DNA of 64,000 bases from NCBI GenBank assembly GCA_018433865.1, contig JAHDQJ010000006.1:1-64000 (forward strand), written 5' to 3'. This DNA is from Spirochaetales bacterium. GTDB lineage: Bacteria; Spirochaetota; Spirochaetia; Sphaerochaetales; Sphaerochaetaceae. The translations under genes and the position numbers were made by a program. Of the stretch, positions 1-64,000 are shown in pieces. The notes under the pieces were generated by a model, which was not told the DNA's origin, ran no database searches, and saw only the letters and a program-made list of their open reading frames with translations. Numbering within the stretch: position 1 is the first letter of the stretch; each line of letters starts with the position of its first letter.

Positions 1-19
1 CCAGCTTCGGAAGACCTGG

Positions 20-130
20 CCCGGTGGCCATAGCGGAGGTGCCATACCCGTTCCCATCCCGAACACGGAAGTCAAGCCCTCTCGCGCCGATGGTACTGCG
101 TTCGTCGCGGGAGAGTAGGTAGCTGCCGGG
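20..130 (+). rRNA. rrf: 5S ribosomal RNA, copy 1
   Basis: Typical 5S core with the conserved CCGAACACGGAAGTCAAG segment. The terminal helix pairs CCCGG at the 5' end with CCGGG at the 3' end. A T-rich tract (TTTTTCTTTCTTT) follows at once and probably ends transcription. The corresponding 16S and 23S genes would lie upstream, outside the window. Ends are estimated from the terminal stem. Confidence 0.95.
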
Positions 131-219
131 CCTTTTTCTTTCTTTACAGCTGGATCTGTCGATCCTGTTCCCTGTGGTGCTTCGCGACTTTGGTCGGGAG
201 CCTCATCACGGAATATAAG

Positions 220-330
220 TCCGGTGGCCACAGCGGAGGTGCCATACCCGTTCCCATCCCGAACACGGAAGTCAAGCCCTCTCGCGCCGATGGTACTGCG
301 TTCGTCGCGGGAGAGTAGGTAGCCGCCGGA
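220..330 (+). rRNA. rrf: 5S ribosomal RNA, copy 2 (tandem)
   Basis: A second 5S gene 89 nt after the first. The core is identical; I see only four differences (offsets 1, 12, 105 and 111). The first and last of these are a compensating C-G to T-A change in the terminal pair, so both copies keep the helix. It is followed by seven T residues, a likely terminator. The spacer between copies contains no tRNA. Confidence 0.95.
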
Positions 331-434
331 TTTTTTTATGTTCTTTTCATGCAGAGGCGGTCTTCAGCAGCCACGCATGCATGACATGGCCATGCGCTGG
401 AAACCCGCGAGACATGCATATCGTGCCATGCCTT

Positions 435-1622
435 TCACTCAGAAGCATAATTGTCAAAATAGCCTTGGATGTGGATGATAGGGGTCCCCTTGTCCCCGCT
501 ACCGCTCATGAGGTCGCACAGTGTGCCCAATAGGTCGGTAAGCTGCCTCGGCGTGGTCCCCAGCGAAGCATTGCTCGCCACCAGGTTCGCATCTTTTTGT
601 GATATCTTCTGTCTCAGCTGACGCTGTGCTTCATCCTGGGAAAGTCCGGAGAGTTCATTGTCGGCAATATACTTCATCTTGATCTCGTTCGGTGTCCCGA
701 GAAGGCCGTTGGTGAATCCTGGAGCCACCACCGGGTCTGCCAACTCCCAGATCTTCCCTACAGGATCCTTGAATGCCCCATCCCCGTACACCAACACTTC
801 GATCGTCTTGCCTGTCTTTTTCCGCAGTGCTTCCTGTACTCGGGTACAGAAAGCCTGGGCATCACGGGGAAACAGTTTCAGCCTGCTGTTCCCGGCCAAA
901 TTGGAACCGAGCAATCCGTATTCCGGGTTGTACCCACCGGTCCTGCCAGGTTTGGTTGCCAATTCATCAAGAGCCAAGACCCGCGCTCCCCCATGGGCAA
1001 GGAGCAGATTCTTCAGATACTTGTGGGTATGGATGGTTGCCACCAGCACATCCTTGGAAATCTCAAGCGCAGTCAAAGGATCGTTGGCCAGCACGATCTC
1101 AATGTTGTTGCCCACTGCCAGGTCCATGTACAGGTCGATATAATCGAGTCCTGTGAAAGGGTGTTTGAAGTCGTGACCGAAGCGCTTTCGGAAATCTTCA
1201 CGGGTAAGCACATCCCGATGAGGATTCAGGTTTGCCGCATACATGGCGTCCAGATCCATAAGATGGTTGCCGACCTCATCACTCGGATAACTGAGCATCA
1301 CGGTGATGCGTCTGCCGCTCATGGCCAGACCCTTGAGGATATGGGAGAAGCGGTTTCGGCTCAGGATCGGAAACAGAACGACGAAATGGCCGGGAAACAC
1401 CGCCTTGGTCTCTTCTGCGATCTCGGTGATATCCACATAGTTTCCCTGCGCCCGGGCGAGCAATGATTCGGTAACCCCAACGATGTCGCGGTCTTTCAAT
1501 TCAAATCCATCATGCTTTGCAGCGGCAAGAATACAGTCGACGGTGATGGTCTCCAGGTCATCCCCCTGGGAGATGATGGGAGCGCGAACGGCTCGTGCGT
1601 GTGTTCCGATTACTCTCTGCAT
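435..1622 (-). CDS. CofE-like coenzyme F420-0:L-glutamate ligase family protein
   Basis: A 395-residue protein related to the F420 gamma-glutamyl ligase (CofE) family. In methanogens and actinobacteria that family adds glutamate to F420-0 using GTP. The hallmark segment VTESLLARAQGNY lies at residues 50-62. The open frame extends further upstream, but the ATG at 1622 is chosen because AGGAG sits about 8 nt before it and family homology starts there. No other F420 biosynthesis gene (cofC, cofD, fbiC) is visible. Many anaerobes carry similar stand-alone proteins whose substrate is unknown, so the F420 role is only a family label. It is transcribed alone, toward the 5S genes. Confidence 0.75.
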   Translation of the reverse strand: MQRVIGTHARAVRAPIISQGDDLETITVDCILAAAKHDGFELKDRDIVGVTESLLARAQGNYVDITEIAEETKAVFPGHFVVLFPILSRNRFSHILKGLAMSGRRITVMLSYPSDEVGNHLMDLDAMYAANLNPHRDVLTREDFRKRFGHDFKHPFTGLDYIDLYMDLAVGNNIEIVLANDPLTALEISKDVLVATIHTHKYLKNLLLAHGGARVLALDELATKPGRTGGYNPEYGLLGSNLAGNSRLKLFPRDAQAFCTRVQEALRKKTGKTIEVLVYGDGAFKDPVGKIWELADPVVAPGFTNGLLGTPNEIKMKYIADNELSGLSQDEAQRQLRQKISQKDANLVASNASLGTTPRQLTDLLGTLCDLMSGSGDKGTPIIHIQGYFDNYASE

Positions 1623-1945
1623 AGGGGCAGCTCCTGTCAAGTTCGTAGCGTCTGGCAATCTCCGGCGGGCAAGATTCCAGCGTGAGTCTGACAGGATGAT
1701 CGAATTGTCCTGCCAAGCATGGAGTATACCATGTTTGCCCTGTTGATAACAGAATCCGAAGGTCATCATCCATCCCCGGCGATGCCGGAATCAAAGGGGA
1801 ACCATGTTTCGGATTTCCGAACGTGTGCAGGCAAATCGTGGGTCCGTTGCTGGAAAAAACAACTCCTTCACCTTGCAGAACTTCTCCTATTCTTTTATGA
1901 TGTGGTACATTTTGGGAAATCCGAAGGGGAGAGAGGTTCGTATCC
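1623..1945. other. divergent intergenic region between the CofE-like gene and metN
   Basis: About 320 nt without a gene. It holds a minus-strand TATACT (1723-1728) that could be a -10 for the CofE-like gene, although no good -35 is present. It also holds a perfect 6-bp dyad TTCGGA-TT-TCCGAA (1808-1821), a related half-site ATCCGAA near 1918, and the metN promoter candidate at 1873-1901. I found no SAM riboswitch core. Confidence 0.5.
1873..1901 (+). promoter_or_regulatory. candidate promoter of metNIQ
   Basis: TTGCAG (1873-1878), a 17-bp spacer and TATGAT (1896-1901). The -10 matches the consensus at five of six positions; the -35 matches only at TTG. It sits 44 nt before the metN start, leaving a short leader that ends in the purine-rich ribosome-binding stretch GGGGAGAGAGG. 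Confidence 0.4.
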
Positions 1946-2968
1946 ATGAGCATATCGTTGAAACATCTGCACCGTGCATACGGTTCATTGCATGCCGTTC
2001 ACGATATCAGTCTTGATATTCCCTCCAACACCGTCTATGGAATCATAGGAAGGAGTGGAGCGGGCAAGTCGACGCTTGTCCGTCTCGTCAGCCTCCTCGA
2101 GCGACCCGATTCCGGTGAGATCTATTACCAGGACAAGCGTGTCGACAACCTCGCGAAGGACGATCTGATCGCCCAGCGGAGGAGGATCGGCATGATTTTC
2201 CAGAACTTCAACCTCTTTTCATCCCGCAATGCCGCACAGAACATCGCCTATCCTTTGGAGATCACCGGTCTTGCTCCGGAGGCGGTCACCAGGCGCGTGG
2301 ATGAGCTGCTCGATCTTGTCGGTCTTACCGGTAGGGGGAAAGCACCCATAAGCACCCTTTCGGGAGGTCAGAAACAGCGCGTGGCCATAGCGCGTGCGCT
2401 TGCCAACGATCCCGATATCCTGTTCTGCGATGAGGCAACGAGTGCACTCGATCCGCAGACTACCCGTTCGATACTCACCCTCATCGGAGACCTGCAGAAA
2501 AGCATGCACCTGTCGGTCGTCATGATCACCCACCAGATGGAGGTCGTCAGGGACGCGTGCGAGTATGTCGCGGTCCTCGAGAACGGCAGTGTCGTCGAGG
2601 AGGGAAAGGTCGTTGATGTCTTTGCAAAGCCATCTTGTGCGACGACCAAGGATTTCCTTGCAAACCTTGCACCCCTGGTCGAACAGGAGGAGGCAAAGAA
2701 GCAGGACATGATCCGCTGGTCCGCAGAGGGAGGGCGTTACACGCTCCGTTTCCGAGGGGAAAAGACCGGGGAACCGGTACTCAGCCGCATACAGAAAACC
2801 TATGATGTGGAGTTCAACATTCGTGCAGGAGGTGTCCAGCACGTGGGTACGGAGGATGTCGGTACCCTGATCTGCGATATCATCGGAGAACCGGATGAGG
2901 TCGACAAGGCGGTGGCTGCGATGCAATTGTCGGGAATCTTGGTCGAAGAGGAGGGCTTGAACGCATGA
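1946..2968 (+). CDS. metN: methionine ABC transporter, ATP-binding protein MetN
   Basis: A 340-residue ATPase that powers D/L-methionine uptake at the inner face of the membrane. Walker A GRSGAGKST is at residues 35-43, the signature LSGGQ at 138-142 and Walker B ending in DE at 162-163. The C-terminal part (about 265-335) looks like the NIL domain, which in characterised MetN proteins binds methionine and inhibits transport when the cell is replete. It overlaps metI by 4 nt (ATGA), implying translational coupling. Together with metI and metQ it forms a complete importer. Substrate is inferred from family and gene set. Confidence 0.93.
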   Translation: MSISLKHLHRAYGSLHAVHDISLDIPSNTVYGIIGRSGAGKSTLVRLVSLLERPDSGEIYYQDKRVDNLAKDDLIAQRRRIGMIFQNFNLFSSRNAAQNIAYPLEITGLAPEAVTRRVDELLDLVGLTGRGKAPISTLSGGQKQRVAIARALANDPDILFCDEATSALDPQTTRSILTLIGDLQKSMHLSVVMITHQMEVVRDACEYVAVLENGSVVEEGKVVDVFAKPSCATTKDFLANLAPLVEQEEAKKQDMIRWSAEGGRYTLRFRGEKTGEPVLSRIQKTYDVEFNIRAGGVQHVGTEDVGTLICDIIGEPDEVDKAVAAMQLSGILVEEEGLNA

Positions 2969-3627
2969 ACATCCTGTTCTCCTTGGTCTGGAATGCGACG
3001 GTCGAGACCCTCGCCATGGTATTCGCCTCAACATTTTTCTCGCTGATCCTCGGCCTTCCCTTGGGCATTCTCTTGTGCGTGACCGGGCCTGAGGCTCAAG
3101 GGGGCATAATCCCCCGTCCGATTCTCAACAACGTGCTGGGCAGGGTCGTGAATGTCTTGCGCTCCTTCCCGTTCATCATACTCATGATCCTTCTCTTCCC
3201 CTTGTCCAGGATCATCGTCGGTACCAGCATCGGCACCATGGCTACGATCGTCCCGCTATCGATCGCAGCTGCGCCGTTCGTGGCACGCATCATCGAGTCG
3301 GCGGTCAAGGAGGTGGATCCGGGGGTCATTCAGGCCGCCCGCGCGATGGGATCCACGACGATGCAGATCATCCTGAAGGTCCTGATACCGGAAGCAATGC
3401 CCGCATTGGTATCCGGCATCACCTTGACCATCATCAACCTGATCGGGTATTCGGCGATGGCCGGTGCGATCGGTGGTGGCGGTCTCGGGGACTTGGCGAT
3501 CCGCTACGGATACCAGCGGTTCCGTCCCGACGTGATGTTCGTGTCGGTGGTCGTGATACTCGTGCTGGTGGAGCTCGTACAGGTCGTCGGCAACAAAATC
3601 AGCGCTCGCATGATGGCGAGACGATGA
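2965..3627 (+). CDS. metI: methionine ABC transporter, permease MetI
   Basis: A 220-residue integral membrane permease of the MetI class, with about five hydrophobic segments. The cytoplasmic coupling motif QAARAMGSTTMQIILKVLIP is the EAA loop that docks onto MetN. The start codon overlaps the metN stop. The gene is followed after 49 nt by the binding-protein gene metQ, the usual NIQ order. Confidence 0.93.
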   Translation: MNILFSLVWNATVETLAMVFASTFFSLILGLPLGILLCVTGPEAQGGIIPRPILNNVLGRVVNVLRSFPFIILMILLFPLSRIIVGTSIGTMATIVPLSIAAAPFVARIIESAVKEVDPGVIQAARAMGSTTMQIILKVLIPEAMPALVSGITLTIINLIGYSAMAGAIGGGGLGDLAIRYGYQRFRPDVMFVSVVVILVLVELVQVVGNKISARMMARR

Positions 3628-3676
3628 TAATCCAGTATATTGGTTCCAAGGAATCAAGAAGGAAAGGGAGAATCAC

Positions 3677-4477
3677 ATGAAAAAGATCGTAACAATCTTG
3701 TTGGTATCGTTGGTTGCACTCACAACCATATTCGCAGCAGGTTCGAAGGAGAGCGTCAACACATTGACCGTAGGTGCTACTCCGGAACCCCATGCCGTAT
3801 TGCTGAACCTCGTGGTCGAGGACCTTGCGGCCGAGGGCATCACCTTGAAGGTAGTCGAGTTCACCGATTATGTCACGCCGAACAAAGCGTTGGAGGATGG
3901 TCAGATCGATGCCAACTTCTTCCAGCACATTCCCTATCTCGAGTCGTTCAACAAAGAGCAGGGGTATCATCTGGTCAACGCCGGGGGCATCCATATCGAG
4001 CCGATCGCACTGTATTCCCGCTCGGTGAAGAATCTTTCCGAGCTTGGTCAAGGTGCTACGATCGCGATTCCGAACGATCCGACCAACGGGGGACGTGCGT
4101 TGTTGCTTCTTGAGAGCGCGAACCTGATCACCCTGAAGGATGGAGCCGGGATCACCGCCACTCCGTACGACATCAAGGACAATCCCAAGGGACTCAAGTT
4201 CCGTGAGATCGAAGCAGCTTCGTTGCCGCGTGTACTTTCCGATGTCGATGCCGCAGTGATCAATGGAAACTATGCCATTCCTGCAGGGCTGAAAGCGAAC
4301 AAGGACGGTCTCGTGGTCGAAGGAGCCGACTCTCCGTACGTGAACGTGGTCGCGGTCAAGGAAGGCAGCGAGAACGATCCGGCGATCAAGGCCTTGGTCA
4401 AGGCGTTGCAGAGCAAGAAGATAAAGGACTACGTCGCGAAGACCTATCCCAATGGTGAGGTCGTGGTAGTATTCTGA
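3677..4477 (+). CDS. metQ: methionine-binding protein MetQ (NlpA family)
   Basis: A 266-residue extracytoplasmic substrate-binding protein of the NlpA/MetQ family, which delivers methionine to MetNI. The first 20 or so residues form a signal peptide ending in IFAAGSKES. No lipobox cysteine is present, unlike most MetQ proteins, so it is predicted to be either soluble in the periplasm or held by an uncleaved signal. The body has the family start TVGATPEPHAVLL and later NGNYAIPAGL. The ATG at 3677 follows GGAAAGGGAGAA. The region after the stop shows no clear terminator before rmuC. Confidence 0.92.
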   Translation: MKKIVTILLVSLVALTTIFAAGSKESVNTLTVGATPEPHAVLLNLVVEDLAAEGITLKVVEFTDYVTPNKALEDGQIDANFFQHIPYLESFNKEQGYHLVNAGGIHIEPIALYSRSVKNLSELGQGATIAIPNDPTNGGRALLLLESANLITLKDGAGITATPYDIKDNPKGLKFREIEAASLPRVLSDVDAAVINGNYAIPAGLKANKDGLVVEGADSPYVNVVAVKEGSENDPAIKALVKALQSKKIKDYVAKTYPNGEVVVVF

Positions 4478-4535
4478 TGCCTACCGCTCGCAGGGAAAGC
4501 CCCATGGGGATCAAGATGACCGAAGGAGGTGCTGC

Positions 4536-5732
4536 ATGGTGATCATGTATATTGCCTTGGCTGTCGGCATCCTGCTCATGGGAGCGATTTCCCTGCTCAC
4601 GCTATTTTCCGTACGCACTAGTGCGGAGCGAATGAAGACGCATCTGTCCGAATCGCTCCGCTTTTCCCAGGACAGCTCGGTCAACACCCTGACCACGATC
4701 GCCAACCTTACCCAGAACCGTTTGGACCTGCTGGCGAATCAGACAGCCCAGTTGGGGGATAAGACCGAACGTCAGTTGTCGGCGATGCGCGATGCCATCG
4801 ATACCAAGCTCGAATTGATCCGGACCGACAACCAACAGAAGCTTGAACAGATGCGCGTCACCGTAGATGAGAAACTTCATGAGACTCTGGAGCGACGGCT
4901 AGGCGAATCATTCAAACTGGTAAGCGAACAACTCTCCACAGTCAACAGAAGCCTCGGCGAGATGCAGAACCTCGCCGATGGGGTGGGGGATCTCAAGAGG
5001 GTTCTCACGAACGTGAAATCCCGTGGCATGCTTGGCGAGTTCCAGCTGCATGCGATCCTCCGCGATATACTCTCGCCCGAACAGTATGTCCAGAACGTGG
5101 TCACGAAGAAGGGAAGTTCCGACCGGGTGGAGTTCGCGATCCGCTTGCCAGGCCAGCAGGACCAGCAGAGCATACTCCTGCCGATCGACGCGAAATTTCC
5201 CAAGGAGGATTTCGAACGACTGACGGATGCACAGTCCTTGGGAGACCAGGTGGCAGGCGAGGTTGCACGCAAGGCCTTGCGCCTGCGGTTGAAGGCGGAA
5301 GCGAAGGATATTTCGACGAAGTATCTCGATCCGCCCGCGACGACCGATTTCGCCATCCTCTTCCTCCCTTCCGAAGGACTGTATGCGGAGGTGCTCAATA
5401 CCGCAGGACTCGCGGATGAGCTGCAACGCACCCACCGGGTGATCCTCGCCGGTCCGACGACATTGACGGCCCTTCTGAACAGCTTGCAGATGGGATTCAG
5501 GACACTGGCTATCCAAAAACGATCGGGAGAGGTCTGGCAGATCCTCGGGAGCATCAAGACTGAGTTCGCCCGATTCGGCGAGTTGCTGGACAAAACGAAA
5601 AAGAGGCTGGAATTGGCCTCGGGAGATCTCGATCTGGCATACCGCAAGACCGAGAAGATTCAAAGGAAACTGATTTCGGTGGAAAGCGAACCGGCCATCG
5701 GAATCGAAGAGACGGAGGAGACGATCACATGA
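4536..5732 (+). CDS. rmuC: DNA recombination protein RmuC family
   Basis: A 398-residue protein with an N-terminal membrane segment (about residues 4-24), a coiled-coil stretch (about 45-145) and the RmuC domain after it ([19 protein letters not shown], then the nuclease-like core with DAKFP). RmuC in E. coli limits inversions at short inverted repeats; its activity is not firmly known. A strong AAGGAGGT lies 5 nt before the ATG. Its stop overlaps the argF start (ATGA), so the two are probably co-translated although their functions are unrelated. Confidence 0.88.
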
Positions 5733-6724
5733 AACTTACCGGAAGAAGCTTTCTTACCCTCAAGGATTTCTCACGCGAGGAGATTCTGTATCTGCTGGAT
5801 CTCTCCGACGAACTGAAGGCCAAGAAGAAAAAAGGTACCAGGGACCTGCTGTTGGAGGGAAAGAATATCGTACTGTTGTTTGACAAGCCTTCCACACGCA
5901 CCCGCTGCGCATTTGAAGTTGCCGCGTTCGACGAAGGAGCGCAAGTGACGTTCCTCACCAACAGCCAGATGGGAAAGAAGGAATCGATCGAGGATACCGC
6001 CCGGGTGCTCGGCCGGTATTACGACGGCATGCAATACCGCGGAAGCAGCCAGGAGCTGGTCGAGGACCTTGCCAAGTATTCCGGCATCCCGGTGTGGAAC
6101 GGCCTGACCGATGTTGACCACCCGACCCAGATCCTTGCAGATTTCATGACTGCCAGGGAGCATGTGGACAAGCCGTTCGACCGGATGAAGTTCGTCTATG
6201 TCGGTGACGGCAGGAACAACATGGCAAACGCCTTGATGATCGGGGCGGCGAAGGTGGGCATGGATTTCGTCATCGCCACTCCGGCGGAACTCTTCCCTTC
6301 CAAGGATCTGATAGACTCACTTGCCCAGGACAGAAGACTGTCCGGTGGCACCGTATCCATCGAGACTGATCCGTTCACGGCCGTCGAGGGTGCGGATATC
6401 ATCTACACCGATGTTTGGGTCTCGATGGGAGAAGAGGACAAGATGGCCGCACGGATCGCTCAGCTCGAACCGTACCGCGTGACGATGGAGATGATCAGGG
6501 CAGCGAAGAATCCTTCGGTGATCTTCGAACACTGCCTGCCTTCGTTCCACGATCTTGAGACCAGCATCGGCAAGGATGTCTTCGAGAAATTCGGACTGAA
6601 AGAGATGGAGGTGACCGATGAGGTCTTCAGGAGTTCCCACTCGGTAGTCTTCGACGAGGCCGAGAACAGGATGCACACGATCAAGGCGGTGATGGTCGCG
6701 ACGATGAGTGACAAGCTTCCCTGA
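5729..6724 (+). CDS. argF: ornithine carbamoyltransferase
   Basis: A 331-residue enzyme that joins carbamoyl phosphate and ornithine to give citrulline, or runs in reverse in the arginine deiminase pathway. The carbamoyl-phosphate loop STRTR is at 55-59, the DHPTQ motif follows, and the catalytic HCLP appears as HCLPSFHD where most enzymes have HCLPAFHD. No other arginine gene lies nearby, so the biosynthetic (argF) or catabolic (arcB) role cannot be settled. The stop TGA abuts the stop of the convergent M20 gene, forming TGATCA. Confidence 0.9.
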
Positions 6725-8194
6725 TCAGGCGGACCGATCGGTCATGATCAAGGCCATGTAGAATTGCATGGCCTTTTCCATGTTCGCGATCGCAAACCTT
6801 TCGTCACGATTGTGCATCCGCTTCAGCTCACCGCTATCCATCATGGCGGGGGTGAATCTATAGACACAGTCGGAGAGTTGCTCGTACCACAATGCGTCGG
6901 TACCGCCGGTCATCAGGTAGGGTGTGGGGATCGAGGACGGGAAGATCGTCGCGATGGCACGGCAGATATGCGCAAACGGCGCGGAATCGATCGGAGAGGC
7001 GACCGAACGGCGGGAGTCCTCCTCGATCTTCACCACGATACGCTTGTCCGCAATCCTCCTGCCGATCCTGGCCACCATCTGTTCGGCGGAGACTCCCGGG
7101 AGTATCCGCACGTTCACCGTTGCGGTGGCCACCGTTGGCACGACATTAGGTGCCTCGCTTCCTTTGGCCATCGTGACGGTGCAGGTGGACCTGATCAATG
7201 CGTTCATTGCAGGATTCTTGCTGAAGATCCTCATGACGATCGGTTTCGTCAGCCAGAGGTTCAGCAGTACGAGGGCAAGCGGGAAGGGAGCGTGCACACC
7301 CAAGGTCCGGATCATGTGCCGTACGGGTACCGTCAAACGGACGACAGTATGCCTTGACTCTATCCGCCACGCAGCCTTTCCGATGAGTGCGAGGGCTGTC
7401 GGGTTTTCGGGACTGGAAGAGTGGCCTCCCGCTTTCGTACACGAAAGGGTCAGCTGCACGTCTCCTTTCTCTGCGATGCCAACGACGGCGATCGGTCGGT
7501 CCAACGCGGAGAGGAACCGTTGTGCGACCACGCCGCCCTCATCGAGCACGAAGGAGAATCGTATGCCCATTGCCGTGAAGAGCGAGGCCATCCTCGCGGC
7601 CCCGGCGGAACCGCGGATCTCCTCATCACACCCGAAGGCGATGTACCAGGTCCTCTCGGGGGAGAATCCGGCAGCGAGCAACTGTTCCACAGCCTCGCAA
7701 ATGGCGATGAGTTGACCCTTCGCATCGAAACTGCCGCGACCCCACACATAACCCGATTCGATGGTGGATGAGAACGGAGGGAATGTCCACTGATCGGCAT
7801 CGGAGGCGGGAACGACATCTTGGTGGGCCGCCAGGAGCGCGGGGAGGAGCGATTCATCCGCTCCTTTCCACCTGAACAGGAGGTTCCTCGGACCTGCATC
7901 GATGATCTCAAGTCGTCCGTGCATCCTCGGATAGAATTTTCTGAGCAGTGCATGAAGAACGTGGAACGGAGCCGAATCCGTTTCGTCCATCCGCTCATGT
8001 GCGATGGTACGTAGCGCGACAGCCTGTGCGAGATGCAAAGCTGCCTCCTGGACGATCTCGTCTGCGATGACCGGAGGGTCCTGCGACGGTCCGGGTTTTC
8101 CCGGGGTCTTGCGCAACGCGAGCGTCCGGATGACCGCGATGGCTGAGAGGCCGAGTACCACCGAACCGAGCAAGCCGAATACTGAGAGTATCAA
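6725..8194 (-). CDS. M20-family metallopeptidase with N-terminal membrane anchor
   Basis: A zinc-dependent M20 peptidase, closest in outline to carboxypeptidase S/PM20D1 proteins that cleave or condense N-acyl amino acids or small peptides. Seen: AAHQDVVPA (metal His/Asp), WGRGSFDAKG (bridging Asp), DEEIRGSAGAA (catalytic Glu), and late GGTDA and HNRDE. A hydrophobic N-terminal helix suggests membrane anchoring. The open frame begins at an ATG (8212), but AGGGAGG lies between that ATG and a TTG at 8192-8194. I therefore prefer the UUG start, giving 489 residues. It is divergent from a TetR regulator gene that may control it. Confidence 0.82.
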   Translation of the reverse strand: MILSVFGLLGSVVLGLSAIAVIRTLALRKTPGKPGPSQDPPVIADEIVQEAALHLAQAVALRTIAHERMDETDSAPFHVLHALLRKFYPRMHGRLEIIDAGPRNLLFRWKGADESLLPALLAAHQDVVPASDADQWTFPPFSSTIESGYVWGRGSFDAKGQLIAICEAVEQLLAAGFSPERTWYIAFGCDEEIRGSAGAARMASLFTAMGIRFSFVLDEGGVVAQRFLSALDRPIAVVGIAEKGDVQLTLSCTKAGGHSSSPENPTALALIGKAAWRIESRHTVVRLTVPVRHMIRTLGVHAPFPLALVLLNLWLTKPIVMRIFSKNPAMNALIRSTCTVTMAKGSEAPNVVPTVATATVNVRILPGVSAEQMVARIGRRIADKRIVVKIEEDSRRSVASPIDSAPFAHICRAIATIFPSSIPTPYLMTGGTDALWYEQLSDCVYRFTPAMMDSGELKRMHNRDERFAIANMEKAMQFYMALIMTDRSA

Positions 8195-8222
8195 GCCTTC
8201 CTCCCTATGCAAATTGCGTGGT

Positions 8223-8239
8223 ATGTTTTACAAAAACAT
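8223..8239. promoter_or_regulatory. inverted repeat, candidate TetR-type operator
   Basis: A perfect dyad ATGTTTT-ACA-AAAACAT lies between the divergent M20 and TetR genes. It covers the expected start of transcription of the M20 promoter at 8240-8267, where a bound repressor would block it. A related half-site, GTAACAT, occurs at 8248-8254. Assigning it to the neighbouring regulator is inference. Confidence 0.4.
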
Positions 8240-8267
8240 GCTATAGTGTAACATAAGATATTGACAA
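8240..8267 (-). promoter_or_regulatory. candidate promoter of the M20 peptidase gene
   Basis: Read on the minus strand: TTGTCA (complement of 8262-8267), a 16-bp spacer and TATAGC (complement of 8240-8245). Transcription would begin near 8233, inside the ATGTTTT dyad. Confidence 0.35.
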
Positions 8268-8288
8268 TGGAGTAGTGGGAATACCAGC

Positions 8289-8906
8289 ATGCCAAAGAAA
8301 ATCGATCACGAGGAGAGGAAGGAGAAGATACTGCAGACTGCGCTCAAGGTATTTGCACGGGAAGGGTATCGTGATTCCAACCTTTCTCTGATCGCCACCG
8401 AGTGCGGGATTTCCCGACCGACTATCTACCAGTATTTCAAGGACAAGGAACAGATCTACTATTATGCGGTAAAATTGGTGACCGGACGCATGTTCACCAA
8501 GTATGCCGATTATGCGTGGAATACCACCGATGGCATCATCAAGAGGATCCTTACGATCTGTGACGACATCATCGAGATCTCCACGCATCACCGGGGAGAA
8601 CTGACCTCCTTGATGGATGTGATGTTGCAGTTGAAGAAGGAGGGAACCGACTTCTCCGACATCATCCTCCGGCGCACTGCGAAGCTGCATATCCTGTTCA
8701 AGCGCCTGCTCAGGCTTGGCATCAAGACAGGGGAGGTGCTTGAGTGCGACGTGAACCGGATCACTCACCACCTCGTCATTCTCCTCGAATCCTTCTGCTT
8801 CCAGTTGGCATTCCTCGATGCATTCGATGTCGAAGGATCGAAAGAACTGGTTTCCAATTACCTTCAGCTTCTCAAGCCGAAGCAGGAGCGAAGGTTCATC
8901 GTCTGA
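8289..8906 (+). CDS. TetR/AcrR-family transcriptional regulator
   Basis: A 205-residue regulator. The N-terminal helix-turn-helix is typical: ILQTALKVFAREGY, then CGISRPTIYQYFKDKEQIYY (about residues 12-60). The C-terminal ligand domain is not recognisable to a specific effector. It is divergent from the M20 peptidase gene with a dyad between them, which is the usual layout for local control. A rho-independent terminator follows the stop codon. Confidence 0.88.
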   Translation: MPKKIDHEERKEKILQTALKVFAREGYRDSNLSLIATECGISRPTIYQYFKDKEQIYYYAVKLVTGRMFTKYADYAWNTTDGIIKRILTICDDIIEISTHHRGELTSLMDVMLQLKKEGTDFSDIILRRTAKLHILFKRLLRLGIKTGEVLECDVNRITHHLVILLESFCFQLAFLDAFDVEGSKELVSNYLQLLKPKQERRFIV

Positions 8907-8912
8907 TTTCCG

Positions 8913-8939
8913 GACCCTCCTTGCGAGGGTCTTTCGTTT
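8913..8939 (+). terminator. rho-independent terminator after the TetR gene
   Basis: GACCCTC (8913-8919), a 5-nt loop, GAGGGTC (8925-8931), then TTTCGTTT. It ends the regulator transcript before the clpB promoter. Confidence 0.75.
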
Positions 8940-8967
8940 GCCGATGCATGCCTTGCGTGGGTATATT
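8938..8967 (+). promoter_or_regulatory. candidate promoter of clpB
   Basis: TTGCCG (8938-8943), an 18-bp spacer and TATATT (8962-8967), 38 nt before the clpB start. No CIRCE element or obvious heat-shock sigma motif is present. Confidence 0.4.
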
Positions 8968-9005
8968 CAAGACGGATGTACCCGCAACAGCAAGAGGTAT
9001 GATAC

Positions 9006-11597
9006 ATGCAATTCGACAAGATGACGGTTAAGCTTCGGGAGGCCGTACAGTCGGCCGACTCGTTGGCGCATGAGTACAAGAATCCGGCGATCGAGAGCGA
9101 ACACCTGCTGCTCGCCCTGCTGAAGCAGAAGGAAGGCTTGATTCCTCCTCTCTTCGACCGGCTCGGTGTTCCCCATGAGATGATCACCCAGAAGACACTG
9201 CAGATGATCGAGCGGTTGCCGAAAGCCTATGGAGCGACCACGCAAGGTTCCCTCTCGCCGAACCTCGCGGAACTGTTGTACGCTGCCGAGAAGCAGGCGT
9301 CAGCGTTCAAGGACGACTATACCAGTGCAGAACATGTGCTGATGGCCTTGCTCGATGACGGTTCGGCGCTCTGTGGCATGCTGAAAGCGCAAGGGATCAC
9401 CAAGGATGCGGTACTGAAGGCCTTGCAGTTGGTCCGCGGCAACAATCGCATCACCGATGAGAATCCGGAGGAACGGTACCAATCCCTCGAAAAGTATTGC
9501 AAGGACATGACCGCTCTGGCCCGCCAGCAGAAGCTCGACCCCGTGATCGGACGGGACGAGGAGATCCGTCGTGTCATGCAGGTCCTCTCGCGGCGGACCA
9601 AGAACAATCCGGTCCTCATTGGCGAACCGGGTGTGGGCAAGACTGCCATCGTCGAAGGCCTTGCCCAGCGGATCGTCTCGAAGGATGTCCCCGAGTCGCT
9701 CGTCTCCAAGCGCCTGCTCGCACTGGACCTCGGTGCGTTGATCGCAGGGGCGAAATTCCGGGGAGAGTTCGAAGAGCGGCTGAAGGCGGTGATCAACGAA
9801 GTCATAGCCTCCGAGGGTCAGATCATCCTCTTCATCGATGAGTTGCATACATTGGTCGGGGCGGGAGCTGCCGAGGGCTCCACCGATGCCTCCAACCTGC
9901 TGAAACCCGCGTTGGCCCGCGGAGAGCTGCGAGCGGTGGGGGCGACGACCCTGGACGAGTATCGAAAGCACATCGAGGCGGACAAGGCCCTTGAGCGACG
10001 GTTCCAACCTGTGTATACGAAAGAACCGAGCGTGGAGGATACCATAGCGATCCTCAGGGGATTGAAGGAGCGGTATGAGGTGCACCATGGCGTGCGGATA
10101 CAGGATGAGGCTCTGGTCGCAGCGGCTGTCCTCTCCGATCGGTACATCACCGCCCGGTTCCTTCCCGACAAGGCGATAGATCTGGTCGATGAGGCCGCGA
10201 GCCAGCTGAAGATGGAGATCGAGAGCCAACCGATCGAATTGGATGCGATCGAGAGGAAGATCCTCCAGCTGAACATCGAATCGCAGGCGCTTTCACGGGA
10301 GACTGACAAGAACTCACTGAAACGATTGGACAAGATCAAGGCGGAGCTTGCAGAACTGAATGCATCCCGGGACAGCCTGCACCTGCAGTGGACGAATGAG
10401 AAAGAGGCGATTGCCTCCATCCGGGAGAAGAAGGCCCGGCTCGAACAACTGAAGAACGAGGAAGTGCAGAGCGAGCGATCGGGGAGTCTGGCCCGTGCTG
10501 CCGAGATCAAGCACGGACTGATACCCTCGCTCATGAAAGAGATTGCCTTGCAAAGCGAGTCGCTCGAGAAGGTACAGGACGGCAAGCGCCTGTTGCGCGA
10601 AGAGGTCTCCGACGATGATATCGCCAGGATAGTCTCGAACTGGACGGGAATCCCGGTCGCGAAGATGCTTTCATCGGAGATGGACAAGTACATGCGTCTC
10701 GAGAACATCCTTTCCGAGCGTGTCATCGGACAGGATGAGGCGATCAGGGCTGTCAGTGATGCGATCAGGAGGAACAAGACGGGAATCGGTGATGAACGCA
10801 GGCCGTTGGGTTCCTTCCTCTTCGCCGGGCCGACCGGAGTCGGGAAGACGGAACTCGCAAAGGTCCTTGCCTCCTTCCTTTTTGACGACGAGAAGGCCCT
10901 GACCCGGATCGACATGAGTGAATACATGGAGAAATTCTCGGTCAGCCGGCTCATCGGAGCTCCTCCCGGGTATGTCGGGTACGATCAGGGGGGGCAGTTG
11001 ACCGAGGTGGTACGAAGGAGACCGTATTCGGTCATCCTTTTCGATGAGATCGAAAAAGCACATCCCGATGTATTCAACATCCTGCTGCAGGTGCTCGACG
11101 ATGGAAGGCTCACCGACGGACAGGGCAGGATCGTGGACTTCACGAATACCATCGTCATCATGACGAGCAATCTCGGAAGCGAACTTCTGTTGCAGGCCCG
11201 TACGTTCGAGGATGCCAGAACGGCGGTCGGTCAGGTCATCGCGAAGGCGTTCAAGCCGGAATTCATCAACAGGATCGACGAGATCATCGTCTTCCACCGT
11301 CTGGAGAAGGAGCATATCCGGAGGATCGTCGGATTGCAATTGAACCTGTTGGCCCAGAGGCTCGCGAAGCGAAACATCGGACTCGAATTCTCCGATGCGG
11401 AACTCGACCTGGTGGCAGATGCGGGATACAGTCCCGACTTCGGTGCCCGCCCGATCAAGCGGGCGATCCAGAACCTCGTGGAGAATCCGCTCGCGAAGCG
11501 ATTGCTCGCCAGGGATTTCATCGAGGGCGATACGGTGGTGCTCACGCGTCAGGGTGATGGTTCGATCGATTTGGTCCGGAAGCAGCAGAAGAACTGA
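9006..11597 (+). CDS. clpB: ATP-dependent disaggregase ClpB
   Basis: An 863-residue Hsp100 chaperone that pulls polypeptides out of aggregates together with DnaK/DnaJ/GrpE, all of which are encoded later in this window. It has a Clp N domain (about 1-145), first AAA+ module with Walker A GEPGVGKT at 206-213, a coiled-coil middle domain (about 410-525, required for disaggregation and absent from ClpA), and a second AAA+ module with GPTGVGKT at 608-615. Length is standard. Its last 56 nt overlap the 3' end of the convergent MobA-like gene. Confidence 0.97.
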
Positions 11598-12165
11598 GGA
11601 GTTTCCGGTAAGCCTCGGGAGTATCGATATCGGTGGTCCACGCCGGATCATCGCTATCGTACCTGAGGACGTCCCTGGTCGCGAGTATGTATCTCATCGT
11701 GTCCGAAAGAGGTGCTGAGGTGATGATGCTCCTCAGCACCGCACTGCAGAGCACGGGATGTCCCGGTATGCCGTCGCAGTACGGCCTTACGGCCTCATGT
11801 CCGCCCAACAGGTCGAGCAGCGTACGATAGTGTCCCCCGGTGACCAATGGCGCATCCGCCATCGAGATGCAGAAAGCATCGCAGTCCCCAAGAGCCTCCA
11901 CGCCGAGAATGGTCGAGGAAAACTGGCCGCGCTCCGGATGTGGATTGTGCACGAACACCAAGCGGTCGGACTTAAGTCCCGCGAGTCCTGTGATCGCCAA
12001 GCCAAGTTGCTCCCGGTACCATCCGGTGACCACTATGACCCGATCCGAGACTGAGAGCGCCGCTTCGAGCGCGTGGAGTGCGAGGATCTTCCCTTGGTAC
12101 GGCAACAGGAGTTTCGGTTCTCCCATCCTTGCGGACTGGCCGGCAGCGAGCAATACGGTCTCCAT
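11542..12165 (-). CDS. MobA-like (MocA-type) nucleotidyltransferase
   Basis: About 207 residues with the NTP-transferase signature [19 protein letters not shown] at the N terminus, and DAPL about 100 residues in. Relatives attach CMP or GMP to molybdopterin, or activate sugars. No molybdenum-cofactor or xanthine-dehydrogenase genes are adjacent, so the substrate is unknown. The start METVLLAAG at 12165 fits the family, but it has no clear ribosome-binding site. An in-frame ATG at 12201 does have a GGAG about 9 nt upstream and may be the true start, adding 12 residues. The C terminus overlaps clpB. Confidence 0.75.
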
Positions 12166-12183
12166 GTGGGCACGGTACCATGA

Positions 12184-12212
12184 TTGCCAAAATATTGCCA
12201 TCCGATTATACT
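12184..12212 (+). promoter_or_regulatory. promoter of the DUF554 gene
   Basis: TTGCCA (12184-12189), exactly 17 bp, TATACT (12207-12212). The ATG of the gene begins only 8 nt after the -10, so transcription would start at or next to the start codon. Confidence 0.55.
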
Positions 12213-12219
12213 CCGTGCC

Positions 12220-12954
12220 ATGATTGCCACGTATATAAACAGCCTCGCGATACTGTTGGGTTCCCTCTTGGGACTTCTTGTCGGCTCCCGGCTCAAGGAA
12301 CAATTCAAGGAGGTGGTGTTCGCCTCCTCGGGTCTGGTCACGTTGGTCATCGGCGTGCAGATGGCTCTTATGACCCGCAACTTCCTGATCCTGTTGTTCT
12401 CGGTCGTGATCGGCGGTTTCATCGGATACCTGCTCGGTATCGAGAACGGTATCCTCAAGCTTGGGGACTGGATGGAGAGAAAGACCTCCAGGGCCGGTCG
12501 TACGGTCGATCACGCTTCCGGGGCCTCAGCGTTCGCGCGCGGATTCCTCAACTCATCGGTATTGTTCTGCTCAGGTGCGATGGCTGTCTTGGGTTCGATC
12601 GCCGCGGGAACCAAGGGCGATTATACGTTGATCCTGATCAAATCGGTGATGGACGGGAGCATGGCCATCATCTTCGCGGCGGCATACGGACCGGGAGTGA
12701 TAGCCTCGGCGGCGGTGGTGTTGCTCTACCAAGGATTCTTCACGCTCGCAGGCGGATGGATCTCCCCCTTGGTCGGAGAGGCAGGATTGAACGAACTCTC
12801 GGCTGCAGGAGGCATTCTCTTGCTGATGATCGGATTCGGGTTGATCCAGGTGAAACAGTTCAAGACGGGAAACTTCCTGCCTGCGTTGATCCTTGCACCG
12901 ATCTTCAGCGCCTTGGGGTCTTCCCTCGGTACCCTGATGCCGTTCCTCGGATAA
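12220..12954 (+). CDS. DUF554 family membrane protein
   Basis: A 244-residue hydrophobic protein with about seven membrane segments, matching the DUF554 family (YdfK-like). Recognisable stretches are TYINSLAILLGSLLGLLVG at the N terminus, then FARGFLNSSVLFCSGAMAVL and KSVMDGSMAIIFAA. Function is unknown; a transport role has been suggested for relatives. The ATG at 12220 has no ribosome-binding site and lies at the predicted transcription start, so the mRNA may be leaderless. A hairpin shared with glgP follows the stop. Confidence 0.85.
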   Translation: MIATYINSLAILLGSLLGLLVGSRLKEQFKEVVFASSGLVTLVIGVQMALMTRNFLILLFSVVIGGFIGYLLGIENGILKLGDWMERKTSRAGRTVDHASGASAFARGFLNSSVLFCSGAMAVLGSIAAGTKGDYTLILIKSVMDGSMAIIFAAAYGPGVIASAAVVLLYQGFFTLAGGWISPLVGEAGLNELSAAGGILLLMIGFGLIQVKQFKTGNFLPALILAPIFSALGSSLGTLMPFLG

Positions 12955-12958
12955 GAAA

Positions 12959-12987
12959 ACGGGGAACAGCCTTCACTGTCCCCCGTC
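12959..12987 (-). terminator. terminator of glgP (possibly bidirectional)
   Basis: ACGGGGAACAG (12959-12969), loop CCTTCA, CTGTCCCCCGT (12976-12986): an 11-bp stem with one mismatch. Read on the minus strand it is followed by TTTTCTTAT, so it terminates glgP. On the plus strand it lacks a T tract but may still slow polymerase leaving the DUF554 gene. Confidence 0.7.
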
Positions 12988-13006
12988 ATCCATTCCGGCT
13001 TCAGCC

Positions 13007-15511
13007 TTACTGCTTGCGAGCGCTGCGCAAGGTCGAACTTGCCGACTCGTCACGATCGATCGGACAACGGCGAGTCTTCCAGATATCGTTCGCATACTCC
13101 ATGATGGTGCGGTCGCTGGAGAACTTTCCAGAGGCGGCAATGTTCAGGATCGCCTTTCGTGCCCATGCGTCACGATTGTTCGCGTACAGGAACGTCGCCT
13201 CGTCATGCGCATCCGCATAGCTGCGCAGGTCTGCGAAGTGGAAATACTTGTCCTCGTCGAGCAATGCCTTGCGAAGCGGGTCGAAAATGTTCGGCTCCAT
13301 CACATTGAAGTACCCTGAGAGGAACAGTTCCATCACCTTCCTGATCTCGGGGTCCCTGGCTATCCAATCATACGGATCGTAGTCGGCCCGCATCCTCTCG
13401 ATCTCATCGGCCGAGTGGCCGAAGATGAACATATGCTCGCGTCCCACCTCTTCCGCCATCTCCACCGTCGCGCCGTCCATGGTCCCGATCGTCAGTGCTC
13501 CGTTGCACATGAATTTCATGTTGCCGGTTCCCGAGGCCTCGAAACCCGCCGTCGAGATCTGCTCCGAGAGGTCGGTCGCCGGGATGAGCCGCTCGGCCAT
13601 GGTCACCCGGTAGTTCGGCAGGAAGTGGACGGAGAGGAGCCCATTGATGGAAGTGTCGTTGTTGATGGTGCGGGCAATGTTGTTGATGAGCTTGATGATC
13701 AGCTTTGCGTTCACATACCCGGGAGCGGCCTTTCCTCCGAAGAGGAATGTCGTGGGCGGGAAGTCCTGGATGCGGCCATCCTTGATCCTCTGGTAGAGAA
13801 GGATGATGTTCAGCGCATTGAGCAACTGTCTCTTGTATTCATGGATTCTCTTGACCTGGACATCGAACATCGTGTTCGGATCGAGGATGATCTGGCAATC
13901 CCGCTTGATGAACGAGACGGCCTGTTCCTTCGCCTTCTGCTTGATGGTAAGGAAGTCGGTCCTGAAGGACGCATCATCTGCGAACGGTTCGAGATCCCTG
14001 ATCCTTCCGTAATCGGTGATCCATCCATCACCGATCGCCTCCGATATCTTCGCCGCGAGCAGCGGATTGGAGTCCAGCAGCCAACGTCTCTGCGTGATCC
14101 CGTTGGTCTTGTTGTTGAAACGGGAGGGGAAGACGATGGCAAATTCGGGGAACATCCGCTCGGTGAGCAGTCTGGAATGGAGCGCAGCCACACCGTTGGT
14201 CGAGTGGCTTCCCACGATGGAGAGGTTCGCCATGCGGACCTGCTTCGGTGTGGTCTCCTCCACGATGCTCAGCCGGCTGATTGCCTCCGGGTGCAACGGG
14301 AAGAATGATACCGCATGCTGGAGGAACCGGTGGTTGATCTCATAAATGATCTGCAGGTGCCTGGGGAGGATCGACTCAAGCATCGGAAGCGGCCACTTCT
14401 CCAAGGCTTCGGGCATCAGGGTATGGTTCGTGTATCCCATGGTCCGTACCGTGATGTCCCACGCTTGTTCCCACTCGAGTTGTTCCACATCCAACAGGAT
14501 TCGCATCAGCTCGGGAATTGCGAGCGAAGGGTGTGTGTCGTTCAGCTGGATGGCAGCGAACTCCGGCAGCTTGTTCCACGGTGCGGATTGCCGCTTGAAC
14601 CTCCTGATGATGTCAGCCAAGGAGCAGGCGACGAAGAAATACTGCTGCTTGAGCCGAAGTTCCTTGCCCATGTAGAGGGTATCGTTGGGATACAGGACCT
14701 GGCTGAGATTCTCCGCAAGGATCTTGGAACGGACGGATTCGACGTAGTCTCCCTCGTTGAACTCCTGGAAGTTGAACTCCTCGGTTGCCCGTGCACTCCA
14801 CAGCCTGAGGGTATTCACGGTCCTTCCGCCATAACCGACGATCGGCATGTCGTAGGCGACGCCTTGGACTTGCTCGGCGCTTACCCATTTGTATTGGTCG
14901 CGCCCTCCCTCGCGGATCACCCGCACCTCGCCTCCGAATCCGACGGTGACGTTGATGTCCTCCCTGGGGATTTCCCAGGGATTGCCGTGTCGGAGCCAGT
15001 TGTCGGGTTGTTCGGTTTGCCATCCGTTCTTCACTTGCTGCTTGAAGATGCCATAGTTGTAGCGGATACCATATCCATGGGAGGGAATGTCGAGTGTCGC
15101 GAGCGAATCGAGGAAGCATGCGGCGAGTCTGCCCAGCCCTCCGTTTCCCAGCCCTGCGTCGGGTTCGACCTCGACGAGCTCCTCATATGCATATCCCAGG
15201 CTTGCCATGGCAGTCTTCACCTGATCGGCGAGCCCAAGGTTGATGACGTTGTTGGTCATCGCACGTCCCATCAGGAACTCAAGGGAGAGATAATAGACAC
15301 GCTTTGCCTTGGCTCCCCGTTGTGTCTTCCTTGACTGGTGCCATTGATGGATGATCCGATCCCGGATCGCGAGGGCGAGGGCGGTGTAGCGGGTCACGTC
15401 GGTATTATGGAATTCGTCCGAATCGAGAGAATATTTCAAATGTTCGGCAAAATCGAGTGCGATCGCTTCCTTTGCCGGGCTGAACCTGGTATCTTGGTTC
15501 TTGGTTCCCAT
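13007..15511 (-). CDS. glgP: glycogen/maltodextrin phosphorylase
   Basis: An 834-residue GT35 phosphorylase that releases glucose 1-phosphate from alpha-1,4-glucans. Seen: GNGGLGRLAACFLDS near the N terminus, KRIHEYKRQLLN in the C-terminal half, and the pyridoxal-phosphate lysine in GTGNMKF (Lys666). The frame is open further upstream, but the ATG at 15511 follows AAAGGAG by 5 nt and begins the family homology. Transcribed alone from the promoter at 15554-15582. No other glycogen gene is nearby. Confidence 0.96.
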   Translation of the reverse strand: MGTKNQDTRFSPAKEAIALDFAEHLKYSLDSDEFHNTDVTRYTALALAIRDRIIHQWHQSRKTQRGAKAKRVYYLSLEFLMGRAMTNNVINLGLADQVKTAMASLGYAYEELVEVEPDAGLGNGGLGRLAACFLDSLATLDIPSHGYGIRYNYGIFKQQVKNGWQTEQPDNWLRHGNPWEIPREDINVTVGFGGEVRVIREGGRDQYKWVSAEQVQGVAYDMPIVGYGGRTVNTLRLWSARATEEFNFQEFNEGDYVESVRSKILAENLSQVLYPNDTLYMGKELRLKQQYFFVACSLADIIRRFKRQSAPWNKLPEFAAIQLNDTHPSLAIPELMRILLDVEQLEWEQAWDITVRTMGYTNHTLMPEALEKWPLPMLESILPRHLQIIYEINHRFLQHAVSFFPLHPEAISRLSIVEETTPKQVRMANLSIVGSHSTNGVAALHSRLLTERMFPEFAIVFPSRFNNKTNGITQRRWLLDSNPLLAAKISEAIGDGWITDYGRIRDLEPFADDASFRTDFLTIKQKAKEQAVSFIKRDCQIILDPNTMFDVQVKRIHEYKRQLLNALNIILLYQRIKDGRIQDFPPTTFLFGGKAAPGYVNAKLIIKLINNIARTINNDTSINGLLSVHFLPNYRVTMAERLIPATDLSEQISTAGFEASGTGNMKFMCNGALTIGTMDGATVEMAEEVGREHMFIFGHSADEIERMRADYDPYDWIARDPEIRKVMELFLSGYFNVMEPNIFDPLRKALLDEDKYFHFADLRSYADAHDEATFLYANNRDAWARKAILNIAASGKFSSDRTIMEYANDIWKTRRCPIDRDESASSTLRSARKQ

Positions 15512-15553
15512 AGTGCTCCTTTGGCGATCCTTGCGCAGACCGCATCTGGCGAC

Positions 15554-15582
15554 ATAGTAACTGAATACCAAGACAGAATCAA
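15554..15582 (-). promoter_or_regulatory. promoter of glgP
   Basis: On the minus strand: TTGATT (complement of 15577-15582), 17 bp, TACTAT (complement of 15554-15559), about 40 nt before the glgP start. Confidence 0.5.
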
Positions 15583-15643
15583 CCTTGGTGGGCGACAGGG
15601 GGCTTCCACTCCGGTGGTTTTGGCGATAGTTCGCCGTTTGATA

Positions 15644-15672
15644 TTGACAAAAAAGATGTGATTTGCTACGTT
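15644..15672 (+). promoter_or_regulatory. promoter of the tRNA-Thr/rpmG/secE/nusG unit
   Basis: Perfect -35 TTGACA (15644-15649), 17 bp, TACGTT (15667-15672). The predicted start is about 50 nt before tRNA-Thr. A second TTGACA (15671-15676) overlaps the -10 but has no matching -10 of its own. Confidence 0.5.
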
Positions 15673-15729
15673 GACAGCTGCTCGACCGCGGGACGGAGTC
15701 GATTCGTCCCTATGGGGTCATGTTGATTC

Positions 15730-15802
15730 GCCCTTGTAGCTCAGTTGGCAGAGCACCACCATGGTAAGGTGGGGGTCATCGGTTCAAATCCGATCGAGGG
15801 CT
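15730..15802 (+). tRNA. tRNA-Thr (anticodon GGT)
   Basis: A 73-nt cloverleaf. The acceptor stem pairs GCCCTTG with CGAGGGC, the anticodon arm is CCACC-ATGGTAA-GGTGG (anticodon GGT), and the T arm contains GGTTCAAATCC. The discriminator is T; CCA is not encoded. Eight T residues follow, which may let some transcripts end here. Confidence 0.95.
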
Positions 15803-15848
15803 TTTTTTTCGAGAAGCGGCGCCGGTCTTTCCGGCAAGGAGTTTTAAG

Positions 15849-16028
15849 ATGGCTAGCAACAAGAAGAAGGGGCCGGTTGAAAAAATCGCCTTGCAGTGCA
15901 CCGAGTGCAAGCAGAAAAACTATACTACAGAGAAGAATCGCCGGAATACTCCGGGAAAGCTTGAGCTGAACAAGTTCTGTCCGTTCGAGAGAAAGCACAC
16001 CCTTCATCGCGAGACGAAGATCAAATAG
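15849..16028 (+). CDS. rpmG: 50S ribosomal protein L33
   Basis: A 59-residue protein of the large subunit. Recognised from [20 protein letters not shown] and the C-terminal [13 protein letters not shown]33 exists in a zinc form with two CxxC pairs; here the first pair is intact (C17, C20) but the second is C44 and Glu47, so one ligand is lost. AAGGAG lies about 12 nt before the ATG. It sits between tRNA-Thr and tRNA-Trp, the common order in front of secE. Confidence 0.93.
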
Positions 16029-16055
16029 CCTTTAGGGGCGTTCCGGGTGGTGAAC

Positions 16056-16129
16056 AGGCCAGTAGCTCCAATGGCTAGAGCGCTGGTCTCCAAAACCAGA
16101 TGTTGTAGGTTCGAGTCCTACCTGGCCTG
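16056..16129 (+). tRNA. tRNA-Trp (anticodon CCA)
   Basis: A 74-nt cloverleaf. The acceptor stem pairs AGGCCAG with CTGGCCT, the anticodon arm is CTGGT-CTCCAAA-ACCAG, and the T arm contains GGTTCGAGTCC. The discriminator is G, as usual for tRNA-Trp. CCA is not encoded. Confidence 0.96.
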
Positions 16130-16156
16130 TCCGCTTCCCGTGCAAGGAGTTGGTTG

Positions 16157-16336
16157 ATGAAGAAGTTGATCCGATATTTCAAGGAATCCCACATGGAGCT
16201 CAAGAAGGTGGTCTGGCCCACCCGTGATGAAGTCGTAGCTTCCACGAAGATAGTCCTTGTTTCCACGGCAATCTTTGCTTTGGTCCTCGGTCTGGTCGAT
16301 TTCCTGCTCGTGCAGGGTGTCGATCTGATTTTCTAG
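16157..16336 (+). CDS. secE: preprotein translocase subunit SecE
   Basis: A 59-residue, single-spanning subunit that clamps SecY in the inner membrane. The amphipathic part ESHMELKKVVWPTRDEV is conserved and is followed by one hydrophobic helix (about residues 31-52). The ATG at 16157 is preferred over the TTG one codon earlier because AAGGAG lies 7 nt before it. It lies 8 nt upstream of nusG, the standard secE-nusG pair. Confidence 0.95.
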   Translation: MKKLIRYFKESHMELKKVVWPTRDEVVASTKIVLVSTAIFALVLGLVDFLLVQGVDLIF

Positions 16337-16344
16337 GAGAGGAC

Positions 16345-16902
16345 ATGGCAAAAGGCTGGTATGTGGTACATACCTATTCAGGGTATGAGAACAAGATCGA
16401 GAAGACCATCCGCAAGATCATGGAGAGCGATCCGCAGTTCAGCGAGGTCGTTTCCGACGTGAAGGTTCCGACGGAAGAGGTCATCGAGGTCAAGGACGGA
16501 GTGAAGAAGACCGTCAAGCGAAAGATTCTTCCCAGCTACATCTTGGTTCAAATGGATCTTCCCGAGTATCAGTGGGAGTTTTTCTGCTCCCAGATCAAGC
16601 GCATCCAGGGTGTCACCGGATTCGTGGGTTCACTCGAAGGGCGCAAGCCAACCCCGCTTTCGAGCGAGGAGTTGAAGGGCATCCTCCAGAAGACCGGCGA
16701 GATCAAATCCGAAAAGGTGCTCAGGCCGAAGCAGTCCTTCAGCCAGGGCGAACATGTGAAGATCATCGAGGGTCCGTTCGAATCGTTCACCGGTACTATC
16801 GAAGAGGTGAACCTGGAGAAGGGCAAGTTGCGGGTGCTCGTCGGCATCTTCGGCAGGTCCACTCCCGTTGAAGTCGATTTCCTTCAGGTCGAGAAAATCT
16901 GA
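16345..16902 (+). CDS. nusG: transcription termination/antitermination protein NusG
   Basis: A 185-residue elongation factor that binds RNA polymerase and links it to Rho or to the ribosome. The NGN domain starts at once (KGWYVVHTYSGYENKI) and contains RKILPSYILVQMDL. The C-terminal KOW domain contains GEHVKIIEGPFESFTGTI. Length and layout are ordinary. GGAGAGG precedes the ATG. Confidence 0.97.
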   Translation: MAKGWYVVHTYSGYENKIEKTIRKIMESDPQFSEVVSDVKVPTEEVIEVKDGVKKTVKRKILPSYILVQMDLPEYQWEFFCSQIKRIQGVTGFVGSLEGRKPTPLSSEELKGILQKTGEIKSEKVLRPKQSFSQGEHVKIIEGPFESFTGTIEEVNLEKGKLRVLVGIFGRSTPVEVDFLQVEKI

Positions 16903-17033
16903 TTTTCCCGTCCTGATACGTTTTTTCACATACTCCCCACCGGTGTATGCCGGTAGGTGGGAGCCTCTTCGTTGAAGGGGCGTCAATACCAGCGCGGAGC
17001 ACGCAACAGTGCTTACGCGTAAGGAGAAACATC
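16903..17033 (+). promoter_or_regulatory. leader of rplKA, candidate L1 autoregulatory site
   Basis: A 131-nt leader with several foldable parts. First is a short CGT/ACG stem followed by six T residues (a weak terminator after nusG). Next comes ACCGG-TGTATG-CCGGT (16939-16954), flanked by CTCCC/GGGAG. Close to the start codon are AGCAC-GCAACA-GTGCT (16998-17013) and the palindrome TTACGCGTAA, abutting the AAGGAG ribosome-binding site. In many bacteria ribosomal protein L1 represses rplKA by binding such a leader; whether this one carries the L1 motif is inference. Confidence 0.35.
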
Positions 17034-17465
17034 ATGGCTAAGAAGAAGGTGACTGCAATCATCAAGTTGCAGTGCCCGGCCCAAAAGGCCACGCCAGCGC
17101 CCCCGGTAGGACCCGCTCTCGGGCCTCACGGTGTCAGCGCACCCCAGTTTGTCCAGCAGTTCAATGAGAAGACCAAGAGCTTTGAACCTGGACTCATCAT
17201 TCCTGTGGTTGTCACAGTATATGCGGACCGTACGTTCACATTCATTCTCAAGACCCCGCCCGCCGCGGTCCTGATCAAGAAGGCATGTGGTATCGCCAGC
17301 GGTTCGGGTGTTCCCCACACACAGAAAGTCGCGAAGCTGACGCAATCCCAGCTTACCGAAATCGCCAAGACGAAGCTTCCCGATCTCAATGCAAACGATA
17401 TCGAGGCAGCGAAGAAGACCATCGCCGGCACCGCCAGGAGCATGGGCGTTGAGGTGGAGGCGTAA
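17034..17465 (+). CDS. rplK: 50S ribosomal protein L11
   Basis: A 143-residue protein of the GTPase-associated centre that binds 23S rRNA and contacts EF-G and RelA. Conserved stretches: [20 protein letters not shown] near the N terminus and the end [13 protein letters not shown]. The open frame begins 29 codons earlier, but the ATG at 17034 follows AAGGAG by 7 nt and matches family length. It lies 2 nt before rplA, a conserved pair. Confidence 0.98.
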
Positions 17466-17467
17466 CG

Positions 17468-18145
17468 ATGAAACACGGTAAGAAATACTTGGCTGCGTTG
17501 AAGCAGGTCGACCGCACCCAGCAGTACACATTCGAAGATGCAGCAACGATCGTCAAGAAAGTTGCGTTCGCAAAGTTCGACGAGACCGTAGAGATGTCCT
17601 TGAACCTCTCCTTGAAGAAGAGCCAGTCGGTCCGCGACACCGTGGTCCTTCCTCACCAATTCTCTGCGGAGAAGCGCGTGTTGGTCTTCGCCAAGGGCGA
17701 GAAAGCCCAAGAGGCTCTCGATGCAGGCGCCACCTATGTGGGTGATGTCGACTTGGTGGAGAAAATCCGTGGCGGTTGGATGGATTTCGACGTTGCGGTT
17801 GCAACTCCCGACATGATGAAGGATGTCGGTCGTCTCGGACCCATCCTCGGTCGCCGCGGCTTGATGCCCAACCCGAAGACCCAGACGGTCACCTTCGATA
17901 TCAAGGGAGCGCTCGCTGAACTGAAGCAGGGACGTGTCGAGTTCCGTTCCGACAAGACCGGCGTGGTTCACCTTCCTATCGGCAAGGTTTCCATGGATGC
18001 GACCAAGATCGCGGAGAACGCCCGTGTCGTGCTGAACGAGGTCATGAGGAAGAAGCCCAGTGATGCGAAGGGTGATTATCTCAAGAGCATCGCGCTGAGC
18101 TCCACCATGGGCCCCGGCGTCATGGTCAACGTGAGAGAGAACTAG
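17468..18145 (+). CDS. rplA: 50S ribosomal protein L1
   Basis: A 225-residue L1-stalk protein that helps release deacylated tRNA. In other bacteria it also represses translation of its own rplKA mRNA. Recognised by the block [17 protein letters not shown] and the C-terminal [10 protein letters not shown]. It directly follows rplK and is followed by rplJ after 13 nt. Confidence 0.98.
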
Positions 18146-18158
18146 GAGGATTGTGAAA

Positions 18159-18665
18159 ATGGCAGAATATCAGGCCCGAAAGGCACAATACAAGGTGGAT
18201 GCTGTCAAAGAGATGACATCCGAGTTCTCCCAGTATGATGGATTCATCTTTACCGACTACCGCGGAATGACCGTCGAGCAGATCACGGCGCTCCGTTCCC
18301 AGTTGCGGGAGAAGGCATCGGCATACAGGGTGGTCAAGAACCGCTTCGCAAGGATCGTGATGAACGATCTTTCGCACAAGGGAACCGAGGAGACGCTCGT
18401 AGGGCCCACGGCGGTCGCATTGACAAAGGGAGAGGACGCTTCAAACGCGGCTTCGAAGATTCTCTTCGAGTTCGCCAAGAACGCACCGCTCCAAGTGAAG
18501 GGAGCCTATATCGACGGAAAGCTGTTTGACCAAGCCCAGATCGAGGCATACAGCAAGCTTCCGACCAGGCTCGAGTTGATCGCTTCCTTGATGGGTACCA
18601 TGAAGGCACCCCTCTCGAAGCTCGCAAGGACATTGCAGGCAGTTGCCGACGCAAAAGCAAATTAA
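18159..18665 (+). CDS. rplJ: 50S ribosomal protein L10
   Basis: A 168-residue stalk base that carries L7/L12 dimers. The segment FTDYRGMTVEQITALRSQLR, then VVKNRFARI, is typical. A GTG at 18153 is in frame, but the ATG at 18159 sits 9 nt after AGGAGG and is preferred. There is no room for a long L10-binding leader before it; a hairpin lies after the stop instead. Confidence 0.97.
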   Translation: MAEYQARKAQYKVDAVKEMTSEFSQYDGFIFTDYRGMTVEQITALRSQLREKASAYRVVKNRFARIVMNDLSHKGTEETLVGPTAVALTKGEDASNAASKILFEFAKNAPLQVKGAYIDGKLFDQAQIEAYSKLPTRLELIASLMGTMKAPLSKLARTLQAVADAKAN

Positions 18666-18709
18666 TACGGTATTAGTCTTCACGTTTGCGTAGACCTGCT
18701 ATTACCGTA
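18666..18709 (+). promoter_or_regulatory. structured spacer between rplJ and rplL
   Basis: An 11-bp stem with one mismatch (TACGGTATTAG, 18666-18676, against CTATTACCGTA, 18699-18709) begins directly after the rplJ stop codon. It encloses a small inner ACG/CGT stem. It has no T tract, so it is more likely a processing, stability or translation-ratio element than a terminator. Confidence 0.45.
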
Positions 18710-18732
18710 AGAAAACACAAGGAGAAGATAAT

Positions 18733-19104
18733 ATGGCTACTAGAGAAGAAATCCTGGAAGCAATCGCGAACATGACCGTGATGGAGGTCTCTGAGCTCAT
18801 CAAGGCCATGGAAACCAAGTTCGGTGTCACCGCCGCAGCACCTGTCGCCGTTGCCGGCGCAGCTGTCGCCGCAGCCGAGGAAGTCGAGGAGCAGACTGAG
18901 TTCGATGTCATCCTGAAGGGTGTCGCCGAAGGCAAGACCATCCCCGTCATCAAGGAAGTCCGTGCAATCACCGGCCTCGGCCTGAAGGAAGCGAAGGACC
19001 TCGTCACCGCTGGCGGAGCAATCAAGGAAGCCGTCTCCAAGGATGAGGCAAAGAGTCTCAAGGAGAAACTTGAAGCTGCAGGCGCGACTATTGAAGTTAA
19101 ATAA
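18733..19104 (+). CDS. rplL: 50S ribosomal protein L7/L12
   Basis: A 123-residue stalk protein present in several copies per ribosome that recruits translation GTPases. It has an N-terminal dimerisation part, an Ala-rich hinge (about 36-52), and a C-terminal domain with EFDVILKGV and [11 protein letters not shown]. It is preceded by a hairpin after rplJ and by AAGGAGAAG. Confidence 0.98.
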
Positions 19105-19148
19105 CTCGATTTTTTTCATGTTTGAACAGGCGTCAGCCTGAGGGGCCA

Positions 19149-19171
19149 GCCACCGGATCGAATCCGGTGGC
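19149..19171 (+). promoter_or_regulatory. strong hairpin between rplL and rpoB
   Basis: A perfect 10-bp stem GCCACCGGAT/ATCCGGTGGC with a CGA loop, in the 150-nt rplL-rpoB spacer. No T tract follows, so it could be a pause, an attenuator or a nuclease-processing site of the kind known in this spacer in E. coli. Confidence 0.5.
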
Positions 19172-19254
19172 CGGTCGTGTCTACTACATTCCGATGTGTG
19201 GGTCCTCGGACTCCTGTCCGATTCTTCCGCAACACAGACCTCCGGAGGGTAAGA

Positions 19255-22200
19255 ATGGTTGCCAAAGGCAATTCAATTACGAGAAAATTCGTTGGAACCC
19301 ATACCCAAGAAGTATGCGAGTTACCGAATCTTGTCGGTATACAGCTCGACTCCTATGAGCGGTTCCTGCAGATCGATCGACAGAAAAAGGGGTTGGAGCC
19401 CGATCCGAACTTCGGTTTGGAGCAGGTCTTCCAATCGACATTTCCGATCGAAAGCCAGAACGGCGAGATGTGCCTTCATTATCATGGGTACACGATCGAT
19501 TACGACAACATAAAATTCTCCGAGATCGAGTGCAAGCGCAAGGGCAGGACCTTCTCCGTACCCATCAAGGCAACCATCAGCCTTGAGTTGACGGCAACTG
19601 GCGAGTTGCGTCAGCGCGAGATTTTCTTCGGGGACATTCCCCTGATGACCGACCGCGGAACCTTCATCATCAATGGAGCGGAGCGGGTCGTCGTAAGCCA
19701 GATCCACCGGTCGCCCGGCGTAATTTTCTCCAACGAGAAGGGAGTCTTCTCGTCGCGGATCATCCCGTATCGGGGCTCATGGCTGGAATTTGAGATCGAT
19801 GACAAGAAGAAGGACCTGATCTTCGCGAAGATAGACCGCAAGAAGCGCATCCTGGGAACATTGTTCCTTCGTGCGATCGGTCTCGACACCCGCGAGAAGA
19901 TCGTGGCCCATTTCTATAAGCCGAAGATCGTGGAGTTGGCGAAGGACGTCCAGGCGAACAATGAGCTCGTCGGAGCCGTCGCTTACACCGACATCTATTC
20001 CACGAAGGGCGGCAAGTCCGCCAAGAAGCTCCTCCGCGCCGGAGACGAGCTTTCCCCGACCTATATCGAGGCGCTGGTGAAGGATGGACTTACCTCCATC
20101 CGGATCATCGATGAGGACCATCCGGAATCCTTGCACTCGCGCATGATCATCAATTGTCTTGAGGTCGAGGATGCGAAGTATACCCAGGAAGGGTATGACG
20201 AACCGATGAAGGAAGATGTCCTTTCCCCGATCTATGCGGTCCTGCAGCCTGGCGAGATGATTGCCATCGAACGGGCGGAGAAGGATCTTCCCGACATGTT
20301 CTTTTCCAGTCGTCGCTATGATCTGGGCAGTGTCGGCCGGTACAAGTTCAACAAGAAGTTCGGGACCGATGAGGAAGTCGATGATGAGGATGCGAGCACC
20401 GAGCTTACCGTGCTCACTCCCCAGGACATCGTCAATACCATGGGCTTCCTGATCAAGGTCTATATCGGCGAGGAGAACGTGGATGACATCGACCACCTTG
20501 GAAACCGCCGTGTACGGTCGGTAGGTGAGTTGTTGCAGAACCAGCTCAGCGCTGCTTTCGCACGCATGGAACGGATTGCACGTGAGCGGATGAATCTCGA
20601 GAGCAACCAGGTGAAGCCACAGGATCTCGTCTCGATCAAGCCTGTGGTCGCTGCGATCAAGGAATTCTTCGGATCCAGCCAGCTCAGTCAGTTCATGGAC
20701 CAGGTAAACCCGCTTGCCGAGCTTACCCACAAGCGGCGGCTCAACGCGTTGGGACCGGGCGGACTGTCCCGGGACCGAGCTTCGTTCGAGGTCCGCGATG
20801 TCCACTATACACACTACGGGCGCATGTGTCCGATCGAGACTCCCGAAGGTCCGAACATCGGACTGATCGTCTCGCTCGCAAACTATACCCGTGTGAACAA
20901 ACACGGATTCCTTGAGAGTCCTTACCGCAAGGTAGTGGACGGAAAGGTCTCGACCAGCTACCGATACCTCGATGCGAACGATGAGGAGAAATTCTTCATC
21001 GCACAGGCGAACTCGAAGATCGATGCCGACGGCAACTTCCTCGAGACCGACATCCCGGTACGCCGAAGCGGCGACTATACGACAAGGACCGCCAACGAAG
21101 TGAAGTACATGGATGTCTCGCCGATGCAGGTCATCAGCGTGGCAGCCTCCTTGATTCCCTTCCTTGAGCACGACGACGCGAACCGTGCCCTGATGGGCTC
21201 GAACATGCAGCGACAGGCGGTTCCCCTGCTGTTCCCCGAAGCACCGCTGGTGGGAACCGGCATGGAGGGGAAGACGGCCTACGACTCGGGAGTGCTGATC
21301 AAGGCGAAGCGTTCCGGTACCGTAAGCTATGTCTCCTCCGTACGTATCGACATCAAGGTCGAGGATCCGCAGATCGAAGGCGAGGTCGACTCCTATGTCG
21401 TCCAGAAATTCGAGCGGACCAACCAGGATACCTGTTTCAACCAAAAACCCATCGTCTCGATTGGCCAGAAGATCGAAGCGGGCCAGGTGATCGCCGACGG
21501 TCCGGCTACGCAGAACGGTGAGCTTGCTCTGGGGCGGAACATCCTCGTGGGCTTCGTTCCTTGGAACGGCTACAATTATGAGGACGCGGTCCTGATCTCT
21601 GAACGGGTGGTCAAGGAAGATATCTATACCTCCATCCATATCAAGGAGTTCACCACCGACATCCGCGAGACGAAGCTGGGACCTGAGAAGCTGACCCGGG
21701 ACATCCCCAACACCAGCGAGAAGAACCTTGAGCAGTTGGATGAGGACGGAATCGTCCGTATCGGCTCGGTCGTACGGCCCGGTCATATCCTGGTCGGAAA
21801 GGTGACCCCGAAATCGGAGTCCGACACGACTCCCGAGTTCAAGTTGCTCAATTCGATCTTCGGTGAGAAGGCAAAGGAAGTCCGTGATACTTCCCTGAAG
21901 GTTCCCCACGGAACCGAGGGTACGGTGATCGACATCCAGCGACTGAAGAGAAGCGAGGGTGATGAATTGCCCCCGGGTGTGGACGAGATGGTGAAGGTCT
22001 TGATCGCCACCAAGCGCAAGTTGCGCCAAGGTGACAAGATGGCTGGTCGTCACGGAAACAAGGGTGTCGTGGCCCGTGTCCTCCCCGAGGAGGATATGCC
22101 CTACATGGCCGATGGCACGCCGTTGGATGTCTGTTTGAACCCGCTCGGCGTTCCTTCGCGAATGAACATCGGACAGCTGATGGAGACCCAGCTCGGTTGG

Positions 22201-22776
22201 GCCGCCCACAATCTTGACGAATGGTATTCCTCTCCCGTGTTCCAGTCCGCATCCGTGGGGGACATCGAGGCGAAGATGAAGCAGGCGAACCTCCCGCTCA
22301 CTTCGAAGACGACGCTCTTTGACGGAAGGACCGGTGTTCCGTTCGTGAATCCGGTGTTCTGCGGATACATCTACTATCTGAAGCTGCACCACCTTGTCGA
22401 TGACAAGATGCACGCCAGGTCGACCGGACCTTACTCGCTGGTTACCCAGCAGCCCTTGGGTGGAAAGGCCCAGTTCGGTGGGCAGAGGTTGGGCGAGATG
22501 GAAGTGTGGGCATTGGAGGCATACGGTGCGGCAAACACACTGCAGGAGTTGCTTACCATCAAGTCCGATGACATGAACGGTAGGGTGAAGATCTATGAGA
22601 GCATCGTGAAGGGTGAGCCGGCGACGAATGCAGGCATGCCGGAAGCGTTCAACGTGCTCGTCCAAGAGGTTCGCGGCTTGGCGCTCGATATGTCCGTCTA
22701 CGACTCCAAGGGACGGCAGGTACCGCTTACGGAGCGGGACGAAGAGCTGATCAACAAGCGGAACTCGATCAATTAA
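19255..22776 (+). CDS. rpoB: RNA polymerase beta subunit
   Basis: A 1173-residue catalytic subunit. The ATG at 19255 follows GGAGGGTAAGA; the open frame extends 26 codons further but lacks homology. The rifampicin cluster reads [20 protein letters not shown] followed by [10 protein letters not shown]. Asn497 (codon 20743-20745) occupies the place of Ser531 in E. coli, a change linked to natural rifampicin resistance in spirochaetes. The C-terminal region with [19 protein letters not shown] is intact. It is followed by rpoC after 14 nt. Confidence 0.98.
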
Positions 22777-22790
22777 GCAGGAGAATTCGG

Positions 22791-25700
22791 ATGAAGGAAA
22801 TTCAGGATTTCGACAGCATCATGATAAAGCTGGCCAGCCCGGAACAGATTCGGGCATGGTCCTACGGTGAGGTCAAGAAGCCGGAGACGATCAATTACCG
22901 GACCCTCCGTCCGGAACGCGACGGACTCTTCTGCGAGAAGATTTTCGGAACGACCAAGGAATGGGAGTGCTACTGCGGCAAGTTCAAGTCCATCCGCTAC
23001 AAGGGTGTCATTTGTGACCGCTGCGGTGTTGAAGTCACGCACTTCAAGGTCAGGCGTGAGCGGATGGGTCATATCGACCTTGCCTCTCCCGTCAGCCATA
23101 TCTGGTACTACCGTTCGGTTCCCTCCAGGATGAGCCTGCTGCTCGATATCCCGAGGGCGGCCTTGCAGTCGGTCCTTTACTACGAAAAATATGTGGTCAT
23201 CAATGCCGGCGAGACCGAGTTGCGGTACAAGCAGCTGTTGACCGAAGATGAGTATTATCAGGCTCGCGAACAGTTCGGCGAGGCGTTCCAGGCCATGATG
23301 GGTGCCGAGGCGGTCAAGCTCCTCCTCGAGAACCTCGACCTTGAATCCCTCTCTGCCGAGTTGCGCGAACTGATGGTCGCGAAGGGCGAGAAAGCCGACA
23401 AGCGATTGCTCAAGCGGATCGAGGTCGTGGAGAATTTCCGTGACAGCGGAAACCGGCCCGAATGGATGATCCTCACGGTCATTCCCGTGATTCCCCCGGA
23501 ACTTCGTCCGATGGTACAGCTCGATGGCGGACGTTTTGCCACCAGCGATCTCAATGATCTGTATCGCCGTGTCATCAACCGGAACAACCGTCTCACCAGG
23601 CTCATGAGCTTGCACGCGCCCGATATCATCATCCGCAATGAGAAGCGGATGTTGCAAGAGGCCGTGGATGCCCTCTTCGACAATTCGAAGAAGAAGCGGG
23701 TGGTGAAGGGTGCCTCGAACAGGCCCCTGAAATCCCTCTCCGACATGCTGAAGGGAAAGCAGGGCCGGTTCCGCCAGAACCTGCTCGGAAAGCGGGTCGA
23801 CTACAGTGGACGTTCCGTCATTGTCGTCGGGCCGGAGCTTCGGCTGCACCAGTGCGGACTCCCTTCGAAGATGGCTTTGGAGCTCTACAAGCCGTTCATC
23901 ATGAAGAAGCTGGTCCAGAAGGGCGTGGTCTACAATATCAAGAAGGCGAAGACCTTGGTCGAGCAGGAGACTCCGGAGGTCTGGGCAATCCTCGACGATG
24001 TCGTCAAGGAACACCCGGTCCTCCTCAACAGAGCTCCTACGCTGCACCGTCTTGGCATCCAGGCTTTCGAGCCGGTGCTGGTGGATGGCAAGGCCATCAA
24101 GCTCCACCCCCTCGTGTGTCATGCATACAACGCCGACTTCGACGGAGACCAGATGGCGGTCCACGTACCGCTTACCCAGGCGGCACAGATCGAATGCTGG
24201 ACGCTGATGCTTTCGGCGAACAACCTGCTGGACCCTGCAAACGGAAAGCCTATCGTCTTCCCCTCGCAGGACATGGTCCTCGGTATCAACTATCTCACCC
24301 GTGAGATGAAAGGTGCGAAGGGAACCGGAAAGTATTTCGACAACATCTCCGAGCTGATTCTCGCTATCGATGCGGGTTCCCTCTCATACAATGCCCTCAT
24401 CAAGTACAAGCTCAGCAACGGGACCATACTTGAGACGACTCCCGGACGAATTCTCTTCAACGCGGAGATGCCGCCTGAGATTCCTTTCCAGAACGTCTGT
24501 TTCGGTGACAAGGAGCTCAAGCGTCTTGTCGGTGAGGTGATCCAGAACCAGAAGACCTCGGTTGCCGTGAAGATGCTCGATTCGATCAAGGACGTGGGTT
24601 TCAAATATGCGACGCTCTTCGGGGCGACGATCGGACTCTCGGACATGATCGTTCCCGAGGCGAAGGTACGGATGGTTGCCGCCGCCGACCAGAGCCAGTC
24701 GGAGATCAGGGAACAGTACCGGCAAGGCCATATCACACAGGACGAGCGCTACAACAGGGTCATCGAGATCTGGAGCAAGACCACCGAGGATATTTCGGCG
24801 TCCCTCATGGAAGAGTTGCGAACCAGTCAGAACGGATTCAACCCGCTCTACCTGATGGCAGACTCCGGGGCGAGAGGTTCCAAGACCCAGATCCGTCAGC
24901 TCGGTGGAATGCGCGGCCTCATGGCCAAGCCCTCGGGTGACATCATCGAGTTCCCCATCCGCTCCAACTTCAAGGAGGGATTGTCGATCATCGAGTTCTT
25001 CATCTCAACCAACGGCGCCCGCAAGGGTCTTGCCGATACTGCGTTGAAGACCGCCGAAGCCGGATACCTGACCCGCCGTCTCGTCGACATCGCACAGGAT
25101 GTGGTGATCAATGAGGATGACTGCGGAACGATCAACGGTATCGAACGCATGGCGATGAAGGATGGCGACGAGATCGTCGAGCCGTTGACCGAGCGTATCG
25201 TGGGCCGCTATACCTTGGAGAAGGTGAAGCATCCCATTACCGGAGAGCAGATCCTGGACGTGAACTGTGAGATCACCGCGGCGAAAGCCAAGGAGATCGA
25301 AGACTCAGGAATCGAATCGGTCCTGATCCGTACGGTGCTTACGTGCGAAGCCCATCACGGGGTTTGCCGCAAGTGTTACGGACGGAACCTCGCGACCAAT
25401 AGGCCGGTGGATATCGGCGAGGCCGTCGGAATCATCGCTGCCCAGTCCATCGGACAACCTGGTACCCAGCTGACGATGAGAACCTTCCACATCGGAGGAA
25501 CCGCCACCAGCGGTGCCGAGGAGAACCGGATCGCGTTCACCCACCCGATCGTGGTGAACAGCATCACCGGAACGCTGACAGAGACCGCGGAAGGTGCACG
25601 GTTGTTCACCAGGAAAGGTTTCCTGTTCTTCTCTCGGGTCTTGGGAGAGGTTCCCGTGAAGAGTGGCGTCAAGGTGCTGGTCAATGATGGCGACCGGGTG

Positions 25701-27062
25701 TTCGTAGGTGCTCCGCTCTATGAGGACGCGAAGAAGAAAGTCGTGATCTCTGACAAGATCGGAATCGTACGGCACTTCTCCGACAGGATCCTCATCGTAG
25801 CCCAGGAACAGAGGATCGACATCCGAAACGGATCCGAACTGAAAGTCTCGCCGGGAGATTACGTGGCGGAGAATTCCACCGTCGTCCTGTTCGACCCCTT
25901 CAGCGAGCCGATCATCGCCGAGTTCGACGGAACGGTTGAATTCATCGATATCAAGCTCGGGACCACGCTCAAGGAAGAGATCAACGTGGAGACCGGGAGC
26001 ATCGAGAAGAAGATCACCGACCATATCAGCGAGACGCTGCAACCGCGCCTGACCATCGTTGGTGAGGACAAGGAGGTGCTTGCCACCTACTTCCTCCCCG
26101 CAGCCTCCTATCTCAACGTGGAGAACGGTGCGAAGGTCCGCAAGGGGCGCATCCTCGCCAAGCTGCTCAAGGAGAGCGTGAAGACGAAGGACATCACCGG
26201 AGGTCTTCCTCGGGTCGGTGAGCTGTTCGAGGCACGAAGGCCGAAGAATCCTGCCATTCTTGCGCAGGTAGCCGGAATCGTCAGGTTCGGTTCGGTAGTG
26301 AAGAGCAAGCGTGTCGTGGTCATCGAAGATGATTTCGGCAGGGAGTTCAAGCACTTGGTACCGATGGGCAAGCACATGCTCGTGCGGGACGGAGACCATG
26401 TCGAGGCAGCCGAGAAGTTGAGTGAGGGTCCGATCGATCCGCATGACATCCTTGAGATCCTCGGGGAGAATGCCTTGCAGTCATTCCTTCTCGATGAGGT
26501 CCAGGAGGTCTATCGGCTCCAGGGAGTGGATATCAACGACAAGCACCTCGGTGTCGTGGTCCGGCAGATGTTGCGGAAAGTCGAGGTGATCAATGTCGGC
26601 GATACCGGCTTCATCCATGGACAGCAGGTCGACAAGTACCGTTTCCATGAGGAGAATGCCCGGGTCCTCGCCGAAGGCGGACAGCCGGCCGATGCACGGC
26701 CCATGCTCCTGGGAATCACCAGGGCTTCGTTGAGCATCGACTCGTTCATCTCCGCGGCCTCCTTCCAAGAGACCACCAAGGTCTTGACAAACGCAGCAAT
26801 TGCTGGTAGTAGAGACGTGTTGCGCGGTCTCAAGGAGAACGTCATCATCGGACATCTCATTCCTGCCGGTACCGGTATGAAACGTTACCGGAACATAAAG
26901 GTGAAGGAAGACAATCCGATCGACCTCGGGGAGAAAGTGCAATCTTTGATGGGCTCGCGCCGTCTCGGAATGTTCGATGAAGACGAGGATTTCGATACGG
27001 ACGATCTAGGGGAAATGATATCCGAAGGTGAAACCTCCGACGATGAAGGCGATGAGGATTGA
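22791..27062 (+). CDS. rpoC: RNA polymerase beta' subunit
   Basis: A 1423-residue catalytic subunit. The N-terminal zinc-binding cysteines are C60, C62, C75 and C78. The active-site motif NADFDGDQM starts at residue 447, with magnesium-binding Asp449, Asp451 and Asp453. A second cysteine cluster ([13 protein letters not shown]) lies in the C-terminal half. The last 30 residues are strongly acidic ([12 protein letters not shown] and similar). GCAGGAG precedes the ATG. It ends the rpl-rpo group and leads into rpsL. Confidence 0.98.
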
Positions 27063-27132
27063 AAGATCCTGTTCGCGTCGTCCGAATGGAAAGCGGGTTT
27101 TACATGCTGACTTTGGAGATTAGCATACAGAA

Positions 27133-27153
27133 GGGACGGTAGCTTGCCGTCCC
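27133..27153 (+). promoter_or_regulatory. hairpin in the rpsL leader
   Basis: GGGACGG-TAGCTTG-CCGTCCC, a perfect 7-bp stem with a 7-nt loop, in the 154-nt spacer between rpoC and rpsL. No T tract follows. It may be a pause, processing or autoregulatory site for the S12/S7 genes. Confidence 0.45.
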
Positions 27154-27216
27154 GCCCGGCGGCGGACCACAGTGTGGGACGCAGCCGTCAAGAAGAGAAA
27201 GGGAGTGTATCGAAAG

Positions 27217-27591
27217 ATGCCTACGATTAACCAATTGATACGTAAGGGACGTACGACGAAGGCCAACAAGACCAAGTCTCCTGCACTGCAGGGCTGTCCC
27301 CAGAAGCGTGGCGTATGTACGAGAGTGATGACCGTCACACCGAAGAAACCGAACTCAGCTTTGCGAAAGGTCGCCAGGGTGCGTCTTTCCAATGGAATTG
27401 AAGTCACTGCCTACATTCCGGGAGTCGGCCACAACCTTCAGGAACACTCCGTTGTCCTGATGCGTGGCGGAAGAGTCAAGGACCTCCCCGGTGTCCGTTA
27501 CCACATCGTCCGTGGTGCGAAGGATACCCTCGGGGTCAATGATCGGAAGAGAAGCCGCTCCAAGTACGGCGCGAAGAAGCCAAAGGCTTGA
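27217..27591 (+). CDS. rpsL: 30S ribosomal protein S12
   Basis: A 124-residue decoding-site protein. The ATG at 27217 ([12 protein letters not shown]) is chosen over the longer frame because it matches the family start. The loop [11 protein letters not shown] carries the lysine whose mutation gives streptomycin resistance, so this allele is of the sensitive type. GVRYHIVRG is also typical. It is followed by rpsG after 12 nt. Confidence 0.98.
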
Positions 27592-27600
27592 TGGAGGTAG

Positions 27601-28074
<474 letters not shown>

Positions 28075-28093
28075 GAAGGACATGCATGATCGG

Positions 28094-28129
28094 CAGGACG
28101 CTGCATGTGCGGCGTCCTGTTGTTTTTTC
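28094..28129 (+). terminator. terminator after rpsG
   Basis: CAGGACGC (28094-28101), a 10-nt loop, GCGTCCTG (28112-28119), then TTGTTTTTT. It separates the rpoBC-rpsLG transcript from tuf. Confidence 0.85.
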
Positions 28130-28156
28130 TATTTGCACGTAAAGTTTTTATTGCTA

Positions 28157-28185
28157 TTGACACAACTGTGCAAACTCTCTATATT
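28157..28185 (+). promoter_or_regulatory. strong promoter of tuf and the S10 cluster
   Basis: TTGACA (28157-28162), exactly 17 bp, TATATT (28180-28185): the best consensus match in the window. The predicted start is near 28192. Confidence 0.8.
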
Positions 28186-28189
28186 TGCA
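28169..28189. promoter_or_regulatory. dyad overlapping the tuf promoter
   Basis: TGCAAA (28169-28174), 9 nt, TTTGCA (28184-28189). The dyad is centred just upstream of the -10 and overlaps it. A third copy of TTTGCA lies upstream of the -35 (28132-28137), within TTTGCAC that mirrors GTGCAAA at 28168-28174. The arrangement fits a regulator-binding site, but the protein is unknown. Confidence 0.35.
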
Positions 28190-28407
28190 AAGGTGTCTGT
28201 ATGAAGGGGTGCTATGTGCCCATACGGACAACGTCAGAGCCAAACCGATCGTCCGGATGATTCCGTATGGATGATAAGGTGGTTCCAGGCTGCAGACTTT
28301 TGAAATCTGTACTATGTCGGTAGGCAACATTTGACCTGTCGACCTCTGGATCCTCCTTCCTTCCGCTTGAATTGTCCATCAGTCAGTTTGTCTCATTGTA
28401 TGACAGG

Positions 28408-28426
28408 TAAAGGCGTCTTGCCTTTA
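28408..28426 (+). promoter_or_regulatory. hairpin in the tuf leader
   Basis: Perfect stem TAAAGGC-GTCTT-GCCTTTA, 52 nt before the tuf start. It is followed 16 nt later by six T residues, so it is not a classical terminator. Confidence 0.4.
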
Positions 28427-28446
28427 TGGAGCATGATACAAATTTT

Positions 28447-28467
28447 TTGTGACTAGGATTGTCACAA
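28447..28467 (+). promoter_or_regulatory. hairpin abutting the tuf ribosome-binding site
   Basis: Perfect 7-bp stem TTGTGAC-TAGGATT-GTCACAA. The last base of the 3' arm is the first base of the AGGAGG ribosome-binding site (28467-28472), so folding could influence initiation or message stability. Confidence 0.5.
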
Positions 28468-28477
28468 GGAGGAACTG

Positions 28478-29668
<1,191 letters not shown>

Positions 29669-29679
29669 ATTTGACCAAT

Positions 29680-29721
29680 GTCTTGCCCGCACGCAGATGA
29701 TGCGGGCAAGACCCGTTTTTT
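29680..29721 (+). terminator. attenuator-like terminator between tuf and rpsJ
   Basis: A perfect 12-bp stem, GTCTTGCCCGCA (29680-29691) against TGCGGGCAAGAC (29701-29712), 9-nt loop, then CCG and six T residues (29716-29721). The T tract directly touches GGAGG (29722-29726), the ribosome-binding site of rpsJ. Termination here would give a tuf-only mRNA; read-through would express the ribosomal proteins. Confidence 0.75.
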
Positions 29722-29730
29722 GGAGGAATG

Positions 29731-30039
29731 ATGGCTAAGGATAGAATTCGGGTACGGCTGAGGGGTTTTGACATTGAGCTTGTTGAGCAGAGCGCTAAGG
29801 CTATCGTGCAGACAGTAGTGAAGGCTGGTGCCAAAGTCTCTGGCCCCGTACCTCTCCCGACTCGTATCAACAAATATACTGTTCTCAGATCGCCCCACGT
29901 GAACAAGAAATCCCGCGAACAGTTTGAGATGCGGACCCACAAGAGGCTGATTGACATTCTGGACCCTACATCGAAAGTCATGGATGCCCTCATGAAACTT
30001 GAGCTTCCTGCTGGCGTGGATGTAGAGATTAAACAGTAA
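29731..30039 (+). CDS. rpsJ: 30S ribosomal protein S10
   Basis: A 102-residue head protein that also serves as NusE in antitermination. The core is [10 protein letters not shown]-like ([20 protein letters not shown]) with [20 protein letters not shown]. Two ATG codons are adjacent; the second (29731) has the better distance from GGAGG. It opens the S10 cluster directly after the tuf attenuator. Confidence 0.97.
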
Positions 30040-30054
30040 GAGTTGAGGTAAGAG

Positions 30055-30675
30055 ATGTTAGGGCTTATCGGAAAAAAAATAGGAATGACACAGGTGTTTG
30101 ATGCCAATGGCCGACTGACTCCTGTGACAGTGATAAAAATAGAGGACAACGTGGTCGTCGAGAACCGTACCGTTGAGAAGAACGGGTACAATTCATGTGT
30201 GCTCGGCTCCTTCGAGATGAAGAAGAACCAGACGACCAAGCCGTATGCCGGACAGTTCAAGGATGTCACCACACCGAAGAAGACGCTCGTGGAGATGAGG
30301 GATTTCGATAAGGAAACCACCGTCGGCGAGGTTCTCGGAGTGGATGTGTTCAAGGATGTGCTGTTCGTCGATGTGGTCGGAACCTCCAAGGGAAAAGGTT
30401 TCCAGGGCGGTATGAAGCGCCACGGATTCGCCGGCGGTCGTGCAACCCACGGTTCCAAGTTCCACCGCGATATCGGTGGTACCGCAATGTCCTCCACCCC
30501 TGCACGTACGTTCAAGGGTCATAGGATGGCAGGGCGCATGGGTGCGGACCGGGTGACCGTTCAGAATCTTCGTGTTGTTCGTGTCGATGAAGAGATGCAG
30601 GTGCTCTTGGTGAAGGGAGCCATTCCCGGACCCACGCAGAGCGTTGTCATCGTACAGAAAGCGAAGAAGAAGTAG
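30055..30675 (+). CDS. rplC: 50S ribosomal protein L3
   Basis: A 206-residue early assembly protein reaching toward the peptidyl transferase centre. It starts [16 protein letters not shown] and has the long loop [16 protein letters not shown] with THGSKFHR. It ends in the basic run KAKKK. It lies 9 nt before rplD in standard order. Confidence 0.98.
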
Positions 30676-30684
30676 AGGCGAGAA

Positions 30685-31323
30685 ATGGAAACAAAGGTCT
30701 TTTCAATAAAAGGAGAGGAGTTGCGGACCATCACGCTCAACGATGAAGTCTTCAATCGAGAGGTGAGCGACGGATCGATTTACCACGCCGTGAACAATGA
30801 GCTGGCAAATCGTCGTGTCGGAACCGCTTGCACCAAGACCCGTGGCGAGGTGAACTACAGCAACACGAAGCCTTACAAGCAGAAGGGAACCGGTAATGCA
30901 CGCGCCGGAGACAAGAAGTCTCCGATCTGGGTTGGCGGCGGAACGATTTTCGGACCGAAGCCCCGTGATTACAGCTATACCCTTCCCAAGAAGGTGAAGC
31001 GCTTGGCGATGAAATCATTGCTTTCACTTTCCGTCCTCGAAGAGAGGCTTGCGGTTGTCGAGGATTTTACCATCGAAAACGGCAAGACCAAGGAATTGGC
31101 CGGAATCTTGCAGAATTTCGTCAAGGATAACAAGAGGACCGTTCTCATCCTGAAGGATGACGATGTGATGATGCGGCGCGCTGCCAGGAACATCCCTCAT
31201 CTCCGCGTTCTTTCCTATAACAGGCTTTCCGCGAAGGAACTCCTGTACGGAAGAAAGGTGTTGATGCTCGAGAGTGCTGCCAAGAATCTGAACGAGTTCT
31301 ACGGCGATACACAAGGGGTCTAA
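30685..31323 (+). CDS. rplD: 50S ribosomal protein L4
   Basis: A 212-residue protein that lines the exit tunnel. The extended loop [20 protein letters not shown] and [15 protein letters not shown] are diagnostic. In E. coli L4 also represses the S10 operon; no matching leader was recognised here. The stop is 1 nt before the rplW start. Confidence 0.97.
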
Positions 31324-31324
31324 C

Positions 31325-31627
31325 GTGAGAGCAGATCAAGTAATCATTCAGCCCGTGCTGACGGAGAAATCCAATCTGGCACGGGAGTCGGAAACCAAGA
31401 AGTACACGTTCAAGGTTGATCCTCGGGCCAACAAGTTCGAGATCATGCAGGCGGTGAAGGAGCTGTTCAGCGTCACTCCTGTGAAGTGCAACGTTATTTC
31501 TGTAAAGGGAAAGCCCAAATACACCCGCGGCAAGGGCGGTCACATCCTTGGAACAACCGGGGATTGGAAGAAGGCGATCATCACATTGGCCAAGGGTGAA
31601 GTCATCCAGGCAGTGGAAGGAATCTAG
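31325..31627 (+). CDS. rplW: 50S ribosomal protein L23
   Basis: A 100-residue tunnel-exit protein and docking site for trigger factor and SRP. It has IIQPVLTEKSNLARE near the start and VISVKGKPKYTRGKGG in the C-terminal half. It begins with GTG 1 nt after the rplD stop; AAGGGG precedes it, so translation is probably coupled. Confidence 0.96.
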   Translation: MRADQVIIQPVLTEKSNLARESETKKYTFKVDPRANKFEIMQAVKELFSVTPVKCNVISVKGKPKYTRGKGGHILGTTGDWKKAIITLAKGEVIQAVEGI

Positions 31628-31636
31628 GAGGAACAC

Positions 31637-32461
31637 ATGGCACTGAAGAAATATAAACCATATACTCCTGGCCTTCGCCAGAAGACCACACTGGTCTTCG
31701 ATGAGCTGACCACCGACAAGAGCGAGAAGTCGCTCACCGTCAAGCTCTCCAAGAATGCCGGTCGGGATTCATTCGGTCGGATCAGCGTTCGTCGTCGTGG
31801 AGGCGGGCACAAACGTGCATACCGCATCATCGACTTCAAGCGTGACAAGTTCAACATTCCTGGCACGGTGAAGACCATCGAGTACGATCCCAACAGGTCG
31901 GCAAACATCGCATTGGTGTTCTACGCCGACGGAGAGAAGCGCTACATCCTGGCCCCCAAGGGGATCAAGGTGGGGGCGAAGATCCTGAGCGGCCACGATG
32001 TTCCCCTTGAGGTTGGCAATGCTCTCCCGCTGAAGAACATTCCGCTCGGTTTGACCGTACACAATGTGGAGTTGCAGCTCGGCAAGGGCGGACAGCTCGT
32101 GAGAAGCGCCGGTCTAGGTGCGACCATCGTCGCGAAAGAGGGCGATTATGTCACCCTCCGTCTTCCCTCGGGTGAGATGAGAATGGTGTTCGGCGAGTGC
32201 ATCGCCACCCTCGGGTCCCTCGGCAACGATGATCACATGAACGTGACCCTCGGAAAGGCCGGACGGGCTCGCTGGCTCGGACGTCGTCCGAAGGTGCGTG
32301 GAGTCGCGATGAACCCGGTCGATCACCCGCATGGTGGTGGTGAAGGAAAGACCGCTGCAGGACGGCATCCCGTCACTCCGTGGGGCTTGCCCACGAAGGG
32401 GTACAAGACGCGGAAGAAGAACAAGCCTTCGGGCAGTTTCATCGTCAAGAAGCGGAAGTAG
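31637..32461 (+). CDS. rplB: 50S ribosomal protein L2
   Basis: A 274-residue protein close to the peptidyl transferase centre. Signatures: [20 protein letters not shown], and late [14 protein letters not shown], which includes the conserved His implicated in activity. It ends in [21 protein letters not shown] lies before the ATG. Confidence 0.98.
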
Positions 32462-32472
32462 GAGTAGAGAAA

Positions 32473-32751
32473 GTGGCTAGGTCAATCAAGAAAGGTCCTT
32501 TTATTGAGAAGAAGCTCTTCAAGAGGATTACAGAATCGAACAAGTCGGGACAAAAGCCGATGATCAAGACGTATTCCCGGACCTCTACGATCATTCCTGA
32601 GATGGTTGGATATACGATTTCTGTCTACAACGGTAAAACATGGGTGCCGGTTTTCGTTACCGAGAACCTGGTCGGGCACAAGCTTGGCGAATTCGCTCCT
32701 ACGCGGATTTTCCGGGGACATACCGCTTCTGACAAGAAAGCGAGAAAGTAG
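32473..32751 (+). CDS. rpsS: 30S ribosomal protein S19
   Basis: A 92-residue head protein contacting the A-site tRNA. It is recognised by [18 protein letters not shown] and by [17 protein letters not shown] longer open frame starts inside rplB, but the GTG at 32473 gives the family N terminus and follows GGAG at 32461-32464. Confidence 0.96.
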
Positions 32752-32763
32752 TAGGTGTTGAAT

Positions 32764-33120
32764 ATGGAAGAAAAGAAAGGTTTCAGAGCGTGTGCCAAGT
32801 ATCTGCCGTCTTCCCCTTCCAAGGTCCGCCCCGTTGCTGACCTGGTGAGGAGAAAGCCCTATGTCGAGGCTATGGCAATCCTTGACGCAATGCCCCAGAA
32901 GGGCGCCTTGCTCATTAAGAAAGTCGTACAATCCGCAGCTGCCAATGCCATGAGCCAGAACAAGAAGCTCGATGAGGACCAGCTCGTGGTGTCTCAGTTG
33001 TTCGTCGACGATGGTCCCCGCCAGAAGCGTGTGTGGCCCCGTTCTCACGGACGACGCGACATTCTCTTGAAGAGGCAGTGTCACATCACTGTTGTGCTTG
33101 ACGAAAAGGTGGGGAAATAA
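32764..33120 (+). CDS. rplV: 50S ribosomal protein L22
   Basis: A 118-residue exit-tunnel protein. It has AKYLPSSPSKVRPVADLVR near the N terminus, and the C-terminal hook RVWPRSHGRRDILLKRQCHI reaches the macrolide site. The GTG and TTG codons just upstream are in frame, but the ATG at 32764 is 6 nt after AGGTG and fits best. The next gene starts immediately after the stop. Confidence 0.96.
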   Translation: MEEKKGFRACAKYLPSSPSKVRPVADLVRRKPYVEAMAILDAMPQKGALLIKKVVQSAAANAMSQNKKLDEDQLVVSQLFVDDGPRQKRVWPRSHGRRDILLKRQCHITVVLDEKVGK

Positions 33121-33834
33121 ATGGGCCAGAAAGTAAATCCTATCGGACTTCGTTTGGGAGTCAACAAGACTTGGAAATCCAAATGGTACGTCGATCCCAG
33201 GGAATATGCAGCAACGTTGCACGAGGACCTGAAGCTTCGCAAGGTGCTTCTCACCTGTCCCGAAGTGCAGGGAGCCGAGATTTCCGACGTCGAGATCGTG
33301 CGTAAGCCGCAGAGGGTTTCCCTGACCATTTCCACCAGCCGCCCCGGCATCATCATCGGTTCCAAGGGAGCCAATGTGGAGAAGCTTGGTGCTCGCTTGC
33401 AGGGTTTGACCGACAAGAAGGTCCAGATCAAGATCAAGGAGATCAAGAAGCCGGATGCCGACGCCCAGTTGATCGCAATGAACGTCGCCCGCCAGCTCAT
33501 GAACCGCGGTTCACACCGCAGGGCATTGAAGATGGCGATTTCCAAGGCGATGCAGGCAGGAGCACAGGGTGTGAAGATCAAGGTTTCCGGACGTCTCGGC
33601 GGGAAGGAGATCGCAGGATCGGAGTGGTTGAAAGATGGAAGGATTCCGTTGCACACGCTTCGCAGTGACATCGATTACGGGTTCGCCCAGGCGAATACCT
33701 CGTTCGGTGCCATCGGCGTGAAGGTGTGGGTATACAACGGCGAGATCCTTGACAAGTCGAAGAAAGATGACGCTGGACTGCTCGTGCGCAAGTCTGCACG
33801 TGAGCGGGCCGAAGCCGTCGAGGCGAGGAGTTAG
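33121..33834 (+). CDS. rpsC: 30S ribosomal protein S3
   Basis: A 237-residue protein of the mRNA entry channel. It starts [12 protein letters not shown]; the KH domain carries [20 protein letters not shown]. The C-terminal domain contains [13 protein letters not shown] and [10 protein letters not shown]. The ATG follows the rplV stop with no gap, using the GGTGGGG at the rplV end as ribosome-binding site. Confidence 0.98.
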
Positions 33835-33840
33835 TACATC

Positions 33841-34257
33841 ATGCTTAGTCCAAAGAGAGTTAAATACAGAAAGAAGCAGAGAGGTACGAGGGACGGTGTC
33901 GCCCATCGCGGAAATTACCTTGCCTTTGGTGAGTTCGGTCTTATCGCCGTGGAGCCCAAGTGGATCACCAACCGGCAGATCGAGGCGGCCCGTATCGCAA
34001 TGACCCGCCACATCAAGCGTGGTGGTAAGGTCTGGATCCGGATTTTCCCCGACATGCCGTTCACCAAGAAGCCTGCCGAGACCAGACAAGGAAACGGTAA
34101 GGGTAGCCCGGAAGGCTGGGTTGCCGTTGTGAAGACCGGAGCTGTCATGTTCGAGATGGGTGGTGTCCAGGAGGATCTCGCCCGGGAGGCTTTGCAGCTT
34201 GCCGCCTCCAAACTCCCGATCAAGACCAAGTTCATCATGAGAAGGGAAGTGGAGTAG
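33841..34257 (+). CDS. rplP: 50S ribosomal protein L16
   Basis: A 138-residue protein near the A site. It begins [15 protein letters not shown], with [20 protein letters not shown] and [13 protein letters not shown]. The arginine of the [10 protein letters not shown]-type loop is kept (ETRQGNGKG). GAGGAG precedes the start. Confidence 0.98.
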
Positions 34258-34260
34258 GTT

Positions 34261-34467
34261 ATGAAAAATTCATATGCTGATTTGACCTATGCGGAGTTGG
34301 TTGCCAAGCGGGACGAGCTTCGCAGAGAAGCCTTGAACCTGAGAATGGCGAAAGTGCTTGGACATGTGGAGAATCCGTTGGCTGTGCGTACCACCAGAAG
34401 GAAGATCGCCCGGCTCAACACCCTCATCCACGAGTATGCACTCGGCATACGTACGAAATCCAACTAA
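34261..34467 (+). CDS. rpmC: 50S ribosomal protein L29
   Basis: A 68-residue helical-hairpin protein at the tunnel exit. [20 protein letters not shown] and [16 protein letters not shown] are typical. It starts 3 nt after rplP, whose last codons supply the GGAG. Confidence 0.95.
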
Positions 34468-34483
34468 GTGAGGTTCGCGTCCA

Positions 34484-34735
34484 ATGGAAGCAAATAAGAA
34501 AAGGTTCACCGGAGTGGTGACAAGCGACAAGATGGAGAAAACCATCGTTGTGGCGATTTCGACTAGAAGACTGCATCCTCTCTACAAGAAGTATGTGACC
34601 CGCACCAAGAAGGTGAAGGCGCATGACGAGAGAAATGACGCCCATATCGGTGATACGGTCCGTGTGGTCGAGTGTCGCCATATCAGCAAGGATAAGTGCT
34701 GGCGCCTCGAGCAGATCGTTGAACGGGCCAAATAG
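34484..34735 (+). CDS. rpsQ: 30S ribosomal protein S17
   Basis: An 83-residue OB-fold protein that binds 16S rRNA early. It has [20 protein letters not shown], then [14 protein letters not shown] and [20 protein letters not shown]. It completes the S10 cluster before rplN. Confidence 0.97.
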
Positions 34736-34749
34736 CAAGGAGCAACGTC

Positions 34750-35118
34750 ATGGTACAGATGCAGACATATTTGAACGTAGCGGACAATAGTGGTGCCAAG
34801 CGCGTCCAGTGTATCAAGGTCCTTGGCGGCAGCCATAGGATGATCGCTGGCGTGGGCGACATCATTGTCGTCGCTGTGAAGGACGCGCTCCCCAACAGCG
34901 CCATCAAGAAAGGTGATGTGCTGAAGGCAGTGATCGTCCGCACGAAAAAAGAATACCGCCGACCTGACGGTACCTATATCAGGTTCGATGACAATGCGTG
35001 TGTGGTCATCGATGCCAACAATAACCCGCGCGGTAAGCGCATCTTCGGGCCAGTCGCTCGCGAACTTCGCGAAGGCGGTTTCGTCAAGATCGTTTCCCTT
35101 GCGCCGGAAGTGTTGTAG
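34750..35118 (+). CDS. rplN: 50S ribosomal protein L14
   Basis: A 122-residue protein at the subunit interface. It starts [20 protein letters not shown], with [20 protein letters not shown] and the C-terminal block [15 protein letters not shown]. It is the first gene of the spc-type cluster; no separate promoter is visible in the 14-nt gap. Confidence 0.98.
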
Positions 35119-35129
35119 GAGTTTGGAAG

Positions 35130-35435
35130 ATGAAACTGAAGAAGAATGACAACGTCAAGGTTCTCGCAGGAAAGGACAAGGGCAAGACCGGTCGTATCCT
35201 GAAAATTGACCACGAGAGCCAGCGGGTCGTCGTCCAGGGAGTGAACATGGTCAAGAAGACCATGAAAAAGCGCTCCCAGCAGGATCAGGGCGGCATCAAG
35301 GAAATCGAGGCACCGATTCATGTTTCCAATGTTGCCTTCTTGTTGAAGAATGGTCAGACTACACGGATCGGCATGAAGGTTGACGAGAAAGGAGTCAAGA
35401 CTCGTTTCGCTAAGAAAACCGGGGAAGTGATCTAA
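35130..35435 (+). CDS. rplX: 50S ribosomal protein L24
   Basis: A 101-residue assembly initiator with a KOW motif at the N terminus ([20 protein letters not shown]). Then comes the segment [11 protein letters not shown]. Its stop codon shares one base with the rplE start (TAATG), implying coupled translation. Confidence 0.97.
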
Positions 35436-35986
35436 TGGAAAAGTTTGTACCTAATCTGAAAACAAAGTATCTTGAGAAGGTTGCTCCCGAGCTCTTCTCT
35501 GAGTTTGGCTATAAGTCCAAGATGCAGATCCCTGCGCTCGAGAAAATCTCCGTGAGCGTTGGTGTCGGCGATGCCATTGTCAACAAGAAGCTTCTTGACG
35601 CGGCTGTGAAGGAACTCGAGCAGATCACCGGGCAGCATGTCGTCAAGACGAAAGCACGCAAGTCCATCGCGAACTTCAAGGTCCGTGCGGGCCAGGAGAT
35701 CGGTGCGGTGGTTACGCTCCGCGGCGACAACATGTGGTTCTTCCTTGAGCGTCTGATCGGCGTTGCGCTTCCTCGGGTCAAGGACTTCAAGGGCGTCAAT
35801 CCCAACGCTTTCGATGGAAACGGAAACTATGCGCTCGGCATTACCGAGCAGATCATTTTCCCGGAAATCGATTATGACAAGATCGAGCGTGTAAGTGGTT
35901 TGAACGTTGCTATCGTGACTTCGGCCAAGACCGATGAAGAGGGGTACGCCTTGCTGAAGAAGTTGGGCATGCCGTTCGCCAAATAA
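35435..35986 (+). CDS. rplE: 50S ribosomal protein L5
   Basis: A 183-residue central-protuberance protein that binds 5S rRNA. Typical segments: [45 protein letters not shown] and FPEIDYDKI. It overlaps rplX by one base. Confidence 0.98.
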
Positions 35987-36002
35987 GGTGGAGTAGAACA
36001 AG

Positions 36003-36188
36003 ATGGCAAAGAAATCAATGATCATCAAGGCGAACAGAACGCCGAAGTTCAGTACCAGGAAGGTCAACCGCTGTAAGATTTGTGGACGACCCCGCGGTTA
36101 TATGCGGAAATTCGAAATGTGCAGGATTTGCTTTCGGAAGCTTGCCAGTGAAGGGCAGATCCCAGGCGTTACCAAATCCAGCTGGTAG
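36003..36188 (+). CDS. rpsN: 30S ribosomal protein S14 (zinc type)
   Basis: A 61-residue short S14 with a complete zinc ribbon: C24, C27, C40 and C43. The end reads [17 protein letters not shown]. This is the short C+ form, unlike the longer zinc-free S14 of E. coli. A GGTGGAG lies before the ATG. Confidence 0.97.
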
Positions 36189-36197
36189 GAGATAAAC

Positions 36198-36599
36198 ATG
36201 GCTATAAGTGATCCTGTTGCCGATATGCTGACAAAAATCAGGAATGCTAGCATGGCTAAGCATGAGAAGGTTGAGATTCCGACATCCAAGATGAAGCTTC
36301 AGATCGTCAAGATCCTGAAGAACGAAGGATATATCAAGAATTTCAAGAAAGTGGTCAACAAAGACGGCGTGAATACAATTCGTATCTTCCTGAAGTACGA
36401 TGAGAAGCAGAACCCGGTTCTCCACGGTATCGATAGAATTTCCACTCCCGGACGGCGTGTGTATTCTGGATACCGCGATATGCCGAGGGTCTACAACGGC
36501 TACGGTGTGGTTGTTGTCTCGACATCCTCCGGTATCATCACGGGTAAGAAAGCTAGTGAGAAGAAGGTCGGTGGTGAACTGATCTGCTCAATTTGGTAA
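36198..36599 (+). CDS. rpsH: 30S ribosomal protein S8
   Basis: A 133-residue central-domain assembly protein; in E. coli it represses the spc operon. It starts [16 protein letters not shown] and has the C-terminal block [16 protein letters not shown]. It is closely flanked by rpsN and rplF. Confidence 0.98.
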
Positions 36600-36610
36600 G
36601 GTGGTGGACT

Positions 36611-37153
36611 ATGTCTCGAATAGGTAAGTTACCGATTGCATTGCCCAAGGGAGTCACCGTCAAGGCAATTGACGGGGTGGTTTCCGTTGAGGGACCGAAA
36701 GGGAAACTGGTTCAGAATTACCGTCCCGAAGTGGAAATCGCTGTTTCCGCCGATCAAGTGGTGGTAACCAGGAAAGAAGACACGAAGGAAGGGAGGAGCT
36801 TTCACGGGCTCTACCGCCAGCTGGTAAGGAACATGATCGTCGGAGTCTCGAACGGATTCTCGAAGAAGCTCCAGATCAACGGTGTCGGTTATCGTGCGGA
36901 AGTGAAGGGTAAAATCCTCTTGCTCAACCTTGGTCTTGCGACCCAGATTGAGTTCATGATTCCCTCCGATGTGCAGATTGTCTGCGAGAACCCCAGTACC
37001 GTCGTGGTATCCGGAGTCAACAAGCAGCGGGTCGGCCAGGTCAGTGCTGAAATCCGTTCCCTCAGGGCTCCTGAGCCGTACAAGGGCAAGGGTATCAAGT
37101 ATGACACCGAAGTCATTCGGCGCAAGGTCGGCAAGTCTGGCGGCAAGAAATAG
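36611..37153 (+). CDS. rplF: 50S ribosomal protein L6
   Basis: A 180-residue protein near the factor-binding site. It starts MSRIGKLPIALPKGV and carries EIRSLRAPEPYKGKGIKY near the end. The ATG at 36611 follows AAGGTGG by 6 nt; the longer open frame has no homology upstream. Confidence 0.98.
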   Translation: MSRIGKLPIALPKGVTVKAIDGVVSVEGPKGKLVQNYRPEVEIAVSADQVVVTRKEDTKEGRSFHGLYRQLVRNMIVGVSNGFSKKLQINGVGYRAEVKGKILLLNLGLATQIEFMIPSDVQIVCENPSTVVVSGVNKQRVGQVSAEIRSLRAPEPYKGKGIKYDTEVIRRKVGKSGGKK

Positions 37154-37166
37154 GTAGGATGAACAA

Positions 37167-37526
37167 ATGAACAGAGTTTTGGATAAGCAGAGAAAGAGAG
37201 CCAAGCGCAAGGTTCATATCAGAAAGCATATCTCCGGAACCGCGGCCAAGCCGAGGATGACTGTATTCAGAAGCAATTCACACATGTATGTGCAAGTCAT
37301 CGACGATGTCGCGGGTCACACCCTCGTTTCGGCGAGCAGCATGGAAGCTGAGCTCCGTGAGTTGAAGAACACGGTTGCCGATGCGGCCAAGCTCGGAGAG
37401 GTGATCGGAAAGCGGCTCCTTGAGAAGAACATTGATTCCGTTGTGTTCGACCGCAACGGGTACCTCTTCCATGGTATTGTGAAGAGCATCGCCGACGGTG
37501 CCAGAAAAGCCGGGATCAAATTCTAG
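37167..37526 (+). CDS. rplR: 50S ribosomal protein L18
   Basis: A 119-residue 5S rRNA-binding protein. RVFRSN-like [20 protein letters not shown] and the C-terminal [20 protein letters not shown] are typical. It sits 13 nt after rplF and 6 nt before rpsE, the standard order. Confidence 0.97.
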
Positions 37527-37532
37527 GGGGAT

Positions 37533-38039
37533 ATGGTGGATAGGTCAGATAGAAACAAAGACAACGAGTTCGTCGAGAAGTTGGTCAAGCTCAACCGGGT
37601 TTCCAAGGTCGTCAAGGGTGGAAGGCGGTTTTCATTCTCCGCCCTCGTCGTGGTGGGAGACCAGAACGGCAAGATCGGATATGGTTCCGGAAAGGCCAAT
37701 GATGTCACCGAGGCGATCCGCAAGGCCGTCGACAAAGCCAAGGAGCACATGATTGTCGTTCCCATGGTCAAGTCGACCATACCTCACGAAATCGTCGGAG
37801 ATTTCAAGAGTGCGAGCGTACTGCTCAGGCCAGCTGTTCCCGGTACCGGAGTAATTGCCGGCGGTGCTGTCCGTCACGTCATGGATGCTTGCGGCATCAA
37901 GGACGTGCTGAGCAAGTCTCTCGGTTCCAAGAACAGCATCAATACGGTCAAGGCGACCTTCGTGGCGCTTGAGCACCTGTTCGATGCCAAGGAACTCGCA
38001 AAGAGCCGGGGCAAGTCCCTGAGCGAGATGTGGGGGTAA
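37533..38039 (+). CDS. rpsE: 30S ribosomal protein S5
   Basis: A 168-residue protein involved in decoding fidelity and mRNA unwinding. It shows [20 protein letters not shown] and [19 protein letters not shown]. It is preceded by a purine-rich GGGGGATA. It is followed by rpmD after 3 nt. Confidence 0.97.
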
Positions 38040-38042
38040 TCC

Positions 38043-38231
38043 ATGGCCGATGAAAAGAAGATCAAGATAACGTTGGTGAAGAGTGTCATCGGGAGTCTTC
38101 CTGCACAGAGGAAGACTGTCAAGGCGCTCGGCCTCAAGAAAATCGGCAGCTCCGTGGAGCATGACGCCAGTCCCTCCATCAAGGGAATGGTCCGTGCCGT
38201 CGCCCACCTGGTAAAAGTCGAGGAGATGTAA
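38043..38231 (+). CDS. rpmD: 50S ribosomal protein L30
   Basis: A 62-residue short bacterial L30. [20 protein letters not shown] and [20 protein letters not shown] are typical. Its stop is 1 nt before the rplO start, so translation is probably coupled. Confidence 0.95.
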
Positions 38232-38232
38232 C

Positions 38233-38664
38233 ATGGGACAGATCAACGCACCCTATGGTGCCAATACGAAGAAAACGATCGTAGGTCGTGGTTCCTCTTC
38301 CAAGGGACGGACCTGTGGTCGTGGTAACAATGGGCAGAATGCCCGCTCCGGCGGTGGCGTGCGTCCTGGATTCGAAGGCGGTCAGATGCCTTTGTTCCGG
38401 CGTGTCGCTCGTCGTGGATTCTCCAACTATCCTTTCAAGCAGGAGTTCCAGGTAATCTCCTTGGACGCTGTCTCCGCTTGGTTCGAGGACGGTGAGGTGG
38501 TGAGCCTCGATTCTCTGAAAGACAAGTCTCTTGTAAAGGGTGCCGATGCACAGGCCAAGGTTCTTGCCAATGGAGAGCTTACGAAGAAGGTTATCTTCGA
38601 GGGACTCAAGATATCTGCAGCTGCGGTCGACAAGATCAAGGCCGCGGGTGGCGAAATCAGATAA
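38233..38664 (+). CDS. rplO: 50S ribosomal protein L15
   Basis: A 143-residue late-assembly protein with a Gly/Arg-rich N-terminal tail. GRGSSSKGRTCGRGNNGQNA and RPGFEGGQMPLFRRVARRGF are diagnostic. GAGGAG precedes the ATG. Confidence 0.97.
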   Translation: MGQINAPYGANTKKTIVGRGSSSKGRTCGRGNNGQNARSGGGVRPGFEGGQMPLFRRVARRGFSNYPFKQEFQVISLDAVSAWFEDGEVVSLDSLKDKSLVKGADAQAKVLANGELTKKVIFEGLKISAAAVDKIKAAGGEIR

Positions 38665-38678
38665 AGAAGAGGATCGTG

Positions 38679-39998
38679 ATGTCTAACTCCTTGGTGAATA
38701 TGTTCAAGATCGAAGAACTCAGGAAAAAGATCCTCTGGACCTTCCTGATGCTCGTGGTTTTCCGGGTAGGGGCTTTCATACCCATCCCGGGAATAGATCC
38801 TGAGGTGTTGAAACTCTACTTCCTTTCCCAAAGCAACTCGAGTACCATCGGACTTACGGAGTATCTGAACTTCTTTGCCGGTGGAGCATTCTCGAACTTC
38901 TCGGTATTCATGCTCGGCATCATGCCCTACATCTCGACGCAGATCATCCTGCAGTTGTTGATGTTGGTCGTTCCCAGCCTGAAGAAACTGACCGAGGACG
39001 CTTCCGGAAGAAAGAAGATGCAGCAGTATACCCGTTACGGGACTATCCTGGTCTGCCTCATCCAGTCCTACGTGGTCACCGTGTACGCGAAATCCATTCC
39101 CGATGTCATGACCTTGGGAATCGTTCCCTTCACACTGATTGCCATGCTGTCCGTCACTACGGGTTCCATGTTTCTCGTGTGGGTGGGAGACCAGATCACC
39201 CAGCGTGGTGTCGGCAACGGAATTTCCCTGCTGATCTTCGCGGGTATCGTCGCCCGGATCCCCGATTCGTTGGTGACCTTGTTCAGGAGTGTCCAGGCCG
39301 GAACCCTCAATCCGATCGTCGTGATCGTAGTCTTCGCCATGTTCGCGGCAGTCGTGGCGTTGGTCGTCTACGAACAACGCGGTCAGAGGAAGATCCCGGT
39401 GCAGTATGCGAAGAGAGTGGTCGGCAGGAAAATGTACGGTTCGCAGAGCACCTACATTCCGTTCAAGATCAATCCTTCCGGGGTAATCCCCGTAATTTTC
39501 GCTTCCGCGTTGCTCTCATTCCCCTTGCAGATTGCTGCATCATTGGGGCCTGAGGTACGTTGGTTGCAATCGGTAGCAAATTGGCTTGACCCGCAGGGCG
39601 CCCCCTATCTGATCATCTACACCCTGCTGATCATTGCCTTCGCTTTTTTCTACACCCAAGTAAGCCTGAACCCGATCGAGATGGCCAAGCAGATCAGGGA
39701 GAACGGAGGTTCCGTTCCCGGCGTACGCACGGAACGTCTGGAAGAATACCTTTCCAAGGTGCTCAACCGGATCGTGTTGCCCGGAGCCCTGTTCCTTGCG
39801 TTCATCGCATTGATTCCGACGGTTGTACAGAAATTCTTCAACTTCCCGGCTTCAGTGGCGATGCTTCTCGGTGGAACCTCATTGATCATCATGGTCGGTG
39901 TCGACCTTGATACGATGAGCCAGATCGAAGGTATCATGAAGATGCACCATCACGATGGGATCACCAGCAAAGGTAAGATCAAGGCAAGGAATCTATAG
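38679..39998 (+). CDS. secY: preprotein translocase subunit SecY
   Basis: A 439-residue membrane channel with about ten membrane helices, the partner of SecE encoded upstream in this window. It has FRVGAFIPIPGID in the first helix region, FAGGAFSNFSVFMLGIMPYI for the plug and second helix, and the GIRPG-like cytoplasmic loops. The ATG at 38679 is preferred over the GTG one codon earlier. adk, map and infA, often found after secY, are missing. Confidence 0.98.
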   Translation: MSNSLVNMFKIEELRKKILWTFLMLVVFRVGAFIPIPGIDPEVLKLYFLSQSNSSTIGLTEYLNFFAGGAFSNFSVFMLGIMPYISTQIILQLLMLVVPSLKKLTEDASGRKKMQQYTRYGTILVCLIQSYVVTVYAKSIPDVMTLGIVPFTLIAMLSVTTGSMFLVWVGDQITQRGVGNGISLLIFAGIVARIPDSLVTLFRSVQAGTLNPIVVIVVFAMFAAVVALVVYEQRGQRKIPVQYAKRVVGRKMYGSQSTYIPFKINPSGVIPVIFASALLSFPLQIAASLGPEVRWLQSVANWLDPQGAPYLIIYTLLIIAFAFFYTQVSLNPIEMAKQIRENGGSVPGVRTERLEEYLSKVLNRIVLPGALFLAFIALIPTVVQKFFNFPASVAMLLGGTSLIIMVGVDLDTMSQIEGIMKMHHHDGITSKGKIKARNL

Positions 39999-40010
39999 GA
40001 GATACATGAA

Positions 40011-40124
40011 ATGAAAGTACGGGCAAGTGTCAAACCGATGTGTGACAAGTGCAAGGTCATCAGACGCGCTGGGGTGGTCCGCATCATATGTGAGAATCCC
40101 AAGCACAAGCAGAGACAGAGATAA
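40011..40124 (+). CDS. rpmJ: 50S ribosomal protein L36
   Basis: A 37-residue protein, the smallest gene here. The whole chain matches L36: it starts [15 protein letters not shown] and ends in NPKHKQRQR. The zinc site is complete (C11, C14, C27, H32). Another ATG 5 nt upstream is out of frame and stops at once. AGGAGA precedes both. Confidence 0.97.
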
Positions 40125-40140
40125 CTGAGGAGGCCAGTTG

Positions 40141-40506
40141 ATGGCGAGAATTGCAGGTGTTGATTTACCGAACAAAGCGGTGAAGATTGCATTGACTTAT
40201 ATTTATGGAATTGGCCGGGTCTCGGCGCTCGAGATCTGCCAGAAGAGCAACATCAATCCCGACGAGAGGATGAATAATCTCTCCGCCGACGATGTGAATG
40301 AACTGCGGAAGCTCATTGAGAACGAGTACAAGGTCGAAGGTCGTCTGAGGACCGAGGTCGCACTCAATATCAAGCGCCTGATGGACATCGGGTGCAACCG
40401 CGGACTCCGTCACAGGAAGGGACTGCCGGTGCGTGGCCAAAGGACGAAGACCAATGCAAGGACCCGAAAGGGCAAGAAGAAGACCGTCGCCGGTAAGAAG
40501 AAATAA
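40141..40506 (+). CDS. rpsM: 30S ribosomal protein S13
   Basis: A 121-residue head protein at the subunit bridge. It starts [20 protein letters not shown] and has [20 protein letters not shown] near the end. TGAGGAGG lies before the ATG at 40141; the TTG one codon earlier is less likely. Confidence 0.98.
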
Positions 40507-40518
40507 GGAGAGTTGAAA

Positions 40519-40896
40519 GTGGCTAAGGCAAAGCGCAAAGTCAAGAAGACGGTATACGAAGGGAATGTCTACATCCAGGCGACGTTCAACAATACCATTG
40601 TGACAGTCACCGATCTGACCGGGAACGCAGTTTCATGGGCAAGTGCCGGTGGGCTGGGTTTCAGGGGAGCCAAGAAGTCGACTCCTTATGCAGCACAGAC
40701 AGCTGCCGAGACGGCGGCGAAGAAGGCGATGGACTATGGCCTTCGTGAAGTCAACGTATTCGTCAAGGGCCCCGGTGTCGGCCGTGAGTCAGCCATCAGG
40801 ACCTTGGGTGTGCTCGGATTGAAAGTCAGGAGCATAAGGGACGTTACTCCCATTCCCCATAATGGTTGCCGTCCGCGGAAGACCAGAAGAGTCTGA
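40519..40896 (+). CDS. rpsK: 30S ribosomal protein S11
   Basis: A 125-residue platform protein. It has [34 protein letters not shown] and the C-terminal [14 protein letters not shown]. The GTG at 40519 is 8 nt after AAGGAG; the in-frame TTG at 40513 is too close to it. Confidence 0.97.
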
Positions 40897-40914
40897 TAAG
40901 GAGTAGGTGTAAAC

Positions 40915-41553
40915 ATGGCTAGATATACAGGACCCAAATGCAGATATTGTCGCGCTGAGAAGACGAAGCTGTTCCTCAAGGGCGAGCGCTGCCACACTGG
41001 CAAGTGCCCGATTGCGAAGAAGAACTCCGGTACTCCTGGAAAGGATCCTCGCGCACGACAGAAGAAAATGACCGACTACGGAATGCAGCTCCGCGAGAAG
41101 CAGAAGCTCAAGAGGATGTATTGCATGCTCGAGAAGCAGTTCAAGCTTACCTTCGACGAAGCTGCCCGTATCCCCGGCAAGACCGGTGAGAACCTCATCA
41201 TGTTGCTCGAGCGCAGGCTTGACAACGTCGTGTTCCGCCTTCATTTCGCCACCAGCCGCAACCAAGCGGCCCAGTTGGTGAATCACGGACACGTGTTCGT
41301 CAACGGCAAGAGAGTTGATATCCCCTCCTACCGCCTGAAGGCAGGCGATGAGGTGGCCATCGGATCTCATGGCCAGAAAATGCTCATCATCAAGGAGAAC
41401 CTCAAGGAGTTCTCGAAGTCCGGTGTCTCACCGTGGCTCTCCCTTGATCCGGATACCATGAAGGGATCCTTCCTGGCGGTTCCCAGACGTTCCGACGTCG
41501 CCGAAGTCGCCGACATCAAAGAGCAGCTGGTCGTAGAACTCTATTCTCGTTAA
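40915..41553 (+). CDS. rpsD: 30S ribosomal protein S4 (zinc type)
   Basis: A 212-residue primary assembly protein and, in E. coli, the repressor of the alpha operon. A complete N-terminal zinc site is present (C9, C12, C26, C31). The S4 RNA-binding domain reads RRLDNVVFRLHFATSRNQAA and NHGHVFVNGKRVDIPSY. Confidence 0.98.
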   Translation: MARYTGPKCRYCRAEKTKLFLKGERCHTGKCPIAKKNSGTPGKDPRARQKKMTDYGMQLREKQKLKRMYCMLEKQFKLTFDEAARIPGKTGENLIMLLERRLDNVVFRLHFATSRNQAAQLVNHGHVFVNGKRVDIPSYRLKAGDEVAIGSHGQKMLIIKENLKEFSKSGVSPWLSLDPDTMKGSFLAVPRRSDVAEVADIKEQLVVELYSR

Positions 41554-41562
41554 GGAGTAACC

Positions 41563-42615
41563 ATGGCACGTAAAAACCTGTTGAAAGGATTCAAGAAGCC
41601 CAAAGGAATAACCTTCGAGCACAGCTTGGTGGAGCCCGATTCGGGGAGGTTCATAGCCTACCCGTTCGAGCGTGGTTTCGGTACCACCGTCGGCAATACG
41701 CTCAGGAGGATCCTGCTCTCTTCAATCCAGGGATACGCCGTTACCGCCGTGAAATTCACCAGCTTCAACGAGGAGGGCATCCCCCACCTTGTTTCAAGCG
41801 AGTTTGAGCCGCTCCCCGGAGTTGTAGAGGACATCCCCGATATCATCGCACGCATCAAGAAACTGAAGATCAAGATGCCTGAGGATATCGAAGGTACCGT
41901 TCTCTTGATCGAGTGCAAGGGTCCCGGGACCATCACCGGAGCCAACCTCGAGATGAACAATGTCGAGATCATGAACAAGGACCTGGTCCTGTTCACGGTA
42001 ATGGATGATGCGAATCTCGAAATGGAGCTCCAGATCGATCTCTCCAGAGGCTATGTGCCCGCAGAGGTGAACGAAAAGTATATCGAAGAGATCGGAACCA
42101 TCCCCATAGATGCGAACTTCTCTCCCGTGACCCGGGTGAAGTACGAGATCGAGCCTACCCGTGTCGGGCAGAGAAGCGACTACGACAAGCTCGTGCTCGA
42201 TGTATTCACCGATGGAACGATCTCCCCGGAGAATGCGTTGGCTGAGGCTGCGAAGATCGCAAAGGACCATTTTGCCATCTTCATCAACTTCGATGAGAGC
42301 TTGGTGAACAGTGGCGATGAGGTCGATGAGGAAGAGGAGCGGATCAAGAAACTGCTCAATACATCGGTCGAGGAGCTTGAGCTGACGGTCCGTTCGAGCA
42401 ATTGCTTGAAGAATGCCAACATCAAGACCATCGGGGACTTGACCAAGAAGACCGAGGAAGAGATCGCGAAGACCCGGAATTTCGGCAAGAAATCGCTCTC
42501 CGAGATCAAGGAAAAGTTGAAGGAATGGAATCTGAGCCTCGGCATGACGGATTACAGTGTCCTGAAGAACTCGATCAGAATACCAGGGAACAAGGAAGAA
42601 GAGAATGAAGCATAG
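41563..42615 (+). CDS. rpoA: RNA polymerase alpha subunit
   Basis: A 350-residue subunit. The N-terminal dimerisation domain contains [20 protein letters not shown]. After an acidic linker ([11 protein letters not shown]), the C-terminal domain contains [20 protein letters not shown] and [14 protein letters not shown], which contacts UP elements and activators. It overlaps rplQ by 11 nt. Confidence 0.98.
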
Positions 42616-43036
42616 GATTGGTTTTAATGCATTGAGCCGCCGTTCCGGCCAAAGGAAAGCGCTGAAGCGCAATATGGTGACCTCGCTTTTCCGCTATGAA
42701 CGCATCGAGACGACCAAGGCGAAAGCCAAGGAAGTGCAACGCATGGCTGAAAAAATGATCACTCGTGCGAAGGTCGATTCCGTCCATGCACGTCGTATGA
42801 TCGCCCGTGACATCAATGATGAGGCGGTATTGGCCAAGTTGTTCACCGATATCGCTCCCCTGTTTGTCGATCGCAAGGGCGGGTATACCCGCATCCTGAA
42901 GACAGGCAACAGACAGGGCGATGCCGCTGAGATGGCAATCCTCGAGCTGGTCGTACGTACGGAAAAGCCGAAGAAGAAGTCCGATTCCAAGAAAGAGAAG
43001 GAGGCGCCCAAGAGCGCCAAGGAGAAGGCCGAGTAA
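42605..43036 (+). CDS. rplQ: 50S ribosomal protein L17
   Basis: A 143-residue protein with the conserved N-terminal part ([20 protein letters not shown] and [16 protein letters not shown]) and [12 protein letters not shown]. The last 25 or so residues are a Lys/Glu-rich tail beyond the core fold. It begins inside the rpoA 3' end (ATGAAGCATAG), so it is translationally coupled. It ends the ribosomal super-cluster; a hairpin follows. Confidence 0.97.
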
Positions 43037-43071
43037 GGTCTTCGCCTGACATCCCTTTCGGGGAACACCAC

Positions 43072-43103
43072 AGGCCGCTATCGATGAGATGGCGGCCTTA
43101 TTC
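43072..43103 (+). terminator. terminator after rplQ
   Basis: AGGCCGCTATC (43072-43082), loop GATGA, GATGGCGGCCT (43088-43098): an 11-bp stem with one G-T pair, followed by TATTCTATCC. The T tract is weak, so some read-through is possible. Confidence 0.6.
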
Positions 43104-43169
43104 TATCCTCAGGAAAGAATAGGTGCGTCCGGAGCTGATGACAGGACCTCGATAAAATTCCCCTGTCCC

Positions 43170-43199
43170 TTGACATTGGTTCAGTTCCTCCCGTATTAT
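43170..43199 (+). promoter_or_regulatory. promoter of rny-ymdB-tlyA
   Basis: TTGACA (43170-43175), 18 bp, TATTAT (43194-43199), 26 nt before the rny ATG. Confidence 0.65.
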
Positions 43200-43225
43200 G
43201 GTTTCACTACAATGGGGGAAATGCT

Positions 43226-44755
43226 ATGAATCTATTACTGCTTATCCCTCTTTGTCTTGGTTGTATCATTCTAGGTTGGCTAATTCGTTGGATGTATGCG
43301 AGGTTCAAGCTTACCTCTATCGAACAGAAAGCTGTTCGGTTGAGCCAGGAAGCGATAAAAGAGGCAGAAGCCAAAAGCAAGGAGCTTCTGATTGAGACTC
43401 GTGATCAGTTGTTGAAAGAACAACAGCAGCAAGAACGTGAGGCGAGAGAGCGCAGAAGTGAACTTCTGAGAACAGAACAGAGACTGTTGAAGAAGGAAGA
43501 GAATTTAGAACGAAAACAAGCGGAACTAGATGTCCAAAAGAGGCAACTGGCAGACAAAGAGGCAAAGAATGTCCAGCGTGAGAAATCACTCTCCGAGATG
43601 GAGCAAAACTGGATAACGGAATTGGAACGGGTCGCTGGTATGACTTCGGAAGAGGCCAAGCAAGCGATCATCGAGACATTGCAAAATGATGCGAAGCGTG
43701 ACGCGCAGGTCATCATCAACAAGATCGAGCAGGATGCTCAGCTGAAGGCTGACAAGCTTGCGAGGGACATCATCGTGACGTCCATCCAGCGGCTTGCCAC
43801 CGAAGTGAGTTCAGAGGTCACCGTGACCACGGTAAGCCTGCCGAGTGATGAGATGAAGGGCCGGATCATCGGTCGCGAGGGAAGGAACATCAGGACGCTC
43901 GAAACCCTTACCGGTGTCGATGTGATCATCGATGATACTCCCGAGGCGGTCGTGATTTCCTGTTTCGATCCTGTCAGGAAGGAGATTGCACGGGTTGCAC
44001 TCGAGCGGTTGGTCCAGGACGGACGTATCCACCCGGCGCGTATCGAAGAGGTGGTCGCGAAAGTTACCAAGGAGATTTCCCGTGTCATCATGGAGGAGGG
44101 AGAGAAGGTCATCTTCGATCTCGGAATCCATAACATGAGCCAGGAGATGGTCAGGGCACTCGGACGGCTTCACTTCAGGACCAGCTATGGTCAGAATGTG
44201 CTCAGCCACTCGAAGGAGGTCGCCATACTCGCCGGCATGATTGCCGCCGAGGTGGGCGCAGACCGTGAGATCGCCCGAAGGGGCGGCTTGCTGCATGATA
44301 TCGGAAAGGGCATTGAATCGGACGGTGATGCGAACCACGCTGAGATGGGAGCCGATTTGGCCAAGCGTCTTGGAGAGGATCCTCGTGTCATCAACTCGAT
44401 TCTGTCCCACCACAACGATATCGAACCTTCTTGCATCGAGTCGGTGATCGTGCAGATTGCAGATGCAATCTCAGCCGCAAGGCCGGGAGCCCGTCGTGAG
44501 ACGCTCGACAATTATATCAAGCGTCTCGAGAGTCTGGAGCAGATTGCAGAGAGCTTCTCCGGTGTCGACAAGGCTTATGCGATCCAGGCAGGACGCGAGC
44601 TGCGCATTCTGGTCAACAATGATAGCGTGACCGATGACGGGGCCAAGGACATTGCCAAGGGAATTGCAGGGCGGATCGAAGCGGAGTTGCGGTACCCTGG
44701 TCGGATCAAGGTGACGATCATCAGGGAGATGCGTGTTGTCGAGTACGCTCGGTAG
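43226..44755 (+). CDS. rny: ribonuclease Y
   Basis: A 509-residue membrane-anchored endoribonuclease that starts mRNA decay in bacteria lacking RNase E. One membrane helix lies at the N terminus (about 3-22), then a long coiled coil (about 30-190). The KH domain follows (GRIIGREGRNIRTLETLTGV), then the HD domain with metal-binding HDIGKG. Length is standard. The order rny-ymdB is conserved with Bacillus. In Bacillus RNase Y is modulated by the RicAFT complex; a RicT homologue lies at 62168-63319. Confidence 0.97.
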   Translation: MNLLLLIPLCLGCIILGWLIRWMYARFKLTSIEQKAVRLSQEAIKEAEAKSKELLIETRDQLLKEQQQQEREARERRSELLRTEQRLLKKEENLERKQAELDVQKRQLADKEAKNVQREKSLSEMEQNWITELERVAGMTSEEAKQAIIETLQNDAKRDAQVIINKIEQDAQLKADKLARDIIVTSIQRLATEVSSEVTVTTVSLPSDEMKGRIIGREGRNIRTLETLTGVDVIIDDTPEAVVISCFDPVRKEIARVALERLVQDGRIHPARIEEVVAKVTKEISRVIMEEGEKVIFDLGIHNMSQEMVRALGRLHFRTSYGQNVLSHSKEVAILAGMIAAEVGADREIARRGGLLHDIGKGIESDGDANHAEMGADLAKRLGEDPRVINSILSHHNDIEPSCIESVIVQIADAISAARPGARRETLDNYIKRLESLEQIAESFSGVDKAYAIQAGRELRILVNNDSVTDDGAKDIAKGIAGRIEAELRYPGRIKVTIIREMRVVEYAR

Positions 44756-44766
44756 CGAAGGATTGT

Positions 44767-45567
44767 ATGTCTAGAGGGAAACATATTACGGCTCTGTTGC
44801 TCGGGGATGTCATCGGACAACCCGGGTGCAGAGCCCTTTTCATTGGATTGCCGCAGCTGATCAAGAAGCACCGTGCGGATATCGTGGTCCTCAACGGAGA
44901 GAATGCTGCCGACGGATTCGGCCTCACCGAGGAGCTTGCCAGGAGTTTCTTCTCCTTGGGTGTCCATGTGATCACCTCGGGAAACCACATCTGGCAACGG
45001 GAGGAGATCCTCCCGTTCATGCACAAGGACAATCGTGTATTGCGTCCTGCGAACTACCCGCCGAAAGTACCCGGGCAAGGATTCGTGGTGGTCGAGATCT
45101 CGGGACGGAAGATCGCGGTGGTGAACCTTCAGGGACGTCACCAGATGACCCCGATCGATTGTCCGTTCCAGGTCGGATCGTCGATTGTCGACAAGCTGCG
45201 CAAGCAGACCAACCTGATCCTTGTCGACTTTCATGCCGAACTCACCCAGGAAAAGGAGGCGATGGGATTGTTCCTTGATGGTCGTGTTTCTGCTGTCGTC
45301 GGAACCCATACCCACGTACAGACCGCAGATGAGAAGATCCTGCCCAAGGGGACTGCATACCTCACGGATCTTGGTCTCTGCGGTCCTTTGGATGGTGTCA
45401 TCGGATCGGTTCCCTCGATAGCGATCAGGCGGCAGATGACCCAAATTCCGCTGAAGAATGAAATATTCGACGCTCCCTCGCATCTGCAGGGAGTCGTCTG
45501 CTCGATCGATGGGGAAACGGGTAAGGCTCTCTCCATCGTTCGTGTCAGCGAGAGCTTCGGAGTGTGA
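44767..45567 (+). CDS. ymdB: YmdB-family metallophosphoesterase (2',3'-cyclic nucleotide phosphodiesterase)
   Basis: A 266-residue enzyme of the TIGR00282/YmdB family, shown in Bacillus to hydrolyse 2',3'-cAMP, a product of RNA breakdown. Metal-site motifs seen: LLGDVIGQPG, NGENAADGFG, SGNHIWQ, DFHAE and GTHTHVQTADE. It lies 11 nt after rny, the conserved pairing. GAAGGA precedes the ATG. Confidence 0.93.
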   Translation: MSRGKHITALLLGDVIGQPGCRALFIGLPQLIKKHRADIVVLNGENAADGFGLTEELARSFFSLGVHVITSGNHIWQREEILPFMHKDNRVLRPANYPPKVPGQGFVVVEISGRKIAVVNLQGRHQMTPIDCPFQVGSSIVDKLRKQTNLILVDFHAELTQEKEAMGLFLDGRVSAVVGTHTHVQTADEKILPKGTAYLTDLGLCGPLDGVIGSVPSIAIRRQMTQIPLKNEIFDAPSHLQGVVCSIDGETGKALSIVRVSESFGV

Positions 45568-45578
45568 GGCTCCACGCC

Positions 45579-46367
45579 ATGAGTTCGCATCATGAGAAAC
45601 TGAGCTTGCTTGAGTTGCTGTCCCGACAGTATCCCGGCTATGGGAGGGAGCAGCTGAAGGCCTTCGTGGATTGCCGGCAAGTTTCCATCGAAGGGGAAAC
45701 CTGTACCGATGCACGATCTGTCTATCCGAGTGAAAGTATTGTCGATCTGCATATCCCGAAATATGTTTCGAGAGGCGGCCTGAAACTCGAACATGCACTT
45801 GCCGCCTGGCATCTCGATGTGAACGGCTTGATCATGCTCGATGCAGGATCCTCTACCGGAGGTTTCACCGATTGCCTACTCCAGAACGGAGCGAAAGCTG
45901 TCCATGCCGTGGATGTCGGGTACAATCAACTCGATTACAAGTTGCGTACCGATGACCGGGTGATCGTGCATGAGCGGCAGAACATCATGCTGGTCGAATC
46001 ATTGGATCCTCGTCCCGATGCTGCGGTGGCGGACCTTTCCTTTCGGTCCATCACCGGGGCCGCCAGACATATCCTCTCACTCACCCGCAACGGCTGGTTG
46101 GTGAGCCTGGTCAAGCCGCAGTTCGAAGTTCCCAAAGGCTATGATGAATTCTCAGGCGTAGTGGATGACCGTGATCTCCTTCACCGTATCTTGACCGATG
46201 TGATTTCGTCGCTGAGGCAGGAGGGATTGGGTCTGTATGGATTGGAAGAGTCTCCGATCCAGGGAAAGAAAGGTAACCGCGAGTTCCTCGCGCTCCTCCG
46301 CTTCGACGGTGGCATGACGGTATCCGAGATCGCGCAAAGGATCGGGATCGTGGTGACTGCCTTCTGA
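45579..46367 (+). CDS. tlyA: TlyA-family rRNA 2'-O-methyltransferase
   Basis: A 262-residue protein with an N-terminal S4-like RNA-binding part (about 8-65) and an FtsJ-type methyltransferase domain (SAM motif LDAGSSTGGFTDCLLQNGA; VADLSFRSI). TlyA methylates cytidines in 16S and/or 23S rRNA and affects capreomycin sensitivity in mycobacteria; older annotations call it haemolysin. A GTG at 45564 overlapping the ymdB stop could be an alternative start. It converges with the GerMN gene, with 3 nt between stops. Confidence 0.88.
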   Translation: MSSHHEKLSLLELLSRQYPGYGREQLKAFVDCRQVSIEGETCTDARSVYPSESIVDLHIPKYVSRGGLKLEHALAAWHLDVNGLIMLDAGSSTGGFTDCLLQNGAKAVHAVDVGYNQLDYKLRTDDRVIVHERQNIMLVESLDPRPDAAVADLSFRSITGAARHILSLTRNGWLVSLVKPQFEVPKGYDEFSGVVDDRDLLHRILTDVISSLRQEGLGLYGLEESPIQGKKGNREFLALLRFDGGMTVSEIAQRIGIVVTAF

Positions 46368-46370
46368 GGA

Positions 46371-46916
46371 TCACCACTCTTTGCCATCCACCAAAATGAC
46401 CACATCTCGAAGACTGCCATCCGACAGGATCGTCCTTTTCAATTGGGTCCTCCTTCTGTCAAGCTCAGGATCCAAGGACATCTTGCCAAGGAACTCCTTC
46501 GTAAGATCCACGAATGCGATCCTGTTCGATACGCTCAAGCCGATCAGACGCGTATCGGAGGGAATGAAGGTGATCGCTCCCTCACGCAGCGCAGCACCGT
46601 CGGGGCCGCGAAGCAGTGCCTCGATCCGTGCATGACGGGAAAGCGTACCCTGGAAGGGAGTCTCGAAGACCTGGTACCGGTACGTTTCCGGATCAGCAGT
46701 TGGGACGGGGAACACCAAGGAAATGGTACGAGACATACTGTCTGTCGAACCTTGTGAATCCCGGTAGGAGCTGATCAGCTCCCCCATTCCCGATTCGATG
46801 AACGCCTGCTTCATCCTGGGAAGGGAGACGGCGATGAGGATCACACTGATGACAATGACCGACAACCAAAGCCAGAGTAACAATCGGTGCGGCATTTTTC
46901 GGGAGCTCTCGTTCAT
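46371..46916 (-). CDS. GerMN-domain membrane-anchored protein
   Basis: A 181-residue protein with one N-terminal membrane segment (LLLWLWLSVIVISVILIAV) and an extracytoplasmic domain resembling GerMN, first seen in Bacillus GerM. Seen: RIEALLRGPDGAALREGAIT, IPSDTRLIGLSVSNRIAFVD and late LRDVVILVDG. Non-spore formers also carry such proteins; function is unknown. The start MNESSRK at 46916 has only a weak GGGA site; MPHRLLLW at 46895 is an alternative. Confidence 0.75.
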   Translation of the reverse strand: MNESSRKMPHRLLLWLWLSVIVISVILIAVSLPRMKQAFIESGMGELISSYRDSQGSTDSMSRTISLVFPVPTADPETYRYQVFETPFQGTLSRHARIEALLRGPDGAALREGAITFIPSDTRLIGLSVSNRIAFVDLTKEFLGKMSLDPELDRRRTQLKRTILSDGSLRDVVILVDGKEW

Positions 46917-46959
46917 GATCCCAGCATACACCACAACCGATATCCAATTCGAGTATCTA

Positions 46960-46988
46960 TTTACATAGGGTTGAAAACCCCGTATGAT
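46960..46988 (+). promoter_or_regulatory. promoter of ptsI
   Basis: TTTACA (46960-46965), 17 bp, TATGAT (46983-46988). The first in-frame ATG after it begins 11 nt beyond the -10, so the message would have almost no leader. Confidence 0.55.
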
Positions 46989-46998
46989 ACAGCCATCT

Positions 46999-48735
46999 AT
47001 GAGAATCTTGAAGGGTATCGCAGCCTCCTCAGGCATCGGGATCGGTCGTGCTTTTCTTTATGTCCATGAAAAGCTCGTGATTCCTCATGTCTACATCCCC
47101 GCAGCGAAAATCAACGCTGAGAAGGAACGGTTCCAGCATGCCTTGGGTATGGTCGGTGGCGAGCTTGGCAACATGCTCGACGAATCTGCCGCAGAAGATC
47201 ATCGGAAGATTCTCGAGACCCACTTGCTCATGCTCTCCGATCCCGAGTTCAACGTCATGGTGAAGAAGCGGATCGAATCCGATTCGATCTGTGCCGAGTG
47301 GGCTGTCGAAAGCATTCTCTCAAGTCTCATCGAGACGCTGGAGAAAGCTGATGATCCGGTCCTCCGTGAACGGGGTGCCGACCTCTACGACATCGGGTGG
47401 CGGGTCATCAGGCAGATGATGGGCAAGCGGAGGCCCGACCTTGCTGCGATCAATGAGGAAGTGGTCCTCGTCGCAGATACCTTGCTTCCCTCCGAGGCGC
47501 TCTCGCTCGACCACATGAACGTCAAGGCGATTGCCTTGGATGGCGGGGGGCGGACCAGCCACGTCGCGATTCTCGCGAGAGCCTTGCAGATTCCTACGGT
47601 CGTAGGACTCGGGAAGATCACCGGGAAGGTCAGCCCGGGCGATGAGATCATCGTCGACGGGAATCTCGGAGAGGTCGCCATCAGGCCGAGCAGCGCTTCG
47701 GCACACAAGATGCGGAATCGTTATGACCGATGGATGGAACACGAGAGGGAGTTGCAAGATCTCGCTGCCTTGGAAGCGGTCACCAAGGACGGACATCGGG
47801 TGGAGTTGAAGGCGAATATCGAGACGGTTGATGAAATCGATTCGGTACTGAAGCACGGAGCCGGAGGCGTCGGCCTGTTCCGTTCCGAGTTCCTCTTTCT
47901 CAAACCCGGAGGAGCCACCGAAGAGGAGCAGTTCACTGCCTACCGCGATGTGATCGAGAGGATGCACAAGTCAGGCTCGGTAACCATCAGGACCATAGAT
48001 GTCGGTGGGGACAAGGTCATTCCGGGCATGGAGGGCCTCGGTGAGGAAAACCCGATTCTCGGGTGGCGGGCCGTGCGTTTCTGTCTCTCCAGGAAGGATA
48101 TTTTCCGGACCCAATTGCGGGCGATGCTCCGTGCTTCCGCCTACGGCAAGCTGAAGATCATGTTTCCCATGATCAGCGGGCCGGAGGAGTTGGACAACGT
48201 CCTGTTGGTGTTGGACCAGGTGAAAGATGAGTGTCGGAGTACCGGCATTCCGTTCGATGAGGATGTCGAGGTGGGTACCATGATCGAGGTCCCCTCTGCA
48301 GCGCTCTGTGCCGATTTGCTTGCACCGAAGACCGACTTCTTCTCGATCGGGACGAATGACCTGATCCAGTATACCATTGCGGTCGACCGCGGCAATGACA
48401 AGATTGCCTATCTCTACCAGCCGTTCCACCCCGGAGTCCTGCGGCTGATCAGGTTGATCGTGGAGAAAGGACACCAAGCCGGCATTCCCGTTGCTATGTG
48501 CGGTGAGATGGCCGGAGATCCTCTTTCGACAGTATTGCTGTTGGGACTGGGGATCGACGAGTTCAGCATGAGTCCCCAGAGTTTGCTGGAGATCAAGAAC
48601 ATCATCCGTTCGATTACCCTTGCCGAGGCCAAGGAGTTGGTTGGCAAGGTGATGGAAATGAACTCGTATATACACATCGACACATATGTAAGGGAATGGA
48701 TGCATGATAGATTCGGAGACTTTGTCACTACATGA
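46999..48735 (+). CDS. ptsI: phosphoenolpyruvate-protein phosphotransferase (PTS enzyme I)
   Basis: A 578-residue enzyme I that transfers phosphate from phosphoenolpyruvate to HPr. The phosphorylated histidine is His188 in GGRTSHVAILAR. The C-terminal PEP-binding domain shows VGLFRSEFLF, GTMIEVPSAAL and SIGTNDLIQYTIAVDRGND. An upstream in-frame ATG (46984) lies inside the -10 and cannot be transcribed from that promoter, so 46999 is chosen; it has no ribosome-binding site. HPr is not encoded here, and many spirochaetes use PTS proteins only for regulation. Confidence 0.94.
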   Translation: MRILKGIAASSGIGIGRAFLYVHEKLVIPHVYIPAAKINAEKERFQHALGMVGGELGNMLDESAAEDHRKILETHLLMLSDPEFNVMVKKRIESDSICAEWAVESILSSLIETLEKADDPVLRERGADLYDIGWRVIRQMMGKRRPDLAAINEEVVLVADTLLPSEALSLDHMNVKAIALDGGGRTSHVAILARALQIPTVVGLGKITGKVSPGDEIIVDGNLGEVAIRPSSASAHKMRNRYDRWMEHERELQDLAALEAVTKDGHRVELKANIETVDEIDSVLKHGAGGVGLFRSEFLFLKPGGATEEEQFTAYRDVIERMHKSGSVTIRTIDVGGDKVIPGMEGLGEENPILGWRAVRFCLSRKDIFRTQLRAMLRASAYGKLKIMFPMISGPEELDNVLLVLDQVKDECRSTGIPFDEDVEVGTMIEVPSAALCADLLAPKTDFFSIGTNDLIQYTIAVDRGNDKIAYLYQPFHPGVLRLIRLIVEKGHQAGIPVAMCGEMAGDPLSTVLLLGLGIDEFSMSPQSLLEIKNIIRSITLAEAKELVGKVMEMNSYIHIDTYVREWMHDRFGDFVTT

Positions 48736-50074
48736 GACAGGACTGCCTGTCATAGCGATCATCGGTCGACCCAATGTCGGCAAATCGACGCTTTTCAATC
48801 GCTTGATCAAGAAACGGCGCGCAATCACGGATGCGACTCCCGGGGTTACCCGGGATCCCATCCCTGAGAGGTGGCTCTTGGGAAACCATCCTGTCCTTCT
48901 CGTGGACAGTGGTGGGGTGAAGCTCGACCAGGAGGGCTTGGACTTCCTGGTCACCAAGAAGAGTCTCGGCCTCTTGCAGGTAGCTGATGCGATCGTGTTG
49001 CTGATGGATTGCACGGAGGTCACTGCCGAGGATGAGATGCTCATCAGTGCACTCCGTCCCTACACAGAAAAGACGATCATCGCGGTAAACAAGGTGGATG
49101 ATCCGGTACGTGACGATCTGGTCTGGGACTTTCACCGCTTCGGATACCCGCGTGTCATCGGTGTCTCCTCAGCGCATGGGCTGGGCATCGATGTGCTCGA
49201 GGAACAGCTGCTCGAGATGTTGGATCTCGAGGAGGTACAAGATGCTCCGGAGGAGACCCATCGCGTCAGGATTGCGGTGCTTGGCAAGCCGAACACAGGA
49301 AAGTCGACCCTCACGAACCTGCTGACAGGCAAGGAAACCTCCATTGTCAGTGAGATTCCGGGGACGACCCGTGACGTCATCATGGGTGAATTTTCCTACA
49401 AGGGTACCGCATATACCATTCTCGATACCGCTGGCATCAGGCGCAAGAGCAAGGTCGAGGAGGATGTGGAGTACTACTCGGTCAACCGGGCCATCAAGAC
49501 GATCGATGATGCTGATGTAGTCCTTCTGATGATCGATGTGACCACAGGCTTGGTTGAACAGGACAAGAAGATCGCACAACTGATCGTCCGCAGGGGCAAG
49601 GGAGTCGTGCTGGTGTTCAACAAGACCGACCTCCTCAGCGGGGTGGGAAACGAATTGCAGGCGATCAAGGACCGGGCACGGTTCCTCTTCCCCATACTTT
49701 CGTTTGCACCTATCGTCCCCATCAGCGCGAAAGATGGTCTCGACGTGGAGAAGTTGCTCGATTGCATCTGGTCCGTATGGAGACAGTTGACCAAGCGAGT
49801 CGAGACCGCGCAGCTGAACAACTTCCTGCGTGACTGGTCGGAGGCATATCAACCTCCGAGGGGAACGCAAGGTCACTTCAAGATCTACTATGGGACTCAG
49901 GTGAGTGCTCCTCCAGTCAGGTTCCTCTTCTTCGTCAACAGGAAGAAAGATTTCCCGCAAGGGTACCTGCAGTACCTGAAGAACTGCATCCGCCGCGACT
50001 TGGGATTCACCCAGATTCCCGTCGAGGTGGAACTGAAAGAGCGGAGGAGAAATTCTCCCGAGACACGTTTGTAA
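48704..50074 (+). CDS. der: ribosome-assembly GTPase Der (EngA)
   Basis: A 456-residue protein with two tandem GTPase domains and a C-terminal KH-like domain, needed for 50S maturation. The first P loop is GRPNVGKST and the second GKPNTGKST. The second switch regions PGTTRDV and DTAGIRRKSK are intact, and NKVD and NKTD mark the base-recognition loops. It begins 32 nt inside the ptsI 3' end, so it is likely co-transcribed. Confidence 0.96.
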   Translation: MIDSETLSLHETGLPVIAIIGRPNVGKSTLFNRLIKKRRAITDATPGVTRDPIPERWLLGNHPVLLVDSGGVKLDQEGLDFLVTKKSLGLLQVADAIVLLMDCTEVTAEDEMLISALRPYTEKTIIAVNKVDDPVRDDLVWDFHRFGYPRVIGVSSAHGLGIDVLEEQLLEMLDLEEVQDAPEETHRVRIAVLGKPNTGKSTLTNLLTGKETSIVSEIPGTTRDVIMGEFSYKGTAYTILDTAGIRRKSKVEEDVEYYSVNRAIKTIDDADVVLLMIDVTTGLVEQDKKIAQLIVRRGKGVVLVFNKTDLLSGVGNELQAIKDRARFLFPILSFAPIVPISAKDGLDVEKLLDCIWSVWRQLTKRVETAQLNNFLRDWSEAYQPPRGTQGHFKIYYGTQVSAPPVRFLFFVNRKKDFPQGYLQYLKNCIRRDLGFTQIPVEVELKERRRNSPETRL

Positions 50075-50790
50075 TGAAAATACAGGTCGTGTGTTTTGAT
50101 ATAGATGGGACGTTGTACCCGAAGTGGGTCACCGACTGGAAGTTGGTCCGCTCCTTCTTTCCCTCTCCTGCGTTGGCGCTGCGGTATCAGCGGTTCCGCC
50201 AGGAGGTACGGAAAGAGGAGGGAGTCCTCACGGTCCCCCAGAACGAACAGGGTTTCCGAAGGCGTCAGGCCGAGTGGATCGCCGGTGAAGGGAAAAGTGA
50301 CGCGTGTATCGAACGGATATGCGATCGTATCGAGCGGCAGTTTTATGCCTCATGGCGAAAATCATTCGCGCACCTGACTCCCTTTCCTCTCGTGCGGACC
50401 GTCCTTGAGGAGCTCAAAAGGCGTGGTGTCGTGGTGGCTGCGTTGTCCGATTTTCCCATAGAGGGAAAACTCAAAGCCCTGGGCGTGGAAGATTTGGTCG
50501 ATTTTTCGGCATGTACCGAGCAATCGGGATACCTGAAGCCGCATCCTGCGCCGTTTCATCTGGTGTGCGATGTGTTGAAAGTGGATCCCGCGCACGTCCT
50601 CTATGTGGGGGACAGCTGTCGGAAGGACATGGTCGGAGCGGCAAGGGTCGGAATGCGTAGCTGCTTGATCGCACCGAAGGCAAAGGATCCGTCGAAGCGA
50701 TCTCGCCTCCATCAGGAGTGTCCGGAAGCGAATGCGATATGTGCCGATTACGTAGAGTTTCATCAAAGGATCGAAGAGTTGCTTGCATAG
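50074..50790 (+). CDS. HAD-superfamily hydrolase
   Basis: A 238-residue phosphatase-like protein. Motif I is FDIDGTLYP (nucleophile Asp9, acid Asp11), motif II AALSDFPI, motif III Lys in KPHPAPF and motif IV YVGDSCRKDMVGA. A helical cap lies between motifs I and II (about 30-110). Relatives dephosphorylate small metabolites; the substrate cannot be told. It shares one base with the der stop (TAATG). Confidence 0.85.
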   Translation: MKIQVVCFDIDGTLYPKWVTDWKLVRSFFPSPALALRYQRFRQEVRKEEGVLTVPQNEQGFRRRQAEWIAGEGKSDACIERICDRIERQFYASWRKSFAHLTPFPLVRTVLEELKRRGVVVAALSDFPIEGKLKALGVEDLVDFSACTEQSGYLKPHPAPFHLVCDVLKVDPAHVLYVGDSCRKDMVGAARVGMRSCLIAPKAKDPSKRSRLHQECPEANAICADYVEFHQRIEELLA

Positions 50791-50799
50791 GGGGTTGTC

Positions 50800-52293
50800 A
50801 TGTGGGAGATGTTGCCTATTCTCCTCTCGATAGGGTTGTTCGTGCTGACATTGATCATCATCTTTACCCTGCGGAGTTCGGACAGTAGAAATAGAAGACT
50901 CGATATCATGCGCCGGTATGTTGCTCAGTACATGGCAGAGGTGAAGCGCTCGGAGGATCATCTGAAAGAGACGGTCGTCGAAGTCGACAGCCGTGTCGCG
51001 CAAAGTCGTCAGGAGCTTGATGACTTGCTTTCCCACATCACTGCCCAGCGAGACCTGCTGATCACACATTCCGAGGATCTGGATGAGCTGCAGAAAACCC
51101 TGACGTATTACCACGAGGTGCTCGGGCAACTCGGAGCGATGACAGAGAAAGCGGAACTGCGTACCAGACAAGTGAAGGACGAGGTGACAAAGGTAGAGCA
51201 GGTACGGCAAACCATCGAGGAGTTCATGACCCGAACTACTGCATCCGAGGAGCGTCTGAATCAACTGGCAAACCGGTTGAACCATGCAGTCGAACAACAT
51301 GGGCTCAGGATCGAACAGCAGGTCGAAGAATCGGTGGCGGAGGCCAAGACGAAAATCGAGTACTTGCTTGACGACTCACTGAACCATACGGATGCGACAT
51401 TCCAGACCATGATCACGACAGTCCAGGCGTTCTTGCGAGAGTTGAACAATCGTACGGAGATCCTTGAGGAAGTGGTGAAGAGACTCACCGGGACTGCTGC
51501 AGGGACCTTGGGTGAACTGAGTGAGGGGATCAAGGAATCGCAGGGCGCTCTCGCCTTGCACGATCGCTCCTTGGCAGACCTGTCCAAGCACCGCAAGGAA
51601 CTTGAACTCGCCGTGGAAAGTTTGAGTGCCACAAAGGAAGAGCTCGAGAAATCCATGGATGACGCTTCAACACAATTGAGAGAGAAGCATGCACACGTGG
51701 TGGAACTTGAGCAACAGTCAAGATCGTTGCAAGATGAGCTTGACCTGGCGCTTGCCGAGCGGCAACGGATGCTCGAAGAGGAAGAACGTCGCGAACTTGA
51801 GATGCGAGCACGCATGGTAGATCCGGAGTTACATGAAGAGGATCCTCAGGTGGAGCCGGAGCATCCTTTCGGTATTGCCATGGTGCAACAGTCAGATGAT
51901 CCCGAGCTGGACGAACCCGAGCTGGACGAACCCGAACTGGACGAACCCGAACTGGACGAACCCGAACTGGACGAACCCGAGCTGGACGAACCCGAGCTGG
52001 ACGAACCCGAGCTGGACGAACCCGAGCTGGACGAACCCGAGCTGGACGAACCCGAGCTGGACGAACCCGAGCTGGACGAACCCGAGCTGGAAGAACCCGA
52101 GCTGGAAGAACCCGAGCTGGACGAACCCGAGCTGGAAGAACCCGAACTGGAAGAACCCGATGATACTGAGAATTCTGAAGACCAGTGGGAAGAGGATCGG
52201 CCACGCAAGATCCATAGGATCGAATCTGCCCATTACGAGCCCGAAGAGGATGAGGAAGAGATCATCCTTGATGAGGATTCGGAAAACAGTTGA
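50800..52293 (+). CDS. membrane-anchored coiled-coil protein with acidic pentapeptide repeats
   Basis: A 497-residue protein of unknown function. It has an N-terminal membrane helix (about 5-24), a long predicted coiled coil (about 30-345), then 17 tandem repeats of Pro-Glu-Leu-Asp/Glu-Glu (residues 368-452), and a short very acidic tail. The coiled-coil part recalls proteins labelled SpiroCoCo in spirochaete annotations; that is from memory and untested. It lies 9 nt after the HAD gene and may share its transcript. The repeats make the end of the protein strongly negative. Confidence 0.8.
   Translation: MWEMLPILLSIGLFVLTLIIIFTLRSSDSRNRRLDIMRRYVAQYMAEVKRSEDHLKETVVEVDSRVAQSRQELDDLLSHITAQRDLLITHSEDLDELQKTLTYYHEVLGQLGAMTEKAELRTRQVKDEVTKVEQVRQTIEEFMTRTTASEERLNQLANRLNHAVEQHGLRIEQQVEESVAEAKTKIEYLLDDSLNHTDATFQTMITTVQAFLRELNNRTEILEEVVKRLTGTAAGTLGELSEGIKESQGALALHDRSLADLSKHRKELELAVESLSATKEELEKSMDDASTQLREKHAHVVELEQQSRSLQDELDLALAERQRMLEEEERRELEMRARMVDPELHEEDPQVEPEHPFGIAMVQQSDDPELDEPELDEPELDEPELDEPELDEPELDEPELDEPELDEPELDEPELDEPELDEPELDEPELEEPELEEPELDEPELEEPELEEPDDTENSEDQWEEDRPRKIHRIESAHYEPEEDEEEIILDEDSENS
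51901..52155 (+). repeat. 15-bp tandem repeat, 17 copies
   Basis: Unit CCCGAGCTGGACGAA, repeated without gaps inside the coiled-coil gene. Units 3-5 and 17 use GAA for the first Glu; units 13, 14, 16 and 17 encode Glu instead of Asp at the fourth position. A unit of 15 bp changes copy number without shifting frame. All six reading frames stay open across it, which produces several false open frames. Confidence 0.97.
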
Positions 52294-52498
52294 CTCCGAA
52301 AATCCAGAGGACTTGTGCGTACGCTCTTGAGGAATTGTTTTCACTTGTGATACAGTCCATGAGTACCGAGGAATCGGCAAACTGATGCGAATCTAAGGAT
52401 TGTATAAGCCGACCACCGGTGCATGACGCAACGGTTGGCCTGCATCTCCCATATGTCTGCCATCGTTGTGCATATCCAATGCAAGGCGGGTGGCAATC

Positions 52499-54109
52499 AT
52501 GGCAAAATTCGTATTCGTGACTGGTGGCGTCGTCTCCTCTCTTGGCAAGGGCATAACAGCTGCGTCATTGGGTTGTCTGCTCAAGAGCCGGGGATATTCG
52601 GTAACTGTCCTGAAATTCGATCCTTATATCAATGTAGACCCCGGAACCATGAGCCCCTACCAACATGGAGAGGTCTTCGTGACCGACGACGGTGCGGAGA
52701 CCGATCTTGATCTCGGACACTATGAGCGGTTCCTCGATATCTCGATCGGGGAGGCCAACAGTGTTACTGCGGGAAAGGTCTACTGGTCAGTGATCCAGAA
52801 GGAACGGCAGGGGGCCTACTTGGGGGGTACGGTACAGGTGATCCCCCATATCACGAATGAAATCAAGGGAAGGTTGCTCGGGTTGGCCGAATCTGCTGCG
52901 GCGGATATCGTCTTGGTTGAAATCGGCGGCACGGTGGGAGATATCGAAAGTCTTCCGTTCCTTGAGGCAATCCGGCAGATGCGGCGGGATTTGGGCAGAC
53001 AGGATACCCTGTACCTGCACGTGACCCTCGTCCCCTATATCGCGGCGGCAGGTGAGTTGAAGACAAAACCCACGCAACACAGCGTAAAGGAGTTGCGGGG
53101 TATCGGCATACATCCGGATTTCATCATCTGTCGTTCGGACAGGCCATTGCCCCCGGGGATGAAAGAGAAGATCGCGATGTTCTGTGATGTGGACAAGGAG
53201 GCGGTCATTCCCAATCCTGATCTTCCTTCGATCTATGAGGTACCGCTTCTCTTTGAACGGGAGAATCTCGATGAACTGGTGTTGCAGCGGCTCGGTCTCG
53301 ATCTGCGTGTCAGGGACATGGACGCTTGGCATGCTATGACGGCAAATCGCAGGCAATCGAAACAGAAGGTCCGCATTGCGCTCTGTGGCAAGTATGTGGA
53401 TCTTTCGGATGCCTATATCAGTGTGACGGAATCGCTCAATCACGCGGGTTTCCACCATCGGTATGCGATAGACTTGGTGAAGCTCGATTCGGAGCATCTT
53501 GAAGGATTGGATGAAAAAGCGTTCGCCGAACTGTTTGCAGGGGTACACGGTATCGTCGTTCCAGGCGGATTCGGACTTCGTGGGATCGAGGGAAAGATCA
53601 GGACCATCAGGTATGCCCGTGAACGGAATATTCCGTTCTTCGGCTTGTGCCTCGGCATGCAGTGCGCGGTTGTCGAATTTGCCCGGAACGTGGCTGGATT
53701 GCCCGGAGCCGCGAGTTCCGAATGGTATTCCGATACTCCCTTCCCGGTAGTCGATCTCATGCCCGACCAGAAAGGAGTGGAGATGGGAGGGACCATGCGT
53801 CTCGGTTCCTATCCCTGTCACGTGGCAGAGGATTCCCTGCTCAGGAGTGCTTATGGAACCGATACGGTAGAAGAGCGGCACAGGCATCGATACGAGTTCA
53901 ACAATGCGTATCGTGAACGATTGCAACGTGCAGGTTTGCGTTACGGGGGACTTTCCCCGGACGGTTCCTTGGTCGAGGCGGTAGAGATTGCCGGACATCC
54001 GTGGTTCGTGGGTGTGCAATACCATCCGGAGTTCAAGAGCCGGCCGAGCAAGCCCCATCCGCTGTTCAGGGATTTCATCGGAGCGGCGATACGATGTGCA
54101 CGCGCATGA
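52499..54109 (+). CDS. pyrG: CTP synthase
   Basis: A 536-residue enzyme that makes CTP from UTP, ATP and glutamine. The synthase domain has [32 protein letters not shown] and [14 protein letters not shown]. The glutaminase domain has the nucleophile in GLCLGMQ. The frame is open 11 codons upstream, but the ATG at 52499 gives the family N terminus and follows GGTGG. The 205-nt spacer before it shows no convincing promoter. Confidence 0.97.
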
Positions 54110-54137
54110 TCAAGTTGTATCTGTTTCCTTGAAACAC

Positions 54138-54167
54138 TTGACGATATCTTTCCGGCATGGTTATGTT
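54138..54167 (+). promoter_or_regulatory. candidate promoter of grpE-dnaK-dnaJ
   Basis: TTGACG (54138-54143), 18 bp, TATGTT (54162-54167), about 100 nt before grpE. A small perfect dyad, TGTTTC-CTT-GAAACA (54122-54136), lies directly upstream. No CIRCE element is present. Confidence 0.45.
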
Positions 54168-54265
54168 TGTGGGGACTGCCAGGGGTGGATGACATGGCGG
54201 ATCATGACCAGAGAGCATGTCCTCACGATTCGGCAGGTTTAGAACTACATACGCACAGGTAAGTC

Positions 54266-54886
54266 ATGAGCAAGAAAGAGAAGAACATGAACAAGGATTT
54301 GGAGGCAGAGGTGCGCGTCCAGGATACGGGACGCGAGCAATCATCCGTCGCGGATACCGAACCGAAGGCGAAGGAATCGGCATCGGATGCACTGACTGCC
54401 CAGGAGGCACGTATCGAAGCGTTGGAAGAAGAGAACAAGAGGCTCGCCAAGGAATTGTCGGATGAGAAGGAGAGTTTCCTCCGCAAGGTCGCGGACATGG
54501 ACAACTATCGCAAGCGGTTGGTTCGTGAGAAAGAGGCTGCCATACAGTTTGCGAACGAGCGCCTGCTGAACGATCTGATCCCCATCCTCGATGATTTCGA
54601 GCGTGCAATCGATGCCGGAGAACAGTCCGGTGACATCGGTGCGTACGCCGATGGCGTCAAGCTCATCCAGAAGCGTTTGCTCGACGTGCTTGACAGGAAT
54701 TGGGGCCTGAAACGCATGGATGATCTCATCGGCAAGGAGTTCTCGCCGCATGAGCATGAGGCCATGATGATGGAAGAGGGCGAACATTTTGATACGGAGA
54801 CCGTTCTTGCCGAATTGCAGAAGGGTTATTATCTTCATGATAGGGTTTTGAGAACCGCAAAAGTAAAGGTTGGAAAGCCGCTCTGA
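54266..54886 (+). CDS. grpE: nucleotide exchange factor GrpE
   Basis: A 206-residue dimeric cofactor that releases ADP from DnaK. It has a charged, variable N-terminal part, a long helix (RIEALEEENKRLAKELSDEK), the segment ADMDNYRKRLVREKE, and a C-terminal beta domain ending in YYLHDRVLRTAKVKVGKP. It is first in the grpE-dnaK-dnaJ order; hrcA, which often precedes it, is absent. Confidence 0.95.
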   Translation: MSKKEKNMNKDLEAEVRVQDTGREQSSVADTEPKAKESASDALTAQEARIEALEEENKRLAKELSDEKESFLRKVADMDNYRKRLVREKEAAIQFANERLLNDLIPILDDFERAIDAGEQSGDIGAYADGVKLIQKRLLDVLDRNWGLKRMDDLIGKEFSPHEHEAMMMEEGEHFDTETVLAELQKGYYLHDRVLRTAKVKVGKPL

Positions 54887-54980
54887 CGGCAATGAGCTTT
54901 CTCTGATTGCACGACTAGGGTCGCTGGCAATCCCAATCTTGAGTATACAATGTTGATGGTGTGTTTCAAGGAGAAGAACC

Positions 54981-56900
54981 ATGGGTAGAATAATCGGAAT
55001 TGACTTAGGTACAACCAATTCATGTGTTTCCGTGATGGAGAATGGCGATGCTGTCGTGATCCAGAACTCGGAGGGCCAGCGGACCACTCCCTCCATCGTA
55101 GGTTTTACCGCGAAGGGAGAGCGTCTTGTCGGTCAGCCGGCCAAGAACCAGATCGTGACCAACGCGGAGAATACCGTGTATTCCATAAAGAGATTCATGG
55201 GACGCCGGTTCGGTGAGGTCCCTTCCGAAATCTCGAAGATTCCTTACAGGGTCATGGCAGGGCCTTCGGATGAGATCCGCGTCTCCATCAGGGGCAAGGA
55301 TTATTCCCCCCAGGAGATTTCCGCTGCGATCCTTCAGAAGATGAAGAAGACCGCGGAGGATTACTTGGGAGAGACAGTTACCGAAGCTGTCATCACCGTC
55401 CCCGCATATTTCAACGATGCCCAGCGCCAAGCGACCAAGGATGCAGGAAAGATCGCCGGTCTTGAGGTGAAGCGGATCGTCAACGAGCCGACCGCTGCAG
55501 CTTTGGCATATGGACTTGGCAAGGATACGAGCAGGGAAGAGAAGATCGCCGTCTATGACTTGGGTGGCGGAACCTTCGATATCTCCATCCTCGAGCTTGG
55601 CGACGGTGTGTTCGAGGTCAAATCCACGAACGGGGATACACACCTCGGTGGTGATGATTTCGACCAGAAGATCATCGACTGGCTGGTGGAGAGCTTCAAG
55701 CAGGAGACCGGACTCGACCTCTCGAAGGACAAGATGGCCATGCAGCGGCTCCGGGAAGCTGCCGAGAAGGCGAAGATCGAGCTTTCCAGTACCAAGGATA
55801 CCTCGATCAACCTGCCGTACATCACGGCGGATGCCTCCGGACCCAAGCACTTGCAGATGAACCTCTCGCGTGCCCGTTTCGAGCAGATGGTTTCGGATTT
55901 GGTGGAACGCAGTCGCAAGCCGTGTCTGAACGCGCTCAAGGACGCAGGACTCTCCGCGAAGGATATCGACGAGGTGATTCTCGTAGGCGGTTCGACCAGG
56001 ATTCCTGCGGTCCAGGCCATTGTCAAGGAAATCTTCCAGAAGGAGCCGCACAAGGGAGTCAATCCCGATGAGGTCGTGGCGATGGGTGCTGCGATCCAGG
56101 GAGGCATCCTCGGTGGCGATGTGAAGGACGTGCTCTTGCTCGATGTCACGCCGCTTTCGCTCGGAATCGAAACCTTGGGAGGGATTTCCACCAAGCTGAT
56201 CGAGCGCAACACCACGATTCCTACCCGGAAGAGCCAGATCTTCTCCACCGCTGCTGATGGACAGACTGCCGTGTCGATCCATGTGCTGCAAGGTGAGCGT
56301 GAGATGGCAAGCCAGAACCGGACACTTGGGAAGTTCGATCTCATCGGCATCCCGCCGGCCCCGCGCGGAGTTCCTCAGATCGAGGTTACCTTCGACATCG
56401 ACGCGAACGGTATCGTGCACGTAAGTGCGAAGGATCTCGGAACGGGCAAGGAGCAGAAGATCAGGATAGAATCCTCTTCCGGTCTCTCCGAGAAGGATAT
56501 CGAGAAGATGGTCAAGGAAGCTGAGCTTCACGCTGAAGAGGACAAGAAGGAACGCGAGCGCATCGAGGTGCGCAACGAGGCCGACAGTCTCCTCTACTCG
56601 ACGGAGAAGTCTCTCAAGGATTATGGCGACAAGATCTCTTCCGATGAGAAGGCGAAGATCGAGCATGCGATGCAGGAGCTGAAGGATACGATGTCCTCCG
56701 GAAGCGTGGAGGAGGTCAAGGCGAAGACCGAAGCCCTTCAGCAGGCCGCTTACAAGCTTGCCGAGGAGATGTACAAGGCGACCTCTGCCCAACAGGGTGC
56801 TGCGGGGGACCAGGGTACAGCCGGTGCACAGGATGCTTCATCCCACGGAAAGAAAACCGATGACGGTGTGGAAGATGCCGATTTTGAAGTCGTAGACTGA
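54981..56900 (+). CDS. dnaK: chaperone DnaK (Hsp70)
   Basis: A 639-residue ATP-driven chaperone. The ATPase domain starts [20 protein letters not shown] and contains [16 protein letters not shown] and [10 protein letters not shown]. The substrate domain contains [14 protein letters not shown]. The C terminus ends in EDADFEVVD, the acidic lid tail. AAGGAG precedes the ATG. It works with GrpE, DnaJ and ClpB, all encoded in this window. Confidence 0.98.
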
Positions 56901-56929
56901 TCGAACCCAACTGAAGGAAGTGTTGCACC

Positions 56930-58048
56930 GTGGCAAAACGGGATTATTACGAAGTCTTGGGGGTTTCGAAAGGAGCCTCCCAAGACGAAATCAAGAAAGC
57001 CTACCGCAAGCTTGCGATAGCCAACCATCCGGACAAGAATCCTGGTGACAAGGCTGCCGAGGATCGGTTCAAGGAAGCAAGCGAAGCGTATGAGGTCTTG
57101 AGTGACGAACAGAAACGTCAGGCATACGATCAGTACGGGTTCGCCGGTGTTGATGCAGGCGGCCCGCAAGATTATTCCAATGTCTACCGTGATTTCAGCG
57201 ACCTGTTCGGTGGCGGGCTCGGGGATATATTCGATTCCTTCTTCGGTGGGGGCGGCGGACGCTCCTCCCGTGGATCCAGGGGCCCTGCTGTCGGTTCCAG
57301 TCTCCGTTATGATATCGAGATCGATTTCAAGGAAGCGGTATTCGGTACCAAGGTTGAAGTCTCGTATACCCATCAGGTCCACTGTTCCACCTGTAATGGC
57401 TCGGGGGTGAAAAGTGGTTCGGGAAAGAAGATTTGTCCCACGTGCAACGGTGTAGGCCAAGTCAGGAGGAACTCGGGATTCTTCTCCATCGCATCGACCT
57501 GTCCCACCTGTCAGGGTGAAGGCCATATCGTGGAGAATCCTTGCGGCGAATGCCATGGTTCCGGCTTGATGAGGAAGCAGCAGAAACTGAAGGTCACCAT
57601 CCCCGCGGGAGTCGATACCGGCAACCGGATATCGTTGTCGGGAATGGGTGACGCCGGACCGAACGGAGGTCCCTCGGGGGATCTGTTCGTCTACGTGAAC
57701 GTGAAGCCGCACCCCTATTTCGAAAGATCGGGGAATGATCTGTATTGCCAGATCCCGATATCGATGACACAAGCTGCGCTTGGTGCCGATATCGAGGTCA
57801 TGACGATCGATGACGTACGGGTCAAGGTTGCCATACCTGCGGGAACCCAGAATGGAAAGGTCCTGAGGCTTCGGAACCGTGGGGTACCGAAATTGCGCTC
57901 ATCCTTGGACCAACGGGGGGATCAGTACATCAAGCTGGTCGTCGAGACCCCGAAGAAACTGAGTCGCGAGGCCAAGAAGCTGATGAGCCAGCTGGCAGAG
58001 GTATTGGGCGAGAACCAAAGTCCCGAACCTATTCCCTTTACTGAGTGA
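56930..58048 (+). CDS. dnaJ: chaperone DnaJ (Hsp40)
   Basis: A 372-residue co-chaperone. The J domain contains the HPD motif (ANHPDKNPG), followed by a Gly/Phe-rich region ([18 protein letters not shown]). Four zinc repeats of the CxxCxGxG type follow (starting [32 protein letters not shown]), then two substrate domains. It starts with GTG, 29 nt after dnaK; GAAGGAAG is upstream. Confidence 0.97.
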
Positions 58049-58058
58049 GGTAGACGCA

Positions 58059-58820
58059 ATGGGTGAGAGGATCCTGGGGTTCCATGCCATCGAAGAGGCC
58101 TTGAAGCAAGCTCCACAGGGGAGCGTCCTGTATATCTGCAGGAATATGGAGAAACGTAACGAACGTCTCGAGTCACTGGCAAAGGTGAACCGAGGCGTCG
58201 CCGTGCGGAAGATCGCAAAGGTCGAGATGGACCGCATGACACAGGGTGCGGATCACCGAGGCGCGTTCCTCGAGCTTTCCAGGACGCGGGAGAAGAGTGC
58301 CGTGAAGAACAGTACGCTCTCCGTCAAGGATTTTCTCAACAGCTTGTCCGATGACAAGGGCGCGTTGGTGCTGGTCCTCGATGGTATCACCGATGTGCAG
58401 AACCTCGGAGCGATCATGCGCAGCGCAGACCAGTTCTCGGCCGACCTCGTCGTGGTTCCGGAACGTCGCAGCGCACAATCGAATGAGACGGTGCTCCGGA
58501 TTTCCAGTGGTGCCGCACAATACGTGCCGACTGCCACGGTGACGAATCTCGTCCGTGAGATCGAACTGTTGCAGAAGCATGGATTCTGGGTCTACGGTGC
58601 TGATATGGGCGGTTCGCCGATCTCTTCCACCCGTTTTCCCGAACGGACTGTCCTGGTCATGGGATCGGAAGGCGACGGCATGAGCCAGTTGGTAGCGAAG
58701 CGATGCGACCACATCGTCTCGATCCCGACATCCGGACACATCGATTCCCTCAATGTATCGGTCGCCGCGGGCATTCTGCTCTATGAGTTTCGGAGGCAAC
58801 GCTCCGTAGCGGAACGCTGA
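58059..58820 (+). CDS. rlmB: 23S rRNA (guanosine-2'-O-)-methyltransferase RlmB-type (SpoU family)
   Basis: A 253-residue SpoU methyltransferase. It has an N-terminal substrate-binding domain (about 1-85) and the knotted SAM domain with VLVLDGITDVQNLGAIMRSA, VLVMGSEGDGMS and SLNVSVAAGILLYE. E. coli RlmB modifies G2251 in the P loop of 23S rRNA. The exact target here is by family. It lies 10 nt after dnaJ and converges with the PurD-like gene. Confidence 0.9.
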   Translation: MGERILGFHAIEEALKQAPQGSVLYICRNMEKRNERLESLAKVNRGVAVRKIAKVEMDRMTQGADHRGAFLELSRTREKSAVKNSTLSVKDFLNSLSDDKGALVLVLDGITDVQNLGAIMRSADQFSADLVVVPERRSAQSNETVLRISSGAAQYVPTATVTNLVREIELLQKHGFWVYGADMGGSPISSTRFPERTVLVMGSEGDGMSQLVAKRCDHIVSIPTSGHIDSLNVSVAAGILLYEFRRQRSVAER

Positions 58821-58834
58821 GTCGATTTTCCGGT

Positions 58835-60100
58835 TCAGTTCTCGAAGAATTTATTCCCGATATCGCTGCGATACCACGCGCCGTCGAACCTCACATTGTG
58901 AATGTAGGCATAGGCATGCTTGTTCGCCTCTATGATGTTCTTGCCTATTCCGACGATCGTGACGTTCCGCCCACCGGTCGTGACGGCCTTGCCGTCCTTC
59001 TCCATCACTGCACCATAGAAAACCATGGGCATGTTCGCGAGCAAGTTGTTCCTGATGATATTGGGGAGCGGCTCGACGACAGTACCCACGACAGGCTTGT
59101 CAGGATAGCCTTTGCTCGCAACGACAACCGCGACTGACGATTTTGTCGAAAGCTCAAGTCGGAAATCCTTCACGGTATCACGCTTCATCGCATTGAGAAT
59201 CTCGACGATGTCCGATTTGATGAGCGGGACGATCGCCTGGGTTGCCGGGTCGTTGAAACGGACGTGGTAATCGACCAGGACCGGTCCGCTCTCGGTCAAA
59301 ATGACGCTGAATGTAAGGACACCCTTGTAGGCGAACTGTTCGACCTGCATCCCGTAGAGAGTCGGTTCGATGATCAATTCGGTGATCTGCCGTTGAACGT
59401 TCTTCGGAAGCGGTACGGGGCAGATCGAGCCCATTCCGCCGGTCGCGGCACCGAACCCTCCCTCTTCACTCTTCGTATAATCGGAGCAGAGCGGGAGCAT
59501 GAGATACCCGTTGTTGTCAGTGAATACGGTGATCGTCACGGATAGTCCGTCGAGATGGTTCTCGACCAGCAGGTTGTCCGTCTGGAGGATCCCCTTGCCG
59601 AAGGACATGAGCGTATCGTAGTCGTTGGAGTCCACCATGATCCTGCTGGGAGCCATCGCATTCCTCTTCAGTACGAAGTTCTCGCCGGCATGTCTATGCA
59701 GGTAGTTGGAGAGGGATTCCTCGTCAGAGAATAGCTTGTAGGGAGGGGTGGGGATGTTGTGTCGAGAGGTGAATGTGCGGGCGAAGTACCGGTCTCCCTC
59801 GAGCTTCAGCGCATTGCCGGGAGCACCGAACGTATCGATGCCACGGTTGTTCAGGTAATCGATCACTCCGGTGAACAGCGGTGCTTCCGTACCGATGAAC
59901 ACGAAATTGATATCATGTTTCTTGCATGCCTCGTATACCGATTCCGGAGATGATGGATCCACGTCGGGAAGGTTCTCGGCGATCGCCGCGGTTCCGATGT
60001 TGCCTTGTGCAACGAACAACCCGTCAATCAGCTTGCTTTGGGAGAACAACCATGTCATCGCATGATCCTTGGCTCCGGAACCCAATACAAGAACTCTCAT
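58835..60100 (-). CDS. PurD-like ATP-grasp protein (divergent phosphoribosylamine-glycine ligase)
   Basis: A 421-residue homologue of GAR synthetase, which joins glycine to phosphoribosylamine in purine synthesis. Overall order is kept: FVFIGTEAPLFTGVIDYL, ALKLEGDRYFARTFTSRHNI, ATGGMGSICP, and VRFNDPATQ. Key spots differ: the N-terminal GGREHA motif is GAKDHA, and the ATP-grasp glycine loop (KADGLAAGKGV in usual enzymes) is KRNAMAPSRIM at 145-155. The Glu before NVRF is Asp. No other pur gene is nearby. The ATG at 60100 follows AAAGGAG. It may be a weak, altered or non-purine enzyme. Confidence 0.8.
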   Translation of the reverse strand: MRVLVLGSGAKDHAMTWLFSQSKLIDGLFVAQGNIGTAAIAENLPDVDPSSPESVYEACKKHDINFVFIGTEAPLFTGVIDYLNNRGIDTFGAPGNALKLEGDRYFARTFTSRHNIPTPPYKLFSDEESLSNYLHRHAGENFVLKRNAMAPSRIMVDSNDYDTLMSFGKGILQTDNLLVENHLDGLSVTITVFTDNNGYLMLPLCSDYTKSEEGGFGAATGGMGSICPVPLPKNVQRQITELIIEPTLYGMQVEQFAYKGVLTFSVILTESGPVLVDYHVRFNDPATQAIVPLIKSDIVEILNAMKRDTVKDFRLELSTKSSVAVVVASKGYPDKPVVGTVVEPLPNIIRNNLLANMPMVFYGAVMEKDGKAVTTGGRNVTIVGIGKNIIEANKHAYAYIHNVRFDGAWYRSDIGNKFFEN

Positions 60101-60138
60101 GACTGCTCCTTTCCTCCGGGGAGACCCGGAACAACAGA

Positions 60139-60168
60139 AAGCTACCATGTATCGAGCGGCAAGGTCAA
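60139..60168 (-). promoter_or_regulatory. candidate promoter of the PurD-like gene
   Basis: On the minus strand: TTGACC (complement of 60163-60168), 18 bp, TAGCTT (complement of 60139-60144), about 40 nt before the start. The gene could therefore be transcribed apart from tatD-dusB. Confidence 0.4.
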
Positions 60169-60179
60169 CTCCGGACAGA

Positions 60180-61208
60180 TTATAGGTCAGTCCGGCTCTC
60201 CTCCGCCAATCGTGAACATACACCCTCATACTCTGCAAAGGTAGCGGCATGTACCAATTCCTGCTTGGCCTGCGAAGCGTGGGGCAGACCCTTCAGGTAG
60301 GAGGTCGCGTGCTTGCGCATTTCCCGGCATGCGAGCCGCTCCCCGATATCCTCTCCCATGAGGTGGAGCTGGCGCAGCATCGCAGTCGTCCGCTCTCTTG
60401 TGGAAGCGGCTTTGTCTTGCACCCCCTCGGTCAGGAGCCTGATGGTGTCTGTGAAGATGAACGGATTTCCCATCGCTCCGCGGGCGAACATGACGCCGTC
60501 GACCTTTGTATCGAGAAGCATGCGACGGGCTGCTTCGGCTGAGAAGAGATCTCCCGAACCGAATACCGGTACGTGAGGAGCGCGGGATGCGACGTACTGC
60601 TTGAGATCGGCCAACGCTTGCCAGTCAGCGGTTCCCGAATACCCCATCGACTTGGTGCGTGCATGCATCGTGATCATATCGGCTTTTGCACTCAGCGCCG
60701 CGTCGGTGGTCTCCCGGTAGTTGATCGACCGTGCGTCCCAGCCGAGCCGTATCTTGACCGAAACCGGAACATCACAGCAACCCTTGATGGTGCTCACGAT
60801 TTGGTGAATCTTCTCGGGAAACTGCAACAGTGCCGAGCCGGCACCGGTCTTGACCACTTTCGGTACCGGACATCCGCAATTGATGTCGATCACCGTCGGA
60901 CGGTAGGCCAAGAGCAGAGGCATGCATCGTTCTGCGACCGAAGCTTCGTTCATGAAGATCTGGATGCCAAGCAGATCCTCGTTCTCTGCCCTGTGCATGA
61001 GCCTTTCGGTATTACCGCTGTTCCGTGCGAGTCCCTCGGCGCTGACCATCTCAGTGTAGGTGAAAGAGGCCCCCCGGTCGATGCAGATCGAACGGAACGC
61101 CCTGTCGGTGTACCCTGCCAAGGGAGCGAGGAACAGATTTCCCCCGATGGACACCGATCCGATGCTCACGGGGTGGTAAAGAGACTCAGTCTTGGTGGAA
61201 TCTGTCAT
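60180..61208 (-). CDS. dusB: tRNA-dihydrouridine synthase (DusB type)
   Basis: A 342-residue FMN enzyme that reduces uridines in the tRNA D loop. It has LFLAPLAGYTDRAFRSICID near the start, DINCGCPVPKVVKTGAGSAL with the catalytic Cys, VKIRLGWD, and VPVFGSGDLFSAEAA followed by GVMFARGAMGNPFIF. It starts 5 nt after the tatD stop, so the two are co-transcribed. The subfamily (DusB) is inferred from motifs. Confidence 0.92.
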   Translation of the reverse strand: MTDSTKTESLYHPVSIGSVSIGGNLFLAPLAGYTDRAFRSICIDRGASFTYTEMVSAEGLARNSGNTERLMHRAENEDLLGIQIFMNEASVAERCMPLLLAYRPTVIDINCGCPVPKVVKTGAGSALLQFPEKIHQIVSTIKGCCDVPVSVKIRLGWDARSINYRETTDAALSAKADMITMHARTKSMGYSGTADWQALADLKQYVASRAPHVPVFGSGDLFSAEAARRMLLDTKVDGVMFARGAMGNPFIFTDTIRLLTEGVQDKAASTRERTTAMLRQLHLMGEDIGERLACREMRKHATSYLKGLPHASQAKQELVHAATFAEYEGVCSRLAEESRTDL

Positions 61209-61213
61209 GGTTC

Positions 61214-61993
61214 CTATGCATTCTCCGGCAGGTGGAAAGCCCTGAGGCTGTTCTGGTAAAGGGCCTCTGCGGTCTCCTCGAGCGACAGTCGCTTGATATC
61301 CGCTATCGCTTGTGCAGTCTCGACCAGATACGCAGGTTTATTCCGTTTTCCCTTGTAATTCGAGGGGACCATGAAGGGACTTTCCGATTCGATCAGGATC
61401 CTGTCGAGAGGAAGATTCGCTATCGTCTCATGCAGGTGCCTGACATTCTTGTAAGTGATGTTCCCTGCGAACGAGAAGTACATCGGCAGCTCGAGAGCCT
61501 CCATGGCGAACAGCCAGTCCTCGGAGTAGCAATGGAAAATCCCACCTTTCTCGCCAAGGCGCGTCTTCAGGATGTCGAGGATGTCCCTGCCGGCTTCCCG
61601 GTTGTGGATGATCACTGGCAATTGCAAGCTTCGTGCGATATCAAGCTGACGGATGAACAGCTCCACCTGGGAGTTCTTGTCACCGAAGTTCCGGTAATAG
61701 TCCAGGCCGATCTCTCCAATGGCGACCACCCGTTCGAGACGCGAGAACGACTGCAGTTTCTGTTCCCAATTCAGGCCTGGGTTCGCTACTTCGGACGGAG
61801 AGACTCCGACCGCATGATACACTCCCGTGGCGGTCTTCAGGTTCTCATAGACCTGCTCGAAATCGTGCAGGCTGTTGCAAATGCTGACGATGTGCGTGAC
61901 CGATTTCCGTTTCGCGAGTTGTATGATGAGCAATTGCTCCATCTGGTCTTCATGTATCAGGCCGATATGGGCGTGAGTATCAAATAATTGCAT
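61214..61993 (-). CDS. tatD: TatD-family metal-dependent hydrolase
   Basis: A 259-residue TIM-barrel hydrolase; relatives act as 3'-5' DNases or on D-aminoacyl-tRNA. Metal ligands seen: DTHAH (His7, His9), Glu94 in GEIGLDYY, His130 in IIHNREA and His154 in FHCYSED. The late Asp of the family's ETDSP motif is replaced by Glu204 (IESESPF). The open frame is much longer upstream, but the ATG at 61993 starts the family homology and follows AGGA. It is first in tatD-dusB. Confidence 0.88.
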   Translation of the reverse strand: MQLFDTHAHIGLIHEDQMEQLLIIQLAKRKSVTHIVSICNSLHDFEQVYENLKTATGVYHAVGVSPSEVANPGLNWEQKLQSFSRLERVVAIGEIGLDYYRNFGDKNSQVELFIRQLDIARSLQLPVIIHNREAGRDILDILKTRLGEKGGIFHCYSEDWLFAMEALELPMYFSFAGNITYKNVRHLHETIANLPLDRILIESESPFMVPSNYKGKRNKPAYLVETAQAIADIKRLSLEETAEALYQNSLRAFHLPENA

Positions 61994-62042
61994 GGTTTTT
62001 CCTGATGTTGATGAGAAATATATCTTTCCGACGTTATAGATG

Positions 62043-62071
62043 AAGATACCATGAACATACCCTGCCGTCAA
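62043..62071 (-). promoter_or_regulatory. promoter of tatD-dusB
   Basis: On the minus strand: TTGACG (complement of 62066-62071), 17 bp, TATCTT (complement of 62043-62048). It is back to back with the promoter of the RicT-like gene. Confidence 0.55.
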
Positions 62072-62084
62072 GTTGGATTTCCAT

Positions 62085-62113
62085 TTGACAATTTCCTCCC
62101 TTCGTGGTAGCGT
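62085..62113 (+). promoter_or_regulatory. candidate promoter of the RicT-like gene
   Basis: TTGACA (62085-62090), 17 bp, TAGCGT (62108-62113), 54 nt before the start codon. The -35 is perfect, the -10 weak. Confidence 0.4.
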
Positions 62114-62167
62114 AGGAAAATCCCGGAAGGGTTTAATGCTTTTGTATAGAAGCAAATAAGGATGCTG

Positions 62168-63319
62168 ATGAAAAAAGATAGGAATTATCATGGAGCGGGA
62201 AGCGGTGATGCCAGCCAGAAGAAGTCGGTCCGCCGCCCCGAATTCGGATACATATATTTGGTCAAGAATCCCTCTTCGAACGAACTCTCGGTCTGTGCTT
62301 CCGAGGAGCCGTTGGAACGTGGTACGCATGTGATCGCCCCTTCCCGCTACGGTGCCGATTACGGAATGATAGTCGGCTCAGCGATGGCCATGGGAGGGTA
62401 TGAGCCGGGCTCAACCGAGTGCCAGGGAGCATGTCTGCACGGCGAATCGTTCGATGAGGCCTATGCGGTGGACGAGGAGCTTGTGGCAGCCGCCGAACCC
62501 GATGGGAATAGCGAGGATCTCGCAAAGACAGAAGTATCCGGATCTGTTGCGGATGATGATGCTCATGGCATCGGGTGCAATGGATGTTGTGGCAAGGGCG
62601 CCAAGGAGAATGCCGATGTACCGGTGAAGATCAGTGGCGAGATCGATTGGATAGAACGCCTGGCAACCAAGGCCGATCATGAGCGATATCTTGAGCTGAC
62701 TGCGATGGAGAATGAGGCTCTGGTTCTCTGCAGGGAGAAGGTCCTGGCCCACGGACTCGACATGAAACTTGTGTCCGCCCACTATCTGTTCGGAGAGCCG
62801 AAGATCATCTTCTTTTTCACCGCTGCAAACCGGGTTGATTTCAGGGACCTGGTGAAAGATCTGGTCTCGGTGTTCCGGATCCGGATCGAGTTGCGCCAGA
62901 TCGGGGTACGGGACGAGTCGCGGGTTCTCGGAGGCTTGGCGGTCTGCGGGCGGGATTTCTGTTGCCACGCGATCACCGACAAGCTGAATCCCGTATCCAT
63001 CAAGATGGCGAAGGAACAGAATCTTTCGCTGAATTCCACCAAGATTTCGGGACCTTGCGGACGATTGCTCTGCTGTCTTTCCTATGAATATGAATTTTAT
63101 TCCGAGGAGAAACGGAAGCTTCCCCAGGAGGGAAGCCGGTTGAAGGTACAGCATGAACTGATGAAAATTACCGAAGTGAACCTATTGTCGCGCAAGATTT
63201 CGCTGGTCAGTCCGGAAGGCAGGCATCTGGTCATTCCGTTCACTGCGGTTTACCATAATGAGGAGACCTCACGGTGGGAGATAGATCGCGCGTATCTAGA
63301 CGAATTTCTTGCAACCTGA
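62168..63319 (+). CDS. PSP1-domain protein, RicT (YaaT) homologue with Cys-rich insertion
   Basis: A 383-residue protein. The C-terminal PSP1 region is strongly conserved: RVDFRDLVKDLVSVFRIRIE, RQIGVRDESRVLGGLAVCGR, DFCCHAI, VSIKMAKEQNLSLN and GPCGRLLCC. In Bacillus RicT joins RicA and RicF, holds iron-sulfur clusters and modulates RNase Y. Here about 80 extra residues follow the first beta domain and contain C85, C89, C137, C140 and C141 in an acidic context. The ATG at 62168 follows AAGGA by 5 nt; an ATG 6 nt earlier overlaps that site. RicA and RicF are not seen. Confidence 0.85.
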   Translation: MKKDRNYHGAGSGDASQKKSVRRPEFGYIYLVKNPSSNELSVCASEEPLERGTHVIAPSRYGADYGMIVGSAMAMGGYEPGSTECQGACLHGESFDEAYAVDEELVAAAEPDGNSEDLAKTEVSGSVADDDAHGIGCNGCCGKGAKENADVPVKISGEIDWIERLATKADHERYLELTAMENEALVLCREKVLAHGLDMKLVSAHYLFGEPKIIFFFTAANRVDFRDLVKDLVSVFRIRIELRQIGVRDESRVLGGLAVCGRDFCCHAITDKLNPVSIKMAKEQNLSLNSTKISGPCGRLLCCLSYEYEFYSEEKRKLPQEGSRLKVQHELMKITEVNLLSRKISLVSPEGRHLVIPFTAVYHNEETSRWEIDRAYLDEFLAT

Positions 63320-63333
63320 TACAAACTATTGTA

Positions 63334-63362
63334 TTGACCGATTTTACGGAGTATGGTATTTT
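63334..63362 (+). promoter_or_regulatory. promoter of rpsT
   Basis: TTGACC (63334-63339), 17 bp, TATTTT (63357-63362), about 70 nt before the rpsT start. Confidence 0.5.
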
Positions 63363-63435
63363 GTGTATCCGTTGGTTCAGAGATACAATTAATTCCCTTG
63401 AACTTATATAATTGAGAAACCTTTGGAGGTATTAC

Positions 63436-63708
63436 GTGTTCAACACCAGCTCGGCTGCCAAAAGAGAGCGCCAGAACGAAACCAGGAGAATGAGGAACAA
63501 GGAGACCAAGAGTGCGGTCCGCACTGCTGTCAAGAAGTTCCAACTTGCGGTTCAAGTCAAAGACCAGGACCTTGCGAAAGAGAAGTTCGATCTCGCCATC
63601 AAGCTGATCGACACTGCCGGAAGCAAGGGAGTCTATCATGCCAATACTGTCTCTCGGAAGAAGTCAAGATTGCACGCACAGTACAACGCCCTGCAGAAGG
63701 CCGAGTAA
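63436..63708 (+). CDS. rpsT: 30S ribosomal protein S20
   Basis: A 90-residue helical-bundle protein of the 30S body. It has SSAAKRERQNETRRMRNKET near the start and HANTVSRKKSRLHAQYNAL at the end. The GTG at 63436 follows GGAGG by 6 nt; upstream in-frame codons have no homology. It stands alone, followed by the HU gene. Confidence 0.93.
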   Translation: MFNTSSAAKRERQNETRRMRNKETKSAVRTAVKKFQLAVQVKDQDLAKEKFDLAIKLIDTAGSKGVYHANTVSRKKSRLHAQYNALQKAE

Positions 63709-63746
63709 CCGTACGGTCAGTTGAATATTCTATAAGGAGTAGGTCC

Positions 63747-64000
63747 ATGGCAAATAAGAAATTGACCAAAGCCGAGATCATCGAGAACATACAATCGAAG
63801 CTCGGCCTGAACAGGCCTGATGTGCATAGTGTCATCGATGAGTTCTTCGAACAGATCAAAGGCGGTCTGGAAGAAGACAGGGTAATCGAACTCCGTGGGT
63901 TCGGTACCTTCGAAGTCAGGACTCGCAAGGGTCGTGAGCGGGCTCGCAACCCGAAGACGGGCGAACTGGTCGCCGTCGATACCCATGGTGTTGCGATTTT
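63747..64000 (+). CDS. HU/IHF-family DNA-binding protein (truncated by window end)
   Basis: 84 codons of a nucleoid protein that bends DNA as a dimer. It starts MANKKLTKAEIIENIQSKLG and has the family core IELRGFGTFEVRTRKGRER with the DNA-arm segment ARNPKTGELV. AAGGAG lies before the ATG. The 3' end is outside the window, so HU and IHF-like types cannot be separated. Confidence 0.93.
   Translation, partial: MANKKLTKAEIIENIQSKLGLNRPDVHSVIDEFFEQIKGGLEEDRVIELRGFGTFEVRTRKGRERARNPKTGELVAVDTHGVAI

What the first reader, a model, noticed from the sequence alone, without database searches (positions are those of the whole stretch)
29680..29726. Terminator whose T tract touches the rpsJ ribosome-binding site
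A perfect 12-bp stem with six T residues separates tuf from the S10 cluster, and the T tract runs straight into GGAGG of rpsJ. This would let EF-Tu be made in excess while metering about 27 downstream genes. Ribosomes starting on rpsJ, or NusG/S10-type antitermination, could affect read-through. I know of no described S10 attenuator of this form, but I could not search.
Basis: partly seen in the sequence, partly recalled or inferred. Interest (0 to 1): 0.55.

Follow-up and report, generated by a model that had tools for sequence, protein, structure and literature searches.

The report
Hairpin between tuf and S10 operon
Between the gene for the very abundant elongation factor Tu and a long run of ribosomal-protein genes, this spirochaete keeps an evolutionarily guarded RNA hairpin that most likely lets only part of the transcripts continue, although its U tract sits too far from the stem for an ordinary terminator.

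Summary
In detail: a perfect 12-bp stem (29680-29691/29701-29712), T6 (29716-29721), then GGAGG (29722-29726), between tuf and rpsJ. The hairpin is a real, selected RNA structure. In the window's family (the one that holds Sphaerochaeta) all 109 junctions examined fold into a hairpin. In 49 distinct type-A spacers 13 of 14 pairs show compensatory changes. Hairpins also occur in most other families of the class, with or without a U tract.

It is not a textbook terminator. The T run lies 3-11 nt from the stem but touches the SD in 96 of 98 distinct family sequences. The tail score is weak. The same layout recurs at tsf-frr.

Best reading: an intra-operon 'meter', probably a weak terminator/pause, that makes tuf 3' ends and lets a fraction read into S10. 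RNA processing is the main rival; no RNA data were available. Ribosomes starting on rpsJ cannot influence the decision, since the SD is not yet transcribed. A conserved structured motif upstream of tuf, unmatched in Rfam, may be the more novel lead.

The parts
29680..29691 (+). 5' arm of the junction hairpin (GTCTTGCCCGCA)
   Evidence: covariation
29692..29700 (+). hairpin loop, 9 nt, not conserved
29701..29712 (+). 3' arm of the junction hairpin (TGCGGGCAAGAC)
29713..29715 (+). 3-nt gap CCG between stem and U tract; the G is invariant in 49 of 49 type-A rows
29716..29721 (+). U6 tract
29722..29726 (+). rpsJ Shine-Dalgarno GGAGG, directly after the U tract
29731..30039 (+). rpsJ (S10), probable start ATGGCT at 29731
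28478..29668 (+). tuf (EF-Tu)
28157..28185 (+). promoter-like site TTGACA-17-TATATT, presumed to drive tuf and the S10 cluster
   Evidence: consensus scan only
28091..28122 (+). canonical terminator-like hairpin after rpsG with T6 directly at the stem (contrast to the junction element)
28228..28294 (+). tuf-leader motif CCAAACC...AGGUGG (helix with AA bulge)

Best explanation
The hairpin-CCG-U6-GGAGG unit is an intra-operon metering element. RNA polymerase that has transcribed tuf from the promoter upstream of tuf pauses at the U6 with the 12-bp hairpin behind it. A fraction terminates there and leaves stable tuf mRNA with a hairpin 3' end. The rest, favoured by the 3-nt G+C gap and the short U tract, continues into rpsJ and the S10-spc-alpha genes. 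The U tract also lies directly upstream of the rpsJ SD, so it belongs to both signals. Shown: structure, covariation, conservation, position of the U tract, recurrence at tsf-frr. Inferred: partial termination, the tuf:S10 ratio, the role of the gap.
For: Hairpin under selection: 13 of 14 pairs with compensatory changes, 91.6% of cells paired, 0 of 500 shuffles as high, slid controls 30-49% paired. All 109 junctions fold into a hairpin (109 loci from 108 of the 109 family genomes with a rpsJ match; one partial match, G067, not fetched). Folding z < -2 in 97 of 99 distinct family spacers and 67 of 78 other-class spacers. T5-T7 directly before GGAG in 106 of 109. No promoter-like site on the + strand from 28186 to 31636 in the consensus scan. 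The layout recurs after another elongation-factor gene: tsf / 12-bp hairpin-TG-T5-GGAGG / frr; a hairpin of -14 kcal/mol or better is present in 35 of 35 tsf-frr spacers of at least 40 nt, while 12 of 47 spacers are short without one. In some families of the class the U tract is directly at the stem, a good terminator form (class d > 0: 15 of 86 scored). Precedent from reading: internal operon terminators lower downstream genes in Methanococcus, ribosomal-protein/RNAP operons included (PMC10450193, passages).
Against: The U tract is not at the stem: distance 3 nt in 42 and 4-11 nt in 53 of 98 distinct family sequences (3 are artefacts of the stem finder). Its distance to the SD is 0 in 96 of 98, as if it belonged to the RBS. 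The terminator score (weights recalled) is above 0 in only 7 of 109 family junctions. Most other-class junctions have a hairpin but no T4 run next to the SD (29 of 88 have one). In 12 other family genomes U5-GGAGG-ATG also occurs without a hairpin: 4 of 25 non-rpsJ loci inspected (of 60 sites listed) had one of -15 kcal/mol or better. No RNA-seq.
Confidence: 0.5

Rival explanations
1. RNA processing and stabilisation: tuf and S10 are fully co-transcribed; an endonuclease cuts in the single-stranded G|UUUUUU stretch, and the hairpin then shields the tuf 3' end from exonucleases, so tuf mRNA outlives the S10 part.
For: The hairpin, not the U tract, is the class-wide constant; the nucleotide before the U tract is an invariant G in type A apart from rows with an inserted base, and the CCYG gap and lower stem are sequence-conserved in type A, which a terminator does not need; Leptospira transcribes fus-tuf-S10-spc-alpha as one very long unit (PMC2481283, discussion passage).
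Against: No cleavage data; a U tract is not required by this model although T5-T7 precede GGAG in 106 of 109 family junctions; no nuclease was searched for in this genome.
Confidence: 0.28
2. Translation element: the U tract next to the SD is an enhancer or standby site for ribosomal protein S1, and the hairpin only keeps the upstream RNA from folding over the start site.
For: U tract anchored to the SD, not to the stem; U5-SD sites without hairpins exist in relatives, for example upstream of a gene whose product reads like GAPDH by eye (L401).
Against: Not a general RBS feature here: among 243 SD-preceded starts on 364 kb the T run before the SD never exceeds 3 and T is 22% of the 6 nt before it (rpsJ itself was absent from that set because a longer antisense ORF displaced it).
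Confidence: 0.12
3. Regulated attenuator or ribosomal-protein leader for S10 (bound by L4, S10 or another ribosomal protein).
For: The lower stem GUCUUGCC/GGCAAGAC is sequence-conserved in type A; S10 operons are regulated in this way elsewhere (recalled; mentions).
Against: No Rfam family reaches its threshold; a single plain helix with a variable loop and no conserved internal loop; the alternative 5-bp hairpin found is not kept in the alignment (by eye).
Confidence: 0.07

Closest known systems
Canonical intrinsic (Rho-independent) terminator
   Same: GC-rich hairpin followed within a few nt by a U tract, downstream of a gene
Internal operon terminators (ioTTS), e.g. in ribosomal-protein/RNAP operons of Methanococcus maripaludis (PMC10450193)
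   Same: between co-directional genes of a translation operon; proposed to lower downstream expression
   Different: archaeal signals, proven experimentally; here a bacterial hairpin with the U tract fused to the SD
S10 leader attenuators (L4-dependent in E. coli, recalled; S10 r-leader of Firmicutes, mentioned in PMC7247131)
   Same: hairpin and U tract upstream of rpsJ
   Different: here in the tuf-rpsJ spacer of 59 nt, one helix, no Rfam match
Intercistronic stabilising hairpins such as malE-malF (recalled)
   Same: hairpin after the gene needed in excess
   Different: not a repeat element; one copy in the genome

Membership tests
Canonical intrinsic terminator | stable GC-rich hairpin | tested here: met
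   12 bp, about -22 kcal/mol
Canonical intrinsic terminator | U-rich tract of about 7-10 nt immediately after the hairpin (definitions in PMC12207403 and PMC7445774, passages) | tested here: not met
   gap CCG, U6; tail score -2.25; reported species medians -3.4 to -5.5
Canonical intrinsic terminator | transcript 3' ends or coverage drop at the U tract | not testable with these tools
   no RNA data
Internal operon (metering) terminator | lies between co-directional genes with no promoter in between | tested here: met
   59-nt spacer; consensus scan only
Internal operon (metering) terminator | upstream gene more abundant than downstream genes in transcript | not testable with these tools
   no expression data
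Ribosomal-protein leader / S10 attenuator | match to a described leader family | tested here: not met
   Rfam 15: none at gathering; best E at the junction 4.3, unrelated families
Selected RNA structure (any kind) | compensatory base changes in relatives | tested here: met
   13 of 14 pairs, 49 sequences, 0 of 500 shuffles

The most novel reading that the evidence does not exclude
A dedicated spirochaete junction element used after elongation-factor genes (tuf-rpsJ, tsf-frr). One U tract serves both a deliberately detuned terminator/pause and the ribosome-binding site of the next gene, with a sequence-conserved lower stem and CCYG gap that an unknown factor reads. Elongation-factor : ribosome stoichiometry would then be set, perhaps adjusted, at a single RNA site.
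Probability: 0.17. Interest if true: 0.62.

Novelty: new variant of a known kind. Interest (0 to 1): 0.42.

Why it matters
EF-Tu is needed in several-fold excess over ribosomal proteins (recalled), yet here both appear to share one promoter. A hairpin kept at this junction in all 109 family junctions examined, and echoed at tsf-frr, gives a concrete and testable site for how bacteria set that ratio inside an operon. The 3-nt gap and the fusion with the SD make it a natural case for asking how far a terminator can be detuned.

Tried and rejected
Second hairpin CGGG-CAAGA-CCCG with T6 directly behind (scan hit 29702-29716), exclusive with the 12-bp stem: not kept in relatives (by eye). Pairing of leader CGAAU with AUUCG in rpsJ: window and several relatives have CCAAU or CUAAU with AUUCG unchanged; dropped. 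Repeat or mobile element: one copy. Rfam: nothing. 'Every U5-SD site has a hairpin' (3 of 3 in the own genome by my reading; the third, L347, folds weakly): not upheld in 12 other genomes. My stem finder over-extends into A-U pairs, so some gap values are negative or too small; the RNAfold-based gaps also vary. R1 searched in family and phylum: 56 places at E <= 1e-11, compared by eye with the rpsJ places and lying at rpsJ; next best 1.6e-4; it does not reach the other families with confidence, so sequence identity is family-level only. Phylum outside the class: in 14 of 30 genomes the spacer is under 35 nt, so the element is not phylum-wide. The Borrelia 3'-end paper (PMC10319736) mentions neither tuf nor the S10 operon in its main text by term search (the one 'S10' hit is in its reference list).

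Full report
WHAT IS THERE. The window lies in contig C29 of a 2.9 Mb genome. Order of genes: rpsG, a terminator-like hairpin with T6 directly at the stem (28091-28122), a near-consensus promoter-like site (28157-28185), a leader of about 290 nt, tuf (28478-29668), then rpsJ, rplC and the following co-directional reading frames (genes beyond rplC were not identified by search here). The junction is stop - 11 nt - 12-bp hairpin - CCG - T6 - GGAGG - start.

IS IT REAL. One search found rpsJ in 109 of 139 family genomes. I read 109 junctions from 108 of them (G121 gave two contigs; the partial match of G067 was not fetched). tuf precedes rpsJ in all 109 and every spacer folds into a hairpin; 99 distinct spacers have median z -3.9, 97 of them below -2. 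They fall into type A (49 distinct spacers...GUCUUGCC-loop-GGCAAGRC-CYG-U6-GGAGGA) and type B (50: other stems, mostly ...GAUUUUUGGAGAUUUUU); L177, with a 166-nt spacer, was left out of both. On type A, 13 of 14 pairs show changes on both sides with the pair kept, and RNAalifold finds the same helix unprompted. I did not run the count on type B.

IS IT A TERMINATOR. A canonical one has its U tract immediately behind the hairpin (PMC12207403, PMC7445774, passages). Here the T run starts 3 nt after the stem in 42 and 4-11 nt in 53 of 98 distinct family sequences, 3 more being artefacts of the stem finder; its distance to the SD is 0 in 96 of 98. The TransTermHP tail score (formula) is -2.25 for the window, median -2.54 in 100 distinct family sequences, 14 of them at or below -3.4; the rpsG terminator scores -5.56, and 11 hairpins picked on 364 kb of the contig score -3.25 to -5.96 (these were selected partly on the tail). 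In 86 scored junctions of other families of the class the median is -2.66, 23 at or below -3.4. So in the window's lineage the element is at best a weak terminator or hairpin pause, in a few families a good one, and in many it has no U tract at all (T4+ close to the SD in 29 of 88). The class sample is 90 loci that I chose from the 388 genomes to cover its families; 2 of 90 showed no tuf upstream.

WHAT ELSE LOOKS LIKE IT. TTTTTGGAGG-N2-10-ATG occurs three times in the own genome: at rpsJ, at frr and at an outer-membrane-like gene with its own promoter-like sequence (L347; identity judged by eye). At frr the upstream gene is tsf, and the spacer is a 12-bp hairpin, TG, T5, GGAGG. Of 50 frr loci inspected (of 131 genomes with frr among 138), 47 had tsf in view: 35 spacers of at least 40 nt all fold at -14 kcal/mol or better, 12 are under 20 nt; exact T5GGAG in 5 of 47. 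In 12 further family genomes the pattern had 60 sites; I inspected 30 loci, 5 of them rpsJ; of the other 25 (two of which, L418 and L429, are the same site read twice), 4 have a hairpin of -15 kcal/mol or better in the 45 nt before it. One of these four (L407) is a hairpin directly on T6 before a gene that reads like a sugar ABC-transporter ATPase, again a place where the gene before is usually needed in excess (by eye, recalled).

HOW IT MOST LIKELY WORKS. The S10 cluster has no room for a promoter behind the hairpin and no promoter-like site in front of it within tuf, so its transcripts must pass the hairpin. In Leptospira the fus-tuf-S10-spc-alpha locus is one transcript (PMC2481283, discussion passage). 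EF-Tu is needed in excess (recalled). A hairpin that turns part of the transcripts into tuf-only mRNA, by weak termination (my choice, 0.5) or by cleavage and protection (0.28), solves this. The U tract fixed to the SD and the conserved G before it are the two facts that plain termination does not explain. The rpsJ SD is not yet transcribed when RNA polymerase is on the U tract, so initiation on rpsJ cannot govern the choice; a ribosome finishing tuf, 11 nt upstream of the stem, could.

WHAT IS BEYOND THE FINDING. The tuf leader is more striking than the junction. 26 distinct family sequences are conserved in blocks over about 250 nt, with no meaningful Rfam match. A core CCAAACC...AGGUGG (one helix with an AA bulge and covarying flanks) lies upstream of tuf in 26 of 29 family loci, 18 of 39 other spirochaete loci and 0 of 17 non-spirochaete loci (found by a pattern that fixes the core). 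Its flanking pairs covary (covariation score 0.40 against 0.20 in shuffles, 0 of 500; pairs with double change 9, reached by 86 of 500 shuffles). A model from 18 sequences finds it again upstream of tuf in further loci. In the window and 300 kb more of the contig it finds the tuf leader at E 1.1e-9 and one chance-level hit at 0.64. In four loci (L277, L281, L283, L284) it lies before, not after, a promoter-like site, so it may belong to the preceding transcript there.

Noticed in passing
window 28192-28477, core 28228-28294: Strongly conserved, structured tuf leader with a CCAAACC...AGGUGG helix found upstream of tuf in many Spirochaetia; no meaningful Rfam match. Candidate new leader RNA.
   Followed up: partly
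window 28440-28477: A hairpin UUGUGAC-loop-GUCACAA sits directly on the tuf SD (GGAGG); visible with small variations in the 29 of 30 family loci where the tuf start was in view (by eye).
   Followed up: no
L349 1451-1520 (own genome, contig C34): tsf-frr junction has the same layout: 12-bp hairpin, TG, T5, GGAGG; hairpin kept in 35 of 47 family junctions read.
   Followed up: partly
L407: Hairpin directly followed by T6-GGAGG before a gene that reads like an ABC-transporter ATPase.
   Followed up: no
L401, L420: U6-7 tract directly before the SD without a hairpin, upstream of genes that read like GAPDH and transketolase (by eye).
   Followed up: no
window 29728-29733: Two in-frame ATGs; the second (29731) aligns in all 49 type-A relatives and is the likely rpsJ start.
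   Followed up: yes
L177: One family member carries the element followed by about 100 extra nt before rpsJ; insertion or assembly fault not checked.
   Followed up: no
contig C29, 364 kb: Only 11 canonical-looking terminators behind genes by my score; the genome may rely little on intrinsic termination.
   Followed up: no
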